Made by a program: the position numbers and the translations under genes. A stretch of 47,039 bases of DNA from a virus: positions 1 to 47,039 of the IMG/VR virus record IMGVR_UViG_3300012929_000027, one strand, 5' to 3'. Below the pieces are notes generated by a model. That model did not search any database, was not told the DNA's origin, and saw nothing but the letters and a program-made list of their open reading frames with translations. This document shows positions 1 to 47,039 of this stretch, piece by piece. Each line of letters begins with the position of its first letter. Within the stretch, counting starts at the first letter, position 1.

Positions 1-1413
1 CCCCTGTCCGGCATAGGAATAAAAATTTGACTTCCCCATCCAATAGACGCCGCCACGCAACTGCATTCCAGCGTGGCTTGAGGCCAAGCCTGCACCTGCA
101 CCGATCTTGTTAAATCCGTATGTATCGGGATAGCCGATGTAATTCATGGCCCATAGATCAAGATCGGTCCAGATCAGGTTTTGATTGGCGACTGCCATAC
201 CACCAACGCATGTGGACCCGATCGGTATTCGAAAGTTTCCCGCTTGTGAATTGGTAACGGCCTGCCATTGAAAGAAATTCTCAACATCGCACCACGCGAT
301 GAGCATCGGGTCTTGTTGCAGCCCAATGCCACCATCGATCGTCTCATCGATCGTCGATCCATACGCGATCAGAATTTGTTGGGACGTGGAAACGAAGATG
401 CCCTTATTGAACACTGGCCCTGTATTGATTAGGGATGCGTTCGTGAATCCTCCGGTCGGGTCCCAATAATAAATCCCTCCGTTCTCAGGACATGCCAAGG
501 CTATCGGACCCCAATTGTCGGAGGTCCAGTCAGTGGCCGTTATTTCTGTGCCAATCTGATTCGGATTGACGACGCCGGTTCCGTACCCGCCAAGACCGTA
601 GCCTCCCAAGCCATAACCCGCTCCCGTAGGCGGTGGACCCAGCGCGATGTAATAGACCAATTCAGCGTTGCCGCCGTTCATTGAGAATGAACCACCTGCA
701 TTTGCAGTTGTAGATGCGGTGATCGTGAAAGCGTTGGCGCTCGTGATGGTGTTAACGCCATAGGCCCCTTGAACAGTTACACCGTTTCCCGATGTTGATT
801 TTGGAAAGACGACAGTCGCCGGAAGCGCAGTGACGCCATGAGCAGTCAAAGCTACGGATACTACAGCACTCGCATTAACCGTGGTGAAAACAGGAACGGC
901 ACCTGCATTGTTTACGGTGGAGGTCGCATTGGTAGCAGCGGTCACCGTATAGGAATGCACGCCAACCACGGTGACTGTCGGGTAAAGACCGGAGAGAATT
1001 ACGCCTCCAATCGATATTGGAGTATTGAACAGCACCGAATCATTCACCGTGACGTTCGATATGTTCGGATCAGCGATCGTGACGGTTGGCGTATTTAGTA
1101 CTGTTGAGAAATTAGGCGTGAAGTCGGACGTAAGGGTTTGTGGGGTAATATCCTGCAAGGACCCACTTGTTATAACATCAAGTTGCGTTGTCGTCCCGAC
1201 CAATAAATGATTAACCGAATTGAGATCGCTCCATGCGTGGAGATCGCGAGGGGTGCCGGCTACGGCGAATGGATAGAACGCCACCCATCCGCCGATTTTT
1301 TGAAAGAGGCCATCACGGAACCGCCCTAGTTGTGTTTGTGCGTATCCAGCTTCCAATAATGTTGGCGTCTTCTCAAGATTCACACCGGGGACTAGGCGCA
1401 CACTGCCGAACAT
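1..1413 (-). CDS. Virion structural protein, partial (C-terminus off window)
   Basis: An open frame of 471 codons without a stop runs off the left edge. It starts at an ATG that shares one base with the stop of the tail collar gene (TGATG). The N-terminus (MFGSVRLVPGVNLEKTP, then a GLFQKIGGW stretch) resembles a family of phage tail or head-tail proteins. The body is rich in Thr, Val, Ala and Gly as expected for beta-structure, with a glycine/tyrosine repeat (GYGLGGYGLGGYGTG) near residue 262. The later WTDLDLWAMNYIG segment recalls propeller-like packaged-DNA stabilisation proteins such as P22 gp10; this is inference. The gene is the last visible one of the minus-strand structural operon and presumably continues beyond the window. 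Whether it is a head-closure protein or a tail protein cannot be decided here. Confidence 0.8.
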   Translation of the reverse strand, partial: MFGSVRLVPGVNLEKTPTLLEAGYAQTQLGRFRDGLFQKIGGWVAFYPFAVAGTPRDLHAWSDLNSVNHLLVGTTTQLDVITSGSLQDITPQTLTSDFTPNFSTVLNTPTVTIADPNISNVTVNDSVLFNTPISIGGVILSGLYPTVTVVGVHSYTVTAATNATSTVNNAGAVPVFTTVNASAVVSVALTAHGVTALPATVVFPKSTSGNGVTVQGAYGVNTITSANAFTITASTTANAGGSFSMNGGNAELVYYIALGPPPTGAGYGLGGYGLGGYGTGVVNPNQIGTEITATDWTSDNWGPIALACPENGGIYYWDPTGGFTNASLINTGPVFNKGIFVSTSQQILIAYGSTIDETIDGGIGLQQDPMLIAWCDVENFFQWQAVTNSQAGNFRIPIGSTCVGGMAVANQNLIWTDLDLWAMNYIGYPDTYGFNKIGAGAGLASSHAGMQLRGGVYWMGKSNFYSYAGQG

Positions 1414-2441
1414 CACGCAGCTCGGATCATGGTGATGCCGCCGATGTAGGTTGGCTGCACCACAGCCGAAGGTCCTGCGGCCCCAGTACCAGCTCCACCA
1501 GCACCCGTTCCCGTAACAAGGCCGGCAATGACTTGAGATCTGGAAAGCGTCGAAGTTCCGGTCCAAGTCGTCCCTGGCGGCGAGTACGGCGAAACCACGC
1601 CTCCGCTAGTGGGCGTGCCTGGATTTGTAAGAATATTGGAGCCGAGCGTAGTGATGGCGACTGGCACGGCTCCGCTATTCGGGACATCTACAGTGATGTT
1701 AGATGTGCCAGCAGTAGCAAGGCCCGGCAGTTGAGTGGCAATAAGGTTTTTCGTCTCAGCACCCCCAGCAGCTAAGGGGGTATTGCCATCCACTCCACCA
1801 CCCGCTGTTGTCATGCGGCTGGTCCCTTGATTGAGAGCGGCGCGTCCGCGCCCTCGCGCATCTGGCAGTGTCGTCCCTATCAAGGCTGCCAAGAATGGAT
1901 ACGTCACAGCACTAAACACCGATCCATCGCAATTCAAGAATGGAGGCTTGGTGCAAGATGTAATCCAGCTGGGAACAGATGATCCAGCGAAGTCAACATA
2001 GGTCCCGACTTCCTGCAGATTAACGAATCTGACATTTGTGCCGTCGCTGTAAACGTGTCTGACCGAACCGAATGGCATGCCTATCACCTCTCCCACGGAA
2101 ACGGCGCGGAGAATGATGGGGAAGCTTGAACTAACGGACAATCCAGACGTGTCGATAATGTAATAGCCGGGCAATGGCAGCGTCACCACAACCGAAGCTG
2201 TCACAGTTCCGGTAAATTTAAGAACCGCATTCTGAGCCTGCGTAGGGCCTCCTGATGGAGTTACCGCGCCAGCGGGAGCAGTGAGCGTAACAGGAGATGC
2301 CGCTACTGAGATCGTCTGTACGCCACCGAAAAAGCCGTCGATGGCTGAAAAATCGCCGTTGACTGGTACATCCCATGTACCGACATCGCTCCCGCGCGTC
2401 GGGATGAGCAGCGCGACATTTGGTGTGTTTGGGTCTGCCAA
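1413..2441 (-). CDS. Tail collar-domain fibre protein
   Basis: A 342-residue protein. A phage tail collar domain is visible around residues 165-205: an NCDGS turn, a YPFLAALIG helix and the signature LPDARGRG. This is the short knob fold known from T4 gp12-type short fibres and many tail fibre tips. The stretch after it is Gly/Thr-rich and ends in YIGGITMIRAA, typical of the C-terminal end of such fibres. The N-terminal 100 residues (VPVNGDFSAIDGFFGG) look like a virion-anchoring part. It is likely displayed at the tail and may contact the host surface. It is flanked by an adaptor-like gene upstream and a structural gene downstream, with a TGATG junction to the latter. No chaperone gene was recognised next to it. 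Confidence 0.85.
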   Translation of the reverse strand: MADPNTPNVALLIPTRGSDVGTWDVPVNGDFSAIDGFFGGVQTISVAASPVTLTAPAGAVTPSGGPTQAQNAVLKFTGTVTASVVVTLPLPGYYIIDTSGLSVSSSFPIILRAVSVGEVIGMPFGSVRHVYSDGTNVRFVNLQEVGTYVDFAGSSVPSWITSCTKPPFLNCDGSVFSAVTYPFLAALIGTTLPDARGRGRAALNQGTSRMTTAGGGVDGNTPLAAGGAETKNLIATQLPGLATAGTSNITVDVPNSGAVPVAITTLGSNILTNPGTPTSGGVVSPYSPPGTTWTGTSTLSRSQVIAGLVTGTGAGGAGTGAAGPSAVVQPTYIGGITMIRAA

Positions 2442-2445
2442 CTGT

Positions 2446-3168
2446 CTATGTCCTCGATGGCGTGGCCTCTGGCCCAGTGCTCAGTTCGCTCCACCCTTGG
2501 GCTTGAAATTTCTTTCTCGCTTCCTCGGTTGAGGCGGACTTCAGTGACCTATCATACTTTATCTGCCATGACACGCCGGATTGCGGATCGTCGGTTGCGG
2601 CACCAAAGTTTTTCAAGAAGCCAGCTCCCATAACGAGTGCCGCATTCAAAAATACATCCGGGAAGTATGTCGATAGCAGGGTTGTCGTGTTTGACGCAGA
2701 CAGTGGCGCAGGACGTTGCGTGCCCACCACCTCAACCGTGTAGGCCGCATCCGGCCAAGGCCCGACAATGAATGAATTCTGATTGATGGGAGCGAAGTAT
2801 TGCGGCACGCCAGAGCCCGTAGCGTTCGGATAAAGAAAATCCAGCACTTCCTTTGTAGAAGGCAGGAGCGGATTGCGTGTTCCCAACTCTGGATCGAAGG
2901 TGCCTGCAGGAGATATGACATTCAATTCCTGCGTTACCAAGAATGGCCCGTTGGTCGTGCTGGTAGCTTCTGTGAAGTTACGATTTCCAGCCACCAATGC
3001 CACTGACGAATCCCGATATATCGTGTTGAGCAAGTCAAGATCGCGATACGTCATCTGCTCTGCGTCATCGATGATGTTTGGCAGCGCCGAAATGTAGTTG
3101 GGGTCACCGACGGGCACCACCAAGAAGTTAGCTAGAGAGGTGGTGAATGTGGCGTAGGTCAGGCTCAT
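2446..3168 (-). CDS. Adaptor-like virion structural protein
   Basis: A 240-residue protein. The N-terminus (TTSLANFLVVP, then ALPNIIDDAEQMTYRDLDLL) follows the helical pattern of phage adaptor proteins that sit under the portal or link tail components. A PQYFAPINQNSFIVGPWPDA segment near residue 125 resembles the beta-hairpin part seen in related adaptor families, and the C-terminus has a helical EEARKKFQAQGW. The family assignment rests on pattern recognition and is moderate. It lies between the long fibre gene upstream (4-nt gap) and the collar fibre gene downstream. A second, more typical adaptor gene is at 6.9 kb, so this copy may act lower in the tail. Confidence 0.65.
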   Translation of the reverse strand: MSLTYATFTTSLANFLVVPVGDPNYISALPNIIDDAEQMTYRDLDLLNTIYRDSSVALVAGNRNFTEATSTTNGPFLVTQELNVISPAGTFDPELGTRNPLLPSTKEVLDFLYPNATGSGVPQYFAPINQNSFIVGPWPDAAYTVEVVGTQRPAPLSASNTTTLLSTYFPDVFLNAALVMGAGFLKNFGAATDDPQSGVSWQIKYDRSLKSASTEEARKKFQAQGWSELSTGPEATPSRT

Positions 3169-3171
3169 GTA

Positions 3172-6030
3172 TCACCAAGCCATGCAGCTAAATGCAACCA
3201 CATCGGCGGCAACGGTTGTTGCGGTGAAAGTGGCGGAAGTTGCTGTATTGGCGGTTTGCTTCAAGGTATCCGCTGGAGTTGTCTGATCCTGCGCATTGCA
3301 GGTGTAGCCATTTGGTGCCGTGGGCAGCGATGACAAGATGATTGTACCAGCAGCACAAACCGCCGCCGCGAACTTGCCTGCCGTGGCACCTCCAGTAAAG
3401 CTGGAGGCAACGCAGCTCCCCGTAGTCCCGACTGGGGACGTGCCTCGCGCTTGAACGGCACCCGTTATAGCAATCCCCCCGATTCCGGGATCATTGCCCC
3501 CGCCGCCTCCGATCGCGAGGCCACCGCTCGGCTGCAACGTCATCCCGAGGGTAACGGTCGTTGATGTTGTTGGCGTTGTGTAAAAATCAATCGCGGTCGC
3601 TTGGTTGGTGCCAGACCAAAGGCTATTGGACTTCATAATAATGATCGCGCCCGATTGAAACGACGTACCGTTATGGCCGTAGCCGCGAAGATTGAATAAT
3701 GCCGTGTTACCCGGCGTAGCGGTAGGAGAGGCTGAGGTGCCACCGGCGGAAGCCCCGGAAAGCACATTTCCCGTCGTGGAACCGTAAGACAGCCATTCCT
3801 GACCTCCGGCGGTAGCATCCGCCGACTGCATACGTGCGAGACTAGTAGCAACCACTAGGGCAGGAGACGATCCACTACTGGCGTTAACATCCAGGAATGT
3901 CTTGGCCGTACCGGTGAAGCCAATTCCGAAGAATCCGCCATTTGTTATACGGCCGCGCTCGACCTGACTTCCGGTTTTAAAGAGGATCGCATCTGTAGTG
4001 CCTGCACCTGACGTGCTCTCTATCGTCAATGTAGACGCTGCTCCGGTGCCGCCGGCTATGAGCGGAACGGTCTCCGATGTTGATGTCGTCAGCGTTGTGA
4101 AACTGCCCGCGAGGGGCGTCGTGGTCCCGATGATGACATTGTTGATTTGGTTGCCACCACCCGAAACAGTCCCTCCCAGCGTGTGCGCGGGGAGCGTCCA
4201 AGTAGCGCCAGCCGTCCATACACCACGGGCGTCAACCGTGTTCAAGATTGGGCTGGTACCGAACACAGCCACGCCACTCCCGGTCTCATCGGTCAATGCC
4301 GTTAAAAGATTGGCCGATGAGAATGATCCCAGCGATGCCGCGTTGCCAACGGAGGTCACCGCTCCAGTCAGGTTCGCGTTGGTCGTTACCGTGCCAGCCG
4401 TGAGGCCAGCGGCGGTCCCGGTCAAGTTCGTGGCTGTGCCTGATTGCGGTGTGCCCAGGACGCCGCTGAATGAGACCAGCCCACTAGATGCATTCAATGT
4501 ATTTTGCAGAGCCGACGCGACATTGCTTCCCAGCCCTGACACGCCAGTTGCTATGGGAACCAAGTTACCAGCGGAAAATACTCGATTGCTATTGTCGAAA
4601 ATGCCAGCGGTCGCATTGACTGTGCCTCGCCCAAGACCCTTCGGACAAGAACCAACAATGATGCCGGATACGATTCCGTCACCGATGCAGACTTCGCCAA
4701 CGCCGATGTTTGATCCGTTTGGCGTTGCCTGAAATAAAATGGACGAACCATTCGCCGTTGGCGTCCATCCTTCTGTAGCAATGAAGGTAACCTCAGTATT
4801 TCCGCCGGGAGGACCGAAGGCGCTACCTGTCCATCCAAGTGCTTGGACAATGCCAATCTCCTGATTGGCAATAATGGCCGTTGGGCTAGCGCTGGTTCCA
4901 TTTGTTGCAAAGAACGTGAGCGAGCCGCCGTTTCCGGTGCCTTGCCCAAGTACCATGCCAACTTTATTGTTGGTCGATGGGAATGGCTGAACGGTGAAGC
5001 CAACCAACGCCCCACCCAGAGCCGCCGGGGTAGTCCCCTGCGAAGCAAATGTAGATCCGCTCAGAGCGTTTGCAGCACTATAAAAAGCAACCTGATTGGT
5101 GGTGCCTGAGACTATGGGGCACCCTCCGGACAAATCGGAACAAGCAAGCGTCGCGCTGACGAAGTTCGTTCCATTGCCGCGAAGCACATTGCCTGACGTG
5201 GCCGCATCGCCAACCCGATACCCGTTGAGGGCATTGATGACGCCCGCAGGCTCATCCAATGGTGTTGTGCTGACCGAAAATCCACCGGCCGCGCTCAATC
5301 TGACTTTTTCGCTAAGGCTGGTCGTGGTTCCTGCAACAGTCCTAAGGGCGATATATCCGCTATGATCGGACCCAGTCTGTGCGTTGAACGTGTTGAAGTC
5401 GATCGCAGTGCCCGATGAAAATGTGGTGCCATCATACGCCTGCCCACCAATGCTTAGAATGGTGTTAGCAGCGCCAACTGCCGTCTTGGACGCCTGTGTA
5501 TTCCCGGCCAATCTAGCAATAATGATGCTTTGATTTGCAAAAGTATCAACCGAGATCCCGCCGATAACACCATTGGCGGAAACGGTATGTAAATTTGGCG
5601 TAAGACCAGAAAATGCAGTCGGCGTTGCTGAGTTTTGATTCAGGGTCAACAGTGGTCCAGATGCTGGCGCTGCATTGGCACCAAGCGCCCATTGGCCTGA
5701 AATCAGTTTTCCACCAAGAACAGAACCATTGCTTTGGAATGTAAGCGGGCCGGATGCACCAAGAATGGGTGTCGTTATTGAAGTTCCGAGAATTGGTGCC
5801 GACGTTGCAACAGGGAGCGCGGATGACCCGGTCGGGTTGCCCAATACGGTGAGAGCCCCGATAGGAGTAGTCCCCCCAGCGGGGATGAGGACTGGCCCCG
5901 GAAGGCCCGGGGCACCACTGACGTTGCCGCAAAACTTTCCATCACCGAATTGCCCACCGCAGCCCGATTGCGCAGCCGCCGAGCCTCCCAAGGCCAATAA
6001 CAAGCCAAATATGCTAATAAGCCGCGTCAT
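3172..6030 (-). CDS. Long tail fibre or appendage protein with signal peptide
   Basis: A 952-residue protein. The open frame reaches up to 6156, but ATG 6030 is preferred because it begins a classical signal peptide: MTRLISIFG, a hydrophobic LLLALGG core, then SAAA before QSGC. Cleavage would be expected after AAA; the residues before Cys do not form a lipobox. The mature part is almost entirely low-complexity Gly/Thr/Ser/Ala beta-repeat, with recurring phrases such as GTTTPLAGSFTTLTTS and a collagen-like GAPGLPGP near the N-terminus, as in trimeric fibres. The C-terminal domain contains APNGYTCNA and VVAFSCMAW, a cap I recall from other phage and prophage fibres. The first 17 nt overlap the preceding gene. 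Likely role: receptor-binding appendage. The secretion signal is odd for a virion protein. Confidence 0.8.
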   Translation of the reverse strand: MTRLISIFGLLLALGGSAAAQSGCGGQFGDGKFCGNVSGAPGLPGPVLIPAGGTTPIGALTVLGNPTGSSALPVATSAPILGTSITTPILGASGPLTFQSNGSVLGGKLISGQWALGANAAPASGPLLTLNQNSATPTAFSGLTPNLHTVSANGVIGGISVDTFANQSIIIARLAGNTQASKTAVGAANTILSIGGQAYDGTTFSSGTAIDFNTFNAQTGSDHSGYIALRTVAGTTTSLSEKVRLSAAGGFSVSTTPLDEPAGVINALNGYRVGDAATSGNVLRGNGTNFVSATLACSDLSGGCPIVSGTTNQVAFYSAANALSGSTFASQGTTPAALGGALVGFTVQPFPSTNNKVGMVLGQGTGNGGSLTFFATNGTSASPTAIIANQEIGIVQALGWTGSAFGPPGGNTEVTFIATEGWTPTANGSSILFQATPNGSNIGVGEVCIGDGIVSGIIVGSCPKGLGRGTVNATAGIFDNSNRVFSAGNLVPIATGVSGLGSNVASALQNTLNASSGLVSFSGVLGTPQSGTATNLTGTAAGLTAGTVTTNANLTGAVTSVGNAASLGSFSSANLLTALTDETGSGVAVFGTSPILNTVDARGVWTAGATWTLPAHTLGGTVSGGGNQINNVIIGTTTPLAGSFTTLTTSTSETVPLIAGGTGAASTLTIESTSGAGTTDAILFKTGSQVERGRITNGGFFGIGFTGTAKTFLDVNASSGSSPALVVATSLARMQSADATAGGQEWLSYGSTTGNVLSGASAGGTSASPTATPGNTALFNLRGYGHNGTSFQSGAIIIMKSNSLWSGTNQATAIDFYTTPTTSTTVTLGMTLQPSGGLAIGGGGGNDPGIGGIAITGAVQARGTSPVGTTGSCVASSFTGGATAGKFAAAVCAAGTIILSSLPTAPNGYTCNAQDQTTPADTLKQTANTATSATFTATTVAADVVAFSCMAW

Positions 6031-6511
6031 ACCATGCACTCGATGCAAGAGGATTAAACCAGAAGTAGCCGAATGGATTATTGATGACGATCTGCGACAA
6101 TCCATCCAGCCTTTGGCCACCGGTAAAGGTAACTGTGATTGGATGGGAATCCGCATCGCCCTTCAAGTCCTTGACCAGAACGGGCAAGGAATAAAGCGTC
6201 GCGTCTCCCAACACAATCGACGTAGCGGACCCGATCGTTTTATTGACCAGAATGCGGGTGTCAGTCCGAACCGAGGAATACGACGCGCCGGAAGTAACGA
6301 ATGTCGGGGTCAGATAAAGTGCCCCCGCGATGAGCAATGCGAGATTGGCCGCTGTGATCGCGTAGTTTACGCCGTTAGCTTGGTTGCCTGGAGACACCAC
6401 CTCAAACAAGGCCGTCAAATCCACCGTTCCGCCGGGAAACAGCGGGAGATCGGTCATCTGACCGCCCTGAAAGTCATTGAGAAGTGGGTTCTGGGCCGGG
6501 TTGAATACCAT
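6014..6511 (-). CDS. Conserved phage structural-module protein
   Basis: A 165-residue protein of unknown function. The frame stays open upstream to a TTG at 6616, but that extension overlaps the preceding gene heavily. ATG 6511 gives the TGATG stop/start junction used throughout this genome and starts MVFNPAQNPLLNDFQGG. Visible parts are an early FPGGTVDLTALFEVV strand-helix segment, an Ala/Leu-rich segment (AITAANLALLIAGALYLTP) near residue 60 and a hydrophobic C-terminus (NPFGYFWFNPLASSAWYDAAY). The Ala/Leu segment could be a membrane or virion-embedded helix. It ends 17 nt inside the fibre gene. Its place between adaptor and fibre genes suggests a minor virion or assembly protein; this is inference. 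Confidence 0.65.
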   Translation of the reverse strand: MVFNPAQNPLLNDFQGGQMTDLPLFPGGTVDLTALFEVVSPGNQANGVNYAITAANLALLIAGALYLTPTFVTSGASYSSVRTDTRILVNKTIGSATSIVLGDATLYSLPVLVKDLKGDADSHPITVTFTGGQRLDGLSQIVINNPFGYFWFNPLASSAWYDAAY

Positions 6512-6885
6512 CAATAATCCGTCTGTGTGGTGAAATAGACGGATTGCTGTAGTGATCGTGAACAAGATGAGCGCTGCAAATAGCGCGGTTGTCCACGCTG
6601 TAAAAGCCTGGGCCAAATCTCATCGACGGGGTATTGTTCGGGCCTCGCATTCATCAATCCGACAGGATCAGGAGGCAGGACGATCGCGCCTAGCTGACGT
6701 TGCGGCTTGTCGAGAAATCGAGAGATCGTCAGCGTGCCCGTTGGCATCAGGCGGAATCCGCGCCATTCACTCTGGGCCTGCATATCCTCTGTATTCACGA
6801 CAAAGCCGCTGCGCATATCGGTTGCCCAACTCCTGGGTGACCGTGGATTGGTTCGCGCGTGCTTGGGATGAGGTCGCCATGCCAT
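6511..6885 (-). CDS. Conserved phage structural-module protein
   Basis: A 124-residue frame. The central part (MRSGFVVNTEDMQAQSEWRG, then FRLMPTGTLTISRFLDKP and QLGAIVLPPDP) is compact and protein-like, and I believe it is conserved among related phages. The ATG at 6885 has AGGAG nine bases upstream. The first 23 residues are unusually rich in Arg and Pro and look less like a natural N-terminus; an inner ATG at 6816 also has an AGGAG, 12 nt away. A different frame beginning at 6880 encodes a 37-residue peptide over the same bases. The C-terminal 30 residues are likewise Arg/Gln/Ser-rich. Function unknown; it lies directly after the gp4-like adaptor gene. Confidence 0.55.
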   Translation of the reverse strand: MAWRPHPKHARTNPRSPRSWATDMRSGFVVNTEDMQAQSEWRGFRLMPTGTLTISRFLDKPQRQLGAIVLPPDPVGLMNARPEQYPVDEIWPRLLQRGQPRYLQRSSCSRSLQQSVYFTTQTDY

Positions 6886-6890
6886 CGATC

Positions 6891-7586
6891 TTATCTCCTG
6901 TAGTAGGTCTGCAAGCTTGGCGAGAGCGACAAACCTACGTTTTCAGTATCCTGCGTAGCTGCGATCTTCCAAGCATCCATAGCATTCTTTTCTCTCTTGT
7001 CCTCCAATTCTGGAGCGTAAATTCTGGATAATCGATGGGCGAGACCGGCCACAAAAGCATCATACCATCGATATGGGATATCTGGCGTCTCGCCTCCGGG
7101 CAGATTGGCGTCCTGCATCTGGGTACATGCGTAGTAATTGAGGACATACGGCCCATTGCCGTCCGGTACCGGATACATCGTGATCGTAGGAGCAATCAAC
7201 CGATCGAACCAGAATTGGGATGGCTGGCCTGTGTTTTGCGGATTGGCCAATGACGCGAACTCGGAACGAGAAAGCGGGCTGATGACGAGATTTGTCTGTT
7301 GCTGAGTGCCGGAATTTCGACTGATATAGGCATCCAAGACCATCACAACTCTCAGCGGCACGGTGTAGGTGGGCACGGTTGTAACCAACGCGACGGATAT
7401 CAATTCCACCTTGAAAAGGTTCACCTGCTTGTTGGACCACTCGACAAACAGCAGATTCATCTCCTCGCGAGCCGAGACCATATGTTCTTGACGTAGAGAC
7501 GGCGCAAAGACCCGCACCCGGCGAAAGGCGGTTAGAACACTCTGGCCAGTGGTGAGTGTAAAATCATAGGTGCCTGAACTGGAGAT
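6891..7586 (-). CDS. P22 gp4-like head-tail adaptor (probable ATC start)
   Basis: A 231-residue protein resembling the P22 gp4 family of tail accessory/adaptor proteins, which bind below the portal and seal packaged DNA. Visible: a TYDFTLTTGQSVLTAFRRV N-terminus, a helix with EHMVSAREEMNLLFVEWSN, a central LDAYISRN strand, the PSQFWFDR segment and a C-terminal ALAHRLSRIYAPELEDKREK helix. The frame has no ATG, GTG, TTG or CTG between the upstream stop (7599) and GTG 7517, which would remove the N-terminus I recognise. An ATC at 7586 has AGAGAGG six bases upstream and would start SSSGTYDF exactly where relatives usually begin. It is either a rare ATC start or a sequence error. It follows the 102-residue gene by 12 nt. 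Confidence 0.8.
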   Translation of the reverse strand: MSSSGTYDFTLTTGQSVLTAFRRVRVFAPSLRQEHMVSAREEMNLLFVEWSNKQVNLFKVELISVALVTTVPTYTVPLRVVMVLDAYISRNSGTQQQTNLVISPLSRSEFASLANPQNTGQPSQFWFDRLIAPTITMYPVPDGNGPYVLNYYACTQMQDANLPGGETPDIPYRWYDAFVAGLAHRLSRIYAPELEDKREKNAMDAWKIAATQDTENVGLSLSPSLQTYYRR

Positions 7587-7598
7587 GTTGAACCTCTC

Positions 7599-7907
7599 TT
7601 AAGCCGCCGCGATCCACGCAGTAACAGTAGGGCTCGTGCCACCAGACAAGACGGTGAGATTGGCTCTAAGCCCAATGAATGGAGGGATTTCAAAGCCATA
7701 AAGTTCACCATCTGTGTCAGCATTGCCACCGCCAAATGGCTTCCAATGCACCCCATCCAACGTAGCCTCAACAACCACTGTGACGACATCTGGATTACCA
7801 GTATATGAAACTTGGAGCGATGCAGTAGTCTTTGGCGAATCCGCGTATATGGCTGCACCGAGACCTGTTGACGTTGTTGCGCTGAGCGATTTTACAAAAA
7901 GAGACAT
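7599..7907 (-). CDS. Small beta-rich structural-module protein
   Basis: A 102-residue protein of unknown function. It opens MSLFVKSLSATTST and alternates hydrophobic and polar residues throughout (SLQVSYTG, VTVVVEATLDG, LRANLTVLSGG), which suggests a small beta-sandwich. It has a similar size and texture to the 108-residue gene immediately upstream, and the two may form a pair of minor head or neck decorations. No signal peptide or membrane segment. The stop codon TAA is followed directly by the ribosome-binding site of the adaptor gene. Confidence 0.65.
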   Translation of the reverse strand: MSLFVKSLSATTSTGLGAAIYADSPKTTASLQVSYTGNPDVVTVVVEATLDGVHWKPFGGGNADTDGELYGFEIPPFIGLRANLTVLSGGTSPTVTAWIAAA

Positions 7908-7916
7908 TTTGTCATC

Positions 7917-8243
7917 CTAATTCGTTGTCCAGCCCTGTAGTGTTTGCAGGGTCAAAGATCCAGCGGTGAGAGTTGCGATGATGGTGCGAACTCTGGTCAC
8001 CGGTGCGGTAATCGGTGCCACTTTGCTTGCAGCGGTTGCCGCTGGAAAATCGGTGCTGTCAAACCAAATCGCATTAGCGTCGGAAATATTACAATCCGAC
8101 AAGCTATACTGCAATTTATATGAAACCGGACCCGTGACCAGCGTAAACGCAACGTTCACATTGAACGGCGTGATGGATGGATCGAGATTGACCGAGTCCT
8201 TGGTGCCGGTGGTTGTGTAAACGACTTCATGTATAAGTGCCAT
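7917..8243 (-). CDS. Small beta-rich structural-module protein
   Basis: A 108-residue protein of unknown function, start ATG with AGAGAGGACC just upstream. The sequence alternates strands (HEVVYTTTGTKDSVNL, VAFTLVTGPVSYKLQYSL, RVRTIIATLTAGSLTLQTL) and reads as a beta-sandwich fold. IWFDSTDFPAATAA in the middle is reminiscent of small phage decoration or neck proteins. It is followed nine bases later by the 102-residue gene of similar texture. Its position between capsid and adaptor genes suggests a virion component. Confidence 0.65.
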   Translation of the reverse strand: MALIHEVVYTTTGTKDSVNLDPSITPFNVNVAFTLVTGPVSYKLQYSLSDCNISDANAIWFDSTDFPAATAASKVAPITAPVTRVRTIIATLTAGSLTLQTLQGWTTN

Positions 8244-8264
8244 TGCGGTCCTCTCTCCAGACCG

Positions 8265-8454
8265 CTAGTCGTCCAGCTTGATATCAGGAAACTTGCGGTG
8301 AACTTTAGCGCGTATTTCGGCCTTCAACTCCGGATGAAACTGACTGGCCCTAGCCATGGCGTTTCTGGCGGTCATTGATCGGAAAACTGCGGTTCGGTCC
8401 CGCAAATTCCTTTGCTGGTAACGCATCACGCGCTCCTGCCGTCATCTTTGCCAT
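8265..8454 (-). pseudogene. Small conserved phage protein split by an apparent +1 frameshift (DUF6582-like)
   Basis: Translation from ATG 8454 gives MAKMTAGARDALPAKEFAGP then NRSFPIND and stops early at 8350. The next frame continues with ARNAMARASQFHPELK and then AEIRAKVHRKFPDIKLDD, ending at 8265. Together these match the usual layout of a small phage protein that starts MAKLTA, has a FPI-D turn and ends in a helical K-x-HRK-P tail; I recall it as DUF6582-like. The shift point lies at 8365-8376, where removing one C restores the frame. Explanations are a sequencing or assembly indel, real inactivation, or programmed frameshifting; there is no homopolymer run at the site. The start overlaps the stop of the upstream Gly-Gly-Arg-Val protein (TGATG). 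Confidence 0.7.
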
Positions 8455-8684
8455 CAGCCGCCCTTGTGAGCACTCGAAAATGGCTGCTTGTCCGATCCGA
8501 CGCGACCACCGGACGCCCTTTTCGGCCGATCCATGCGATGCTTGGACTTGCCGCCTTCGGCCTGCATATCCTTCTTCACTCGGCCGCCCTTCTTGTGCTT
8601 CTCGTGGGCTTCTTCAAGAACATCCGGGTTGCCGGATACGACCATTCCAACACGGCCACCCTTGGCATGACGCGATCGGGACAT
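8454..8684 (-). CDS. Small basic protein with GGRV repeats
   Basis: A 76-residue, strongly basic protein carrying three copies of a (K/S)GGRV motif (at about residues 9, 33 and 59) separated by Lys/His-rich linkers. The segment GGKSKHRMDRPKRASGGRV is almost repeated in the 314-residue protein at 16.3-17.3 kb (GEKSKHRMDKPHRAKGGRV), so the two share an origin. Such GGRV-containing basic proteins are often seen near phage head genes, but their function is not established. DNA or capsid-interior binding is a guess from charge. It sits between the beta-helix gene and the split small gene. Confidence 0.7.
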   Translation of the reverse strand: MSRSRHAKGGRVGMVVSGNPDVLEEAHEKHKKGGRVKKDMQAEGGKSKHRMDRPKRASGGRVGSDKQPFSSAHKGG

Positions 8685-8715
8685 CTTCTGTTTTCCTTCT
8701 CTCGGCGCGAGATAC

Positions 8716-9684
8716 TTAGGTTGTAGTGGACGCTACGTTGCCGTTTGCAGCCGTTGGCGCCGATGTAATGAACACGAGTTGGCCAGTGGTAGCCACCTTG
8801 CCAGCAACACCAACCACGGAAGTTGAGGATGCTAGCACAAAGACAGCACCAGCCGTGGCACTGATCGTAAGCGGAAGGGTGCTCGCCACCGCGCCAGCGT
8901 TGCCCATATCGTTGATGAACAGGCAATCATCAAAGATGAAATAGCCAGTGCAGGTTACGGTAGCCGCATTGATTTGCGCGGACGCGGCAACGCTGGACCA
9001 CATCACAAAATAGCAACTGACGAATGTGGAAGACCCGGCCCCGGCCAGCATTTCCATCGTAAAGTTGGTACCCGTGGCGCGAACGATTGCGTCCCCGCCA
9101 ATGATACATCGGCTGAATGAATTGTTGGCGCTAGCCAAGGTGAGCGCGCGATTGCCGGCATGTGCCGCAGCCGTCGCATTACCGACCTGACTGAAGGAAC
9201 ATGCAATGTAGTCGTTGTTTCCGCCGGCCTCAGCCCAACAAACCTGCGCAGCCGCTTGGGCGATGCCGCTAAGGGCCGAAATATTCTGGAAAGTACACCC
9301 GGCCCCAGTCACATTGACCAGCGGGCTAAAGGCACCCGTGGTTGCCGCGACATTCGACACGGTCAGCAATGATGGTCCAGGTGCACCTCCACCATTGAGG
9401 CCGATCATATGGGTGCGGGACTTGCTCCATGCCAAAGAGACCGTCAGATGGATGGTGCCAGCCACAAAAACAACATCGTCATTGTTCGCGGTGCATTTGC
9501 TCAACGCCTGCGTGAGCGTGGCAAATGGGTCCTGCGGACCTCCGGTATTGCCATCGCTTCCGTTGACCTCGTCAACCCAGAAGTAATTGCCCCGAAACGG
9601 CAGCATGGCTGCAATGCCATACAGCGGCATTCCGAACTGGCCGGAAACGTTGTTGCCTGCGGTGTTGTATCCCGGCGTCGCCAT
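8716..9684 (-). CDS. Parallel beta-helix decoration or appendage protein
   Basis: A 322-residue protein. After a short N-terminus (GQFGMPLYGIAAMLP) comes YFWVDEVNGSDGN and then DPFATLTQAL. This is the usual opening of right-handed parallel beta-helix (pectate-lyase-like) proteins, where a GxDxNxG turn precedes the first coil. The remainder shows the expected rungs (GAGCTFQNISALSG, NDYIACSFSQVGN, NNSFSRCIIGGDAI, GYFIFDDCLFIND). No catalytic residues of a depolymerase stand out. Because it follows the major capsid gene, a head fibre or decoration role seems more likely than a tailspike. It may be transcribed from its own promoter in the 9.75 kb gap. Confidence 0.75.
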   Translation of the reverse strand: MATPGYNTAGNNVSGQFGMPLYGIAAMLPFRGNYFWVDEVNGSDGNTGGPQDPFATLTQALSKCTANNDDVVFVAGTIHLTVSLAWSKSRTHMIGLNGGGAPGPSLLTVSNVAATTGAFSPLVNVTGAGCTFQNISALSGIAQAAAQVCWAEAGGNNDYIACSFSQVGNATAAAHAGNRALTLASANNSFSRCIIGGDAIVRATGTNFTMEMLAGAGSSTFVSCYFVMWSSVAASAQINAATVTCTGYFIFDDCLFINDMGNAGAVASTLPLTISATAGAVFVLASSTSVVGVAGKVATTGQLVFITSAPTAANGNVASTTT

Positions 9685-9748
9685 AACTCATTCCTTCTTT
9701 AAACAGGGATACCGTCCCTAGTCTTCGGTGGCCATGACGACCGTTAGA

Positions 9749-9780
9749 TTTACACCTTAACAAAACAGGATGGTTGTCAA
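9749..9780 (-). promoter_or_regulatory. Candidate sigma-70 promoter between capsid and beta-helix genes
   Basis: The 151-bp gap between 9685 and 9835 holds a perfect -35 box TTGACA (9775-9780, minus strand). The -10 element is uncertain: TAAGGT at 15-bp spacing or TGTAAA at 20-bp spacing. The gap is AT-rich and contains no gene I can support. It could boost expression of the beta-helix protein relative to the capsid. Confidence 0.4.
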
Positions 9781-9835
9781 TTTTCGATGCATCATTTCCT
9801 TCTGAATTTCAGGTATTGAAAATAATGCAACAAAA

Positions 9836-10750
9836 TCAAGAGGTTGGAAACTCCCCCCATCCTGCGCGGGGGTCGTTGTAGCCGAATGAGTACCGCTCAT
9901 AAGCCTTAACCAGCAAGTTGTCAGTAACGTTGTCAACCCACATGTCCGATTCATACGGAATGCGCAACATGTGGATGAAGCCCTCAATATTCGTGGTGAG
10001 GAACCACGCGAAGTTGCTGGTCAGGAAGTCCATCACCAAATGGCCTTCCGGCAATCCTCCTGACAGCGTGAGGATGGCGTTGACATCGTTCATTGCCGTA
10101 CCGGGACGAAGCTCCGTCTTCATCAGGCGGATAGCAACCGCCTCAAGTGCAGTCGGCACAACCAATCTGCGGGCGCGGGACAGAATACGAAGACCGCGCT
10201 CGTTCACGAACTGAGTTCGAACGTTGGTCATGTTCGCCAGCAAGGACGATTCATTCAGTGACTTCGGCGTGCTCGAAGTGTTCGCCCATGTCCCGCCATC
10301 GAACGGATGATCCGTAGCGAACAGAGCCTTGCCGTCGCCGATCTGGCTGGAATTGTAGACGTTTCCCAGATTGAAAACGTTGGCTCCCTGGATTTCCTTG
10401 AACTGGGCAAACGCCTCTTGCAGCTTCAGATTGGTCGGATTGAACTGAGCCTTGTACAGATTGTCATCGATCGCCTTACGGGTGATCGCGTATCCGAGGG
10501 CAACTTCGATATGCACAAATGCCCACGTGAAGCGCTCGCCGGCATTGTTGTCGAATTGAGTTGCCGCACCCTCATCTTTGAGGAATGGCAGCGCGACAAA
10601 TGCCATTTGAGTCGAGCGCTCGACCGCCATGGCCGATTTGTGCGTCTTGAAGACCTTGTCCCATTGTCTGGGAATCATGTCGTAGCTGCCACGGACATCG
10701 AACAGTCCGGGCAGAAGCTCAGATCGGATACTAGCGAGGGCTACGGGCAT
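9836..10750 (-). CDS. Major capsid protein
   Basis: A 304-residue protein of the size and texture of HK97-fold major heads. Recognisable parts: an early helix with LLPGLFDVRGSYDMIPRQWD, an FTWAFVHIEVALGYAITRKA segment, the ALFATDHPF motif typical of Mu gpT-like and related heads, RARRLVVPTALEAVA in the A-domain region, and a C-terminus MWVDNVTDNLLVKAYERYSFG. Assembled on the scaffold it would form the icosahedral shell. Start ATG 10750 with TAGGAAAG upstream. The gene upstream encodes a probable decoration/stabilisation protein. Whether the N-terminus is cleaved cannot be told. Confidence 0.85.
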   Translation of the reverse strand: MPVALASIRSELLPGLFDVRGSYDMIPRQWDKVFKTHKSAMAVERSTQMAFVALPFLKDEGAATQFDNNAGERFTWAFVHIEVALGYAITRKAIDDNLYKAQFNPTNLKLQEAFAQFKEIQGANVFNLGNVYNSSQIGDGKALFATDHPFDGGTWANTSSTPKSLNESSLLANMTNVRTQFVNERGLRILSRARRLVVPTALEAVAIRLMKTELRPGTAMNDVNAILTLSGGLPEGHLVMDFLTSNFAWFLTTNIEGFIHMLRIPYESDMWVDNVTDNLLVKAYERYSFGYNDPRAGWGEFPTS

Positions 10751-10801
10751 TTATTGTATCTTTCCTAAGCGGAGAAAATTTGCTCAATAACCGTCACCAG
10801 A

Positions 10802-11389
10802 CTACGGGAATCCCGTCTGCGTCTTGAATCGCTGGTTGTTGAAGGTAACGACCGCCCATCCGAATGGCGTCGTTGAATCCGAGCCGTTTCCTATGCCCTG
10901 ATAGAGATTGTAAACTTGGAATGGCAGGGTTGTGGTCGCGGCCAATGTCGTCTGCTCAATTGTGGCGCCAGAAAAACCACCGCCAACAATTGATCCGGTG
11001 CCGATGTTGAAATCAACATTTGAATCAATGGCAGAGTTAGTTAGAGACGTGCTGAGAGCGGCAGCAAGAAACAATGCGTTTGGCGCATTAATGATGTAGG
11101 CCGTGGCATCAGATGCGGCCGAGCCGGGCCAGAATGGCGACCATTGAGGCGTTCCGCCGCCGACTGGGATATAAACGCACCCATCAAAAATCCCCTCTAG
11201 GGGCTGGGTTGCTCCCGCTGCGGCTTGTTTGATGTATCCAGTAGCGGTAATTTTGTTGACCGGATCGCCACGGTAAATCTTCGTGGTATTTGCGGAGGAA
11301 ATCAGCCGCGTCGCGAGCTGATAGTCTGGACCGGCCCCGGACGTAAATCCGATATGCCGAAAGCCGAACGTCGCTAGAGTGTTGGCCAT
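10802..11389 (-). CDS. Probable capsid decoration/stabilisation protein
   Basis: A 195-residue protein starting MANTLATFGFRHIGFTSG. The frame is open further up to 11464, but ATG 11389 has AGGGAGCGG upstream and begins the part I recognise from other phages, where a protein of this type is found directly before the major capsid gene. Visible: QLATRLISSANTTKIYRGDP and GAIEG-type turns (PLEGIFDGCVYIP), then a beta-rich C-terminus (FQVYNLYQGIG, FGWAVVTFNNQRF). Likely a head cement or decoration protein; the exact function is unproven. A promoter lies 175 bp upstream. Confidence 0.7.
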   Translation of the reverse strand: MANTLATFGFRHIGFTSGAGPDYQLATRLISSANTTKIYRGDPVNKITATGYIKQAAAGATQPLEGIFDGCVYIPVGGGTPQWSPFWPGSAASDATAYIINAPNALFLAAALSTSLTNSAIDSNVDFNIGTGSIVGGGFSGATIEQTTLAATTTLPFQVYNLYQGIGNGSDSTTPFGWAVVTFNNQRFKTQTGFP

Positions 11390-11563
11390 GGCCAGAACCG
11401 CTCCCTGTTTGTGGAGGCTGTCCGGCAAGCTCTGCTGGATTGTGTGCCTTGGAAAACCGCCCAACGCTGGGGCGGGTCAATCTAAGGAGCGGAAAGGCGC
11501 TATCCGTCTCGGCTTAGGAAGCATTCGACGCATTGCACTCGCCGAATTAGAAACCTGATTTCG

Positions 11564-11593
11564 TCTATACACATAAAAGATGGGAACCGTCAA
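11564..11593 (-). promoter_or_regulatory. Sigma-70-type promoter for the capsid operon
   Basis: On the minus strand TTGACG (11588-11593) is followed at 18-bp spacing by TATAGA (11564-11569). It sits in the 252-bp gap 11390-11641, which has no supportable gene, and points at the decoration and major capsid genes. The -35 lies in ACCCATTGACGG, one half of the palindrome found at six other sites; the second half is missing. Confidence 0.6.
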
Positions 11594-11641
11594 TGGGTTT
11601 AGCATCCTCGGCAGATACTAGGCGATTTTCCAATCTCGGGA

Positions 11642-11860
11642 TCATCGTCCGAAGGGAAAATGCAGGGCTGACCCTCCACCTCCCGCGACCATCTGAACAA
11701 GCCATAGAATGGCTATCAGGGCTACAATTACCCATAGCAACTGAATAACTTTTTCAGGGATTGGCAGGCCGATCACATCTCGCAACACCCAGATCACGAG
11801 GTAAATTACGATCGCGAGCAAGCATAGATAGATCAAAAATGTAATGACCGATGCCAGCAT
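11642..11860 (-). CDS. Small two-helix membrane protein (Thivi_2564-like)
   Basis: A 72-residue protein with two hydrophobic segments: residues 1-26 (MLASVITFLIYLCLLAIVIY followed by LVIWVL) and 38-58 (KVIQLLWVIVALIAILWLVQ), joined by a short GLPIPEK turn. This resembles the Thivi_2564 family of small membrane proteins of unknown function. The longer open frame upstream is rejected because AGAGGA precedes ATG 11860 at eight bases. It lies after the glycosyltransferase gene inside the head module. A holin role is conceivable but there is no endolysin nearby. Confidence 0.7.
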   Translation of the reverse strand: MLASVITFLIYLCLLAIVIYLVIWVLRDVIGLPIPEKVIQLLWVIVALIAILWLVQMVAGGGGSALHFPFGR

Positions 11861-11912
11861 GACTTGGTCCTCTGATGGACCACAATAACCCCGCTTTGGA
11901 ACTTTGGTTCCC

Positions 11913-12623
11913 TTATTCGGCCGCCAATTGAACTTCAGTCTTGGCTTTCTCATCCGCCCATTTGGCGTAGCAAGCCCTGAACGAGTGCATGCCGACGTGT
12001 TCGATTTCATATCCGCCAGCACCCCAAGTCGTGCCGCCGCACAATTCCCAGCGATAGCAAAACGAAATGTCTTCCGACATTCGATGACCTTTTTCGTTCC
12101 GGATCGGATCGAAAACACGTATCATCCGGCCTTCGGGGTGAATGGCCGGATTGTCCAATGCGGTGTCGATAATATCGGGCAACTTCTCAATCATGAGATT
12201 GATCGCGTCGCGGCGAATCAGTAGAACGCCAGCCCCGAGCCCACGAACTTTGATGAACTGGCCTTTGCCGCCAGCGTTCATGTGCTTGCCCCATCCGGAG
12301 GCTGCCCATTCCACTTCCAATGTTTTCTTGGGATAGATACCACCAACCAACGGCTCATTCAGCGCCAGCATGTCAACGATCAATTCCGGGGGGAAGCCCA
12401 TGTCCGCGTCGATCATCAGCAGATGGCTGGATTCCTTCATGCCATCGTACCAATGGGTCAACGCGACATTCCGGACCTCAACGATATCGGGGCTGGACGA
12501 CGTGGTGATAGCTACGCTATGTCCCTTTTGATGCAGGACCGGAACAAGCCGATGGGTGGATTGAAAGGTGGCGGCAGATATCTGATGCCCGTATCCGGGC
12601 ACATAGATCATAACATTTGCCAC
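11913..12623 (-). CDS. Glycosyltransferase-like protein (GT-A fold)
   Basis: A 236-residue protein. It opens with MANVMIYVPGYGHQISAATF and has a SSHLLMIDADMGFPPELI segment near residue 75, the DxD-like metal/nucleotide-sugar site of GT-A enzymes, followed by the ALNEPLVGGIYPKK strand. RGLGAGVLLIRRDAI (about 127-141) and SEDISFCYRWELCGG (about 186-200) match later parts of family-2-like transferases, including the acidic ED that often holds the catalytic base. It would transfer a sugar to an acceptor that cannot be named here. Because the gene lies between scaffold and capsid genes, virion protein glycosylation or host surface modification are both possible. Confidence 0.7.
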   Translation of the reverse strand: MANVMIYVPGYGHQISAATFQSTHRLVPVLHQKGHSVAITTSSSPDIVEVRNVALTHWYDGMKESSHLLMIDADMGFPPELIVDMLALNEPLVGGIYPKKTLEVEWAASGWGKHMNAGGKGQFIKVRGLGAGVLLIRRDAINLMIEKLPDIIDTALDNPAIHPEGRMIRVFDPIRNEKGHRMSEDISFCYRWELCGGTTWGAGGYEIEHVGMHSFRACYAKWADEKAKTEVQLAAE

Positions 12624-12626
12624 CGA

Positions 12627-13361
12627 TCATGCCTCCATTTCGTAGTCATCCGGAGGAACTTCCAGCGACTTGTCAATCGTGGTCCGGATGCCGCTGACGT
12701 TACGAGCGCGCCCCGCATTGGCGCCGGGCAGGTTCGCTTGGGTGAGCTTGAGCGAATCAGTCTGATCGCGAAGCTGGGCCTTAGCTCGGATTTCATCTTC
12801 CTTCAGGGCTTGCCGCGTCAATTCCGCCGGTCTTTCTTCCAACCGCTGACCACCGACGATTATCGCCCCGTCATAACCTGGAGCCGTCCAGATGCCGGGA
12901 TGCCGCGAAGCCGGAACCGGCCTCCATCCGTTCTCATATAGATCAACAATAGTGCCCTGATGGATCTCGGCAATCTCCTTGTTCATCGCCGTGACGGCAT
13001 TCCATTGATAGGACCACCCATGGGGTGCTTGGGCGCGTTCGAATATATCCTGATTGGACTGCGGACGGCGGCGCTCTAGCATCTCGCCATCACGCCCCAG
13101 AACGGAGGATGCTTGCCGGCTTGGCTCTCGTGCCAATTCCCGATCAGGAGCGCGCGGGGCAGGACGTGGATTATTCCTGCGCAGCGGCGGGCCTGCCTGA
13201 GCTTCTGGCGGCCTGACGTTGATGGGAACGCCCAACTTACGCCCCGGCTTGCGAATCGGCGTCACGCCATCGGCCCGGTACCCATAGGGTGCGGCTGGGT
13301 CGCGCTCGGGCGCCTTCTGGACGACCTCTTCGTCATCGTCGATTTCAAGATGTTTGGCCAC
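12627..13361 (-). CDS. Conserved phage protein with YQW/VPASRH domain (copy 1)
   Basis: A 244-residue protein with GTG start and GGAGACC upstream. The first 100 residues are charged and Pro/Arg-rich. Residues about 114-178 (GWSYQW, then NGWRPVPASRHPG, IIVGGQRLEERP) form a domain that is also present in the next gene upstream. The C-terminal half is a helical, Ala/Lys/Gln-rich segment. I recognise the YQW plus W-x-P-VPASRH pattern from many phage head modules, but know no assigned function. It overlaps the upstream paralogue by 17 nt. Confidence 0.7.
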   Translation of the reverse strand: MAKHLEIDDDEEVVQKAPERDPAAPYGYRADGVTPIRKPGRKLGVPINVRPPEAQAGPPLRRNNPRPAPRAPDRELAREPSRQASSVLGRDGEMLERRRPQSNQDIFERAQAPHGWSYQWNAVTAMNKEIAEIHQGTIVDLYENGWRPVPASRHPGIWTAPGYDGAIIVGGQRLEERPAELTRQALKEDEIRAKAQLRDQTDSLKLTQANLPGANAGRARNVSGIRTTIDKSLEVPPDDYEMEA

Positions 13362-14049
13362 TTTTGGTCTCCTCGATGATTCGCTGGCGGATATTGTTGA
13401 TGGCGGCTGGGAGAACCAACGCGCTCAGGGTTGGCAATTTTGACAAGCTTTTATCGATACCGTAGGCCTTTATGGCCTCGCGCGAAAGCCGATCTCGCTC
13501 CTCAAATATCTGATCGATGTACGGCACCATATCGCGAGGGATGGCAGTGGTTGTTTCTATGGTTTTAGTTTTGCCATCGATATACTGCGCCTGCTCCACA
13601 TCGAAGATACCATCGCCAAGTTTGATGCTGGTTTCACCAATCTTGACTTCTCCAAAGAGAGCGCTCTCTCCAGATAGCTCACCGCTCCACTTCTTCATCC
13701 AATCGTCGGTCAGCTTGTACGCGGCGTTAATTTGCTCTTTGCGCTCAGCATCCACCTCGAATTTTGGCTTCTCAAATAGGCCAAGCCCGTTCACCTCAAT
13801 ATCGCCGATGAATCCGGCTGGCATGAAATAGCCGTCATGGCGAGAAGCCGGTACCGCAGCCCAGCCACGTCCACTATACATATCCTTGTCATGGATGAGG
13901 TGCATCCATTGATACGCTCGGCCCTGCGGGATCATTTCAGGAGAAACAAAGAACGGGTCAGCATGCCGCCTACGAGGCAGGATGGTGTATCCCGCGCCCC
14001 ACAGATCGTCGATGATTTCTCGGGTTACTACTTCACGGACGGGTTTCAT
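13345..14049 (-). CDS. Conserved phage protein with YQW/VPASRH domain (copy 2)
   Basis: A 234-residue protein. Residues about 42-94 (GRAYQWMHLI, GRGWAAVPASRHDG, IEVNGLGLFEKP) match the domain of the gene that follows at 12.6-13.4 kb: the same YQW, the same VPASRH and the same (G)L-E(R/K)P ending. The C-terminal half (SALFGEVKIGETSIKLGDG, a long basic/acidic helix, then PAAINNIRQRIIEE) is not shared. Starts with an ATGA overlap to the scaffold-like gene. Function unknown; its location suggests head assembly. Confidence 0.7.
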   Translation of the reverse strand: MKPVREVVTREIIDDLWGAGYTILPRRRHADPFFVSPEMIPQGRAYQWMHLIHDKDMYSGRGWAAVPASRHDGYFMPAGFIGDIEVNGLGLFEKPKFEVDAERKEQINAAYKLTDDWMKKWSGELSGESALFGEVKIGETSIKLGDGIFDVEQAQYIDGKTKTIETTTAIPRDMVPYIDQIFEERDRLSREAIKAYGIDKSLSKLPTLSALVLPAAINNIRQRIIEETKSGQTS

Positions 14050-15020
14050 TGTTCGTTGAAGCTCCGATCGTAGTGCCCCTCTCTTTGCATGATGGATTTA
14101 CGTCTGGCAAATTCAGTATGGCCGATGGGATCACCCTTTTTGAACTTGCCCTTCGGGTCATCCCAGTTCCAGACCACGCTGCCATCGGTCGCCGACAGGG
14201 CCTCTCGCTTCGTAAGTACGATCGTCATGCCGCCTCCGTTCATTCCACCACCTGCATTGCCGTTCGGGGCTGCGGCCGAGCTTGGCCGTATCTGAACCCG
14301 AGGTTTCGCGTCCTTTTCTTCTTGTTTAGGCGCAACCTTCGTCGATATCCCGGCTTCAATCCGGGTAAAGTACTCGTCGCTACCTTCCTCAACATCATCA
14401 GCCACGGCCAAATTATGCGCCGCCATCATTCTGGCATTTAGCTTTTTGTCGGTGACGCAATCCGGGTGTGACCTAATCCATGCGGCAGCGCGTGGAGCCA
14501 ATGTGGAGGCCAGAGCCTCAACAGGATCAGGCCGCGACTCCTGACGGATTTCTTGGCGCACTAGCTTGGTCGCCGACTGGTCTTTCAGGTCGCCTTCGGC
14601 CTCCTTGAGCCTTTGAATGCGACTTTCTGCCGCAGCCATCTTCCGTTGGGCCTTGGCCTGATCGACAAAATTGCCAGCCTCAGCAGCCGCGATATACTCA
14701 CCTTCAGCCGCGTGGGCTTCGGCTTCCGCCGCCTGAATGCCGGTCAAAACCGTATCGAGTTGGCTGGTAGCCACTTCCTTACGAGCGGCAGCAATTTCCT
14801 GATCTTTGACATCCAACTGTCGCTCAGCGCCAGCCAAGCGCTGAGTCGTCTGATTCAGCGTGCCCTTTAGGGTTTCGAATTGGCCTTTGAGGTCGCTGAT
14901 CGGATCGTCCGCCACCGCTTTCTTAGCCGGCGGCGGATCGGGCTTGATTTCCGTTATGACCCCAGCGTCTCCCTCATGCGGGATCGTCACTTCGATTGCG
15001 TCGTCGTCAAGATCAGCCAT
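14046..15020 (-). CDS. Probable scaffolding protein
   Basis: A 324-residue protein, strongly acidic at the N-terminus (MADLDDDAIEVTIPHEGD), followed by about 110 residues of uninterrupted coiled-coil (QFETLKGTLNQTTQRLAGAE through RIQRLKEAEGDLKDQ). A Gly/Asn-rich linker (GNAGGGMNGGGMT) comes next, and then a basic C-terminus (WNWDDPKGKFKKGDP, EFARRKSIMQREGHY). Acidic coiled-coil with a basic tail is the classical composition of phage scaffolds, whose C-terminus binds the capsid. It lies between portal and major capsid genes, as expected. Sequence homology alone would be weak, so the call is mainly from architecture and position. Confidence 0.7.
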   Translation of the reverse strand: MADLDDDAIEVTIPHEGDAGVITEIKPDPPPAKKAVADDPISDLKGQFETLKGTLNQTTQRLAGAERQLDVKDQEIAAARKEVATSQLDTVLTGIQAAEAEAHAAEGEYIAAAEAGNFVDQAKAQRKMAAAESRIQRLKEAEGDLKDQSATKLVRQEIRQESRPDPVEALASTLAPRAAAWIRSHPDCVTDKKLNARMMAAHNLAVADDVEEGSDEYFTRIEAGISTKVAPKQEEKDAKPRVQIRPSSAAAPNGNAGGGMNGGGMTIVLTKREALSATDGSVVWNWDDPKGKFKKGDPIGHTEFARRKSIMQREGHYDRSFNEQ

Positions 15021-15216
15021 GGGCTGGTTCCTCTAATTGCAGGCAAACCCTATAAAACACATCTCGACGAATTTCGCCGCAGACAAACCACTCGACTGAG
15101 ACGCGATCGGATTCCAGATGATAGACCATCATGGGAGGGCCGCCAGATTTCAGCCAGACTATGGCTCCGATCTGAATTGGGTCGGATAGCAATATTCCCG
15201 CTATCGAGACTGACAT
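15013..15216 (-). CDS. DUF2158 (YodC-like) small protein
   Basis: A 67-residue protein. The core IGAIVWLKSGGPPMMVYHL is the DUF2158/YodC signature (G-x-x-V-x-LKSGGP-x-M-x-V), and VSVEWFVCGEIRRDVFYRVCL is its second half. These are small beta-barrel proteins of unknown function, common in phages and proteobacteria. ATG 15216 overlaps the stop of the co-chaperonin gene by one base (TGATG), which decides the start over a longer open frame. The end overlaps the scaffold gene by eight bases. Confidence 0.8.
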   Translation of the reverse strand: MSVSIAGILLSDPIQIGAIVWLKSGGPPMMVYHLESDRVSVEWFVCGEIRRDVFYRVCLQLEEPAHG

Positions 15217-15635
15217 CAGTAATAAATCTCCGGATCGGAGACTTTCATCAGGATGCGGGTGTCCTGGAATAGCCGGCACGGCACCTCGCGAATGAATAAC
15301 CCAATCCCATCGGCGGGCTGATACATTACCCAATCCCCAATTTTCAGTTTGTCGCCGTTAAATTTGGCGATGTTGTCATCTTTGAATGCCCCTTTGCCCA
15401 TTGCCACCACCATACCGATGTTGCCTTGAAAGCGATCCTCCTCCACGGCCTTATCGGTCAAGTAGATACCTCCCTTGGTTTTGCCGGGGCGGATGTATCC
15501 TGCAACAAGAACCTGAGAATGCAAGACAATCTGCTTTTTGAGATTACCTAGCTTGGCGAGCAACAAGACCTTTGGATCAGATTCGATATCGTCGGCTATC
15601 TCACGCATTTTGCCGATAGCATTGGATCGGGCCAT
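15216..15635 (-). CDS. GroES-like co-chaperonin
   Basis: A 139-residue protein. From about residue 43 it has the GroES layout: VLVAGYIRPGKTKGGIYLTD (core strand, mobile loop with KTKGGI), FQGNIGMVVAMGKGAF, then KLKIGDWVMYQPADGI (the GD-V-Y strand) and a C-terminal strand. An N-terminal helical extension of about 40 residues (RSNAIGKMREIADDIESDP) is added. It would cap host GroEL, as T4 gp31 does, most likely to fold the capsid protein; no GroEL gene is present in the window. Start ATG 15635 has AAGGA upstream. It lies between portal and scaffold genes, in keeping with a head-assembly role. Confidence 0.85.
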   Translation of the reverse strand: MARSNAIGKMREIADDIESDPKVLLLAKLGNLKKQIVLHSQVLVAGYIRPGKTKGGIYLTDKAVEEDRFQGNIGMVVAMGKGAFKDDNIAKFNGDKLKIGDWVMYQPADGIGLFIREVPCRLFQDTRILMKVSDPEIYY

Positions 15636-16039
15636 CACAATTTCCTTGGTTTGTCTGAAATGAGAAAGCGGGAATAGATGGCATAGCCACTCTTCTTGCC
15701 GTCGAAGCAATTAATCTCGGGCTTGACGCGCCAATACAGATCTTTTGGAGTTAGTGGTATTAGGCCAGCAACACGTGCTATCCATGCGTCCAATGCATCG
15801 TCGGCGCTGGACATGCGCCCGACAATTATCTGGGCATAATGCTCGCCAGTGGGCGCGTGACTTGGGTCAGGCTCGCCCTGATAGACATAAACTGAGCGGA
15901 AATTGCTCTCAAAACGTTCTGTAGCTTGCGCTAGTGCAGCGTGTACTTCACTGCTGATCGGCAGTTCGTGCGGTGTTTTGGACAATTTTAGCCGCTTGGC
16001 AGTCAATGGGTGCATCCCAGCGTGTTGCCGCTCCTGCAT
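15635..16039 (-). CDS. Conserved phage protein, paralogue of the 19.9 kb gene
   Basis: A 134-residue protein; an inner ATG at 16015 is an alternative start. The C-terminal two thirds (SSADDALDAWIARV, then YWRVKPEINCFDGKKSGYAI and YSRFLI) match the 126-residue product at 19857-20237 (TADEAIDDWVHHL, VWRVEPEI, WAVYARFAI). The N-terminus KRLKLSKTPHELPISSEVH is its own. Function unknown. The fold appears as alpha/beta with a conserved (Y/V)WRV-PEI strand. It is followed immediately by the co-chaperonin gene. Confidence 0.7.
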   Translation of the reverse strand: MQERQHAGMHPLTAKRLKLSKTPHELPISSEVHAALAQATERFESNFRSVYVYQGEPDPSHAPTGEHYAQIIVGRMSSADDALDAWIARVAGLIPLTPKDLYWRVKPEINCFDGKKSGYAIYSRFLISDKPRKL

Positions 16040-16055
16040 GGAACGGATAGGTCGA

Positions 16056-16310
16056 TTACGCGTCTATTCTCTTTTTCGCCTCTTGGCAAAATACAATCGC
16101 CACATCCAATCCATGGATCTTGCCGCGTCGCTTCTCAAAATCAGCCCAATCCCTCGCGGATAGCAGGCCATCAAATTCCTTGGCGCGCTCGGCCTCCAAA
16201 TCCCTCAACATATTCCGGGAGAGGGCTGGGTGATCATCCTGAGCAAGGGAAACGGGCTCCAGTTGTGGAGTTGGAGCATCTCTCTTCTGACCGTATGGAT
16301 TATAGGCCAT
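16056..16310 (-). CDS. Conserved phage small helical protein
   Basis: An 84-residue protein. The second half (LEAERAKEFDGLLSARDWAD, then RRGKIHGLDVAIVFCQEAKK) is helical and follows a pattern I have seen repeatedly in phage head modules next to portal genes, with no assigned role. Overlaps the GGRV-repeat gene by one base. No cofactor motif or membrane segment is visible. Confidence 0.7.
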   Translation of the reverse strand: MAYNPYGQKRDAPTPQLEPVSLAQDDHPALSRNMLRDLEAERAKEFDGLLSARDWADFEKRRGKIHGLDVAIVFCQEAKKRIDA

Positions 16311-17254
16311 TATTTCCGTGCCTGACGGTGCTCTTTGAACAAGCGGGCCTCGCCCGTCGCCGAGCCTCCGGGCATTTTCGTCGCTGGCGATACCCCATCG
16401 GGGGATTCGGTTCTGCGGGCATAGAACGAGCGAACGCGACCGCCGCTCTTGAAGGTAACGGGTTTGCCACGGTCAAGGTTCTCCGGGCACAAATCAGTCT
16501 TGCCGGAATCGTTATGCTGGACCTTGGTTCCGCTGCGTTTGCTTTCCTCGAATACCTTGGTGCCGGCATTCACTCGGCCGCCAGATGCGCGATTTGGCCC
16601 CGTATAATTCCCAGTTTGATGACGAGCGCCAGCATATTTACGGTCTTCCAGCATCCCGCGACCTGATCCAGCATCCCACGTAACATCACCACCGTCTGAT
16701 TTTTTCACATGGCCGCCCTTGGCATATCGGTTCGGCGGAACCTGCGATGGCCTCTTGGGAAGTTTTATTGCCTTGATCGGTTTAACGCTTTCAAATGGAC
16801 TTGGGGGTAATGCGGTTTCTTCCACTTCACCACCATTTTCCCGGTGAACTCGGCCACCCTTGGCCCTCATTGGCATAGGAGGCGGGCCACTCGGCGGCGG
16901 CATGGGCATGGATGGTTTGGCGGCCATCGGAGGAGGCATTGCGCCCGGCCCAGCAATACCCATCGGGGGGGGTGACGATATAGCGCCAGCGGCGGGATGA
17001 CCTCCTGTGATCACATTGACGATTGTTTTGGCATTGCCCTTGACACGCCCACCCTTGGCGCGATGCGGCTTATCCATCCGGTGCTTTGATTTTTCACCTT
17101 CGGCTTCCATGGAAGCCATCTCGCGCTTGGCTGAGGCCCCATGAGTGACCTTGCCGGATTTGACAGCGCCGCCCTTGGCGTAATTCTTGGTGATATGTCC
17201 CACACGAGAATGTTCAACGGCGGTTTGTCGGTGAGAGGCGTAGGGATGGGCCAT
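16310..17254 (-). CDS. Basic protein with six (K/S)GG-V repeats
   Basis: A 314-residue, highly basic protein. Six short motifs are visible: KGGAV, KGGRV, KGGRV, KGGHV, SGGRV and SGGRV, spread over the length, plus a proline/methionine-rich stretch (PPPMGIAGPGAMPPP through PPPMPMRAK) near residues 95-130. Residues about 52-70 are nearly identical to the small GGRV protein at 8.5 kb. Such repeats occur in proteins next to phage portals, but their function is unknown. Candidate roles are an internal head protein or a portal-associated DNA-binding protein. It lies directly after the portal gene. Confidence 0.7.
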   Translation of the reverse strand: MAHPYASHRQTAVEHSRVGHITKNYAKGGAVKSGKVTHGASAKREMASMEAEGEKSKHRMDKPHRAKGGRVKGNAKTIVNVITGGHPAAGAISSPPPMGIAGPGAMPPPMAAKPSMPMPPPSGPPPMPMRAKGGRVHRENGGEVEETALPPSPFESVKPIKAIKLPKRPSQVPPNRYAKGGHVKKSDGGDVTWDAGSGRGMLEDRKYAGARHQTGNYTGPNRASGGRVNAGTKVFEESKRSGTKVQHNDSGKTDLCPENLDRGKPVTFKSGGRVRSFYARRTESPDGVSPATKMPGGSATGEARLFKEHRQARK

Positions 17255-17304
17255 ATTGTTGTTCCTCGCAGGAAAGCTTACTTCGCATTGATTTGTGATT
17301 TTGT

Positions 17305-19476
17305 CTATGGCTTAGGTTTCGGCGGTTTCATGGCTTCTGCGGTATCGAGAACGGCCTGATGCGTCCCGAGCGCGGCTTGGTGCGCGGCCTTCCCAACCTC
17401 AAGACCGTGTTTGGCATGGTTCATTTTCTCGGTATGGGCCTGTTTAGCCCGATCGCCCTTATGGGTGACGATCGCCTTGGCGAGATCGATCGTTTTGTCT
17501 TGCACCGTGGCGGCTTGTTCCTTGGCCTGCAATTCAGCCTTTTGAGCCGCTTCCTGCGCTTTGACTTCAACCGATTTGCCTTGGTTCTGCGCCGTCAATA
17601 GCTTGGCTTGGGCTGTTATTTCCTCTGGCGAAGGTTTGGAATCCGCTGGCTGAGCTTCCTTGATTAATCCCTTCGGGTCCTCCCGCATCGCGGCAAGAAC
17701 GCGCTTCAGGGTCTCCAATGGATTCATCAATGCACCCAAGGGGCCAGCCTGTAATTCAGTCAGAGCTACAGCCCGCATGACTCGATGAATGTGGCTTGGA
17801 ACGTTCGGATCCGACTTCGGCCTGAGAGTATAGGTATCCAGCGCCTCGATCAGCTTGGCCTCATCCCAATAATTCTTGGCCTTCTTGTTGCCCTTCCAGA
17901 ACGATTCGGGGTTCTCCCGGAACAAATCCGCGATCAGGCCCAACTCCTCATCCTGGGCCATGTGTCCAAGCTTGTGCGTCGCGGCCATCAGTTTGGTGGA
18001 CGTTTCGATATGGGCCAACATCGTCCCAACCGGGATATCCTTGACGCCTTCACCCAAGGGGACCTCGGCCGAAGCCCCGGCCTGCTTGCATTGCTCGGTG
18101 ATCTTCTCAATCAGCGCCATCATGCCAGGGCCTGCCTCCCGGTATGGAAGCTGAGCCACGACATCGCCGATGGGCATGTTGTTGGTCTCAATAGGCGTGC
18201 CCGTACCGGGTTGAAGGATCAAATCGCTGCTATTCTGCCTCCCCGCTAGCTTCGCAATCAAGAAGGCCGGGAAGGCCGCCAGCATGGCTGCATCCAACGA
18301 TATCCGCCATGCGGCCGTCATTGCTGCCGTCGAGTTTCCGAGAATGTTGAGTAGTCCCGTTCCGTAGAAGCCGGGACCGGGAACGTAAGGGTACTTGACG
18401 TACATCCGCTTACGCTCGCACTCCTCATCCTCCGGCTTCCAGTCCCTCCGAACAGCCAAAATCTGCATCGTGTCCTTGTCCATCGTGACAAGGTACGGCA
18501 GAGGTATCCCATTGCCCTTGTATTCAGCGGGCGCGAACTCATCCAAGTCCAATTCGCATTGCACTTCCCAAAGCGTATAGGGCTGGTCCTCGGGGCGGGA
18601 TTTGCTGGACTGCACACCTTGGATGGATGCGATCTTTTCCGTGACCTGATTCGGCTCTGGGGTAGGCGGTGTCAGCGCGACATCGATGTAAAATCCCCGC
18701 ATCATCATCCGCTTCATGACGGATTGACGCATGGAAATCTGATGGGTGATTCGCTCGCAGGACTTCAGATCCTTGGTGGCGTCGGAAACGATGAAATCCT
18801 TGATATCGACGCATTCCGTGGTCGGGCGTCGCTTGAATGGATCAAGATACACTTTCTTGATACCGCAACCGCCGAATCCACGGCCCCAGAGCAGCATATG
18901 GGATGTTTCCGGGCCGTATTTCGTGTCAATCGAGGTCAGATAGAAATTCATGTCCCGCTCGAAGGCTTCGGCCAATGCATCTTGGCTTTGGTCGGGATCG
19001 GTAGCGAAGTCCTCAACCTTGCATGGCCCTTCCGCCGGCAGAAACTCAGCTTGGGCATTGGCCCAATCCTTTAGAACAGCGTCCAGCAACAAGGGATTGG
19101 TGACGACAGACATCCCGTCCATTTGAGATGAGCCGTCCCCAGCCCTCGGGCTCTCTATCTGGAGGCCCAGAAGATCCATGCCATCGGCACGATTGGCGAG
19201 GGATTCCGCCCTCGACTGATCGTCAGCCGTGATGCCCTCGTGCAGCTCGGCTGCGATCGTGAGCAGCCGACTTGGACCAATCTTGTCGGCGAGGTTCTTG
19301 TAGAAATCCTTCGGGTCTTCTGGTTTGTTATCGCCTTGCAATTGGGGATTGAACTGAACAACCACGCCACCGTCGGGCTGGTCTACCTCAAGATTGCCGT
19401 CAACGACGCGGACATTCTCGTTCTCATCATCAACGATCTGAACGCTGATTGGCTCGTATGCTGAAGCGTCGCCCAT
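17305..19476 (-). CDS. Portal protein
   Basis: A 723-residue protein, close to P22 gp1 (725). Visible features: an acidic N-terminus; MLLWGRGFGGCGIKKVYLDP near residue 200, the beta-strand block typical of P22-like portals; CVDIKDFIVSDATKDL; RKRMYVKYPYVPGPGFYGTG near residue 365; and LGNSTAAMTAAWRISLDAAM, the clip/wing helices. The long C-terminal Ala/Lys/Gln helix (KSVEVKAQEAAQKAELQAKE) resembles the barrel of P22 gp1. It would form the dodecameric DNA entry channel and bind the adaptor. ATG 19476 is chosen over the preceding TTG because it gives a TGATG junction with the zinc-knuckle gene. It heads the virion genes. Confidence 0.9.
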   Translation of the reverse strand: MGDASAYEPISVQIVDDENENVRVVDGNLEVDQPDGGVVVQFNPQLQGDNKPEDPKDFYKNLADKIGPSRLLTIAAELHEGITADDQSRAESLANRADGMDLLGLQIESPRAGDGSSQMDGMSVVTNPLLLDAVLKDWANAQAEFLPAEGPCKVEDFATDPDQSQDALAEAFERDMNFYLTSIDTKYGPETSHMLLWGRGFGGCGIKKVYLDPFKRRPTTECVDIKDFIVSDATKDLKSCERITHQISMRQSVMKRMMMRGFYIDVALTPPTPEPNQVTEKIASIQGVQSSKSRPEDQPYTLWEVQCELDLDEFAPAEYKGNGIPLPYLVTMDKDTMQILAVRRDWKPEDEECERKRMYVKYPYVPGPGFYGTGLLNILGNSTAAMTAAWRISLDAAMLAAFPAFLIAKLAGRQNSSDLILQPGTGTPIETNNMPIGDVVAQLPYREAGPGMMALIEKITEQCKQAGASAEVPLGEGVKDIPVGTMLAHIETSTKLMAATHKLGHMAQDEELGLIADLFRENPESFWKGNKKAKNYWDEAKLIEALDTYTLRPKSDPNVPSHIHRVMRAVALTELQAGPLGALMNPLETLKRVLAAMREDPKGLIKEAQPADSKPSPEEITAQAKLLTAQNQGKSVEVKAQEAAQKAELQAKEQAATVQDKTIDLAKAIVTHKGDRAKQAHTEKMNHAKHGLEVGKAAHQAALGTHQAVLDTAEAMKPPKPKP

Positions 19477-19718
19477 CAAGAGATGCCACTATTGCACTGC
19501 GGCAACCGAACGTCACTTCCCCACGTCGTAGTAACGCCGAAGGTCGGATTAATCGGATGAGACGGCCAAATTGGCGTGGGATGAAAATCAGCAACAGTCA
19601 TGAATTCGACGCGCTTGACTGTGATGCCATCATCAAAATATTCGATAGCCTTAATCGAGGGGCATCGCAGCCCGTGAGACATCCCGCAGAAGCGGCATTC
19701 TGTGATCGTGGTGGCCAT
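19476..19718 (-). CDS. Small zinc-knuckle protein
   Basis: An 80-residue protein. ECRFCGMSHGLRCPSIKAIE at residues 7-26 contains C-x2-C-x3-H-x3-C, a compact zinc-binding pattern, followed by VKRVEFMTVADF. I recognise the CPSIKAIEY-VEFMTAADF pattern as widespread next to phage portal genes, function unknown. A similar CR-CG-H-L-CP knuckle begins the 199-residue gene at 20.4-21.0 kb. Start ATG 19718 has GGGGATGGTGAG upstream. Confidence 0.75.
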   Translation of the reverse strand: MATTITECRFCGMSHGLRCPSIKAIEYFDDGITVKRVEFMTVADFHPTPIWPSHPINPTFGVTTTWGSDVRLPQCNSGIS

Positions 19719-19719
19719 C

Positions 19720-19857
19720 TCACCATCCCCTAAAGAGGTACCCAAGCGCGCCTATTAGCACGCAAATCAGAAAAACCCTAAGGGGGATGTACGCAGTTGC
19801 ATTCAGTGTCCCGGCTAGGGCATGTACAGGGGTGCATGATTTTGGGTCGCGGCTCAT
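19720..19857 (-). CDS. 45-residue membrane protein
   Basis: Short gene MSRDPKSCTPVHALAGTLNA followed by one hydrophobic helix (YIPLRVFLICVLIGALGYLF) and a basic end RGW. The ATG overlaps the stop of the upstream gene by one base (TGATG), and the stop lies one base before the next start, which supports real translation. Topology is probably N-in or N-out single pass. Function unknown. Confidence 0.6.
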   Translation of the reverse strand: MSRDPKSCTPVHALAGTLNATAYIPLRVFLICVLIGALGYLFRGW

Positions 19858-20237
19858 CAAGGAATAATCGCAAATCTAGCATACACCGCCCACAAGACTT
19901 GTCCGGTCATAAAGTTGCGTTCCCATACAATTTCCGGCTCTACTCGCCACACAATCATCTTCCCAGATTGGGGAGTCTTGGCCAAATGATGCACCCAATC
20001 GTCAATTGCTTCGTCGGCCGTACAACCCTCACCACGCACTTGAAGGTGCTCGAATTGGTCGACCAATGGTCTTTCCTCGGGTGGCTCAGAAAGAAATTTC
20101 ATAAAAACAGGCTCAATAACCTTAACCGAGGTGAACCTTGAATTCACCTCATCCTTTAGTGCTTTCATCCGAAGTTGGGCTAGCAAGAGCTGCGCCGCAA
20201 TTTCATTTGGCGGTTGGCCAATCTCTGGCAAGCTCAT
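19857..20237 (-). CDS. Conserved phage protein, paralogue of the 15.6 kb gene
   Basis: A 126-residue protein. The N-terminal 50 residues are helical (ISA-type EIAAQLLLAQLRMKALKDEV). From about 80 on it shares TADEAIDDWVHHL, VWRVEPEI and VYARFAI with the 134-residue product at 15635-16039, so the two genes share a domain with different N-termini. Function unknown. ATGA overlap with the next upstream gene, TGATG with the 45-residue gene downstream. Confidence 0.7.
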   Translation of the reverse strand: MSLPEIGQPPNEIAAQLLLAQLRMKALKDEVNSRFTSVKVIEPVFMKFLSEPPEERPLVDQFEHLQVRGEGCTADEAIDDWVHHLAKTPQSGKMIVWRVEPEIVWERNFMTGQVLWAVYARFAIIP

Positions 20238-20431
20238 TTCTTAGCCTTCCGCTTGTCAGAACTCTTAGGCCTACCACTCATAAATGCAATCCACAAAAGT
20301 TGGATAACGTTGCCGCGAGGGTCTATTCTCGTATCGCCACCACGCTCAACCTCATCCTTAATCAACCTATTGAGAAACTTTCCTACCTCGGAAAATTTAA
20401 CGGCATCGTGCATTTTGGTAGTTAGCCTCAT
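20234..20431 (-). CDS. Hypothetical small basic protein
   Basis: A 65-residue protein (MRLTTKMHDAVKFSEVGKFL, later GGDTRIDPRGNVIQLLWIAF, basic tail KSSDKRKAKK). ATG 20431 overlaps the stop of the upstream gene by ATGA, which fixes the start. No known domain recognised; charge suggests nucleic-acid contact. Confidence 0.6.
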   Translation of the reverse strand: MRLTTKMHDAVKFSEVGKFLNRLIKDEVERGGDTRIDPRGNVIQLLWIAFMSGRPKSSDKRKAKK

Positions 20432-21027
20432 TGGCGGCCTTTCGCTTTGTCGCCAAACCCATCGGCCAATTCCTCGACAAACCATGAACCAACCTTTGGG
20501 TAAGCATCGATCGCGGCGTGCGTCGCGCGGGCAATCGCATCTTTCTTCCGGCGATACCAGCTACGGCGCGACATGCCGGCAACCTGCCAAGGCCGCTCGC
20601 CAATGATTGGTGGTCGACCGCGCTTCAATTTGGCTTCTGACGGACCGGGCAATACGCCGGCTGGCGTGATGTTCCTTGCATCACGACTTGATCCCATACT
20701 CGTGAGGTTGCGAGATGGCCCGGAAGTGCCATATTGGGATGCGCTTCTCTCAGCGCCGCCGCCAGAACTCTTGGCCTTGGGCAAAAGCACGGCAAAAGCC
20801 GCATCAAGCTCAAGACTTGTTTTTGGTCGATTCGATTTGGCTTCTCGCGGTCCATCGTTTGATCGTTCAACGCTCTTTTTTGGGGCTTCTTTAGCGGTAG
20901 AGTTTCGTCCCCGAGTTGACGACGTGGCCGTGTCTGACGGGGCTTGTCCGCCACCGCGAGAAGTCGATTGCGGACAACCGCCTAACCGATGCCGATCGCC
21001 GCAAATTCTGCAAAGGGGTAAATCCAT
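20428..21027 (-). CDS. Zinc-knuckle protein with RPW/SRRxWYRRK DNA-binding-like module
   Basis: A 199-residue protein. Residues 6-19 (CRICGDRHRLGGCP) form a C-x2-C-x3-H-x4-C knuckle. Then follow about 110 low-complexity Ser/Arg/Lys/Gly residues. Residues about 136-166 contain RGRPPIIGERPW and GMSRRSWYRRKKDA, a motif of the resolvase-type helix-turn-helix style (GRPP before, SRR-x-WYR in the recognition position). The same module closes the GIY-YIG protein at 21.7-22.0 kb. The domain order suggests a small DNA-binding protein; no catalytic part is visible. The gene sits in the accessory block upstream of the portal operon. Confidence 0.65.
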   Translation of the reverse strand: MDLPLCRICGDRHRLGGCPQSTSRGGGQAPSDTATSSTRGRNSTAKEAPKKSVERSNDGPREAKSNRPKTSLELDAAFAVLLPKAKSSGGGAERSASQYGTSGPSRNLTSMGSSRDARNITPAGVLPGPSEAKLKRGRPPIIGERPWQVAGMSRRSWYRRKKDAIARATHAAIDAYPKVGSWFVEELADGFGDKAKGRQ

Positions 21028-21088
21028 CTTCTCTGTTTCCGTGGGGGCGTCGATAGCGCCTTTAATCTGCCTCTGTCCTCAGATTTGG

Positions 21089-21262
21089 TCATGGCCGCTC
21101 GATCCTGCGCCCATCAGCATCCGTGATCCGCCAGCCATCGATCATCCCGACAAGTTGCTGGACGCGGCCTTCTGTCAGGTCGTCGTAATGCGTATTCCTA
21201 ATGATCTGGATCAGGGGCCAGAGTTTATCCCCCTCATCAATTCTGTAACTGTCGCGACTCAT
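21089..21262 (-). CDS. Hypothetical 57-residue protein
   Basis: MSRDSYRIDEGDKLWPLIQI, then EGRVQQLVGMIDGWRITDAD. Mixed alpha/beta with no known domain. The ATG overlaps the stop of the Cys-rich gene upstream (ATGA), which fixes the start at 21262. A 61-bp gap separates it from the following zinc-knuckle gene. Confidence 0.6.
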   Translation of the reverse strand: MSRDSYRIDEGDKLWPLIQIIRNTHYDDLTEGRVQQLVGMIDGWRITDADGRRIERP

Positions 21263-21591
21263 GCCGCCGCCACCGAACAGTTGAAAGCACCGCGACCATG
21301 GTTCTTGCCGCCACACTTGCATTCACAGTTCATGACGCGACCGGTCGCGTTAATGCACCGCGCGTTGCATTCATGGCACGATGGGAACGATTTGAATGTC
21401 ACTGAGCGGGTCAGTGGAAGCGGCTCGCGCGATCCGGCGGCATAGCCCACCTTCATGCTGAAGCTATCGTAACGGCTGCCCTTGAGGGCCGGAAAGGCGA
21501 TAGCAAATTTGGCGTTGTCCATACCGCTGATCTGGCCAAAGAGTTCCGTGGTCTTTCCGTTGAAGTCTGAGAAGTTCTTGACGTTCGCCAT
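21259..21591 (-). CDS. Cys-rich CECKCGGKNHG protein
   Basis: A 110-residue protein. The N-terminal half (MANVKNFSDFNGKTTELFGQ, FAIAFPALKGSRYDSFSMKV) reads as a single fold; the C-terminal half holds a cysteine cluster CHECNARC followed by CECKCGGKNHG. The CxCxCGGxNHG motif recurs in phage and plasmid proteins as a presumed metal-binding site. ATG 21591 has GGAG nine bases upstream; a longer TTG-start form would translate the tandem repeat region and is rejected. Function unknown. Confidence 0.7.
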   Translation of the reverse strand: MANVKNFSDFNGKTTELFGQISGMDNAKFAIAFPALKGSRYDSFSMKVGYAAGSREPLPLTRSVTFKSFPSCHECNARCINATGRVMNCECKCGGKNHGRGAFNCSVAAA

Positions 21592-21610
21592 TTGCTTGCT
21601 CCGTCCGTTG

Positions 21611-21646
21611 ATGGCACAAGTATTGGCACAGAAATTGGCACAAGTA
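21611..21646. repeat. Three tandem 12-bp repeats (iteron-like)
   Basis: Plus strand 21611-21646 reads as three exact-period units: ATGGCACAAGTA, TTGGCACAGAAA, TTGGCACAAGTA. They lie in the 73-bp gap between the GIY-YIG gene and the Cys-rich gene, just upstream of the latter on the minus strand. Iteron or operator function is inference. Confidence 0.6.
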
Positions 21647-21664
21647 AAGGGTTCAATCAATAAT

Positions 21665-22039
21665 TTAGCAGAAATTTTGTGATTTTTTGCGATACCAAGT
21701 CCTCCTTGAAATACCCTCTAAATCCCAAGGTCTATCATCTAATATGGGTGGCCGCCCCCTTGGCCGCGCACTCTTAACGCGCGGCCTCTTAGCCAGCGCG
21801 ACCTTAGTCAAATTATGAATTGGTCTTTCTTCGATAATGGCTACCTTCTCAGCTATTCTCAGTTCCTCGAAAGAAGAAAATCTATCTATCTCAATAAAGG
21901 CGATGTCGGCGGCCCAAGAGGACGCTCCAAGATGCTGCATTAGTCTGAAAATAGCATTCAAAGACCTACCTACATAAAGGAGGTTACCGCATTTGTCGAA
22001 ATGCCTATAAAGGTGGAAAAGATCAGTTACTTGAGACAT
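21665..22039 (-). CDS. GIY-YIG nuclease with C-terminal DNA-binding-like module
   Basis: A 124-residue protein. The GIY-YIG domain covers about residues 5-75: LFHLYRHFDKCGNLLYVGRS (the two strands with LYR and LYVGRS in place of GIY and YIG), a helix with His (MQHLGASSWAADI), and FEELRIAEKVAIIEERPIHN containing the catalytic Glu and terminal Asn. The C-terminal 35 residues carry RPRGRPPILDDRPW and GISRRTWYRKK, the module also found in the gene at 20.4 kb. The coding stretch is visibly richer in AT than its neighbours. There is no good ribosome-binding site at ATG 22039. It may be a freestanding homing-type endonuclease. No intron was identified nearby. Confidence 0.75.
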   Translation of the reverse strand: MSQVTDLFHLYRHFDKCGNLLYVGRSLNAIFRLMQHLGASSWAADIAFIEIDRFSSFEELRIAEKVAIIEERPIHNLTKVALAKRPRVKSARPRGRPPILDDRPWDLEGISRRTWYRKKSQNFC

Positions 22040-22113
22040 GACGCAGTATATATCTAATAGTGAGACACTACGCCACAAGAACTATTTTCGGTGCCAACTA
22101 TTTAAAGCAAGCC

Positions 22114-22371
22114 CTATCGCACCTTCACCCGCGACAAGATCTCCTGCTTGGCAACATCGATGCCCATATTCATCTGGGCCGCGTTGTTCCCCACATGGGC
22201 CACGCCGTAGTCGTTGGGGCCGCCTGCAATGACGACTAGCCAAGACATGTCGCCCTTTTTGGCGCTGGAAAGCATGGATTCAAGCAGTTCCACGCACTCG
22301 TCGCCGCCGGCTGGCATCATGCGTGGCGTGATAAGTGGCCCATTTCCAGTGATAAACCGTGGTTTGCTCAT
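22114..22371 (-). CDS. Conserved phage small protein
   Basis: An 85-residue protein (MSKPRFITGNGPLITPRMMP, then VELLESMLSSAKKGDMSWLV and VIAGGPNDYGVAHVGN). The SLVVIAGGPNDYGVA-like segment is a pattern I recall from several phages, function unknown. ATG 22371 with AAAAAGGA upstream. A 74-bp gap follows before the GIY-YIG gene. Confidence 0.6.
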   Translation of the reverse strand: MSKPRFITGNGPLITPRMMPAGGDECVELLESMLSSAKKGDMSWLVVIAGGPNDYGVAHVGNNAAQMNMGIDVAKQEILSRVKVR

Positions 22372-22387
22372 GCCAAATAATCCTTTT

Positions 22388-22416
22388 TGATTTGTACTTC
22401 TCCGCACAATAGTCAA
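22388..22416 (-). promoter_or_regulatory. Weak candidate promoter
   Basis: Minus strand TTGACT (22411-22416), 17-bp spacer, AAATCA (22388-22393), in the 87-bp gap upstream of the 85-residue gene. The -35 matches the TTGACT used at the palindrome promoters, but only one half of the palindrome is present here. Confidence 0.35.
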
Positions 22417-22458
22417 GTAATGGTCATTGATGATGACATGCGTGGCTTATGGGCGAAA

Positions 22459-22713
22459 TCAAGGTTCGAACGCGCCGGAAGAGGCCAAGGGTTCCCAATT
22501 CGGATCTCTCTTCTTGATCTGGGCAAAGGTCAGTCCTTCAAGGGAGGCTACGCCCGCTACTTGCGCGATATGGCTAATGGTCTCTTGGGCAACGGCTAAT
22601 GCGGCACGCAATCGCTCGATTTCAACCGCCGCACGCTCCAACATTTTCTGTGTCCCGATGCCAAGCTCTCCACCCATTTGCTCTAGTCGCAAGTCCTCAA
22701 CAATATCAGTCAT
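22459..22713 (-). CDS. Hypothetical helical protein
   Basis: An 84-residue protein. LERAAVEIERLRAALAVAQE TI forms a clear helical or coiled-coil segment (about residues 24-45). Related to the next upstream gene by the shared phrase AAxEIERLR, common in small phage proteins. GGGAGATT precedes ATG 22713. Function unknown. Confidence 0.6.
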   Translation of the reverse strand: MTDIVEDLRLEQMGGELGIGTQKMLERAAVEIERLRAALAVAQETISHIAQVAGVASLEGLTFAQIKKRDPNWEPLASSGAFEP

Positions 22714-22934
22714 TTGCAATCTCCCATCTTCATGGCGTAAACACTTCCCCAATGCATGTCTTCCAATTTCGGGGCCGTTGGCGGCTTCCTCAAGCGCTCA
22801 ATCTCTGCCGCCGCCTCTCGGCAAAGGCCCGAGATAGCCAGAGCCCACCCGATGTTCTCGCCAATCTCTGGCGGAAAAGGTGACCCCGGTTGAAGATTGG
22901 CCATAGTGGTGAGACGATCCAGAATATCAATCAT
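22710..22934 (-). CDS. Hypothetical small protein
   Basis: A 74-residue protein (MIDILDRLTTMANLQPGSPF, WALAISGLCREAAAEIERLR, WGSVYAMKMGDCK). It starts with ATGA overlap to the gene upstream and ends with ATGA overlap downstream. The AAAEIERLR helix occurs in many small phage ORFs without assigned function. Confidence 0.6.
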   Translation of the reverse strand: MIDILDRLTTMANLQPGSPFPPEIGENIGWALAISGLCREAAAEIERLRKPPTAPKLEDMHWGSVYAMKMGDCK

Positions 22935-23164
22935 TCCAGCCTCCATTCGGGTTGTAGAAATAGCTGTATCAGCTTCTTTCGCTTCATAAACACCTTCAAT
23001 TTTGGCTCTGGCGTCCCGACATGCCATTGAAAGCAATGATCGCAGCGGTAAACCACGCGGTTCTTGCGGCGATTGGCGGCCTCTTTGGCAATACGGTGAG
23101 ACTTGAATGCAGATTTGCCCTCACAAGAGGATTGGCGGTTTCGAATTCCACTTCGTGCAATCAT
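22931..23164 (-). CDS. Small basic protein with zinc-finger-like C-x2-C-x3-H
   Basis: A 77-residue protein. FKSHRIAKEAANRRKNRVVY followed by RCDHCFQWHVG is a pattern I recognise from phage genomes: a helix that is very basic, then CDHCxxWH as a likely zinc knuckle. It lies eight bases after the terminase gene. The C-terminal part (KLKVFMKRKKLIQLFLQPEW) is basic. Possible small DNA-binding protein; function unknown. Confidence 0.65.
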   Translation of the reverse strand: MIARSGIRNRQSSCEGKSAFKSHRIAKEAANRRKNRVVYRCDHCFQWHVGTPEPKLKVFMKRKKLIQLFLQPEWRLE

Positions 23165-23172
23165 ATAGCACC

Positions 23173-25758
23173 TTATGCCGATTTCTTGCCAAATCCTGGA
23201 TATCGAGGGGCTTGTGGTGGTCGCCCCTTGTGTCTTACAGCTTCCAATTCTTGGGCTCGACGCTCCTCATCGCTGCGAATTAGGCCACTGTCGCGTAAAT
23301 GCTTGATGGCTTGGGTGGTAGAATCGAACAAATCATCATTGGCCCCATAAGGAAATTTAGCACAGTTATCAATCACTGCAGTAGCCCATTCTCTATCTGG
23401 GTGGTAAATCATCTCTTGGGAGAATGTCGGCACGATCGCCATGCCGCGAGCGTGCTTATCTCCCTTCGGCTCTACAAGTTGGATACCCCAGCCTGCCCGG
23501 CCATGAGAATTACGGAGGGATTGAGCGGCTGATATTCCACTAGCCTTGGCTTCAATCAGCAATTGATCGACCTTGAATCTTTTGCATGTATCCGCCACCC
23601 ACTCAATTAACCCCCAATCAGGCATGCATCGGCGCCTGTAAAGCGATTCGTGCTCGCCTGGCAGGATATCAATTCGCGGCCCAGAGAACTCTAGGCGCTT
23701 TTCCCAAGCATGAATGAGCATCGCTCGATTATAGCCGTTTTCATTTTGAAATATACCCCAAACCGTTAAGGCCGATGGATCGTTTTTTTCTTCCTCGGTG
23801 TAGGCGCCGTCCAAACTAGCCACGATGTACTCGAATGGTGGAAATTTTTGCCCATCATTGGTCATGTAGACCTCACCCGGCATCCACCATTCTCGCTTAA
23901 TCAGGCCACCGCCCCGAGCTTCGGGAGTTTGTTGATACTGCGAATTAGATGAGGCAAGACCCCAAACCACATAGTTTCCAGTTGTGGTTTCGAGCCCATA
24001 AACGGTGTCAGAAACATCAGGATCAATGGATATCACCCTATCGTCCGTAGAGAATACACGGCCTGTCATAGCGCCGTGAATAATACGCTCGCGCCATTTG
24101 TTGGGCTGGATGACATGAAGAAACTTTTGGTAGAGCGTCATCTTGGCAAGGCGCTTGGCCTCACCGCCCTTGCGACGGGAACCGTCCGCAGGCTCAGCTT
24201 TAAGCCAATAACTTCTAACGGGCTCCCATCCAAGGACACGTTTCTTTTGAGAAAATCCGAAATTAAAACCTAGCAGCCGCAATGAAGCCTCTAGTTTTTC
24301 GCAGATCTGCAGATTGCGCCCACATCCTTGTGTAAATGTTATCATTGGGCTTGCGCAATGATCTGCTTGACGGCGCCTTATGATCGAAACTGATCCCTCG
24401 CCATCAAAAAATCCACATACCCATCCCGCCGCTCTGATTGCCTCTGGCGAAGTTGGGATGTCGATCGATGGTGGACATACCCGCCGCAAAGTGCTGCCAC
24501 CTCTTTTTCGGCCGGTAGAACAGCCCGGCGCTCTAGCCGTCATGTAGGGAGGGTGGCTGGTGTCATTCCTGCCCGTCCACCATTTATGCTCAGGGGTGCA
24601 ACGAATTACATGACCGCTCTCAAGAGTAATCCGAACAGTAGGTCGCACGGATGCATGCACCGATAGAACCTCAGCCTCCGAAAATCTGGCACGCTTTTCA
24701 TCATTGCCAATAACGAAGCCGGCGATCTTATCGCCCTTCTTTATGGTTCCGATCGGACGCATAGAAAGGTCCGACATGAGAACGGGAGCTTCGTATGGAT
24801 TGCAAGCCCATGCATAAGGGCCTTTTTCCTTTTTCAAATCACGCACGGCGGTATCCGGGAAGCGCTCCTCCCATGCCAAGGCACCATTACAATCATCTGG
24901 ATTTGGCCGCCACCTCGGATCAACCCAGCCTATTTTTGTAGTGTATGGGTCCCCGTTTTCGTCCGCATCCCAAACATACTCCATCGCGATCGAAAGATGC
25001 ACATAGTCAAATGCGTTGTCGATAATGGTTGCTGACACGTCAACATCACTGATGCGCTGCATGATGACGATTTTTGATCCAACATCGATATTGTTTAATC
25101 GGTCAGACATTGATTCCCTAAACCAACGTACCGTTTCCGTAATAACGGTTTTTGATTCCGACTCTTTGACATTGTGCGGGTCATCAAGAAAAAGTTTATC
25201 AGCGCGCTCACCCGTGCCAATGCCACCAACAGAAGTGGCAAGCTTCCATCCGTGTTTATCATTTGATACTTTGCGAGCGCCGACCTTACGAAGCTTGACC
25301 TTCTCGCCATACATCATTTGATATTCCGCAGAGAGCATAAGGTCGCGAAACTTTTCGTTATCGCGCTCAGTCAATCCAGCGGAATACGAGAATGCAATGT
25401 ATCTGAGATGGGGAAGTTGCATCGGTCCCCACTCCCAGGATGGGAGGAATACGTCGACCAAAAGACTTTTCATAGCACCCGGAAAAACATTTACGAGGAG
25501 GTTCTTGATCTCCCCAAAGGTGACAGCTTCAAGGTGCTCGCAGATGGCTTCCAAGACCCAGCCGCTCGTAAATGGCGTATCAGGCTCCAACACATGCCAG
25601 AAATATTTGACGAAGCTCAGCAGCCCTCCGCGCCACACTCCATCCTCATCGCGATAGCCGCGCGTGCTGTGTTCAATCTTGGCGAGGCGGCGGCGCTTCT
25701 CGGCTAGCGAGGCGGCGAAGCGCTCAACGTCGGATCTTGGAATGGCGCGATTCATCAT
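23173..25758 (-). CDS. terL: Terminase large subunit, interrupted by an intein
   Basis: An 861-residue precursor; removing residues 319-605 leaves a 574-residue TerL. ATPase: Walker A VFPGAMKS (91-98), Walker B KLFLDDPH (188-195), coupling motif VIMQRIS (231-237). Nuclease, after the intein: SLDGAY with Asp650, LLIEAKASG with Glu736 and GANDDLFDS with Asp808/809/812, the expected acidic triad of the RNase H-like domain. It drives DNA into the prohead through the portal, using the DNA-recognising small subunit. The intein splits the conserved WA/SQYQQTP at the end of the ATPase domain. Start ATG 25758 overlaps the upstream 56-residue gene (ATGA). The C-terminus is basic (KGRPPQAPRYPGFGKKSA). 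Confidence 0.92.
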   Translation of the reverse strand: MMNRAIPRSDVERFAASLAEKRRRLAKIEHSTRGYRDEDGVWRGGLLSFVKYFWHVLEPDTPFTSGWVLEAICEHLEAVTFGEIKNLLVNVFPGAMKSLLVDVFLPSWEWGPMQLPHLRYIAFSYSAGLTERDNEKFRDLMLSAEYQMMYGEKVKLRKVGARKVSNDKHGWKLATSVGGIGTGERADKLFLDDPHNVKESESKTVITETVRWFRESMSDRLNNIDVGSKIVIMQRISDVDVSATIIDNAFDYVHLSIAMEYVWDADENGDPYTTKIGWVDPRWRPNPDDCNGALAWEERFPDTAVRDLKKEKGPYAWACNPYEAPVLMSDLSMRPIGTIKKGDKIAGFVIGNDEKRARFSEAEVLSVHASVRPTVRITLESGHVIRCTPEHKWWTGRNDTSHPPYMTARAPGCSTGRKRGGSTLRRVCPPSIDIPTSPEAIRAAGWVCGFFDGEGSVSIIRRRQADHCASPMITFTQGCGRNLQICEKLEASLRLLGFNFGFSQKKRVLGWEPVRSYWLKAEPADGSRRKGGEAKRLAKMTLYQKFLHVIQPNKWRERIIHGAMTGRVFSTDDRVISIDPDVSDTVYGLETTTGNYVVWGLASSNSQYQQTPEARGGGLIKREWWMPGEVYMTNDGQKFPPFEYIVASLDGAYTEEEKNDPSALTVWGIFQNENGYNRAMLIHAWEKRLEFSGPRIDILPGEHESLYRRRCMPDWGLIEWVADTCKRFKVDQLLIEAKASGISAAQSLRNSHGRAGWGIQLVEPKGDKHARGMAIVPTFSQEMIYHPDREWATAVIDNCAKFPYGANDDLFDSTTQAIKHLRDSGLIRSDEERRAQELEAVRHKGRPPQAPRYPGFGKKSA
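23944..24804 (-). mobile_element. LAGLIDADG intein inside terL
   Basis: In-frame insertion of 287 residues. It begins with Cys319 (CNPYEAPVLMSDLSM, then GTIKKGDKI), block A of inteins. GHVIRCTPEHKWW is block B with T-x-x-H. WVCGFFDGEGSVSI is a LAGLIDADG-type endonuclease helix; I see only one such helix. Near the end VYGLETTTGNYVVWGLASSN is blocks F and G, with Asn605 as the last residue and Ser606 as the +1 nucleophile. The penultimate position is Ser instead of the usual His. The flanks WA and SQYQQTPEARGGG rejoin to a normal terminase sequence. Expected action: self-splicing of the protein, plus possible DNA cleavage of intein-free terL alleles. Confidence 0.9.
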
Positions 25759-25925
25759 CCAATATCAGCAGCATTCTGTAACCGAGATTTCCAAGCATCA
25801 TCTATCTTGGTTAGTACCGCTCTCGCATCTTCTAATTCCGGGTCTTCCATACAACGAAAGAGCGCTTGCTTTGCCGCGAGCAAAAGCCAAAGCGGATAAT
25901 CCTCCCCATCGTGCGGTAGTTGCAT
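25755..25925 (-). CDS. Hypothetical 56-residue protein upstream of terL
   Basis: MQLPHDGEDYPLWLLLAAKQ, then ALFRCMEDPELEDARAVLTK: a short helical protein. ATG 25925 is chosen because AGGAG precedes it; it ends with ATGA overlap on terL, so the two are probably coupled. No domain recognised. Confidence 0.6.
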   Translation of the reverse strand: MQLPHDGEDYPLWLLLAAKQALFRCMEDPELEDARAVLTKIDDAWKSRLQNAADIG

Positions 25926-25968
25926 GGATTTTCTCCTATTTCGATTCAATCAGAGCCCGAGGGGCCGT

Positions 25969-26151
25969 TCATTCGATATTCGGCTTCAATACTTCGACCG
26001 AGAAATAGCCTGCTTGGCCTTGCTCACGGACCAGCAATCCGCTCCCATCCCCAAAACTGATATGGAGAATGTCGTAACCTTTATCGTCCAGCGTCTTGAC
26101 GCATCCGACCACGATCTTTCCCAAGATTTGGATGCGATCCTCAGCCGACAT
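25969..26151 (-). CDS. Hypothetical 60-residue protein
   Basis: MSAEDRIQILGKIVVGCVKT, then GYDILHISFGDGSGLLVREQ. A small alpha/beta protein without recognised domain. ATG 26151 has AGGAAGG upstream. It is the first gene after the predicted operator-promoter at 26187-26227. Confidence 0.6.
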   Translation of the reverse strand: MSAEDRIQILGKIVVGCVKTLDDKGYDILHISFGDGSGLLVREQGQAGYFSVEVLKPNIE

Positions 26152-26186
26152 CACTTTCCTTCCTCCATGTTCATACGCCTACTTTC

Positions 26187-26227
26187 AGGCTAAACCAACT
26201 CACCCATAACGTCAACCGACGATTGAC
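26187..26227 (-). promoter_or_regulatory. Operator GTCAA-N7-TTGAC with overlapping promoter (site 1)
   Basis: Plus strand 26211-26227 is GTCAACCGACGATTGAC. The minus-strand reading of the left half provides a -35 TTGACG (26210-26215), followed at 17 bp by TAGCCT (26187-26192). It sits between a terminator-like hairpin and the genes leading into terL. The 17-bp sequence is identical to the site at 45504 and, inverted, to the one at 40535. Confidence 0.7.
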
Positions 26228-26228
26228 C

Positions 26229-26266
26229 AAAGAAAAGCCCTCACTCCATGATGGTGAAGCGAGGGC
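26229..26266 (-). terminator. Rho-independent terminator (minus strand)
   Basis: On the minus strand a nine-pair stem with one G-T pair (GCCCTCGCT / AGTGAGGGC, 26258-26266 with 26237-26245) and a 12-base loop is followed by TTTTCTTT. It ends the transcript of the 96-residue coiled-coil gene. A further hairpin GGGAG-CTTA-CTCCC lies at 26276-26289. Confidence 0.7.
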
Positions 26267-26339
26267 CTGAAGTTTGGGAGTAAGCTCCCTGACAGGAGAG
26301 CAATTCTCTTATGGCGCAACTTGAGTGAGAATGCCAGCG

Positions 26340-26630
26340 TTATGGGTTGGCGGCGGGTCCAGCGCCGGCCGCGCCAGTGTTGGCGGGGATATCTGCCTGT
26401 AACGAGGTGTTGACGGACGCAATATCCGCATTGGTTTCGGCCAAGGCAGCGAGGTCGTCGGCGCTCATCACGCGGCCGGCGGCTACTTGGGCCTGAAGAT
26501 CGGCGATCTGAGCACCTTGATCAGCCAGCATCTTGGTTTGCACCGCAAGACCAGCCTCAAGCGATTTGAGGATGCTTTGCGTCTGGCGGATGCCATCCAG
26601 CGCGGTTTGGATTTCGGCGGATACGGCCAT
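26340..26630 (-). CDS. Small coiled-coil protein
   Basis: A 96-residue protein. MAVSAEIQTALDGIRQTQSI through ADLQAQVAAGRVMS is one long amphipathic helix, probably a coiled coil, followed by an Ala/Asn/Gly tail. Similar short Ala-rich helical proteins are frequent in phage accessory operons. ATG 26630 has GGAG nine bases upstream, and the TATACT promoter at 26691 starts transcription below the longer candidate start, which rules the latter out. A terminator follows. Confidence 0.65.
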   Translation of the reverse strand: MAVSAEIQTALDGIRQTQSILKSLEAGLAVQTKMLADQGAQIADLQAQVAAGRVMSADDLAALAETNADIASVNTSLQADIPANTGAAGAGPAANP

Positions 26631-26690
26631 GACTAGTTGCTCCAATCTCGTGTTGTAGTGATAATGGTGGACGGTGAATTGCATCTGGGG

Positions 26691-26719
26691 AGTATACATC
26701 AGTCTTGTGAAAGTTCCAA
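26691..26719 (-). promoter_or_regulatory. Sigma-70 promoter for the coiled-coil gene
   Basis: Minus strand TTGGAA (26714-26719), exactly 17-bp spacer, TATACT (26691-26696). It lies in the 100-bp gap after the signal-peptide gene and reads into the 96-residue coiled-coil gene, which is closed by a terminator. This makes a one-gene transcription unit. Confidence 0.7.
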
Positions 26720-26730
26720 GACCAAGATGT

Positions 26731-27114
26731 TTATTTCGCCCTGACTACCTCCTTAGCCGTCCCGTCGTGGACGGCCTTCAAGATGACGGCTAGTCCGTTC
26801 CACTGATTTTCTGGCGGCATTGCCTTGTCCGGGTCGACGACAAATGCCGCCGCCGCGATGTTCACACAATCCCAATCAATATATACCTCGCGAGCGCCCG
26901 TGACCTTTGCTGTCATGCACAGCGTATTGTTGGGCGAGGTTACAAAATTAATGCCGTACAACGTATCCTCGGGATGCGCCTGAATTGGGCGCGCTTGAGC
27001 CTGAGCGGGGACGCCAACAAGATAGCCTCCAGCCTCAGGGTCCACAACCTCACCCGCCAGAGTTGGCGTAACGAGCGACAGCAACACCGCCAAAATTCCA
27101 ATTGATTTGCTCAT
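26731..27114 (-). CDS. Secreted small protein of unknown function
   Basis: A 127-residue protein. The N-terminus MSKSIGILAVLLSLVTPTLA is a clear signal peptide with probable cleavage after TLA. The mature part has two cysteines (LCMTAKV and DWDCVNI) that could form a periplasmic disulfide, and a helical end. No known domain. It starts by ATGA overlap with the small terminase gene, an unusual neighbour for a secreted protein. Host-envelope modification or superinfection exclusion is possible but unproven. Confidence 0.65.
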   Translation of the reverse strand: MSKSIGILAVLLSLVTPTLAGEVVDPEAGGYLVGVPAQAQARPIQAHPEDTLYGINFVTSPNNTLCMTAKVTGAREVYIDWDCVNIAAAAFVVDPDKAMPPENQWNGLAVILKAVHDGTAKEVVRAK

Positions 27115-27701
27115 TGCACCGGCTCCGTTGATTCGTCATCTATCTTGAATGTCAAAAGCTTGATCGTGTCATCAGGCAGTCCAAATGCCTTGGCTTGTTC
27201 GGCCAGATATTTGTCCAGTTCATCGTTGGACATCCGCGCCTCGACGACCTCATGACGCTCAATAAACATGTTGAGTTCCCTGCCCAAAAGCTCCAAAGCT
27301 CGATTGGCGCCCGTTGGATGGTATTGAAACTCCTGAATAGGGGCCTCGCCTTCCACGATAGTCACGTTGATCGGCAGTTTTCCCAAGCATTTCAGAGCGT
27401 TCTCTCTCAAATTCTCTATCACCCATGTCTTGGTGAGGGCCGTCTGCTCGATTGCCTTGGCCGTGGATTGCGCGTGCAAATGTTCACGCTGAGCAAGCAG
27501 GTATCTTACCCGCGCTTGGATGTCCTTTTTGTCTTTCAGGGTATGCGCATTGGCGTGGGACGGCCTATAACCAGCCGCAATATAGGCCCGATCGTAAGAG
27601 GTGCCCTTGGCCAATTCCTGCGAATAGATTTCATGCCGATGGTTGGGGAGGACCCTGGAGCCATCTTCGGCGATCTGATTGAGGGTGGTGATACTGCTCA
27701 T
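27111..27701 (-). CDS. terS: Putative terminase small subunit
   Basis: A 196-residue protein. Residues about 19-75 (PNHRHEIYSQELAKGTSYDR, AYIAAGYRPSHANAHTLKD, DIQARVRYLLAQREH) have the small-terminase layout: E-x-x-QELAKG-S-x-x-AY-AGY followed by a helix with VRYLL. The remaining part is helical (KTWVIENLRENALKCLG), and the C-terminus is acidic. It would bind the packaging site and stimulate TerL. It is separated from terL by four small genes, a terminator and a promoter, so the two subunits are probably not made from a single transcript. Confidence 0.75.
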   Translation of the reverse strand: MSSITTLNQIAEDGSRVLPNHRHEIYSQELAKGTSYDRAYIAAGYRPSHANAHTLKDKKDIQARVRYLLAQREHLHAQSTAKAIEQTALTKTWVIENLRENALKCLGKLPINVTIVEGEAPIQEFQYHPTGANRALELLGRELNMFIERHEVVEARMSNDELDKYLAEQAKAFGLPDDTIKLLTFKIDDESTEPVQ

Positions 27702-27952
27702 GGGATAGTCTTTCGAGGAGGGCCGGCCCGACGCATACGTTCGATGGCTTGTATCAGGTATTCTCCTGACAATGGAGCCCCATACGCCCCTCTACCGAAA
27801 AACTGATCTGCCGATATTGATTCGGTTGAGGTCAAGATGCTGCCATTGTTGCCACGCCAGCAAAGTTGGATGTGGACCGATTCCGGCCAATCCATATTGG
27901 GATCGTGTTGGATTGATCGCTCCGTATCAGATTTTTGGATATCAATTGCCAT
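27698..27952 (-). CDS. Hypothetical 84-residue protein
   Basis: A small protein (WPESVHIQLCWRGNNGSILT, STESISADQFFGRGAYGAPL, EYLIQAIERMRRA). No recognised domain. Start preceded by GAGGAACC; it overlaps the small terminase start by ATGA. Confidence 0.6.
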   Translation of the reverse strand: MAIDIQKSDTERSIQHDPNMDWPESVHIQLCWRGNNGSILTSTESISADQFFGRGAYGAPLSGEYLIQAIERMRRAGPPRKTIP

Positions 27953-28188
27953 TATCGGTTCCTCTTATTGTCATCCCGTATTTTCATGAGAAGCCCATTC
28001 ACTGCATCAATCGCGTTGGCATGGTCGAATGAAAGCTCAGCACACGCCTCACCCAAGATGATATGGATGCCATTGCCTATCTCGGCCCGCCAGCCATCGT
28101 CAAAATAAAACAATGCAAATTCTCGGTTGCCTTGCTTGGCCTCAATGCAAGCTGCGATGGCCTTCGATAGATCGGAAATATCACTCAT
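27952..28188 (-). CDS. Hypothetical 78-residue protein
   Basis: MSDISDLSKAIAACIEAKQG, then FALFYFDDGWRAEIGNGIHI and AIDAVNGLLMKIRDD. Alpha-beta-beta-alpha pattern, no known domain. ATGA overlap with the gene upstream and TAATG with the gene downstream. Confidence 0.6.
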   Translation of the reverse strand: MSDISDLSKAIAACIEAKQGNREFALFYFDDGWRAEIGNGIHIILGEACAELSFDHANAIDAVNGLLMKIRDDNKRNR

Positions 28189-28400
28189 CTCAAATGCTTC
28201 TTGCCGATGGCCTGATGTAGCTCGGCCAATGCATCTGCGGCACGCACAGCCAATTTAAGCCATTTCTCATGTTTCAAGATGGCTGGATGCTGCACAAGCT
28301 CATTGTCAATCGCGCTTTCGAGAAATTGCGCCATATGCAATGCCTCATGGCGCCCCATGCTGCCGGGCGCGTAGTCGGCGGACTTCTTGGATTTCTTCAT
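28185..28400 (-). CDS. Conserved small helical phage protein
   Basis: A 71-residue protein. SMGRHEALHMAQFLESAIDN followed by KHEKWLKLAVRAADALAELH: two helices; the GRHEALHMA phrase recurs in phage accessory genes. Function unknown. Confidence 0.65.
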   Translation of the reverse strand: MKKSKKSADYAPGSMGRHEALHMAQFLESAIDNELVQHPAILKHEKWLKLAVRAADALAELHQAIGKKHLR

Positions 28401-28612
28401 TTCATCCTCATGCTACCATAAACCGTAAGCGCGCCACATGCGTAGCCGAGAACGAAACCGACTGAGACGGGGACGCCAGTCCAATGCCCGACTGCTATCG
28501 CCAACCAGCCGAACACGAGCATCGCCACTATCCGCCGTACTTCTTGTAACGTATTTTCAGGATAGGCCAGAAAATCGGCGATGGTATTGATGGTTTTCCA
28601 ATTGAAGATCAT
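28397..28612 (-). CDS. Small membrane protein
   Basis: A 71-residue protein with two hydrophobic stretches (IVAMLVFGWLAIAVGHWTGV and SVGFVLGYACGALTVYG). ATG 28612 is supported by ATGA overlap with the 59-residue gene upstream; the longer open frame has no ribosome-binding site. Holin-like size and topology, but no lysis gene is adjacent. Confidence 0.6.
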   Translation of the reverse strand: MIFNWKTINTIADFLAYPENTLQEVRRIVAMLVFGWLAIAVGHWTGVPVSVGFVLGYACGALTVYGSMRMK

Positions 28613-28788
28613 ATCTCGTCTAGTTCCACTAATTGCCAAGGGTACACCTGCAAAATCGGAACGTTGAAAGCTGCTTTAATCGCCTCATCGCGATCGGAAA
28701 ACACGGCGATATTTTCGCAATCATTCTCGGTAACGAAGCCGACGCGCTGGTTTGAGGTGTTCCGGAATAGAATAACACATTCGCTCAT
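28609..28788 (-). CDS. Conserved 59-residue phage protein
   Basis: MSECVILFRNTSNQRVGFVT, then ENIAVFSDRDEAIKAAFN and VPILQVYPWQLVELDEI. It follows a pattern I recognise from other phages: an FRN--x-x-GFI strand pair, IAVFxDxDEAI and a closing PxQIVELDE. Coupled by ATGA at both ends. Function unknown. Confidence 0.65.
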   Translation of the reverse strand: MSECVILFRNTSNQRVGFVTENDCENIAVFSDRDEAIKAAFNVPILQVYPWQLVELDEI

Positions 28789-29090
28789 CTCCGCTTACCT
28801 TCCTGCGAGGGGACGGCTGGGGTGCGCGGCACCCGTTTTTCTTGGTTGGAAAATTCCGCCGAAATTTGCTGAGCACTGAACTTTTCCGGATCGGCCTGCT
28901 CGTAAAGAGTGAGCCGCAGCATCAATATGTTCAATTCCGGATCGTCGATTTCCGCCGCTCGCTCCGCAACCGCTGCAAGCAGATGACCAAAAATCCGGAG
29001 TGGCTGCGTCAGAATTTCAGTACCTGGATTGTTCAATATCTCTTGCAGGAGAGATGAAGTGTGGACCTTCCATTGCGCCCGGTCACTCAC
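28785..29090 (-). CDS. Hypothetical helical protein (GTG start)
   Basis: A 101-residue protein. The start is taken as GTG 29090 because it forms a GTGA overlap with the upstream stop and has AGGAG eight bases away; the longer open frame has Cys/Arg-rich noise at its N-terminus. FGHLLAAVAERAAEIDDPEL and LMLRLTLYEQADPEKFSAQQ are helical. No domain known. Confidence 0.6.
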   Translation of the reverse strand: MSDRAQWKVHTSSLLQEILNNPGTEILTQPLRIFGHLLAAVAERAAEIDDPELNILMLRLTLYEQADPEKFSAQQISAEFSNQEKRVPRTPAVPSQEGKRR

Positions 29091-29278
29091 TGGCGCTCTC
29101 CTGTGGTGAGGGCGGGGCGCGAGAGTACTGTTCGTGCAGCGAAGGCAATCACCGCAACAACATAAAACAGGGCGGCTGCAATTGTGTGATCGGCGCCGGA
29201 GATCGATGCTCCCAAAAGAAATCCTCCAATCGTAGTTCCGATCCACCCGAGCATGCTGAGATACGATTCGTCGCTCAT
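29087..29278 (-). CDS. Two-helix membrane protein
   Basis: A 63-residue protein with two hydrophobic segments (LGWIGTTIGGFLLGASIS and TIAAALFYVVAVIAFAARTV) and short polar ends. Holin-like size; function not established. Coupled to both neighbours (ATGA at 29278, GTGA at 29090). Confidence 0.6.
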   Translation of the reverse strand: MSDESYLSMLGWIGTTIGGFLLGASISGADHTIAAALFYVVAVIAFAARTVLSRPALTTGERQ

Positions 29279-29727
29279 GTCTGGTCCTTTCGCTCTGCCG
29301 GTGGGAGGGCTGTGGCCGCCAAGTCGTCGTCGGTCATGGGGAAGGCATCTGTGAGCGCCCGCCGGACGCGGCTCAGACGCTCTCGACGGACCGCCAGTCC
29401 ATCGGCGGCCAGCATGGCGTTATTCAAATCCGACGACAGTTCCGTGAGAGCCGAATGAAGGTAGCTGCCGCTCGCCCCGTGCCGGTCCATGATCGTCAAC
29501 AATTCATCGATGCAGATTTCTGCCGCTGTCATCCGATCACGTTCAGCGCTGCAAAGTTTTCTCGCGAATTTCATTTCACTCACGCCCCACCCCCCAGCCT
29601 TCAGCGCGGAAAGCTCAGCCACGCGCATTAGCGCGCCGATCAATTCTGACTTGGTGAACGTTTCAAGCTTCACCTTCAGGTCTTTGTGCGTATCCGCACT
29701 CATATCCCGTGTCGACTGGGATAACAT
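29275..29727 (-). CDS. Hypothetical helical protein
   Basis: A 150-residue protein starting MLSQSTRDMSADTHKDLKVK (ATG 29727, GAGGATAC upstream). Mostly helical: KSELIGALMRVAELSALKAG, RDRMTAAEICIDELLTIMDR, RERLSRVRRALTDAF. No recognised domain. Earlier in-frame ATGs exist but would overlap the preceding gene. Confidence 0.55.
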   Translation of the reverse strand: MLSQSTRDMSADTHKDLKVKLETFTKSELIGALMRVAELSALKAGGWGVSEMKFARKLCSAERDRMTAAEICIDELLTIMDRHGASGSYLHSALTELSSDLNNAMLAADGLAVRRERLSRVRRALTDAFPMTDDDLAATALPPAERKDQT

Positions 29728-29728
29728 A

Positions 29729-29911
29729 TCAGTATCCTCGCGCCGGGTTGTCGCAATAACCGTTGCGGTCGTAATGTTCATTGAAGCGCCACCATCCGGA
29801 ACGGCGGGCGTCGACAACCTTGCACAGCCGGCCCTCAAAATATTCCAGTTCGCCGGGAATTTCTTTCTCGGTCATGTTGCCGATCTCACTACCGCCAGTG
29901 TTTTCGGTCAT
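29729..29911 (-). CDS. Hypothetical 60-residue protein
   Basis: MTENTGGSEIGNMTEKEIPG, then LEYFEGRLCKVVDARRSGWW and RFNEHYDRNGYCDNPARGY. The second half looks like a compact conserved domain. AAGGGG precedes the ATG. Function unknown. Confidence 0.6.
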   Translation of the reverse strand: MTENTGGSEIGNMTEKEIPGELEYFEGRLCKVVDARRSGWWRFNEHYDRNGYCDNPARGY

Positions 29912-29935
29912 CTCAAAACCCCTTATCTTGCTGTG

Positions 29936-30181
29936 TTAGAACGGGATGTCGTCGTCGGAAATCGGTTGGACAGACTTGGGATCTGGATCGTCGAGATACC
30001 GAAGCTCCCATGTCGGATGAAACGGCATGGTGTGGCCAATACCATCAAGTCGAATGCTGAGATGACCTCCGTTTGCGCCGCAGATCGTTCCAAGCTGAGG
30101 TTTGGTCTCGCCTGTGTATTCGACGCGACCGCCGCACTTCGCTGGAACGCCGTAGTTCCTCCTGATCCATTCTATGCTCAC
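29936..30181 (-). CDS. Conserved small beta-rich phage protein
   Basis: An 81-residue protein. IEWIRRNYGVPAKCGGRVEY, LGTICGANGGHLSIRLDG and HTMPFHPTWELRYL form a small beta-barrel-like pattern I recognise from several phage genomes. Acidic end (PISDDDIPF). Function unknown; ATGA overlap with the gene upstream. Confidence 0.65.
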   Translation of the reverse strand: MSIEWIRRNYGVPAKCGGRVEYTGETKPQLGTICGANGGHLSIRLDGIGHTMPFHPTWELRYLDDPDPKSVQPISDDDIPF

Positions 30182-30903
30182 TTCCGCTCTCCCAAAGTAT
30201 CCGGGCCTTGGTCGGCGGGGGATTCGGTGGACAACATCGACTTATGATCATGCCTTGCTTGCTGTTGTGCGCCCTTGAGCCCAACGCTTTCGATAGGGTC
30301 GATAATCTTGGTTTGGGATTCGGTAGGCGGGAATGGAACGGCGGTGCACGTCAAAGCGTGAAGCTCTGGCTTGCCATCGTCCCACTCGCCATGGCAGACG
30401 GCACACGATTTGCCGCTTCTCTGGAAGCATCCGCCTGCCACTAACCGCTCATGCTGCTGGATAGCTAGTCTACGAAGATCAGTGCGAATCTGTAACTCCC
30501 GCACATTGGAGGCCGTCTCAGGTTGTGGGTCCGAAACCTCCCCTCCGGTCTCGCTCTGTGCAGAGGAGAGGGCGGCGCGCAGTTTCTCGGCTACCTGCGA
30601 TGGCGTGTCAGCGTTACCCGCAAGCATTTCGCTTTCTAAATCATCCAAATATTTCGCGGTAACCGTGACCATGGTCCGCAGCGCCTCGCTCCCGGCTGCC
30701 GGCGGGACGATGCGGGTGTTCCAGTGCATATAGGCACGAGCCGCGCAGTCCTTTCCATAGAACCACCAGCCCTCTACATCACAATGACTGCAATGCACGT
30801 TAATTGCAGGCTCAACTTTGTGTTTCGGGTTACCGCTGATCATGGCATCATAGCCGCAGAACGGGCATGGCTTCAGCGCTTCACGTTCGGTTTGGTTGGT
30901 CAT
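30178..30903 (-). CDS. Lar-like zinc-ribbon protein with extra domains
   Basis: A 241-residue protein. Residues 10-60 (LKPCPFCGYDAMISG, VHCSHCDVEGWW, AARAYMHWNTR) match the Lar restriction-alleviation family: CPFCG, a second Cys pair and a closing WNTR. In Rac prophage Lar counters type I restriction; most phage members are untested. A middle helical part (KLRAALSSAQSETGG) leads to a second cysteine block (CFQRSGKSCAVCHGEWDD) and a charged tail. It is longer than stand-alone Lar (about 60-80 residues). Confidence 0.7.
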   Translation of the reverse strand: MTNQTEREALKPCPFCGYDAMISGNPKHKVEPAINVHCSHCDVEGWWFYGKDCAARAYMHWNTRIVPPAAGSEALRTMVTVTAKYLDDLESEMLAGNADTPSQVAEKLRAALSSAQSETGGEVSDPQPETASNVRELQIRTDLRRLAIQQHERLVAGGCFQRSGKSCAVCHGEWDDGKPELHALTCTAVPFPPTESQTKIIDPIESVGLKGAQQQARHDHKSMLSTESPADQGPDTLGERK

Positions 30904-31031
30904 CTCAAATACTCCAGGATCTTAAGATAGCTGCCGAGACCAAGCACGGCGACGGATGCGGACATGGCCAGCACCACGCTGATCAGTCCGATGGTTTCGC
31001 GTGATTGCTTTGTGCCCCATTCGTATTTCAT
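30900..31031 (-). CDS. 43-residue membrane protein
   Basis: MKYEWGTKQSRETIGLISVV followed by LAMSASVAVLGLGSYL: a single hydrophobic helix with a polar N-terminus. ATG 31031 overlaps the stop of the upstream gene by ATGA, and the stop overlaps the Lar-like gene start by ATGA. Function unknown. Confidence 0.6.
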   Translation of the reverse strand: MKYEWGTKQSRETIGLISVVLAMSASVAVLGLGSYLKILEYLR

Positions 31032-31285
31032 GGCCGTGCCCGTCCAGATAACGGAAAAAATCTTGGGTTCTTGTAACCAAATCCTATAGTGGCAGAATCG
31101 CAAAGATAATAAAGCTGATCGCTAACTACCTTCGGGTCCATGCCTTCGATATGCGCGATTGAAATATTCATTTTACCGCTTTCCGTGCAGACAATCGCCC
31201 CGCCGCGAGGTGTGAGGCCCCATGCTAGGAAATAACCCAACATGCCCATCGAGATATAAGCTGCAAAAATCCGCATCTCATTCAT
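31028..31285 (-). CDS. Hypothetical membrane-anchored protein
   Basis: An 85-residue protein. N-terminal hydrophobic helix (IFAAYISMGMLGYFLAWGL) and a polar remainder with two cysteines (AIVCTES and YYLCDSA). Signal-anchor or inefficient signal peptide. Function unknown. Downstream coupling to the 43-residue membrane gene suggests they act together. Confidence 0.6.
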   Translation of the reverse strand: MNEMRIFAAYISMGMLGYFLAWGLTPRGGAIVCTESGKMNISIAHIEGMDPKVVSDQLYYLCDSATIGFGYKNPRFFPLSGRARP

Positions 31286-31300
31286 CTCTGGTCTTGGCGG

Positions 31301-31606
31301 TCATGGTTGAACCGCTCTGGCACGGGCGAGGGCGGCACCGAAGGTCCATGGGCTTGTCACCGCTATTTCGTGGAATGTTTCCGGGATGCGACGCGACTTA
31401 TACTCGCCCTCAAACGTCACCAAGATATTGCCCAAGCATGCAATTGGCTTGCCGACGGCAGCGAAGTATTGTGCTTGAAGACATTTTGTATTGTCATCAT
31501 AGCAATAGACTTTGTCCTCCGGCTGCTTCTTCAGCCACAAGATCAGCCCCTCCAACGAGAATATGTCCGCTTCCGTCTTCCACCAATCGCCTATACGTCC
31601 GTGCAT
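31301..31606 (-). CDS. Hypothetical 101-residue protein
   Basis: MHGRIGDWWKTEADIFSLEG, then LILWLKKQPEDKVYCYDDNT and LGNILVTFEGEYKSRRIPET. An alpha/beta protein without recognised domain. GGAG lies six bases before ATG 31606; the longer upstream frame is Arg/Ser-rich and rejected. Confidence 0.6.
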   Translation of the reverse strand: MHGRIGDWWKTEADIFSLEGLILWLKKQPEDKVYCYDDNTKCLQAQYFAAVGKPIACLGNILVTFEGEYKSRRIPETFHEIAVTSPWTFGAALARARAVQP

Positions 31607-31607
31607 G

Positions 31608-31775
31608 TCAGTCTCCGTTCTGTTCTGTGAATCTATTGGCCATTTGTACCAACCCATCCCGCTCCGCGATGACTTCCCGCAACTGTCGCTCAAGGTTCCT
31701 GATCTCGCGCTGCAGGTTCGCAATGACCGCATCCTTTTTCTGCATGGGCGTCATGGTGCGGAAGCTCTTAGGCAT
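31608..31775 (-). CDS. 55-residue coiled-coil protein
   Basis: MPKSFRTMTPMQKKDAVIAN followed by LQREIRNLERQLREVIAERD: one amphipathic helix with a heptad pattern, probably a dimeric coiled coil. It ends one base before the start of the next gene. Function unknown. Confidence 0.55.
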   Translation of the reverse strand: MPKSFRTMTPMQKKDAVIANLQREIRNLERQLREVIAERDGLVQMANRFTEQNGD

Positions 31776-31783
31776 GTGTCTAT

Positions 31784-31972
31784 TCAATTCGTTTGCGGAA
31801 GCGTTTCAACACCGACCACTTCGCGGAGCAGAAACGAATCTGGGCTCATCCCGCCACCACGAAGAAAATCGTCAACCTCTGGCGCCTCAAAGTCAATCGT
31901 GCGATATGTGACATCAAGATGGTTGCTGCCTTCCAATTTCAGGCTGGACCGTATGATAATTCGCAGGGTCAT
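31784..31972 (-). CDS. Hypothetical 62-residue protein
   Basis: MTLRIIIRSSLKLEGSNHLD, VTYRTIDFEAPEVDDFLRGG and GMSPDSFLLREVVGVE. FEAPEV-x-x-FLRGGGMS resembles a small conserved phage protein. Starts by TAATG overlap with the upstream gene. Function unknown. Confidence 0.6.
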   Translation of the reverse strand: MTLRIIIRSSLKLEGSNHLDVTYRTIDFEAPEVDDFLRGGGMSPDSFLLREVVGVETLPQTN

Positions 31973-32187
31973 TATTCTTCCCCTAAAGCAGATTTTAAGG
32001 CTCGAAACCTCGTTTCAACCATGTCAGGCGTCTCTCCCTCCGCAATCGCCATCGTCTCTTCCAGAACACGCAATGCGCTGGTATATGCATCGAACTCGCT
32101 ACAGCCCAATATGCGCATGGCGTGAAGCTCTGCGTTCGCGACTGCGGTCGCTATGATGCGGCTCAGAATGAAGTTGCTGGGGGTCAT
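31972..32187 (-). CDS. Hypothetical helical protein
   Basis: A 71-residue protein made of two helices (SRIIATAVANAELHAMRILG, AYTSALRVLEETMAIAEGET) and a third short one. No known domain. ATGA overlap with the DUF551-like gene. Confidence 0.55.
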   Translation of the reverse strand: MTPSNFILSRIIATAVANAELHAMRILGCSEFDAYTSALRVLEETMAIAEGETPDMVETRFRALKSALGEE

Positions 32188-32468
32188 TTCGGCGGCTCCG
32201 GTAAATTATCAGGGATCCTCGCCCAATGCGTCACTCCCCAGATATCGATTGCATTTCCATGTAAGCTGGCGATATTGGCGTACTTGTTGCCGCCGTTGTT
32301 CCCGAGACTACCCGACCTGACGCCAATGTTAGGACCATAAAGAAGAACATCAATTGTCTTGCCCCATGCGGTTTCCGGTGCCATTTCGACCAGGAACCAT
32401 TCCAGCCAAGGTTCAGACATTGGATGTCGCTCAGGCAAGCTCTTAACGTTGATGGTTACTTTAGCCAT
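32184..32468 (-). CDS. DUF551-like protein
   Basis: A 94-residue protein. VTINVKSLPERHP near the N-terminus, IDVLLYGPNIGV in the middle and IWGVTHWARIPDNLPEPPK at the end match the DUF551 pattern (a beta-domain ending VTHW-x-PLPEPP) found in phage accessory regions; function unknown. ATG 32468 is preferred because GGAG lies seven bases upstream; ATG 32474 is an alternative. Confidence 0.65.
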   Translation of the reverse strand: MAKVTINVKSLPERHPMSEPWLEWFLVEMAPETAWGKTIDVLLYGPNIGVRSGSLGNNGGNKYANIASLHGNAIDIWGVTHWARIPDNLPEPPK

Positions 32469-32470
32469 AC

Positions 32471-32809
32471 TCATTCTCCGATCGATGCAAGGGCGGCAAG
32501 AACGTCACTGATCCTGGCAGACATTCCATTGCAGTCGGTGAAGTTTCGGTGACTATAGTCTCTCAGGCACTCGCCCAATAGATTAACAAGTTCCTCATGC
32601 GCGTTTACGCATTTGACGATGTGGGCGGCGTTGGCTTTATATGGGTCTGTGCCATTGCGGCGATGCTCATCAAATGAGTCTCGGCTATAGCCCCTTGCAA
32701 TTGCCGCTATCGGGTAAACCCCATCAACTTTAATGGTGGCGCGAATCCACCCCCAATCGTCATGTCGATATGGTCTGTATGCCCACGGCGTCGGCGTATG
32801 CTCACCCAT
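32471..32809 (-). CDS. Conserved small phage protein (EHTPTPW family)
   Basis: A 112-residue protein. MGEHTPTPWAYRPYRHDDWG is the usual opening of a widespread phage family (EHTPGPW), with NAAHIVKCVNAHEELVNLL as the usual second half. Function unknown. Start ATG 32809 with AGGGG upstream; a TTG nine bases earlier is possible. Confidence 0.7.
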   Translation of the reverse strand: MGEHTPTPWAYRPYRHDDWGWIRATIKVDGVYPIAAIARGYSRDSFDEHRRNGTDPYKANAAHIVKCVNAHEELVNLLGECLRDYSHRNFTDCNGMSARISDVLAALASIGE

Positions 32810-32814
32810 GATGC

Positions 32815-32985
32815 TCAACCCCTATCGAATTGCGGCCAGTCGGACTGGAAGCCGGGCTTCTTATCCCAGACGCGCATACAATCCATGCACCCACACTCGG
32901 TTTCGGATATCGAAACGATGGCGATGTGGTCACAATCATCTTGCCTCTCCTGCTCATTCCACTTTCCGGCCTGCCGATTAGACAT
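32815..32985 (-). CDS. Hypothetical 56-residue Cys-containing protein
   Basis: MSNRQAGKWNEQERQDDCDH, then IAIVSISETECGCMDCMRVW. CDH plus CGCMDC could bind zinc. ATG 32985 overlaps the end of the upstream gene by eight bases and follows GGAGAGGGAG; longer starts remain possible. Confidence 0.55.
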   Translation of the reverse strand: MSNRQAGKWNEQERQDDCDHIAIVSISETECGCMDCMRVWDKKPGFQSDWPQFDRG

Positions 32986-33178
32986 GATGCTCCCTCTCCC
33001 CATAAATGATCCGGTTGGAAAATTCCGGCCAATAGTGATAGTTGCCGGCACGGTAGCAGTCCCATCGCCAGAGCTTCACATGCTCATCGGCTTGCGGCGG
33101 GCCGCAGAGCAGATCTCGGATGTCGTCGGCGTTACCGACGATGACGATGGGATGGCTGGTTGAGCAATGAACTGGCAT
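32978..33178 (-). CDS. Hypothetical 66-residue protein
   Basis: MPVHCSTSHPIVIVGNADDI, then RDLLCGPPQADEHVKLWRWD and NYHYWPEFSNRIIYGERE. No domain recognised. AAGG upstream of the ATG; four bases from the preceding gene. Confidence 0.55.
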   Translation of the reverse strand: MPVHCSTSHPIVIVGNADDIRDLLCGPPQADEHVKLWRWDCYRAGNYHYWPEFSNRIIYGEREHHV

Positions 33179-33182
33179 GGGA

Positions 33183-33344
33183 TCAAGCCTTCACAAGATA
33201 GTAAACATTGGTTGCGGTGAACAGATATTTGCGGCGGTCCTCATCGGAGACATCGGACCAATCCACACGGCGTGGCTGGCCAGAGGCTCGAATGGCTTCG
33301 CTCTGCCAGATGCATTCAGCGATTTTCTCTATCATGTCTTGCAT
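33183..33344 (-). CDS. Hypothetical 53-residue protein
   Basis: MQDMIEKIAECIWQSEAIRA, then VDWSDVSDEDRRKYLFTATN and VYYLVKA. GGGAGATAGAG precedes ATG 33344. Helical, no known domain. Confidence 0.55.
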   Translation of the reverse strand: MQDMIEKIAECIWQSEAIRASGQPRRVDWSDVSDEDRRKYLFTATNVYYLVKA

Positions 33345-33503
33345 CTCTATCTCCCGTTCTGATCCCATGAAGTGCCGGGGCTTTCTCCCGGCTGGTTTTC
33401 ATGGTCGCCTCCAGTTGGCTATTCAGTGACACTTGGTGTGCTAGTACCGCCTTAAGCCCAGTATCCTTTCGGAGCTGGGCGTAAAGCGGGCAGGGAAATT
33501 AGA
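33345..33503 (-). other. Gap with hairpin and a possible 28-codon ORF
   Basis: No convincing gene. An ATG at 33402 has an ideal GGAGG five bases upstream and opens 28 codons (to 33316), overlapping the next gene. A six-pair hairpin GCCCAG/CTGGGC lies at 33456-33480 and a second (GCCGGG/CCCGGC on the minus strand) shortly after 33402. A leader or attenuator is possible. Confidence 0.3.
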
Positions 33504-33620
33504 TCATCGGCGTGGCCAAGAGGCCGCGACAACGAACACTATAGACCACATATGTATTAGCACGACGATCATAGCGTATTTGATATTCCTAACGATGCGA
33601 TCTTCTTGTTCCTTGGTCAC
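33504..33620 (-). CDS. 38-residue membrane protein (GTG start)
   Basis: MTKEQEDRIVRNIKYAMIVV then LIHMWSIVFVVAASWPRR: one hydrophobic helix with a charged N-terminus. The GTG shares GTGA with the stop of the preceding gene, which supports translation by coupling. Function unknown. Confidence 0.5.
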   Translation of the reverse strand: MTKEQEDRIVRNIKYAMIVVLIHMWSIVFVVAASWPRR

Positions 33621-33787
33621 GCCCACACCAGCGCCAGCTCGATAATCTGCACGCCACGGAAACCAGCGACAACCATGTGGAAACCGCGCAATGCGTTGCC
33701 GAAAGCATCGCGATAGGCGCCGCCGTACTGGCGATGCTCAATGCGGGCTTGCTTGTGGGCTGCGGTGAACATCTGGGCTTTGGTCAT
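33617..33787 (-). CDS. Hypothetical 56-residue protein
   Basis: MTKAQMFTAAHKQARIEHRQ, then YGGAYRDAFGNALRGFHMVV. Small basic protein with an N-terminal helix. GGAG lies eight bases upstream of the ATG. It is the first gene after the predicted operator-promoter at 33814-33853. Confidence 0.6.
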   Translation of the reverse strand: MTKAQMFTAAHKQARIEHRQYGGAYRDAFGNALRGFHMVVAGFRGVQIIELALVWA

Positions 33788-33813
33788 CTGATTTGCTCCG
33801 TTCTGGTAGCCTC

Positions 33814-33853
33814 ACCATACACGGCCCAAACCGCTAGTCAATGGTTGATTGAC
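33814..33853 (-). promoter_or_regulatory. Operator GTCAA-N7-TTGAC with overlapping promoter (site 2)
   Basis: Plus strand 33837-33853 is GTCAATGGTTGATTGAC; here even six bases of each arm are symmetric. On the minus strand it supplies -35 TTGACT (33836-33841), 16-bp spacer, -10 TATGGT (33814-33819), reading into the 56-residue gene at 33787. The surrounding gap 33788-33932 has no gene. Confidence 0.75.
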
Positions 33854-33932
33854 GGAATTTGTACGATTTCTGAATTATTTTTACTCAACGTCGGATGGCG
33901 ATAGCCTTAGCCGCGTTACCAGCCGCAAAAGC

Positions 33933-34001
33933 TTAGTCTTTCTGATCTCGCCGCTTCTTGCTGGCGCGCTGCACGATTAGCGGATGCGGGTTCTTTCTCA
34001 T
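33933..34001 (-). CDS. Possible 22-residue basic peptide
   Basis: MRKNPHPLIVQRASKKRRDQ then KD. The ATG overlaps the stop of the replication accessory gene (ATGA), with GGAAGCC upstream. Very short; translation is plausible by coupling but unproven. Confidence 0.35.
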   Translation of the reverse strand: MRKNPHPLIVQRASKKRRDQKD

Positions 34002-34444
34002 GGCTTCCTCTCCAGCAATTCTGTCGGCACCTTGCATCCAGGCTGGGATGGGGATGGACCATAGGCCAAATTCCAATTATTGGTCTTGGCATAGATTCTC
34101 AGAACGAGCGGCCAATCGATATTGATGGTCTGACAGGGCGCAACGGGAGCGGCGATCGTCTCGAAATATTTCCCATTCAACCAACTCGCTGCGTGATAGG
34201 TGAATCTTTCCTCTTGGCCGCGCACGCTCTTGGCGTAGATTGGTGCAGCTACCATCGCTTGCCGTTGCTCGTCTTCGTCCAGCTTTCGCCATGCCTTGAA
34301 TGCAAGAAATTTGCTTGAATTGAAACGAGGTGGATAGAGTTTCCAGAATTCGAGGAATGTGCCTGTGTATGCGATCTTTGCCGGTAGCTTCTTTTCTTTT
34401 GGTGGTGCGGGCAATTGGAGGTCGAATAGCTGAGCTGATGTCAT
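33998..34444 (-). CDS. Replication accessory protein (primosomal/helicase-loader type C-terminal domain)
   Basis: A 148-residue protein. After a proline-rich N-terminus comes TFLEFWKLYPPRFNSSKFLA then FKAWRKLDEDEQRQAMVAAP and FTYHAASWLNGKYFETI. This is the pattern of a domain in phage replisome organisers and helicase-loader-like proteins (F-FW-YP-K--A--AW--L and H-A-WLN-x-R/KW). It stands directly after the DnaB helicase gene and one zinc-finger gene, which fits a helper that loads the helicase. ATG 34444 is fixed by an ATGA overlap. No ATPase motif, so it is not a DnaC-type AAA+ loader. Confidence 0.7.
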   Translation of the reverse strand: MTSAQLFDLQLPAPPKEKKLPAKIAYTGTFLEFWKLYPPRFNSSKFLAFKAWRKLDEDEQRQAMVAAPIYAKSVRGQEERFTYHAASWLNGKYFETIAAPVAPCQTINIDWPLVLRIYAKTNNWNLAYGPSPSQPGCKVPTELLERKP

Positions 34445-34614
34445 GTGGCGTTCCGTTCGTGATGGTGAACGTTTGGGCAAGTACATTCGGCAATTACCTT
34501 CGCGCATTGCCAGCATTTGCCTTCGGCCTTCCGCTTGGCTTTAATCGCCCTCCAACGATCCTGCGTCTCGCCAAATGTTTCTCGGAATTGACCATCAAAT
34601 CGATCCCAGTCCAT
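34441..34614 (-). CDS. 57-residue zinc-finger protein
   Basis: MDWDRFDGQFRETFGETQDR, then KCWQCAKVIAECTCPNVHHH. Cys pattern C-x2-C-x6-C-x-C followed by three histidines suggests a zinc site. AGGAG lies seven bases before the ATG. The start overlaps the helicase end by 20 nt and the stop overlaps the next gene by ATGA, so it is part of the replication operon. Confidence 0.65.
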   Translation of the reverse strand: MDWDRFDGQFRETFGETQDRWRAIKAKRKAEGKCWQCAKVIAECTCPNVHHHERNAT

Positions 34615-36055
34615 CGTTATCTCCTATTGATTGGGGATATTCTGCGTTCAAATCACGCACTGCGTTCACGGCTGGATTGACGTAAGCTTCCACCATACCG
34701 ACAGGACCGGACCTGTTTTTCTCAATCTGAATGTTGAGCTTGTTCCAGCATTCGATCATGTCGGTTTGCCATTGTTCATATTCTGGCGTGCCCGGCTTTG
34801 GCTCTTTGTTCTGCAAATAATAAGCCTTGCGATACAACATGATGACCAATGATGCGTCTTGTTCAAGCGAGCCTGACTCGCGCAAATCTGCGAGGCTTGG
34901 CCGTTTGTCCTCGCGATTCTCGACACCTCGATTAAGCTGGCATAGCGCGAGCATGGCAACATCTAAATCTTTCGCCAACTTCAAAAGTCCGCTTGATAAT
35001 TCCGAAACTTCGGAGACGCGGTTGCCGCGATATCGATCAGCAACCCCCATCAATTGGAGGTAGTCGACGATGATAAAATCCAGTCCGCCTTTGCGCTTCT
35101 GCTGTCTCGCCTTGGCCCCGACCTGGGCCAAGTTCATTCCGCCTTGCTGTTCGATCTGGAGTGGAAGTTTTGCGAGCGCGAGGCCAGCGCTGGTAAGATA
35201 GCCGAACTCAGTCTCACTGATGACGCCCTTTCTGATCCGCGAGTATGGCACCTCACGCGAACGCGCCTGACCGAAAATCATATCGGACATCAGCCGTTGC
35301 GAAAGCAGGATGTCTCCCATTTCGAGACTAAAAAATATTCCTCGGTATCCGGGATTGAGAACTTCGCCAGTTTGTTCGTCGATATGCTCGGAACAGAGGG
35401 AGCGGCAGAAATTGAGGGCTACCCCGGTTTTCATCATTCCGGGCCTGCCGGCGAGCAATGTCAGCTCCCCCCGATGCAGCCCGCCGGTCTTGATGTCCAA
35501 ATCCCTGAGCCCGTAGGACATGCCTGTAACGGCCCCGTCGTTTTGATATGCCTTGGCAGCTGCATCAACTGCACGCACCACGGAGGCCGCCAAGGTCAGA
35601 GAGGGGCTATCCTGCGTAAATCTAGCGCTAGCGATGGTGTCGATCTGATCTATTGCCCAAGTCGACAATTCGTCCGCATCGGTAGTTTGCGCGATCAATA
35701 TTTCGTTACCGACATTACGAAGCGCACGTATATCTGATAAGTCCCTGATGTTTCTTGCAAAATCACGGCAATTGACGATTGTTGTGCTTTGGGCCGCCAA
35801 TTGGGCAAGATATTGCCCTAGCGTCATGGTACCGATTTTCATGCCGGTTGGCAGGAAGGCTTGCAGTGTGACTGGGCTGGCGACCTTACCAAGGGTGATA
35901 AGCTGGCCCATGGTCTGCCAAATCGTGGTGTGGATAGGCTCGAAGTAGCTTTCAGGCGAGACGATTGATTCGCATAGGCCGTAGACCTGATTGTTAATGA
36001 GGCAAGCGCCTAGGAGTTGCTGCTCCATCGCGATTGAGTGGGGCTCAATCATCAA
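34595..36055 (-). CDS. dnaB: Replicative DNA helicase (DnaB-like)
   Basis: A 486-residue protein. N-terminal domain: EQQLLGACLINNQVYGLCES and the usual helices up to about residue 150. RecA-like domain: YGLRDLDIKTGGLHRGELTL, Walker A GRPGMMKT (203-210), FFSLEM, Walker B DFIIVDYLQLM (326-336), QLNRGVENREDKRPSLADLR (arginine-finger region) and SGSLEQDASLVIMLYR. A SPEYEQWQTD-like insertion follows (residues about 432-445). Oddity: Walker A has Met208 where nearly all P-loops have Gly before the Lys. It would unwind DNA at the fork with the adjacent accessory proteins and the phage clamp; the window shows no DNA polymerase. Confidence 0.9.
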   Translation of the reverse strand: MMIEPHSIAMEQQLLGACLINNQVYGLCESIVSPESYFEPIHTTIWQTMGQLITLGKVASPVTLQAFLPTGMKIGTMTLGQYLAQLAAQSTTIVNCRDFARNIRDLSDIRALRNVGNEILIAQTTDADELSTWAIDQIDTIASARFTQDSPSLTLAASVVRAVDAAAKAYQNDGAVTGMSYGLRDLDIKTGGLHRGELTLLAGRPGMMKTGVALNFCRSLCSEHIDEQTGEVLNPGYRGIFFSLEMGDILLSQRLMSDMIFGQARSREVPYSRIRKGVISETEFGYLTSAGLALAKLPLQIEQQGGMNLAQVGAKARQQKRKGGLDFIIVDYLQLMGVADRYRGNRVSEVSELSSGLLKLAKDLDVAMLALCQLNRGVENREDKRPSLADLRESGSLEQDASLVIMLYRKAYYLQNKEPKPGTPEYEQWQTDMIECWNKLNIQIEKNRSGPVGMVEAYVNPAVNAVRDLNAEYPQSIGDNDGLGSI

Positions 36056-36306
36056 AGAACCTTAGGCAAAGTGATTGGTTTTCGGCTCTTGCCTTGGTTG
36101 ATTTTCTTGCGAGTTCTTTCCTTGTGGGGGATGCCAGCGTCGATCGTGCGCTTAATGGCGTTAAACTGCTCTCGGCTCAGCGTATGATTTCTTGCTGCTC
36201 CTAGGCAAATATAGCCAAAATCGGTTGGACCCTGCACCCTTAGAAGCTTGTTAGCCCATACGGCAGCAAGACCAAATTCATCGTCCGTTAGTTCCATAAC
36301 AGCCAT
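36052..36306 (-). CDS. Hypothetical 84-residue protein upstream of helicase
   Basis: MAVMELTDDEFGLAAVWANK, FGYICLGAARNHTLSREQFN, AIKRTIDAGIPHKERTRKK. Helical, with a basic tail. ATG 36306 has GGGAG nine bases upstream; ATG 36321 and earlier are alternatives. ATGA overlap with the helicase gene. Function unknown, possibly replication-linked. Confidence 0.6.
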   Translation of the reverse strand: MAVMELTDDEFGLAAVWANKLLRVQGPTDFGYICLGAARNHTLSREQFNAIKRTIDAGIPHKERTRKKINQGKSRKPITLPKVL

Positions 36307-36419
36307 TTTCAATTCTCCCATAGTCCGCGTTCCGCAAAGACTGGCCTCCCTACCCTTCCTTGGGTCTGGGCCATGCGGTTGAGCCAACTAGACGGCGCGT
36401 ATCCCCAAGGTACCTTTTA

Positions 36420-36846
36420 GCGAGGGTCAACTCGACTGGCCCGCCACGACACCCGGCGAAAGGTAAATACTATTGCCATAACTTGCCTTGGTTCTTGGAT
36501 GCCCTGCTAGTCCACAAGCACCCACGGACGGAACGGTCCCATCGCTGGGGTAAGAGCCGCGCGCTTTGTCCCCGGACGCTAACCGCCGGGCCGATGGTGC
36601 TGTTTTGGGAGGCTTGCTCAATCGGAACTAAATCCGGGCCGCAGGCTTGGTCGGTTGACGAAACGGCGGTTATGAGCCATATATGCCGTTGCGTTACTCC
36701 AGATTGCCCGCAAAAGCCTATCTGGACCGAAGCCGTCTCTCGTAGCACCACGAGGGCGGCTTCATCATTTGTGGCCCATCTTCATAAAACCGTCAAGAGC
36801 TTAGAGTTTCGCTCGGTTTCTATGGGCGGTATGTGGTGGTGTTCAG
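36420..36846 (-). ncRNA. Candidate structured non-coding RNA or origin region
   Basis: About 430 bp with no convincing gene on either strand, an exception in this genome. It holds a series of local inverted repeats: 36526-36539 (GGAC/GTCC), 36538-36549 (CCCA/TGGG), 36571-36590 (CCCGG/CCGGG), 36662-36690 (AACGGC/GCCGTT), 36698-36726 (TCCAGAT/ATCTGGA, seven pairs) and 36729-36763 (GAAGCCG/CGGCTTC with inner CTCGT/ACGAG). The strand is assumed from its place between two minus-strand genes. No tRNA, rRNA or known ribozyme core was recognised. Alternatives: replication origin, or decayed gene. Confidence 0.45.
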
Positions 36847-36850
36847 CGGT

Positions 36851-37180
36851 CTAGGGGTTGAGGATGCGGTACTCGATTGGAAGCCCAGCCCTTGACGCTG
36901 CCGCAATCCCGTACTCCATGCCCTTTGATATGCCGAGATCGGCATAGACAACGGATGCCTCGGCGACGGCCTTCCAAGCTAACCCCGCGTCGATGCCAAG
37001 CTGCCGCTCAGCGGGATTGGTATCATCAAGGATGCCGCGCTGGGTATAAAGCAGGTGCGAGGCAATCGGAGCTTCACCCCGCTGTATGGCGTCCCTGACA
37101 CATTTGCGGGCATATCTGATGTTGGCCCATCGTTGCAGCCAATTGCCTGCATACGGGGATTCTAAAATAACGCGCCTCAT
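36851..37180 (-). CDS. DUF7768 (deoxyribosyltransferase-like) protein
   Basis: A 109-residue protein. MRRVILESPYAGNW at the start, then ARKCVRDAIQRGEAPIASHL, LYTQRGILDD, ERQLGIDAGLAWK and VVYADLGISKGMEYGI match a family common in phages (DUF7768), related in fold to nucleoside 2-deoxyribosyltransferases and TIR-like nucleotide binders. A nucleotide metabolism or signal-degrading role can be inferred but not proven. ATG 37180 overlaps the stop of a short upstream ORF. Confidence 0.8.
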   Translation of the reverse strand: MRRVILESPYAGNWLQRWANIRYARKCVRDAIQRGEAPIASHLLYTQRGILDDTNPAERQLGIDAGLAWKAVAEASVVYADLGISKGMEYGIAAASRAGLPIEYRILNP

Positions 37181-37224
37181 AGCGCCAGATCCAGCATGCT
37201 CTTTTGCCGATCCTGCTCATCCAT
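37177..37224 (-). CDS. Possible 15-residue leader peptide
   Basis: MDEQDRQKSMLDLAL with AAGGA upstream; its stop overlaps the next start (ATGA). It fills the gap between the methyltransferase and the DUF7768 gene. Likely only a coupling leader if translated at all. Confidence 0.35.
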   Translation of the reverse strand: MDEQDRQKSMLDLAL

Positions 37225-37241
37225 CTTCTTGATCCTTCCGG

Positions 37242-38546
37242 TTAGGGGTTGAGAAGATCAAACAATGATCCTGGCTCAAATGGCAGGGCGTCTCTCCCGA
37301 GTTGTTTCGCCATGTGTCTCTTGCCCTCATCCCGGCCCATGAAGGCGGCTTCTATGCGAGCGCGGGCGAGGATGGCATATTCGGGGTTGAGTTCGATCAG
37401 GGTTGCTGTGCGGCCTAGTGTGGCCGCTACAAGGGCCGTGGTGCCCGCACCGCCGAAGGGATCAAGTATATGCCCGCCTTCTGGACATCCGGCCTTGATG
37501 CAGCGTTCGGCCAATTCCGGCGGGAACGTCGCAAAATGCGCTTCGCTGAATGATTGTGTAGCCATGGGCCAGACAGTGAGCGGCGCAGACTCATAATTCC
37601 GAAGAAGTCGACCGCCTCCGCGCCCCAGTTCATCTAACCCAGTATGGTTGATATGGTCCTGGTGCCGTGGCGTAACCTCGATCATCTTCCCATACTCGCG
37701 TCCGCGACGATGACGCGAACCATGGCCACCACCTCCGGTATCCCAACCGTCGGGCATCTTCACTTTTGTCGGCGCCCTGCGTTGTGCTGCGGGAATGGCT
37801 TCGCCGAGAGAATGACGATTGTGTTCGTTTCCAGTTAACCCAGCGGGGCCATTCTGCTTCCCGGCTTCTGCATCATAATAAGCACCCATTTTAAGCCATC
37901 GCGCTCCGTCTCTGTCCTTGTCCGTAATTAGCGCACAACGCTGATTAAGGTCCGGTTGAAATGATATTTCACCAGTGTCACGCGCCCGCCACACGTTGCC
38001 ATCATTACTCTTGGTCAGCATGAAAACTTTCTCATGCGCAGTTGATGGGCGATAGGCGCCTGAACTGTCCGGCATCGGGTTTGTTTTCCCCCAGATAATC
38101 TCTGAACGAACCCACCAACCAGCCTCTTGCAAGGCAATTGCAAGGCGATTTGGGATCATACATAGATCCTTCGCCTTCATTGTCCCGCCAATTGTCGAGA
38201 GCGGCTTGTCGCGGAACGTGCGGTCGTCATTCCCCGCCAATTTTGTATCCGCCGCGCTACGCCCATTTGGGGCCGTCGCATAGCAATCCCCATAATTCAG
38301 CCAAAACGTCCCGGTAGGCTTTAGAACTCGTTTTACTTCCTCGAAAATCGCCACCATGGTTTCGATGTGCTCGCCTAATGTCGGCTCCAATCCTAGTTGG
38401 CCAGCAACACCATAATCCCGCAACCCCCAATACGGCGGACTCGTTACCACGCAATCAAAATGATCGTCCGGCAACGTCTTGAGCATGGCTCGCACATCAC
38501 CGACAAGCATCGTTACGCGACCATCAAGGAATGTTTCCGCGCTCAC
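37242..38546 (-). CDS. Site-specific DNA methyltransferase (SPPY type, beta class)
   Basis: A 434-residue protein with GTG start overlapping the clamp gene (GTGA). Motif IV TSPPYWG at 35-41 comes first, near the N-terminus; the AdoMet-binding motif DPFGGAGTT follows at about 362-370, then ELNPEYAILARARIE. This order (IV before I) defines the beta class, which includes N4-cytosine and N6-adenine enzymes; SPPY favours N4-cytosine but does not prove it. A long central stretch (about 150-310) would hold the target-recognition region. No restriction endonuclease is adjacent, so it is likely an orphan enzyme protecting phage DNA or marking it. Confidence 0.88.
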   Translation of the reverse strand: MSAETFLDGRVTMLVGDVRAMLKTLPDDHFDCVVTSPPYWGLRDYGVAGQLGLEPTLGEHIETMVAIFEEVKRVLKPTGTFWLNYGDCYATAPNGRSAADTKLAGNDDRTFRDKPLSTIGGTMKAKDLCMIPNRLAIALQEAGWWVRSEIIWGKTNPMPDSSGAYRPSTAHEKVFMLTKSNDGNVWRARDTGEISFQPDLNQRCALITDKDRDGARWLKMGAYYDAEAGKQNGPAGLTGNEHNRHSLGEAIPAAQRRAPTKVKMPDGWDTGGGGHGSRHRRGREYGKMIEVTPRHQDHINHTGLDELGRGGGRLLRNYESAPLTVWPMATQSFSEAHFATFPPELAERCIKAGCPEGGHILDPFGGAGTTALVAATLGRTATLIELNPEYAILARARIEAAFMGRDEGKRHMAKQLGRDALPFEPGSLFDLLNP

Positions 38547-39637
38547 GCCGCCACAGCCTTCCTGTTTTTCGACGCGCGAGACATTACGATATTGATCGCG
38601 CTCGGTTCCGAGGGATCAATGAGGCGGAGCGGCTTCGTCTCGCTCTCAATATGCAACTCTACCGATTCGCCACGCAATATCTTCAAGGCATCAACGAACC
38701 ATGCTGACCATACGCAGATGAATTGCCCGCTTGCCCCGTCGCATTCCATGATTTCGGCCCCATCGGCCATGCCAGTCATTGAGATGGACAATTCGCCGTT
38801 AACAGCGCTGATATCGATTGCTCCGTCGCCGCTGAAATCGCCAATATTTTTGAGCCGAGACACGCATTCGATCAAATATTCGCGATCGACAGTGATTGGA
38901 CTGACGGGAGCCGTGATCATGCGGCGGACATCGGGATAAACAGCGTCAATGAGTTTGGAACTGTAGGTTCGTAAACCGTTGGTAATGGAGATGATTCGGC
39001 CGGATATTGTGATATCACCAAGGCCGAATTTCAGGATTTCATCGGCCGTTCGGCGCGAAACAATGGCACCTTTGAACTCGCCGGCTTCGATTTCAGTTGA
39101 AAATCTCATCAGCATGTAGCCGGAAGTACCTGATGATGCTATTTTTCCAGCCTCGCCATGGATGTACATGCCGTTGCAGATCGGGCGCTTATCCTGCATG
39201 TTGAGAGCATCGCGCGGACGGGCGAACAATTGCTCCAAATCCTCAGGTGAGGCCGTAAACTTGAAGCCGCCTTCCGCCGATAGCGGTTCCGGCATGTCAA
39301 TGGCTCCCACGGTAGGCAGTTTATAGCGTGATTTGCCGGACCTGATATGGACAATCTTGTCCGCAGCCTCAAATACCACGTGGGCGGCCTTGGGAAGGCC
39401 CGCGATGAGCCTTTCGAGAGGCTCCGCAGGGATACAGCACTCGCCGGCCATGGCCATCTCAACGGCCACGACGGCTTCACTGGAGGAATCGAGGTCGTGG
39501 CCGAGCAGGGATATGCGATCGTCGGAGGCGCTGACCCTGACATGCTTCAAGATCGGGATGACCTGACTGATCTTGGCGCGGTCGCATGGACCACGAAGGG
39601 CGGTTAGAAGCTCGCCAGCGGCTACGGTGAATTTCAT
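38543..39637 (-). CDS. dnaN: DNA polymerase III beta sliding clamp
   Basis: A 364-residue protein, the usual clamp length. The N-terminus MKFTVAAGELLTALRGPCDR with VIPILKHVRVSASDDRISLL is the first DnaN domain. LPTVGAIDMPEPLSAEGGFK, then PICNGMYIHGEAGKI and YMLMRFSTEIEAG correspond to the second, and the third contains VDREYLIECVSRLKNI and a C-terminal LRLIDPSEPSAINIVMSRAS strand. It would form the ring that tethers polymerase to DNA; as no polymerase gene is seen here, it either serves host Pol III or a polymerase encoded elsewhere in the phage. The C-terminus of canonical clamps (usually -PMRL) is replaced by KNRKAVAA. Confidence 0.9.
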   Translation of the reverse strand: MKFTVAAGELLTALRGPCDRAKISQVIPILKHVRVSASDDRISLLGHDLDSSSEAVVAVEMAMAGECCIPAEPLERLIAGLPKAAHVVFEAADKIVHIRSGKSRYKLPTVGAIDMPEPLSAEGGFKFTASPEDLEQLFARPRDALNMQDKRPICNGMYIHGEAGKIASSGTSGYMLMRFSTEIEAGEFKGAIVSRRTADEILKFGLGDITISGRIISITNGLRTYSSKLIDAVYPDVRRMITAPVSPITVDREYLIECVSRLKNIGDFSGDGAIDISAVNGELSISMTGMADGAEIMECDGASGQFICVWSAWFVDALKILRGESVELHIESETKPLRLIDPSEPSAINIVMSRASKNRKAVAA

Positions 39638-39873
39638 TTGGAGGTATCCTTGAGGGCTTTAAAGCCACCCGTGAGCATTCTGATTTCTTCGCGATGGTCA
39701 CAGCATTGTTTTGCATATGCCAATGCGTCGGGGCGGTTCGGAGGACAATAATTGATGCCAATGCGGTCCATGACGCGACCGTGCGTGCCTTCCAGCACGC
39801 AGACTTCGTATGTCTTGCCGTTCTGAACGATCCAACAATCGCCCTTCTGGTATAGGATGTCTCGCTCGCCCAT
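39634..39873 (-). CDS. Hypothetical 79-residue protein
   Basis: MGERDILYQKGDCWIVQNGK, then TYEVCVLEGTHGRVMDRIGI and PDALAYAKQCCDHREE. Beta-rich start and a helix at the end; no known domain. ATGA overlap with dnaN. Likely expressed with it. Confidence 0.6.
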   Translation of the reverse strand: MGERDILYQKGDCWIVQNGKTYEVCVLEGTHGRVMDRIGINYCPPNRPDALAYAKQCCDHREEIRMLTGGFKALKDTSK

Positions 39874-40220
39874 TACAGCCGCCTATCGATTGCATCGAAC
39901 AGCGCCAGTATAGCGCGGTCGACGGCAGGGGTTTGCGGGACGGTGAATGTTTGGGTGCCTACGGGGCGGTGGATTTCGTCCAGGAAGGCATGAATGGCGA
40001 CTGAATGGTCGGTTTTTTCAGCCTGCCCCTGTAGTTCGGTTTCAAGCTCACCGATCTCTTTTTCAAGATCGTCTTTATCGTCCTCAAGCTCGGATATTTT
40101 CGTCTCGCTCTCGTTTATCTCAGCGAGCCATTTAGCGTTCTCATCCTCAAGCTCCTCAATGCGAGCAAGGGCCGCCGGCAAGTCTTCGTAAACGTAGGGA
40201 GGGCCGCTCTGATCTGCCAT
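39873..40220 (-). CDS. Coiled-coil protein
   Basis: A 115-residue protein. PAALARIEELEDENAKWLAE and SETKISELEDDKDDLEKEIG form one continuous acidic coiled coil of about 55 residues; a separate C-terminal helix follows (AVDRAILALFDAIDRRL). GGAG lies eight bases before ATG 40220; an ATG at 40226 is an alternative. Function unknown. Confidence 0.6.
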   Translation of the reverse strand: MADQSGPPYVYEDLPAALARIEELEDENAKWLAEINESETKISELEDDKDDLEKEIGELETELQGQAEKTDHSVAIHAFLDEIHRPVGTQTFTVPQTPAVDRAILALFDAIDRRL

Positions 40221-40222
40221 GT

Positions 40223-40483
40223 TCATCGCTCCAGTTGTTTGATTTTTGCGGTAGCTGCGATAATGTCTTTGAGGCGATATTTGCACTCAAGTTTAGTCCC
40301 ATCAGGAGCAAATAGCGCAAATGTCAACGGGATTGCAGACGCGCTGCCCGGCATACCGCACCAATAGCGACAGAGACCTCCAGCCGCCGCAAAATCGCGC
40401 ATGGCGCGAGACCATCTTGTCTCACCTCCATACGAATCCCATTCTTCCGCTACTTTGTGGGCGGATTCTATCGGATGGTACAT
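40223..40483 (-). CDS. Hypothetical 86-residue protein
   Basis: MYHPIESAHKVAEEWDSYGG, then MRDFAAAGGLCRYWCGMPGS and TKLECKYRLKDIIAATAKIK. Mixed alpha/beta with four cysteines; no recognised domain. First gene after the operator-promoter at 40511-40551. Confidence 0.6.
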   Translation of the reverse strand: MYHPIESAHKVAEEWDSYGGETRWSRAMRDFAAAGGLCRYWCGMPGSASAIPLTFALFAPDGTKLECKYRLKDIIAATAKIKQLER

Positions 40484-40510
40484 AGTCCATCGCTCCAGAT
40501 GTGAGCGCGA

Positions 40511-40551
40511 ACCATTGCAGATAAAATGGGGCTAGTCAATCGTCGGTTGAC
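40511..40551 (-). promoter_or_regulatory. Operator GTCAA-N7-TTGAC with overlapping promoter (site 3)
   Basis: Plus strand 40535-40551 is GTCAATCGTCGGTTGAC. On the minus strand: -35 TTGACT (40534-40539), 17-bp spacer, -10 AATGGT (40511-40516), reading into the gene at 40483. The operator overlaps the stop codon of the RusA gene, supplying its last residues STDD and TGA. Confidence 0.75.
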
Positions 40552-40901
40552 GATATAGGTGCAATAGTCACCTTGACGCCCTCGTTATTGCCCCAAGCCA
40601 TCGTGACGCGGCGCACGTATGGTTTGGAATCGCCCTGGATTATTTTGTGGGCAACGAGAAGGTCAAGAGTTGCCTTTGTCCGATTATCCAAGTCGGACGC
40701 GTCCGTGGTCTCTGCATCGCTGACCTCAATCAGAATGTCGACGCGCTCTTTGATCGGCTTGATTCGTTGTAGGTTGAGCAGATAGCCGGCGTGTTTCAAC
40801 CATGCTGAATATTGCGCGGTCTTGAAGCGACGGCCGCTCGCCATTTCAGTGGCGAACAAATTATTTGACGTTGGCGGCATCGGCAGATGAATGATTGTCA
40901 T
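40536..40901 (-). CDS. rusA: RusA-like Holliday junction resolvase
   Basis: A 120-residue protein, the typical RusA length. MTIIHLPMPPTSNNLFAT is the usual opening. KPIKERVDILIEVSDAETTD, then ASDLDNRTKATLDLLVAHKI and IQGDSKPYVRRVTMAW carry the conserved acidic cluster (DLDN with the Lys, and the later Asp) that binds metal and cleaves four-way junctions. It would resolve branched DNA before packaging. The last residues STDD plus stop are encoded by the operator palindrome. ATG 40901 overlaps the gene upstream by ATGA. Confidence 0.85.
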   Translation of the reverse strand: MTIIHLPMPPTSNNLFATEMASGRRFKTAQYSAWLKHAGYLLNLQRIKPIKERVDILIEVSDAETTDASDLDNRTKATLDLLVAHKIIQGDSKPYVRRVTMAWGNNEGVKVTIAPISSTDD

Positions 40902-41212
40902 CCGGCCTTGAGCCGTTCGGCGATGTAGTCGATATAAACGCGGCCTATCCATTCACCGGCTAGGACGTATTGACTCTTACGACCAGAGCGGGAATTGCCG
41001 GACTGCAGGCGCCGGATATCTAGACCGTAGAAATCGGTAAGATCCATAATATATTTGCCTCGATTGCCGGGACTCCATTCAATCGGCACACCCTTACTAG
41101 ATTGAAATAGGTCATAAACTTCTCGCAAATGCGTTCCTTCGCGCGGAATATCCTGTGTAGGTGCGCCGCGCTTCGCACGGAGAAAATGACTAACTGACGT
41201 GCATCGCGTCAT
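40898..41212 (-). CDS. Hypothetical protein, possibly winged-helix
   Basis: A 104-residue protein. REGTHLREVYDLFQSSKGVP begins a helix-turn-helix-like part (GTxxREVYDLF, typical of small phage regulators that start with a helix before a wing), then LTDFYGLDIRRLQSGNSRSG and RKSQYVLAGEWIGRVYIDYI. DNA binding is inference from layout. TGATG junction with the Cro-like gene upstream suggests joint expression. Confidence 0.6.
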   Translation of the reverse strand: MTRCTSVSHFLRAKRGAPTQDIPREGTHLREVYDLFQSSKGVPIEWSPGNRGKYIMDLTDFYGLDIRRLQSGNSRSGRKSQYVLAGEWIGRVYIDYIAERLKAG

Positions 41213-41502
41213 CAAGCTGGCTCCCGCCGTGTCCCGTTCTTGTTGTTCCTCGCCCTTGGCCGCTCGTTAGCTGCCACGGCGGCAATCGTCTCCGGCAATA
41301 TGGTCTCCATCGGCACGCCGGATAGCAACGATACCCGATAGGCGTACATCTCGGGGATGACGCCATTCCATTGGGCTACCGCCTGCCTGGAGTATCCCAG
41401 CAATCCAGCCAAGGCCGCTGCCGGGAACCTGTGGCCCTTCTTTTCAAGGGCCGCCATTACAGCCTCATAGCCGTCTCGATTGGTCTTTTTGTGCTTTGCC
41501 AT
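41212..41502 (-). CDS. Cro-like DNA-binding regulator
   Basis: A 96-residue protein. Residues about 12-60 (YEAVMAALEKKGHRFPAAAL, AGLLGYSRQAVAQWNGVIPE, MYAYRVSLLSGVPMETI) form a Cro/C1-type helix-turn-helix: GLLGYSRQAVAQW is the turn and recognition helix. It is the first gene of the leftward operon, immediately beside the divergent control region that holds two GTCAA-N7-TTGAC operators, so it is the best candidate for the protein that binds all six. The C-terminus is a basic tail (RPRARNNKNGTRREPA). The predicted -10 lies only seven bases from the ATG, so the transcript may be nearly leaderless. Confidence 0.8.
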   Translation of the reverse strand: MAKHKKTNRDGYEAVMAALEKKGHRFPAAALAGLLGYSRQAVAQWNGVIPEMYAYRVSLLSGVPMETILPETIAAVAANERPRARNNKNGTRREPA

Positions 41503-41508
41503 GCCGCC

Positions 41509-41595
41509 TTATGGATTATTTTCAAAAATTAGTCAACCGGGCATTGACGGGAGGTTTTGGACGTGCAATGGATGTTGCGTCAATGGTTAGTTGAC
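41509..41595. promoter_or_regulatory. Divergent control region with two operators (sites 4 and 5)
   Basis: Two palindromes 47 bp apart: GTCAACCGGGCATTGAC (41532-41548) and GTCAATGGTTAGTTGAC (41579-41595). Leftward promoter: TTGACT with 17-bp spacer and CATAAG (41509-41514, minus). Rightward promoter: TTGACG (41544-41549), 17-bp spacer, AATGGA (41567-41572), so the second palindrome would cover the rightward transcription start. A single operator half at 41532-41548 serves as -35 for both directions. The layout is that of a phage genetic switch between the leftward and rightward operons. Confidence 0.75.
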
Positions 41596-41610
41596 TAGAT
41601 GGAGAGACGG

Positions 41611-41790
41611 ATGACCAACCAAATCACCTTAATGCTCAATCAGGCTCGCATCGATCTACTGAACGCGCAAACCAAACTGGCCCTGTGCCGCAAGTATCGG
41701 TTTCCCGAGACCTTGCCGACGCAGGCGGTATGCAAGAGCCTTGATCGCGTCTGGGATTTGCAGTGCATGGCTGGCGGGACCTTTGCCTAA
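41611..41790 (+). CDS. Hypothetical 59-residue protein, first rightward gene
   Basis: MTNQITLMLNQARIDLLNAQ, then TKLALCRKYRFPETLPTQAV. Helical; no known domain. ATG 41611 has GGAGAGACGG upstream and the in-frame start 12 bases earlier lacks one. First gene of the plus-strand early operon, starting 16 bp after an operator. Confidence 0.6.
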   Translation: MTNQITLMLNQARIDLLNAQTKLALCRKYRFPETLPTQAVCKSLDRVWDLQCMAGGTFA

Positions 41791-41828
41791 AACCTCGAAA
41801 CCGCCAAGGGCGAGTAGGAGCAAGTCAG

Positions 41829-42266
41829 ATGGCTGACCAAGAAAGCCCGTTTATTCCCGGTGCTCGCGTGGCGCTTTATACCGAGCGAAGCCACTACGGG
41901 CCACATGGATACCGCGAGGACTTCGTTCTCAAGTCTCACAAGACCGGCCGGTTCACATTGCGCGGCGATCCAAAACAGCAATGGTCGCCTAGCAGGCCTT
42001 CGGGTGACCTCAAGAAATACTGGTCTGGCACGCAAACCGGCAATCATGGCTGGAATGGCGGGGGATCATTGCGCTTATGGGATGAAGCAGCAGACGAAGA
42101 AATCAAGGCGACCATCGCCAAGCATGCTCGTTTCAAGAAATTCAGGAAACTGCAAGCCGAAGTCGAGCGCATCCAATTCACCGATTTGGTGACCCAAGAA
42201 ATGGTTGACCAATTTGAAGTGGTGGTTCTCGGCATCAAGCCCATTCCAAAGGATGCACCAAAATGA
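41829..42266 (+). CDS. Hypothetical 145-residue protein
   Basis: MADQESPFIPGARVALYTER, then FVLKSHKTGRFTLRGDPKQQ and SLRLWDEAADEEIKATIAKH. A small beta-barrel-like N-terminus, then a helical C-terminus. AGGAG precedes ATG 41829. No recognised domain; ATGA overlap with the next gene. Confidence 0.6.
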   Translation: MADQESPFIPGARVALYTERSHYGPHGYREDFVLKSHKTGRFTLRGDPKQQWSPSRPSGDLKKYWSGTQTGNHGWNGGGSLRLWDEAADEEIKATIAKHARFKKFRKLQAEVERIQFTDLVTQEMVDQFEVVVLGIKPIPKDAPK

Positions 42267-42487
42267 CCAACAAAGAGGCCAAGAAAGCCGCTTACGATGC
42301 ATATCAGTCGTCCGGCGGCATATCTGATGAGCAACTGAAATTGCTGCTCGCCAGCATAGAGGACCTGATCGATACACTCTACGTGATCGGCGAGCACGGC
42401 TACCACATGGCCGGGTATTTTCTTCTGGCTGATTCGCTGCGGCAAATATCGGTAAGGCGCGCACGAGACAAGAAGGAAAACAAATGA
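42263..42487 (+). CDS. Hypothetical helical protein
   Basis: A 74-residue protein: MTNKEAKKAAYDAYQSSGGI, then LKLLLASIEDLIDTLYVIGE and AGYFLLADSLRQISVRRARD. Three helices, no membrane segment long enough to be sure. ATGA junctions at both ends. Confidence 0.55.
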   Translation: MTNKEAKKAAYDAYQSSGGISDEQLKLLLASIEDLIDTLYVIGEHGYHMAGYFLLADSLRQISVRRARDKKENK

Positions 42488-42639
42488 ACGACTTCCCCGA
42501 TCTTCGCGAACCGAATGCATTGGATGCACTGGCCTATGTCGGCATGAAGATTTGCGAATATGGCGCGTACTGCATCATTGGCGCGGTGTTGTGCGCATTC
42601 TGGATTGCAACGTCTGAAATTGCGGGAGTGCTACCATGA
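42484..42639 (+). CDS. 51-residue membrane protein
   Basis: MNDFPDLREPNALDALAYVG, then MKICEYGAYCIIGAVLCAFW and IATSEIAGVLP. One hydrophobic helix near the C-terminus. ATGA overlaps with both neighbours support translation. Function unknown. Confidence 0.6.
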   Translation: MNDFPDLREPNALDALAYVGMKICEYGAYCIIGAVLCAFWIATSEIAGVLP

Positions 42640-42788
42640 ATGTTGAAATTGACTTAACTACATTCGTCATTGCGCTATTTCTAATATTTTGGATGCAGTC
42701 AGGATGGCACCGAATCGACTGCGCGCTGGGAACGCAAAAGGCGTGCGGTCTGATTGCTGCCGAATATGACGCAAAGGCAAAACCATGA
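42636..42788 (+). CDS. 50-residue membrane protein
   Basis: MNVEIDLTTFVIALFLIFWM then QSGWHRIDCALGTQKACGLI and AAEYDAKAKP. An N-terminal hydrophobic helix with a polar C-terminal tail. ATGA overlaps with both neighbours. Function unknown. Confidence 0.6.
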   Translation: MNVEIDLTTFVIALFLIFWMQSGWHRIDCALGTQKACGLIAAEYDAKAKP

Positions 42789-43127
42789 GCAATCCAGTCG
42801 ATATTCTCTCGTCGAAGGACAAAGAGCAGATCAAGGATTTTGCTCGCGGCGACAAGTCAGCGACGCAGACCAGTTCAAAAAACCATCCGGCGGCGTCGGA
42901 AGTGCGATGACTGCGGCGCTACGTGGTCTACATTCGAAGTTGACACAGAATCAATCTTGCAAATCAGGATGCTTGCCAATGTAATTGGCGAAATGCAAAA
43001 GCTGGCGGCGATGACAACGATTGCCTCCGATGAACTTGAGATACCCTTGCGGATACGGAAAGGTCGTGGTCGCGGGCCAGATCGCGGCAAGAGACAGCTT
43101 AAATCTCGGACGGAGGTTGTAACGTGA
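42785..43127 (+). pseudogene. NrdR-like zinc-finger protein split at an A6 run
   Basis: The frame from ATG 42785 (MSNPVDILSSKDKEQIKDFA, RGDKSATQTSSKN) stops at 42910. The next frame carries KTIRRRRKCDDCGATWSTFE and VDTESILQIRMLANVIGEMQ and ends at 43127. Reading TTCAAAAAACC with one A fewer joins them into SSKTIRRRRKCDDCG, the expected NrdR-style RRRR-C-x2-C zinc-ribbon segment, and DILSS-D--QIKDFAR is the usual N-terminus of related phage proteins. The A6 run at 42876-42881 suggests either a sequencing slip or real transcriptional or ribosomal slippage. The C-terminal half (IRKGRGRGPDRGKRQ) is basic. Confidence 0.7.
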
Positions 43128-43309
43128 TCTGGCTCATTGCATCGGTGCCATTTTGGACTTTTGGCAGCGTCATTTTTCTTTCCGGAATCATCAATGCCGT
43201 AGACGGTATTCGCGGTAACGATCCGCTTCAACAGTCCGTCAATCGGTTTTGCGCATGCATGCTTGTTGGTGGTGCGATGCTTTATTGCGCCGCGAAGATC
43301 GCGTCATGA
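43124..43309 (+). CDS. Small two-helix membrane protein (GTG start)
   Basis: A 61-residue protein. Hydrophobic segments IWLIASVPFWTFGSVIFLSG and FCACMLVGGAMLYCAAKI flank a polar loop. GTGA overlap at the start, ATGA at the end. Holin-like, but no lysis gene neighbours it. Confidence 0.6.
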   Translation: MIWLIASVPFWTFGSVIFLSGIINAVDGIRGNDPLQQSVNRFCACMLVGGAMLYCAAKIAS

Positions 43310-43704
43310 CCGAGATCGGCCAAAAGGCGCCCCGCGTCCGTGATCCAAAATACCTAGCGTGGCTACGTCTTCAACCTTGTTGCCTATGCGGGAACGATCG
43401 AAGCGAGGCATGCCATATCCGGTCCGGATCAATCGCATATGGCAAGCGTGAGACCGGCATGTCGGAAAAGCCCGACGATAAGTGGGCTGTGCCGATGGAT
43501 CGATCTTGCCACGGAAAGCAACACGCCATGAATGAGCTTGAGTTTTGGCGGTCATACGGCATCGATCCATTTGGATTGGCGAGTAGGTACTACGCTCGCG
43601 CTGCTTTCAGTGGACACAGCAGTCCGATTGCACGCAAGCCGGGACGGCCACGCAAGCAAGCTCCTGCCCAAAAGAGAAAAATTCAATCCAGAGGCTTCCG
43701 ATGA
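43306..43704 (+). CDS. HNH-type protein (DUF968/Ref-like)
   Basis: A 132-residue protein. PRVRDPKYLAWLRLQPCCLC, then EACHIRSG, KPDDKWAVPMDRSCHGKQHA and FWRSYGIDPFGLA. The Cys pair (C-C-LCGN), the ACHIR segment and the late H-x-QHA match the HNH-like DUF968/recombination-enhancement type proteins of lambdoid phages. Metal-dependent nuclease activity is inferred. The C-terminus is basic (KPGRPRKQAPAQKRKIQ). Together with RecT, RusA and the exonuclease it belongs to the phage recombination set. Confidence 0.7.
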   Translation: MTEIGQKAPRVRDPKYLAWLRLQPCCLCGNDRSEACHIRSGSIAYGKRETGMSEKPDDKWAVPMDRSCHGKQHAMNELEFWRSYGIDPFGLASRYYARAAFSGHSSPIARKPGRPRKQAPAQKRKIQSRGFR

Positions 43705-43868
43705 CCGATAGCAACTTCAAATGCGACCGCGCGCTGGAATTGCACGAGAAGGGTATCCCTTCTGGGGCAATCTGTGAGAGGCTTGGAATAACCCCGAAGA
43801 ATCTGATGAATTATCTCATCAAAGGGAGGGCGCGAGCGGCAAAACCAACGGAAGAAGCCAAATCATGA
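43701..43868 (+). CDS. Small helix-turn-helix protein
   Basis: A 55-residue protein: MTDSNFKCDRALELHEKGIP then SGAICERLGITPKNLMNYLI. GAICERLGITPKNLMNYL is a compact HTH of the kind in small DNA-binding or resolvase-like adaptors. Acts probably on DNA; target unknown. ATGA overlaps at both ends. Confidence 0.65.
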   Translation: MTDSNFKCDRALELHEKGIPSGAICERLGITPKNLMNYLIKGRARAAKPTEEAKS

Positions 43869-44878
43869 CCGACAATATCGACCGCTCCCGCAAATGGCAT
43901 GACGATTGTCTTAACGGCATTGTCGGCCCCAGGTACGCGACCGAACCCGCAGAAGGCGAATATCGCATCAAGCGCAAATATCGCGATGGCCAGCCGACCA
44001 CGCTGCATGCAGTCTACTTCTGGTACGATCGGACGGCCGAAGGTTCACCCATGCGATGCCATATCGATGGTAGGGACGTTTCAGACGAAACCGCACTTCG
44101 GACATGGGAGTATTGCGGGGCAAAGAACGTCATCAGCGGTGAGACCTATTGGGCATTCCTTGAAACTGGGAAATGGCCTGATGTGGGCGAAATGGTACCA
44201 GCGGCCAATCGCGACGTAACGACTTCGGACAATGCTGAGCCCGACGATACTCCGCTGGATCAAAAGCACGCTGCATTGATTGACAACGCCATCGCGGCAG
44301 CAATTGATAAGGTTGCGACGGAAGAAGAAGCCGCGCAGGCTCTGGGGAGCAAAAACCGGATTGCCGAATTGCGGTTAGCGGCGGATAAAGTCGGCCGCGC
44401 GATCTATGAGCCGCTGTACCGGGAATACACCAGCATTCAAAAGACATGGGCTCCCATCGTCAAGCGAGCGGAAACAAAGGAAGCCGCGCTCAATAAGGCG
44501 GTTCTTGCATTCCGCGAATCCGAGCGTGTGCGTATTGCCAAATTACAGGCTGAAGCCGACGAGCGCCAACGCCGATTGGATGAAGCGAATGCACGCGCCG
44601 CAGATCGGGCTATTGCGGCTGGCGAGCCTGAGCAACCTCCGATGGTTGAGGAAGTGGCGCAAGTCGCAGCACCGGCCGCAGTTGTACCGACTTACGGAAC
44701 GCGAAAACTCAAGGAAGAACTACACACCATCCTTGATGCGATCACGGACTATGATGCGGTTTATGCCTTCCTTAAAGGCGAGCCGAAGGTAAAAGCGCTT
44801 TTGTTTGAACTGGCGATGGCAAAAGTGAAAGCTGGATTTACGGTGCCAGGAACCTCAACCAGACAAGGATTGATCTGA
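43865..44878 (+). CDS. Conserved phage protein with coiled coil
   Basis: A 337-residue protein. The N-terminal part (RKWHDDCLNGIVGPRYATEP, RWEYCGAKN-type AVYFWYDRT) reads as a small domain; residues about 150-260 form a long coiled coil (EEEAAQALGSKNRIAELRLA, then ERVRIAKLQAEADERQRRLD); an Ala/Pro/Val linker leads to a C-terminal part (DAVYAFLKGEPKVKALLFEL). It lies just before the exonuclease and RecT genes, where phages often encode proteins of this kind, but I know no function. Confidence 0.65.
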   Translation: MTDNIDRSRKWHDDCLNGIVGPRYATEPAEGEYRIKRKYRDGQPTTLHAVYFWYDRTAEGSPMRCHIDGRDVSDETALRTWEYCGAKNVISGETYWAFLETGKWPDVGEMVPAANRDVTTSDNAEPDDTPLDQKHAALIDNAIAAAIDKVATEEEAAQALGSKNRIAELRLAADKVGRAIYEPLYREYTSIQKTWAPIVKRAETKEAALNKAVLAFRESERVRIAKLQAEADERQRRLDEANARAADRAIAAGEPEQPPMVEEVAQVAAPAAVVPTYGTRKLKEELHTILDAITDYDAVYAFLKGEPKVKALLFELAMAKVKAGFTVPGTSTRQGLI

Positions 44879-45519
44879 TGGTAAAATATATCGTATGCGA
44901 TACCGAGGGCTCCGGTCTTTTCGATTACAAGCGACCCGCCGACGCCGAAGGCCAGCCACGGCTAGCTGAATTGGTTCTGATCTTCGTTGATGAAGACATG
45001 AATATCGAGCGCGAATATCAGGCATACATCAAGCCAGATGGTTGGATCATGCCGGATGATACTGCGAAGATTCACGGCCTCACGCAAGATATCTTGATGG
45101 AAAAAGGCATTCCGGTCGTCGAAGCTATCGCGGTCTATAATGAGGCCGTCGCGGAAGGTCGTGTGATGGTAGCGCACAATTCCCAACACGATGCGAAACA
45201 GATCAGAGCCGAACTGCGCCGCGCGGGAATGCCAGATCAATTTGAGAGTGCGCCGAATATCTGCACCATGCGGGCGCTGACCGATGTCTGCAAGATTCCT
45301 CCGAACGGCGGGCGAGGTGGCTACAAATGGCCGAAACTTTCTGAGGCTGCTGTGTTTTTTCACTTCGACGAATTCGGTGATCACAGCGCCATGAACGATG
45401 CGCGAGTATGTCTCAAGCTTTTGCGCAAGCTGAAGGAATTGGACGCATTGCCGGAAGCAAAGGTTCATTTGGCGAAAAATCCACCAAAAAAAGAGCCAAT
45501 TGCGTCAACCGACGATTGA
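44878..45519 (+). CDS. DnaQ-like 3'-5' exonuclease (DEDDh)
   Basis: A 213-residue protein. Exo I: IVCDTEGSG with Asp8 and Glu10; KIHGLTQDIL is the conserved loop after the next helix; Exo II: MVAHNSQHDAKQI with the Asp near residue 102; Exo III: DHSAMNDARVCLKLL with His and Asp about residues 165-173. This is the DEDDh pattern. It could supply proofreading or processing ends for RecT. The last residues, STDD, are encoded by the operator at 45504-45520. Single-base overlap with the gene upstream. Confidence 0.88.
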   Translation: MVKYIVCDTEGSGLFDYKRPADAEGQPRLAELVLIFVDEDMNIEREYQAYIKPDGWIMPDDTAKIHGLTQDILMEKGIPVVEAIAVYNEAVAEGRVMVAHNSQHDAKQIRAELRRAGMPDQFESAPNICTMRALTDVCKIPPNGGRGGYKWPKLSEAAVFFHFDEFGDHSAMNDARVCLKLLRKLKELDALPEAKVHLAKNPPKKEPIASTDD

Positions 45520-45520
45520 C
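45504..45520 (+). promoter_or_regulatory. Operator GTCAA-N7-TTGAC (site 6)
   Basis: GTCAACCGACGATTGAC, identical to the site at 26211 and the inverse of 40535. It covers the stop codon of the exonuclease gene. Downstream on the plus strand TTGACT is followed at 17 bp by GGTAGT, a weak -10, leading to the gene at 45570. The promoter is less certain than the palindrome. Confidence 0.65.
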
Positions 45521-45569
45521 TTGAGGCGCGATATGTGCGGTAGTAAATTCTTGAACATGGGAGATTGAG

Positions 45570-46094
45570 ATGGGTCGCGAAGTCAGAATGGTCCCGAAGG
45601 GATGGCCTCATCCCACAGATCGCAAGGGAGATTTTATACCCTTGATGAAGGGTCCGTATTCCGAGCACGTTGCGGAATGGAATGAGGAATTCGCACATTG
45701 GAACAATGGCGAAGTTCTGGACTATTCGACGTGGCCAGAACAGCGCACTTTCAAATCAAAAGAAGGCTCAGCCATCGAATGCGAGAGTTTTGAAGAATGG
45801 TATGGCAAGCGGCCACTCCAGAGCGAGTACATGCCCGAATTTCTGGACGGCACCGCGACCATGCTCATGATGTACGAAAATACGAGCGAAGGCACGCCGA
45901 TCTCTCCTCCATTCGAAACGCCGGAAGAACTGGCGCGATGGCTCGCCGATAATAATGCCAGCGCGTTCGGCGGAATGACAGCGACCTATGAGCAATGGCT
46001 AGCTACCTGCAAGGGCTTATATGCGCCAAGCATGGTATTGAGCGACGGCAAGATGATGTCAGGCGTCGAATTTTCGGCAACACCGCGCGATTAG
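45570..46094 (+). CDS. Conserved phage protein of unknown function
   Basis: A 174-residue protein. PKGWPHPTDRKGDFIPLMKG at the start, MPEFLDGTATMLMMYENTSE, GTPISPPFETPEELARWLAD and FGGMTATYEQWLATCKG are phrases I recognise from a widespread phage family (ETPEELARWLAD-NGASAFG), function unknown. GGGAGATTGAG precedes the ATG. It is the first gene after operator 6. Confidence 0.75.
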   Translation: MGREVRMVPKGWPHPTDRKGDFIPLMKGPYSEHVAEWNEEFAHWNNGEVLDYSTWPEQRTFKSKEGSAIECESFEEWYGKRPLQSEYMPEFLDGTATMLMMYENTSEGTPISPPFETPEELARWLADNNASAFGGMTATYEQWLATCKGLYAPSMVLSDGKMMSGVEFSATPRD

Positions 46095-46112
46095 GCCGGA
46101 AGGGAATTCAAT

Positions 46113-46283
46113 ATGCTGACGGCCGATGGATCAATTAAGTGCGATGATTGCGGCCACTTTATTCCTATCTCCGATCTAGTTACTGGAGATGCTTATCATC
46201 AGATGGTATTGCCGGATTCGGAATTCTCAAAAGAGACCTTTGAATCTCAATGCGCCCAGTGCCGCAGAAGGAAATCGATATGA
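46113..46283 (+). CDS. 56-residue zinc-ribbon protein
   Basis: MLTADGSIKCDDCGHFIPIS then DLVTGDAYHQMVLPDSEFSK and ETFESQCAQCRRRKSI. CDDC and CAQC form a two-knuckle zinc ribbon. AAGGG upstream of the ATG. Coupled to recT by ATGA. Possible DNA- or protein-binding helper in recombination; function unknown. Confidence 0.65.
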   Translation: MLTADGSIKCDDCGHFIPISDLVTGDAYHQMVLPDSEFSKETFESQCAQCRRRKSI

Positions 46284-47039
46284 ATGCGCCGTCTACACAA
46301 CTTGATATTTATCGCGCGGAAGTTCTGCCACCTGAGAAAGCTCGCGAGCTTTACGCGGCCCTGCCAAGTCACATCAAGCCGGCGGTATTCGAGCGCAACT
46401 TAATGAATGCGCTCATGGCCAATCCATCATTAATGGATTTTGAACCGCGCTTGATCTATCGCGAGGTAGCTAAGTCAGCTGGCCTTGGGCTGTTATTGGA
46501 CCCGATTTTGGGCGAGGCCTATATTGTCACCGCCTACAACTACAAAACTCGGAAGGTGGAACCGCAACTTCGTGTCGGTTACAAGGGCATGTGCAAACTG
46601 GCTCGGCAGACCGGCGAGGTTGGCAATATCTATTCGCATGAGGTGCACGCGCTGGATTATGTCGAGTGCGATCTGGGCTTCCCGAAGGTCTTTCATCACA
46701 AGCCAAAACTATTTTCCGATCGCGGCCCTATCATAGGCTATGTGGCCATCATCACATTCAAAGACGGGACTTTCGACTTTGAGCCAATGTCGCTGGAACA
46801 ATGCCTGGACATCCGCGATCGGTCCGATGCATGGAAGGCATTCAAGGATGGAAAAATCAAATCGACGCCATGGTCAACCGACGAAAACGAGATGTGCAAG
46901 AAAACCGACTTGCGCCGGCTGCTCAAGAGGCAGGCTCAGTCCCCCGAATTGAGTGAGGCCATCCGCATTGAGGATAGGGCCGAGTTCCCGGATATGGGGA
47001 ATGGTGCCCCGCTTGGACTGCGAGATAGCGGCCCGCCCC
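46280..47039 (+). CDS. recT: RecT single-strand annealing recombinase, partial (C-terminus off window)
   Basis: 253 codons to the right edge without a stop. LYAALPSHIKPAVFERNLMN, LMDFEPRLIYREVAKSAGLG, LLLDPILGEAYIVTAYNYKT and VEPQLRVGYKGMCKLARQTG are typical RecT segments, followed by PWSTDENEMCKKTDLRRLLK. RecT anneals single strands in phage recombination, usually with a 5'-3' exonuclease; here a DnaQ-like exonuclease and RusA are the visible partners. Starts by ATGA overlap with the zinc-ribbon gene. Confidence 0.9.
   Translation, partial: MNAPSTQLDIYRAEVLPPEKARELYAALPSHIKPAVFERNLMNALMANPSLMDFEPRLIYREVAKSAGLGLLLDPILGEAYIVTAYNYKTRKVEPQLRVGYKGMCKLARQTGEVGNIYSHEVHALDYVECDLGFPKVFHHKPKLFSDRGPIIGYVAIITFKDGTFDFEPMSLEQCLDIRDRSDAWKAFKDGKIKSTPWSTDENEMCKKTDLRRLLKRQAQSPELSEAIRIEDRAEFPDMGNGAPLGLRDSGPP

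Follow-up and report, generated by a model that had tools for sequence, protein, structure and literature searches.

A compact three-hairpin module in the non-coding gap before the dnaB operon of a phage contig, possibly a small antisense-orientation RNA

The OOP RNA of phage lambda (pO-oop-tO) is a small RNA which is transcribed opposite to the early operon, beside the replication genes, and which is ended by a hairpin; OOP RNA and pO act near cII and O (PMC5869508, PMC3985674). In P22, sar acts on ant (PMC12197685). The put sites of HK022, which are tandem stem-loops of the phage early region, belong to a sense transcript: they lie near PL/PR and consist of two stems in about 70 nt (PMC9378689). 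We compare with these systems a gap in a 47-kb phage contig of IMG/VR, the whole of which (47,039 nucleotides) was analysed and is called the window below. Its genes run leftward from about 41.5 kb down, and the gap has the following neighbourhood:

39637-38543, - strand, sliding clamp
38546-37242, - strand, DNA methyltransferase
36851-37180, - strand, DUF7768 / nucleoside deoxyribosyltransferase-like gene (109 aa, named by family searches), upstream of the gap
36307-36850, non-coding interval from the DUF7768 gene to the helicase gene group, with negative codon scores and neither families nor homologues
36052-36306, - strand, 84-aa gene downstream of the gap, without a family, coding score positive
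34595-36055, - strand, DnaB-like replicative helicase (family searches)
34516-33998, - strand, replication initiation protein (family searches)

The 84-aa gene likely starts at 36306 (an ATG with GGGAGA upstream), and a search for its relatives found none. The closest copies of the helicase are alphaproteobacterial, and the host of the phage, judged from them, probably belongs to the alphaproteobacteria. Neither the window nor the second contig (L076, L086) yielded a tyrosine integrase (PF00589). That IMG/VR contig, L076 (3300012930_000019), is 99.99-100% identical to positions 1-34431 of the window, stops matching at 34431 and, on this identity, is essentially the same phage; since it reaches 5.6 kb past the left end of the window without matching the right end, the window probably falls short of the complete phage genome. 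The DUF7768 and methyltransferase genes have identical last 11 bases (TAGGGGTTGAG on the + strand, at 36852-36862 and 37243-37253), so that both proteins terminate in Leu-Asn-Pro; this common gene end may be due to chance or be the trace of a duplicated junction.

The gap is really non-coding. From the start at 36306 to the stop at 36851 about 544 bp are free of genes, which is unusual because neighbouring genes overlap by a few bases. A first-pass annotation of this DNA had reported both facts, with overlaps of 1-4 bases and an unusually large gap without a good gene, and both are borne out. The gap ranks third among free intervals according to a crude coding-score gene call, which missed plausible ORFs in several other free intervals of similar size. 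Both long frames of the gap have negative codon usage (-0.09 bits per codon for a 164-aa frame on the + strand and -0.11 for a 93-aa frame on the - strand, versus +0.06 to +0.27 in called genes). The larger frame pieces gave no family in Pfam and PHROGs, tblastn against phages gave no homologue, and AlphaFold (AF2) returned a pLDDT of 32 for the 164-aa frame and of 35 for the 93-aa frame, in single-sequence models which are weak evidence. On these codon scores, searches and models we rejected a protein gene in the gap: the intact conserved protein which, according to the first-pass annotation, would speak against its proposal appears neither in the codon usage, nor in homologues, nor in the fold.

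The core of the gap is occupied by three hairpins:

36656-36696, + strand, H1, 16 pairs with internal loops (-17.4 kcal/mol, z -3.3)
36698-36726, + strand, H2, with an outer stem of seven perfect pairs (-10.3 kcal/mol, z -3.5)
36729-36763, + strand, H3, a compound hairpin of 14 pairs (-23.5 kcal/mol, z -6.0)

They are spaced by only one or two bases; H1 is an imperfect palindrome AACGGC...GCCGTT which overlaps a promoter-like site (see below), and no 40-nt hairpin of the + strand of the contig is more stable than H3. The 112-nt module which they form (36654-36765) folds on the + strand with -51.2 kcal/mol and a z of -5.7, somewhat flattered by bounds picked after seeing the fold, and 0 of 200 shuffles reach this energy; on the - strand it folds with -45.5 kcal/mol (z -3.9). 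We scanned 7823 windows of 112 nt, comparing folds over the whole contig by regression on composition. By composition-adjusted energy the window at 36655 narrowly comes first on the + strand (-3.93, versus -3.91 and -3.80 for the next ones) and the exact window at 36654 ranks fifth; many antisense windows of the contig come close to this fold once composition is adjusted for. By shuffle z the window at 36655 is clearly first among the tested windows (-5.6 and -6.1, versus -4.4 for the next one on the + strand and -4.9 for the best one on the - strand). The three-hairpin fold is in excess over chance.

The first-pass annotation had stressed six consecutive hairpins. Two of them, the compound hairpin and the seven-pair hairpin, are H3 and H2 and lie exactly where it had placed them, but simple hairpins are as frequent elsewhere, and six in a row are nothing special: when stems with 6 or more pairs are counted (loop of at most 12, G-T pairs included), the gap has 6 and 431 bp of the contig have 5.96 on average; with Watson-Crick pairs only, the gap has 0 such stems. 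The fold of the whole 431-bp gap on the + strand has a z of -2.8 with respect to shuffles and ranks 15 among 312 contig windows of the same size, while that of the - strand is average. The three hairpins matter and the remaining ones are background. The observation is sound but its emphasis is wrong: the gap contains one compact three-hairpin module, which is neither a row of six hairpins nor an origin.

The three G-U pairs of the fold all belong to the + strand reading and are A-C mismatches on the - strand. Together with the higher stability they favour a + strand RNA, which is a lean and not a proof. The features which bear on the transcription of such an RNA are the following:

36654-36682, + strand, promoter-like site GTTGAC-N17-CCATAT, the best such match in the gap
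36650-36661, + strand, GTCGGTTGACGA, half of a dispersed palindrome of the phage, identical to 40542-40553
36689-36772, + strand, inferred small RNA made of H2 and H3, with putative ends, about 84 nt, fold z -4.8
26211-26227, 33837-33853, 40535-40551, 41532-41548, 41579-41595 and 45504-45520, copies of the palindrome

The promoter-like site agrees at 10 of 12 positions with what we take to be an alphaproteobacterial-type consensus; there are 50 sites with at least 9 of 12 on the + strand, about one per kb, and the site of the gap is not above this background. It overlaps GTCGGTTGACGA, which is part of the palindrome GTCAA-N7-TTGAC, and the gap holds this half-site only. The palindrome itself has six exact copies in the window versus about 0.05 expected (ten fixed bases, simple base frequency), two of which lie between a P22-Cro-like gene (41212-41502, - strand) and the rightward genes. 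These palindromes resemble operators, dispersed over the contig and overlapping TTGAC -35-like elements, to which a repressor or Cro of the phage itself would bind.

The tail of H3, ATCATTTGT, is weak and U-containing, and its terminator-like score is negative (rank 15 of 980), versus +23.5 for a genuine-looking leftward terminator at 26237-26266. The latter reads GCCCTCGCTT...AGTGAGGGC then TTTTCTTT and ends at 26237; no other strong intrinsic terminator was found in the contig. At 26211-26266 this terminator and an operator-like palindrome follow each other within a few bases, upstream of the terminase gene, in what is likely the boundary between early and late transcription.

We tentatively prefer, at well short of an even chance, to see in the module a small antisense-orientation phage RNA of the intercistronic region ahead of the dnaB operon. 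On this reading a small structured RNA would be encoded by the core of the gap and read rightward, against the direction of the genes: RNA polymerase, using the promoter-like site which overlaps H1, would begin near 36689, and the transcript would consist of H2 and H3 and end just past H3. We infer its target from complementarity: because the small RNA would be complementary to the intercistronic part of the message which runs from the deoxyribosyltransferase-like gene to the helicase gene, it would pair with this message, and the pairing may set the expression level of the helicase segment, through cleavage by RNase III or through transcriptional collision. The promoter-like site is suitably placed and directed, and it shares sequence with the operator-like palindromes of the phage; against the proposal stand the background level of this site, the weak terminator tail and the lack of a homologue. 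No significant pairing in trans was found in the start regions of the phage. Between the stretch following H3 and the start of gene 45570 the pairing energy is -24.4 kcal/mol, a value matched by 29% of random contig 25-mers, and this target was discarded.

As for OOP, the proposed RNA would lie beside replication genes and on the opposite strand, since the gap precedes the helicase gene group and the + strand fold is favoured. However, OOP overlaps cII by 52 bases, whereas H3 ends at 36763, 88 bp short of the stop at 36851, and there is no sequence match. OOP has its own promoter, whereas in the gap the promoter is not mapped and the promoter-like match is at background level only; compared with the OOP terminator, H3 has a strong stem but a weak tail, with the negative score given above.

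Searches of the gap against the Rfam 15 families and for tRNA and tmRNA (ARAGORN) gave no match at the gathering score, in agreement with the first-pass annotation, which had recognised no known RNA. With relaxed thresholds, the top sub-threshold match in Rfam is sar (RF00262), over its full length and on the same strand. The likeness lies in a pair of adjoining hairpins (about 70 nt) which are antisense within a phage operon, and in common stem letters (ACCGAAGCC...GGCUUCA); however, the match has 16.1 bits (E 0.59) versus a gathering score of 43, and the RNA of the gap is not a member of this family. DNA homologous to the gap is absent from the phages, plasmids, fetched loci and 385 sampled genomes searched, the latter from the class to which the closest helicase hit belongs; the H3 pattern had no match across IMG/VR, and none of the relatives reached via the helicase, clamp, methyltransferase, terminase, DUF7768 and 84-aa genes has the gap. 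A covariance model built from the single gap sequence was run on 40 loci and on samples of 397 and 385 genomes: its sole match, weak (27.5 bits, in L248) and located beside a gene which we read as sdhB-like iron-sulphur, was taken as chance.

Among the other explanations, which we rank in the order given here, the first is that the leftward message carries a cis-acting RNA element, which would be a processing site, a stabiliser of the message end, or a weak or factor-dependent terminator or antiterminator. The - strand fold is strong too (z -3.9), and the hairpins are found 88-195 nt past a stop codon, ahead of the next gene group. HK022 put also consists of tandem stem-loops, in the early region of that phage, but the module of the gap folds better on the other strand, where it is more stable and carries the G-U pairs, no T-run follows the stem on the - strand, and the module, unlike the put sites (PMC9378689), is remote from the presumed early promoter, which lies near 41.5 kb, at a distance of 4.7 kb. 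We hold such an element to be rather doubtful. It is unlikely that the gap is a passive spacer, with a local fold due to chance in former or drifting sequence: the average number of hairpins, the rank of the whole-gap fold (15 of 312), the composition-adjusted antisense windows of the contig which fold nearly as well and the failure to find conservation are all in keeping with a spacer, but a z of -5.7 with 0 of 200 shuffles as low, and three adjoining stems in a compact genome, are not.

A DNA-level replication element, in which tandem hairpins of single-stranded DNA beside the helicase gene would be the place where a primosome is loaded or synthesis is primed, is very unlikely. As DNA, either strand also forms H1-H3 (z -5.1 and -4.6), and the adjoining genes are those of a helicase and of a replication initiation protein; yet the gap has no iterons or clustered repeats, no DnaA boxes (the whole window has 16 matches versus 26 expected), a GC content of 0.573 versus a contig mean of 0.537, hence no AT-richness, and no turn of the GC skew, whose minimum is near 41-42 kb. 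We rejected the gap as a replication origin on these grounds, so that, of the non-coding RNA or replication element first suggested, the non-coding status and a structured core stand while the origin does not. Least probable of all is an orphan or decayed protein gene, such as the 164-aa + strand frame at 36360-36854, which stays open from one end of the gap to the other and stops 4 bp inside the next gene but has a TTG start, -0.09 bits per codon, no homologue and a pLDDT of 32.

Returning to the small antisense-orientation RNA, we consider it decidedly improbable that the three-hairpin module represents the first case of a phage RNA family not described so far, one which controls the expression of the adjacent DnaB operon or replication by it. 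If it is not transcribed, the module is just a structured spacer. If it is transcribed, it adds another phage small RNA beside replication genes, probably in an alphaproteobacterial phage, and supports the view that replication genes are repeatedly placed under antisense control beyond the lambdoid phages; were this true, screening orphan phages for gaps with a fold would catch RNAs which are missed by homology searches.
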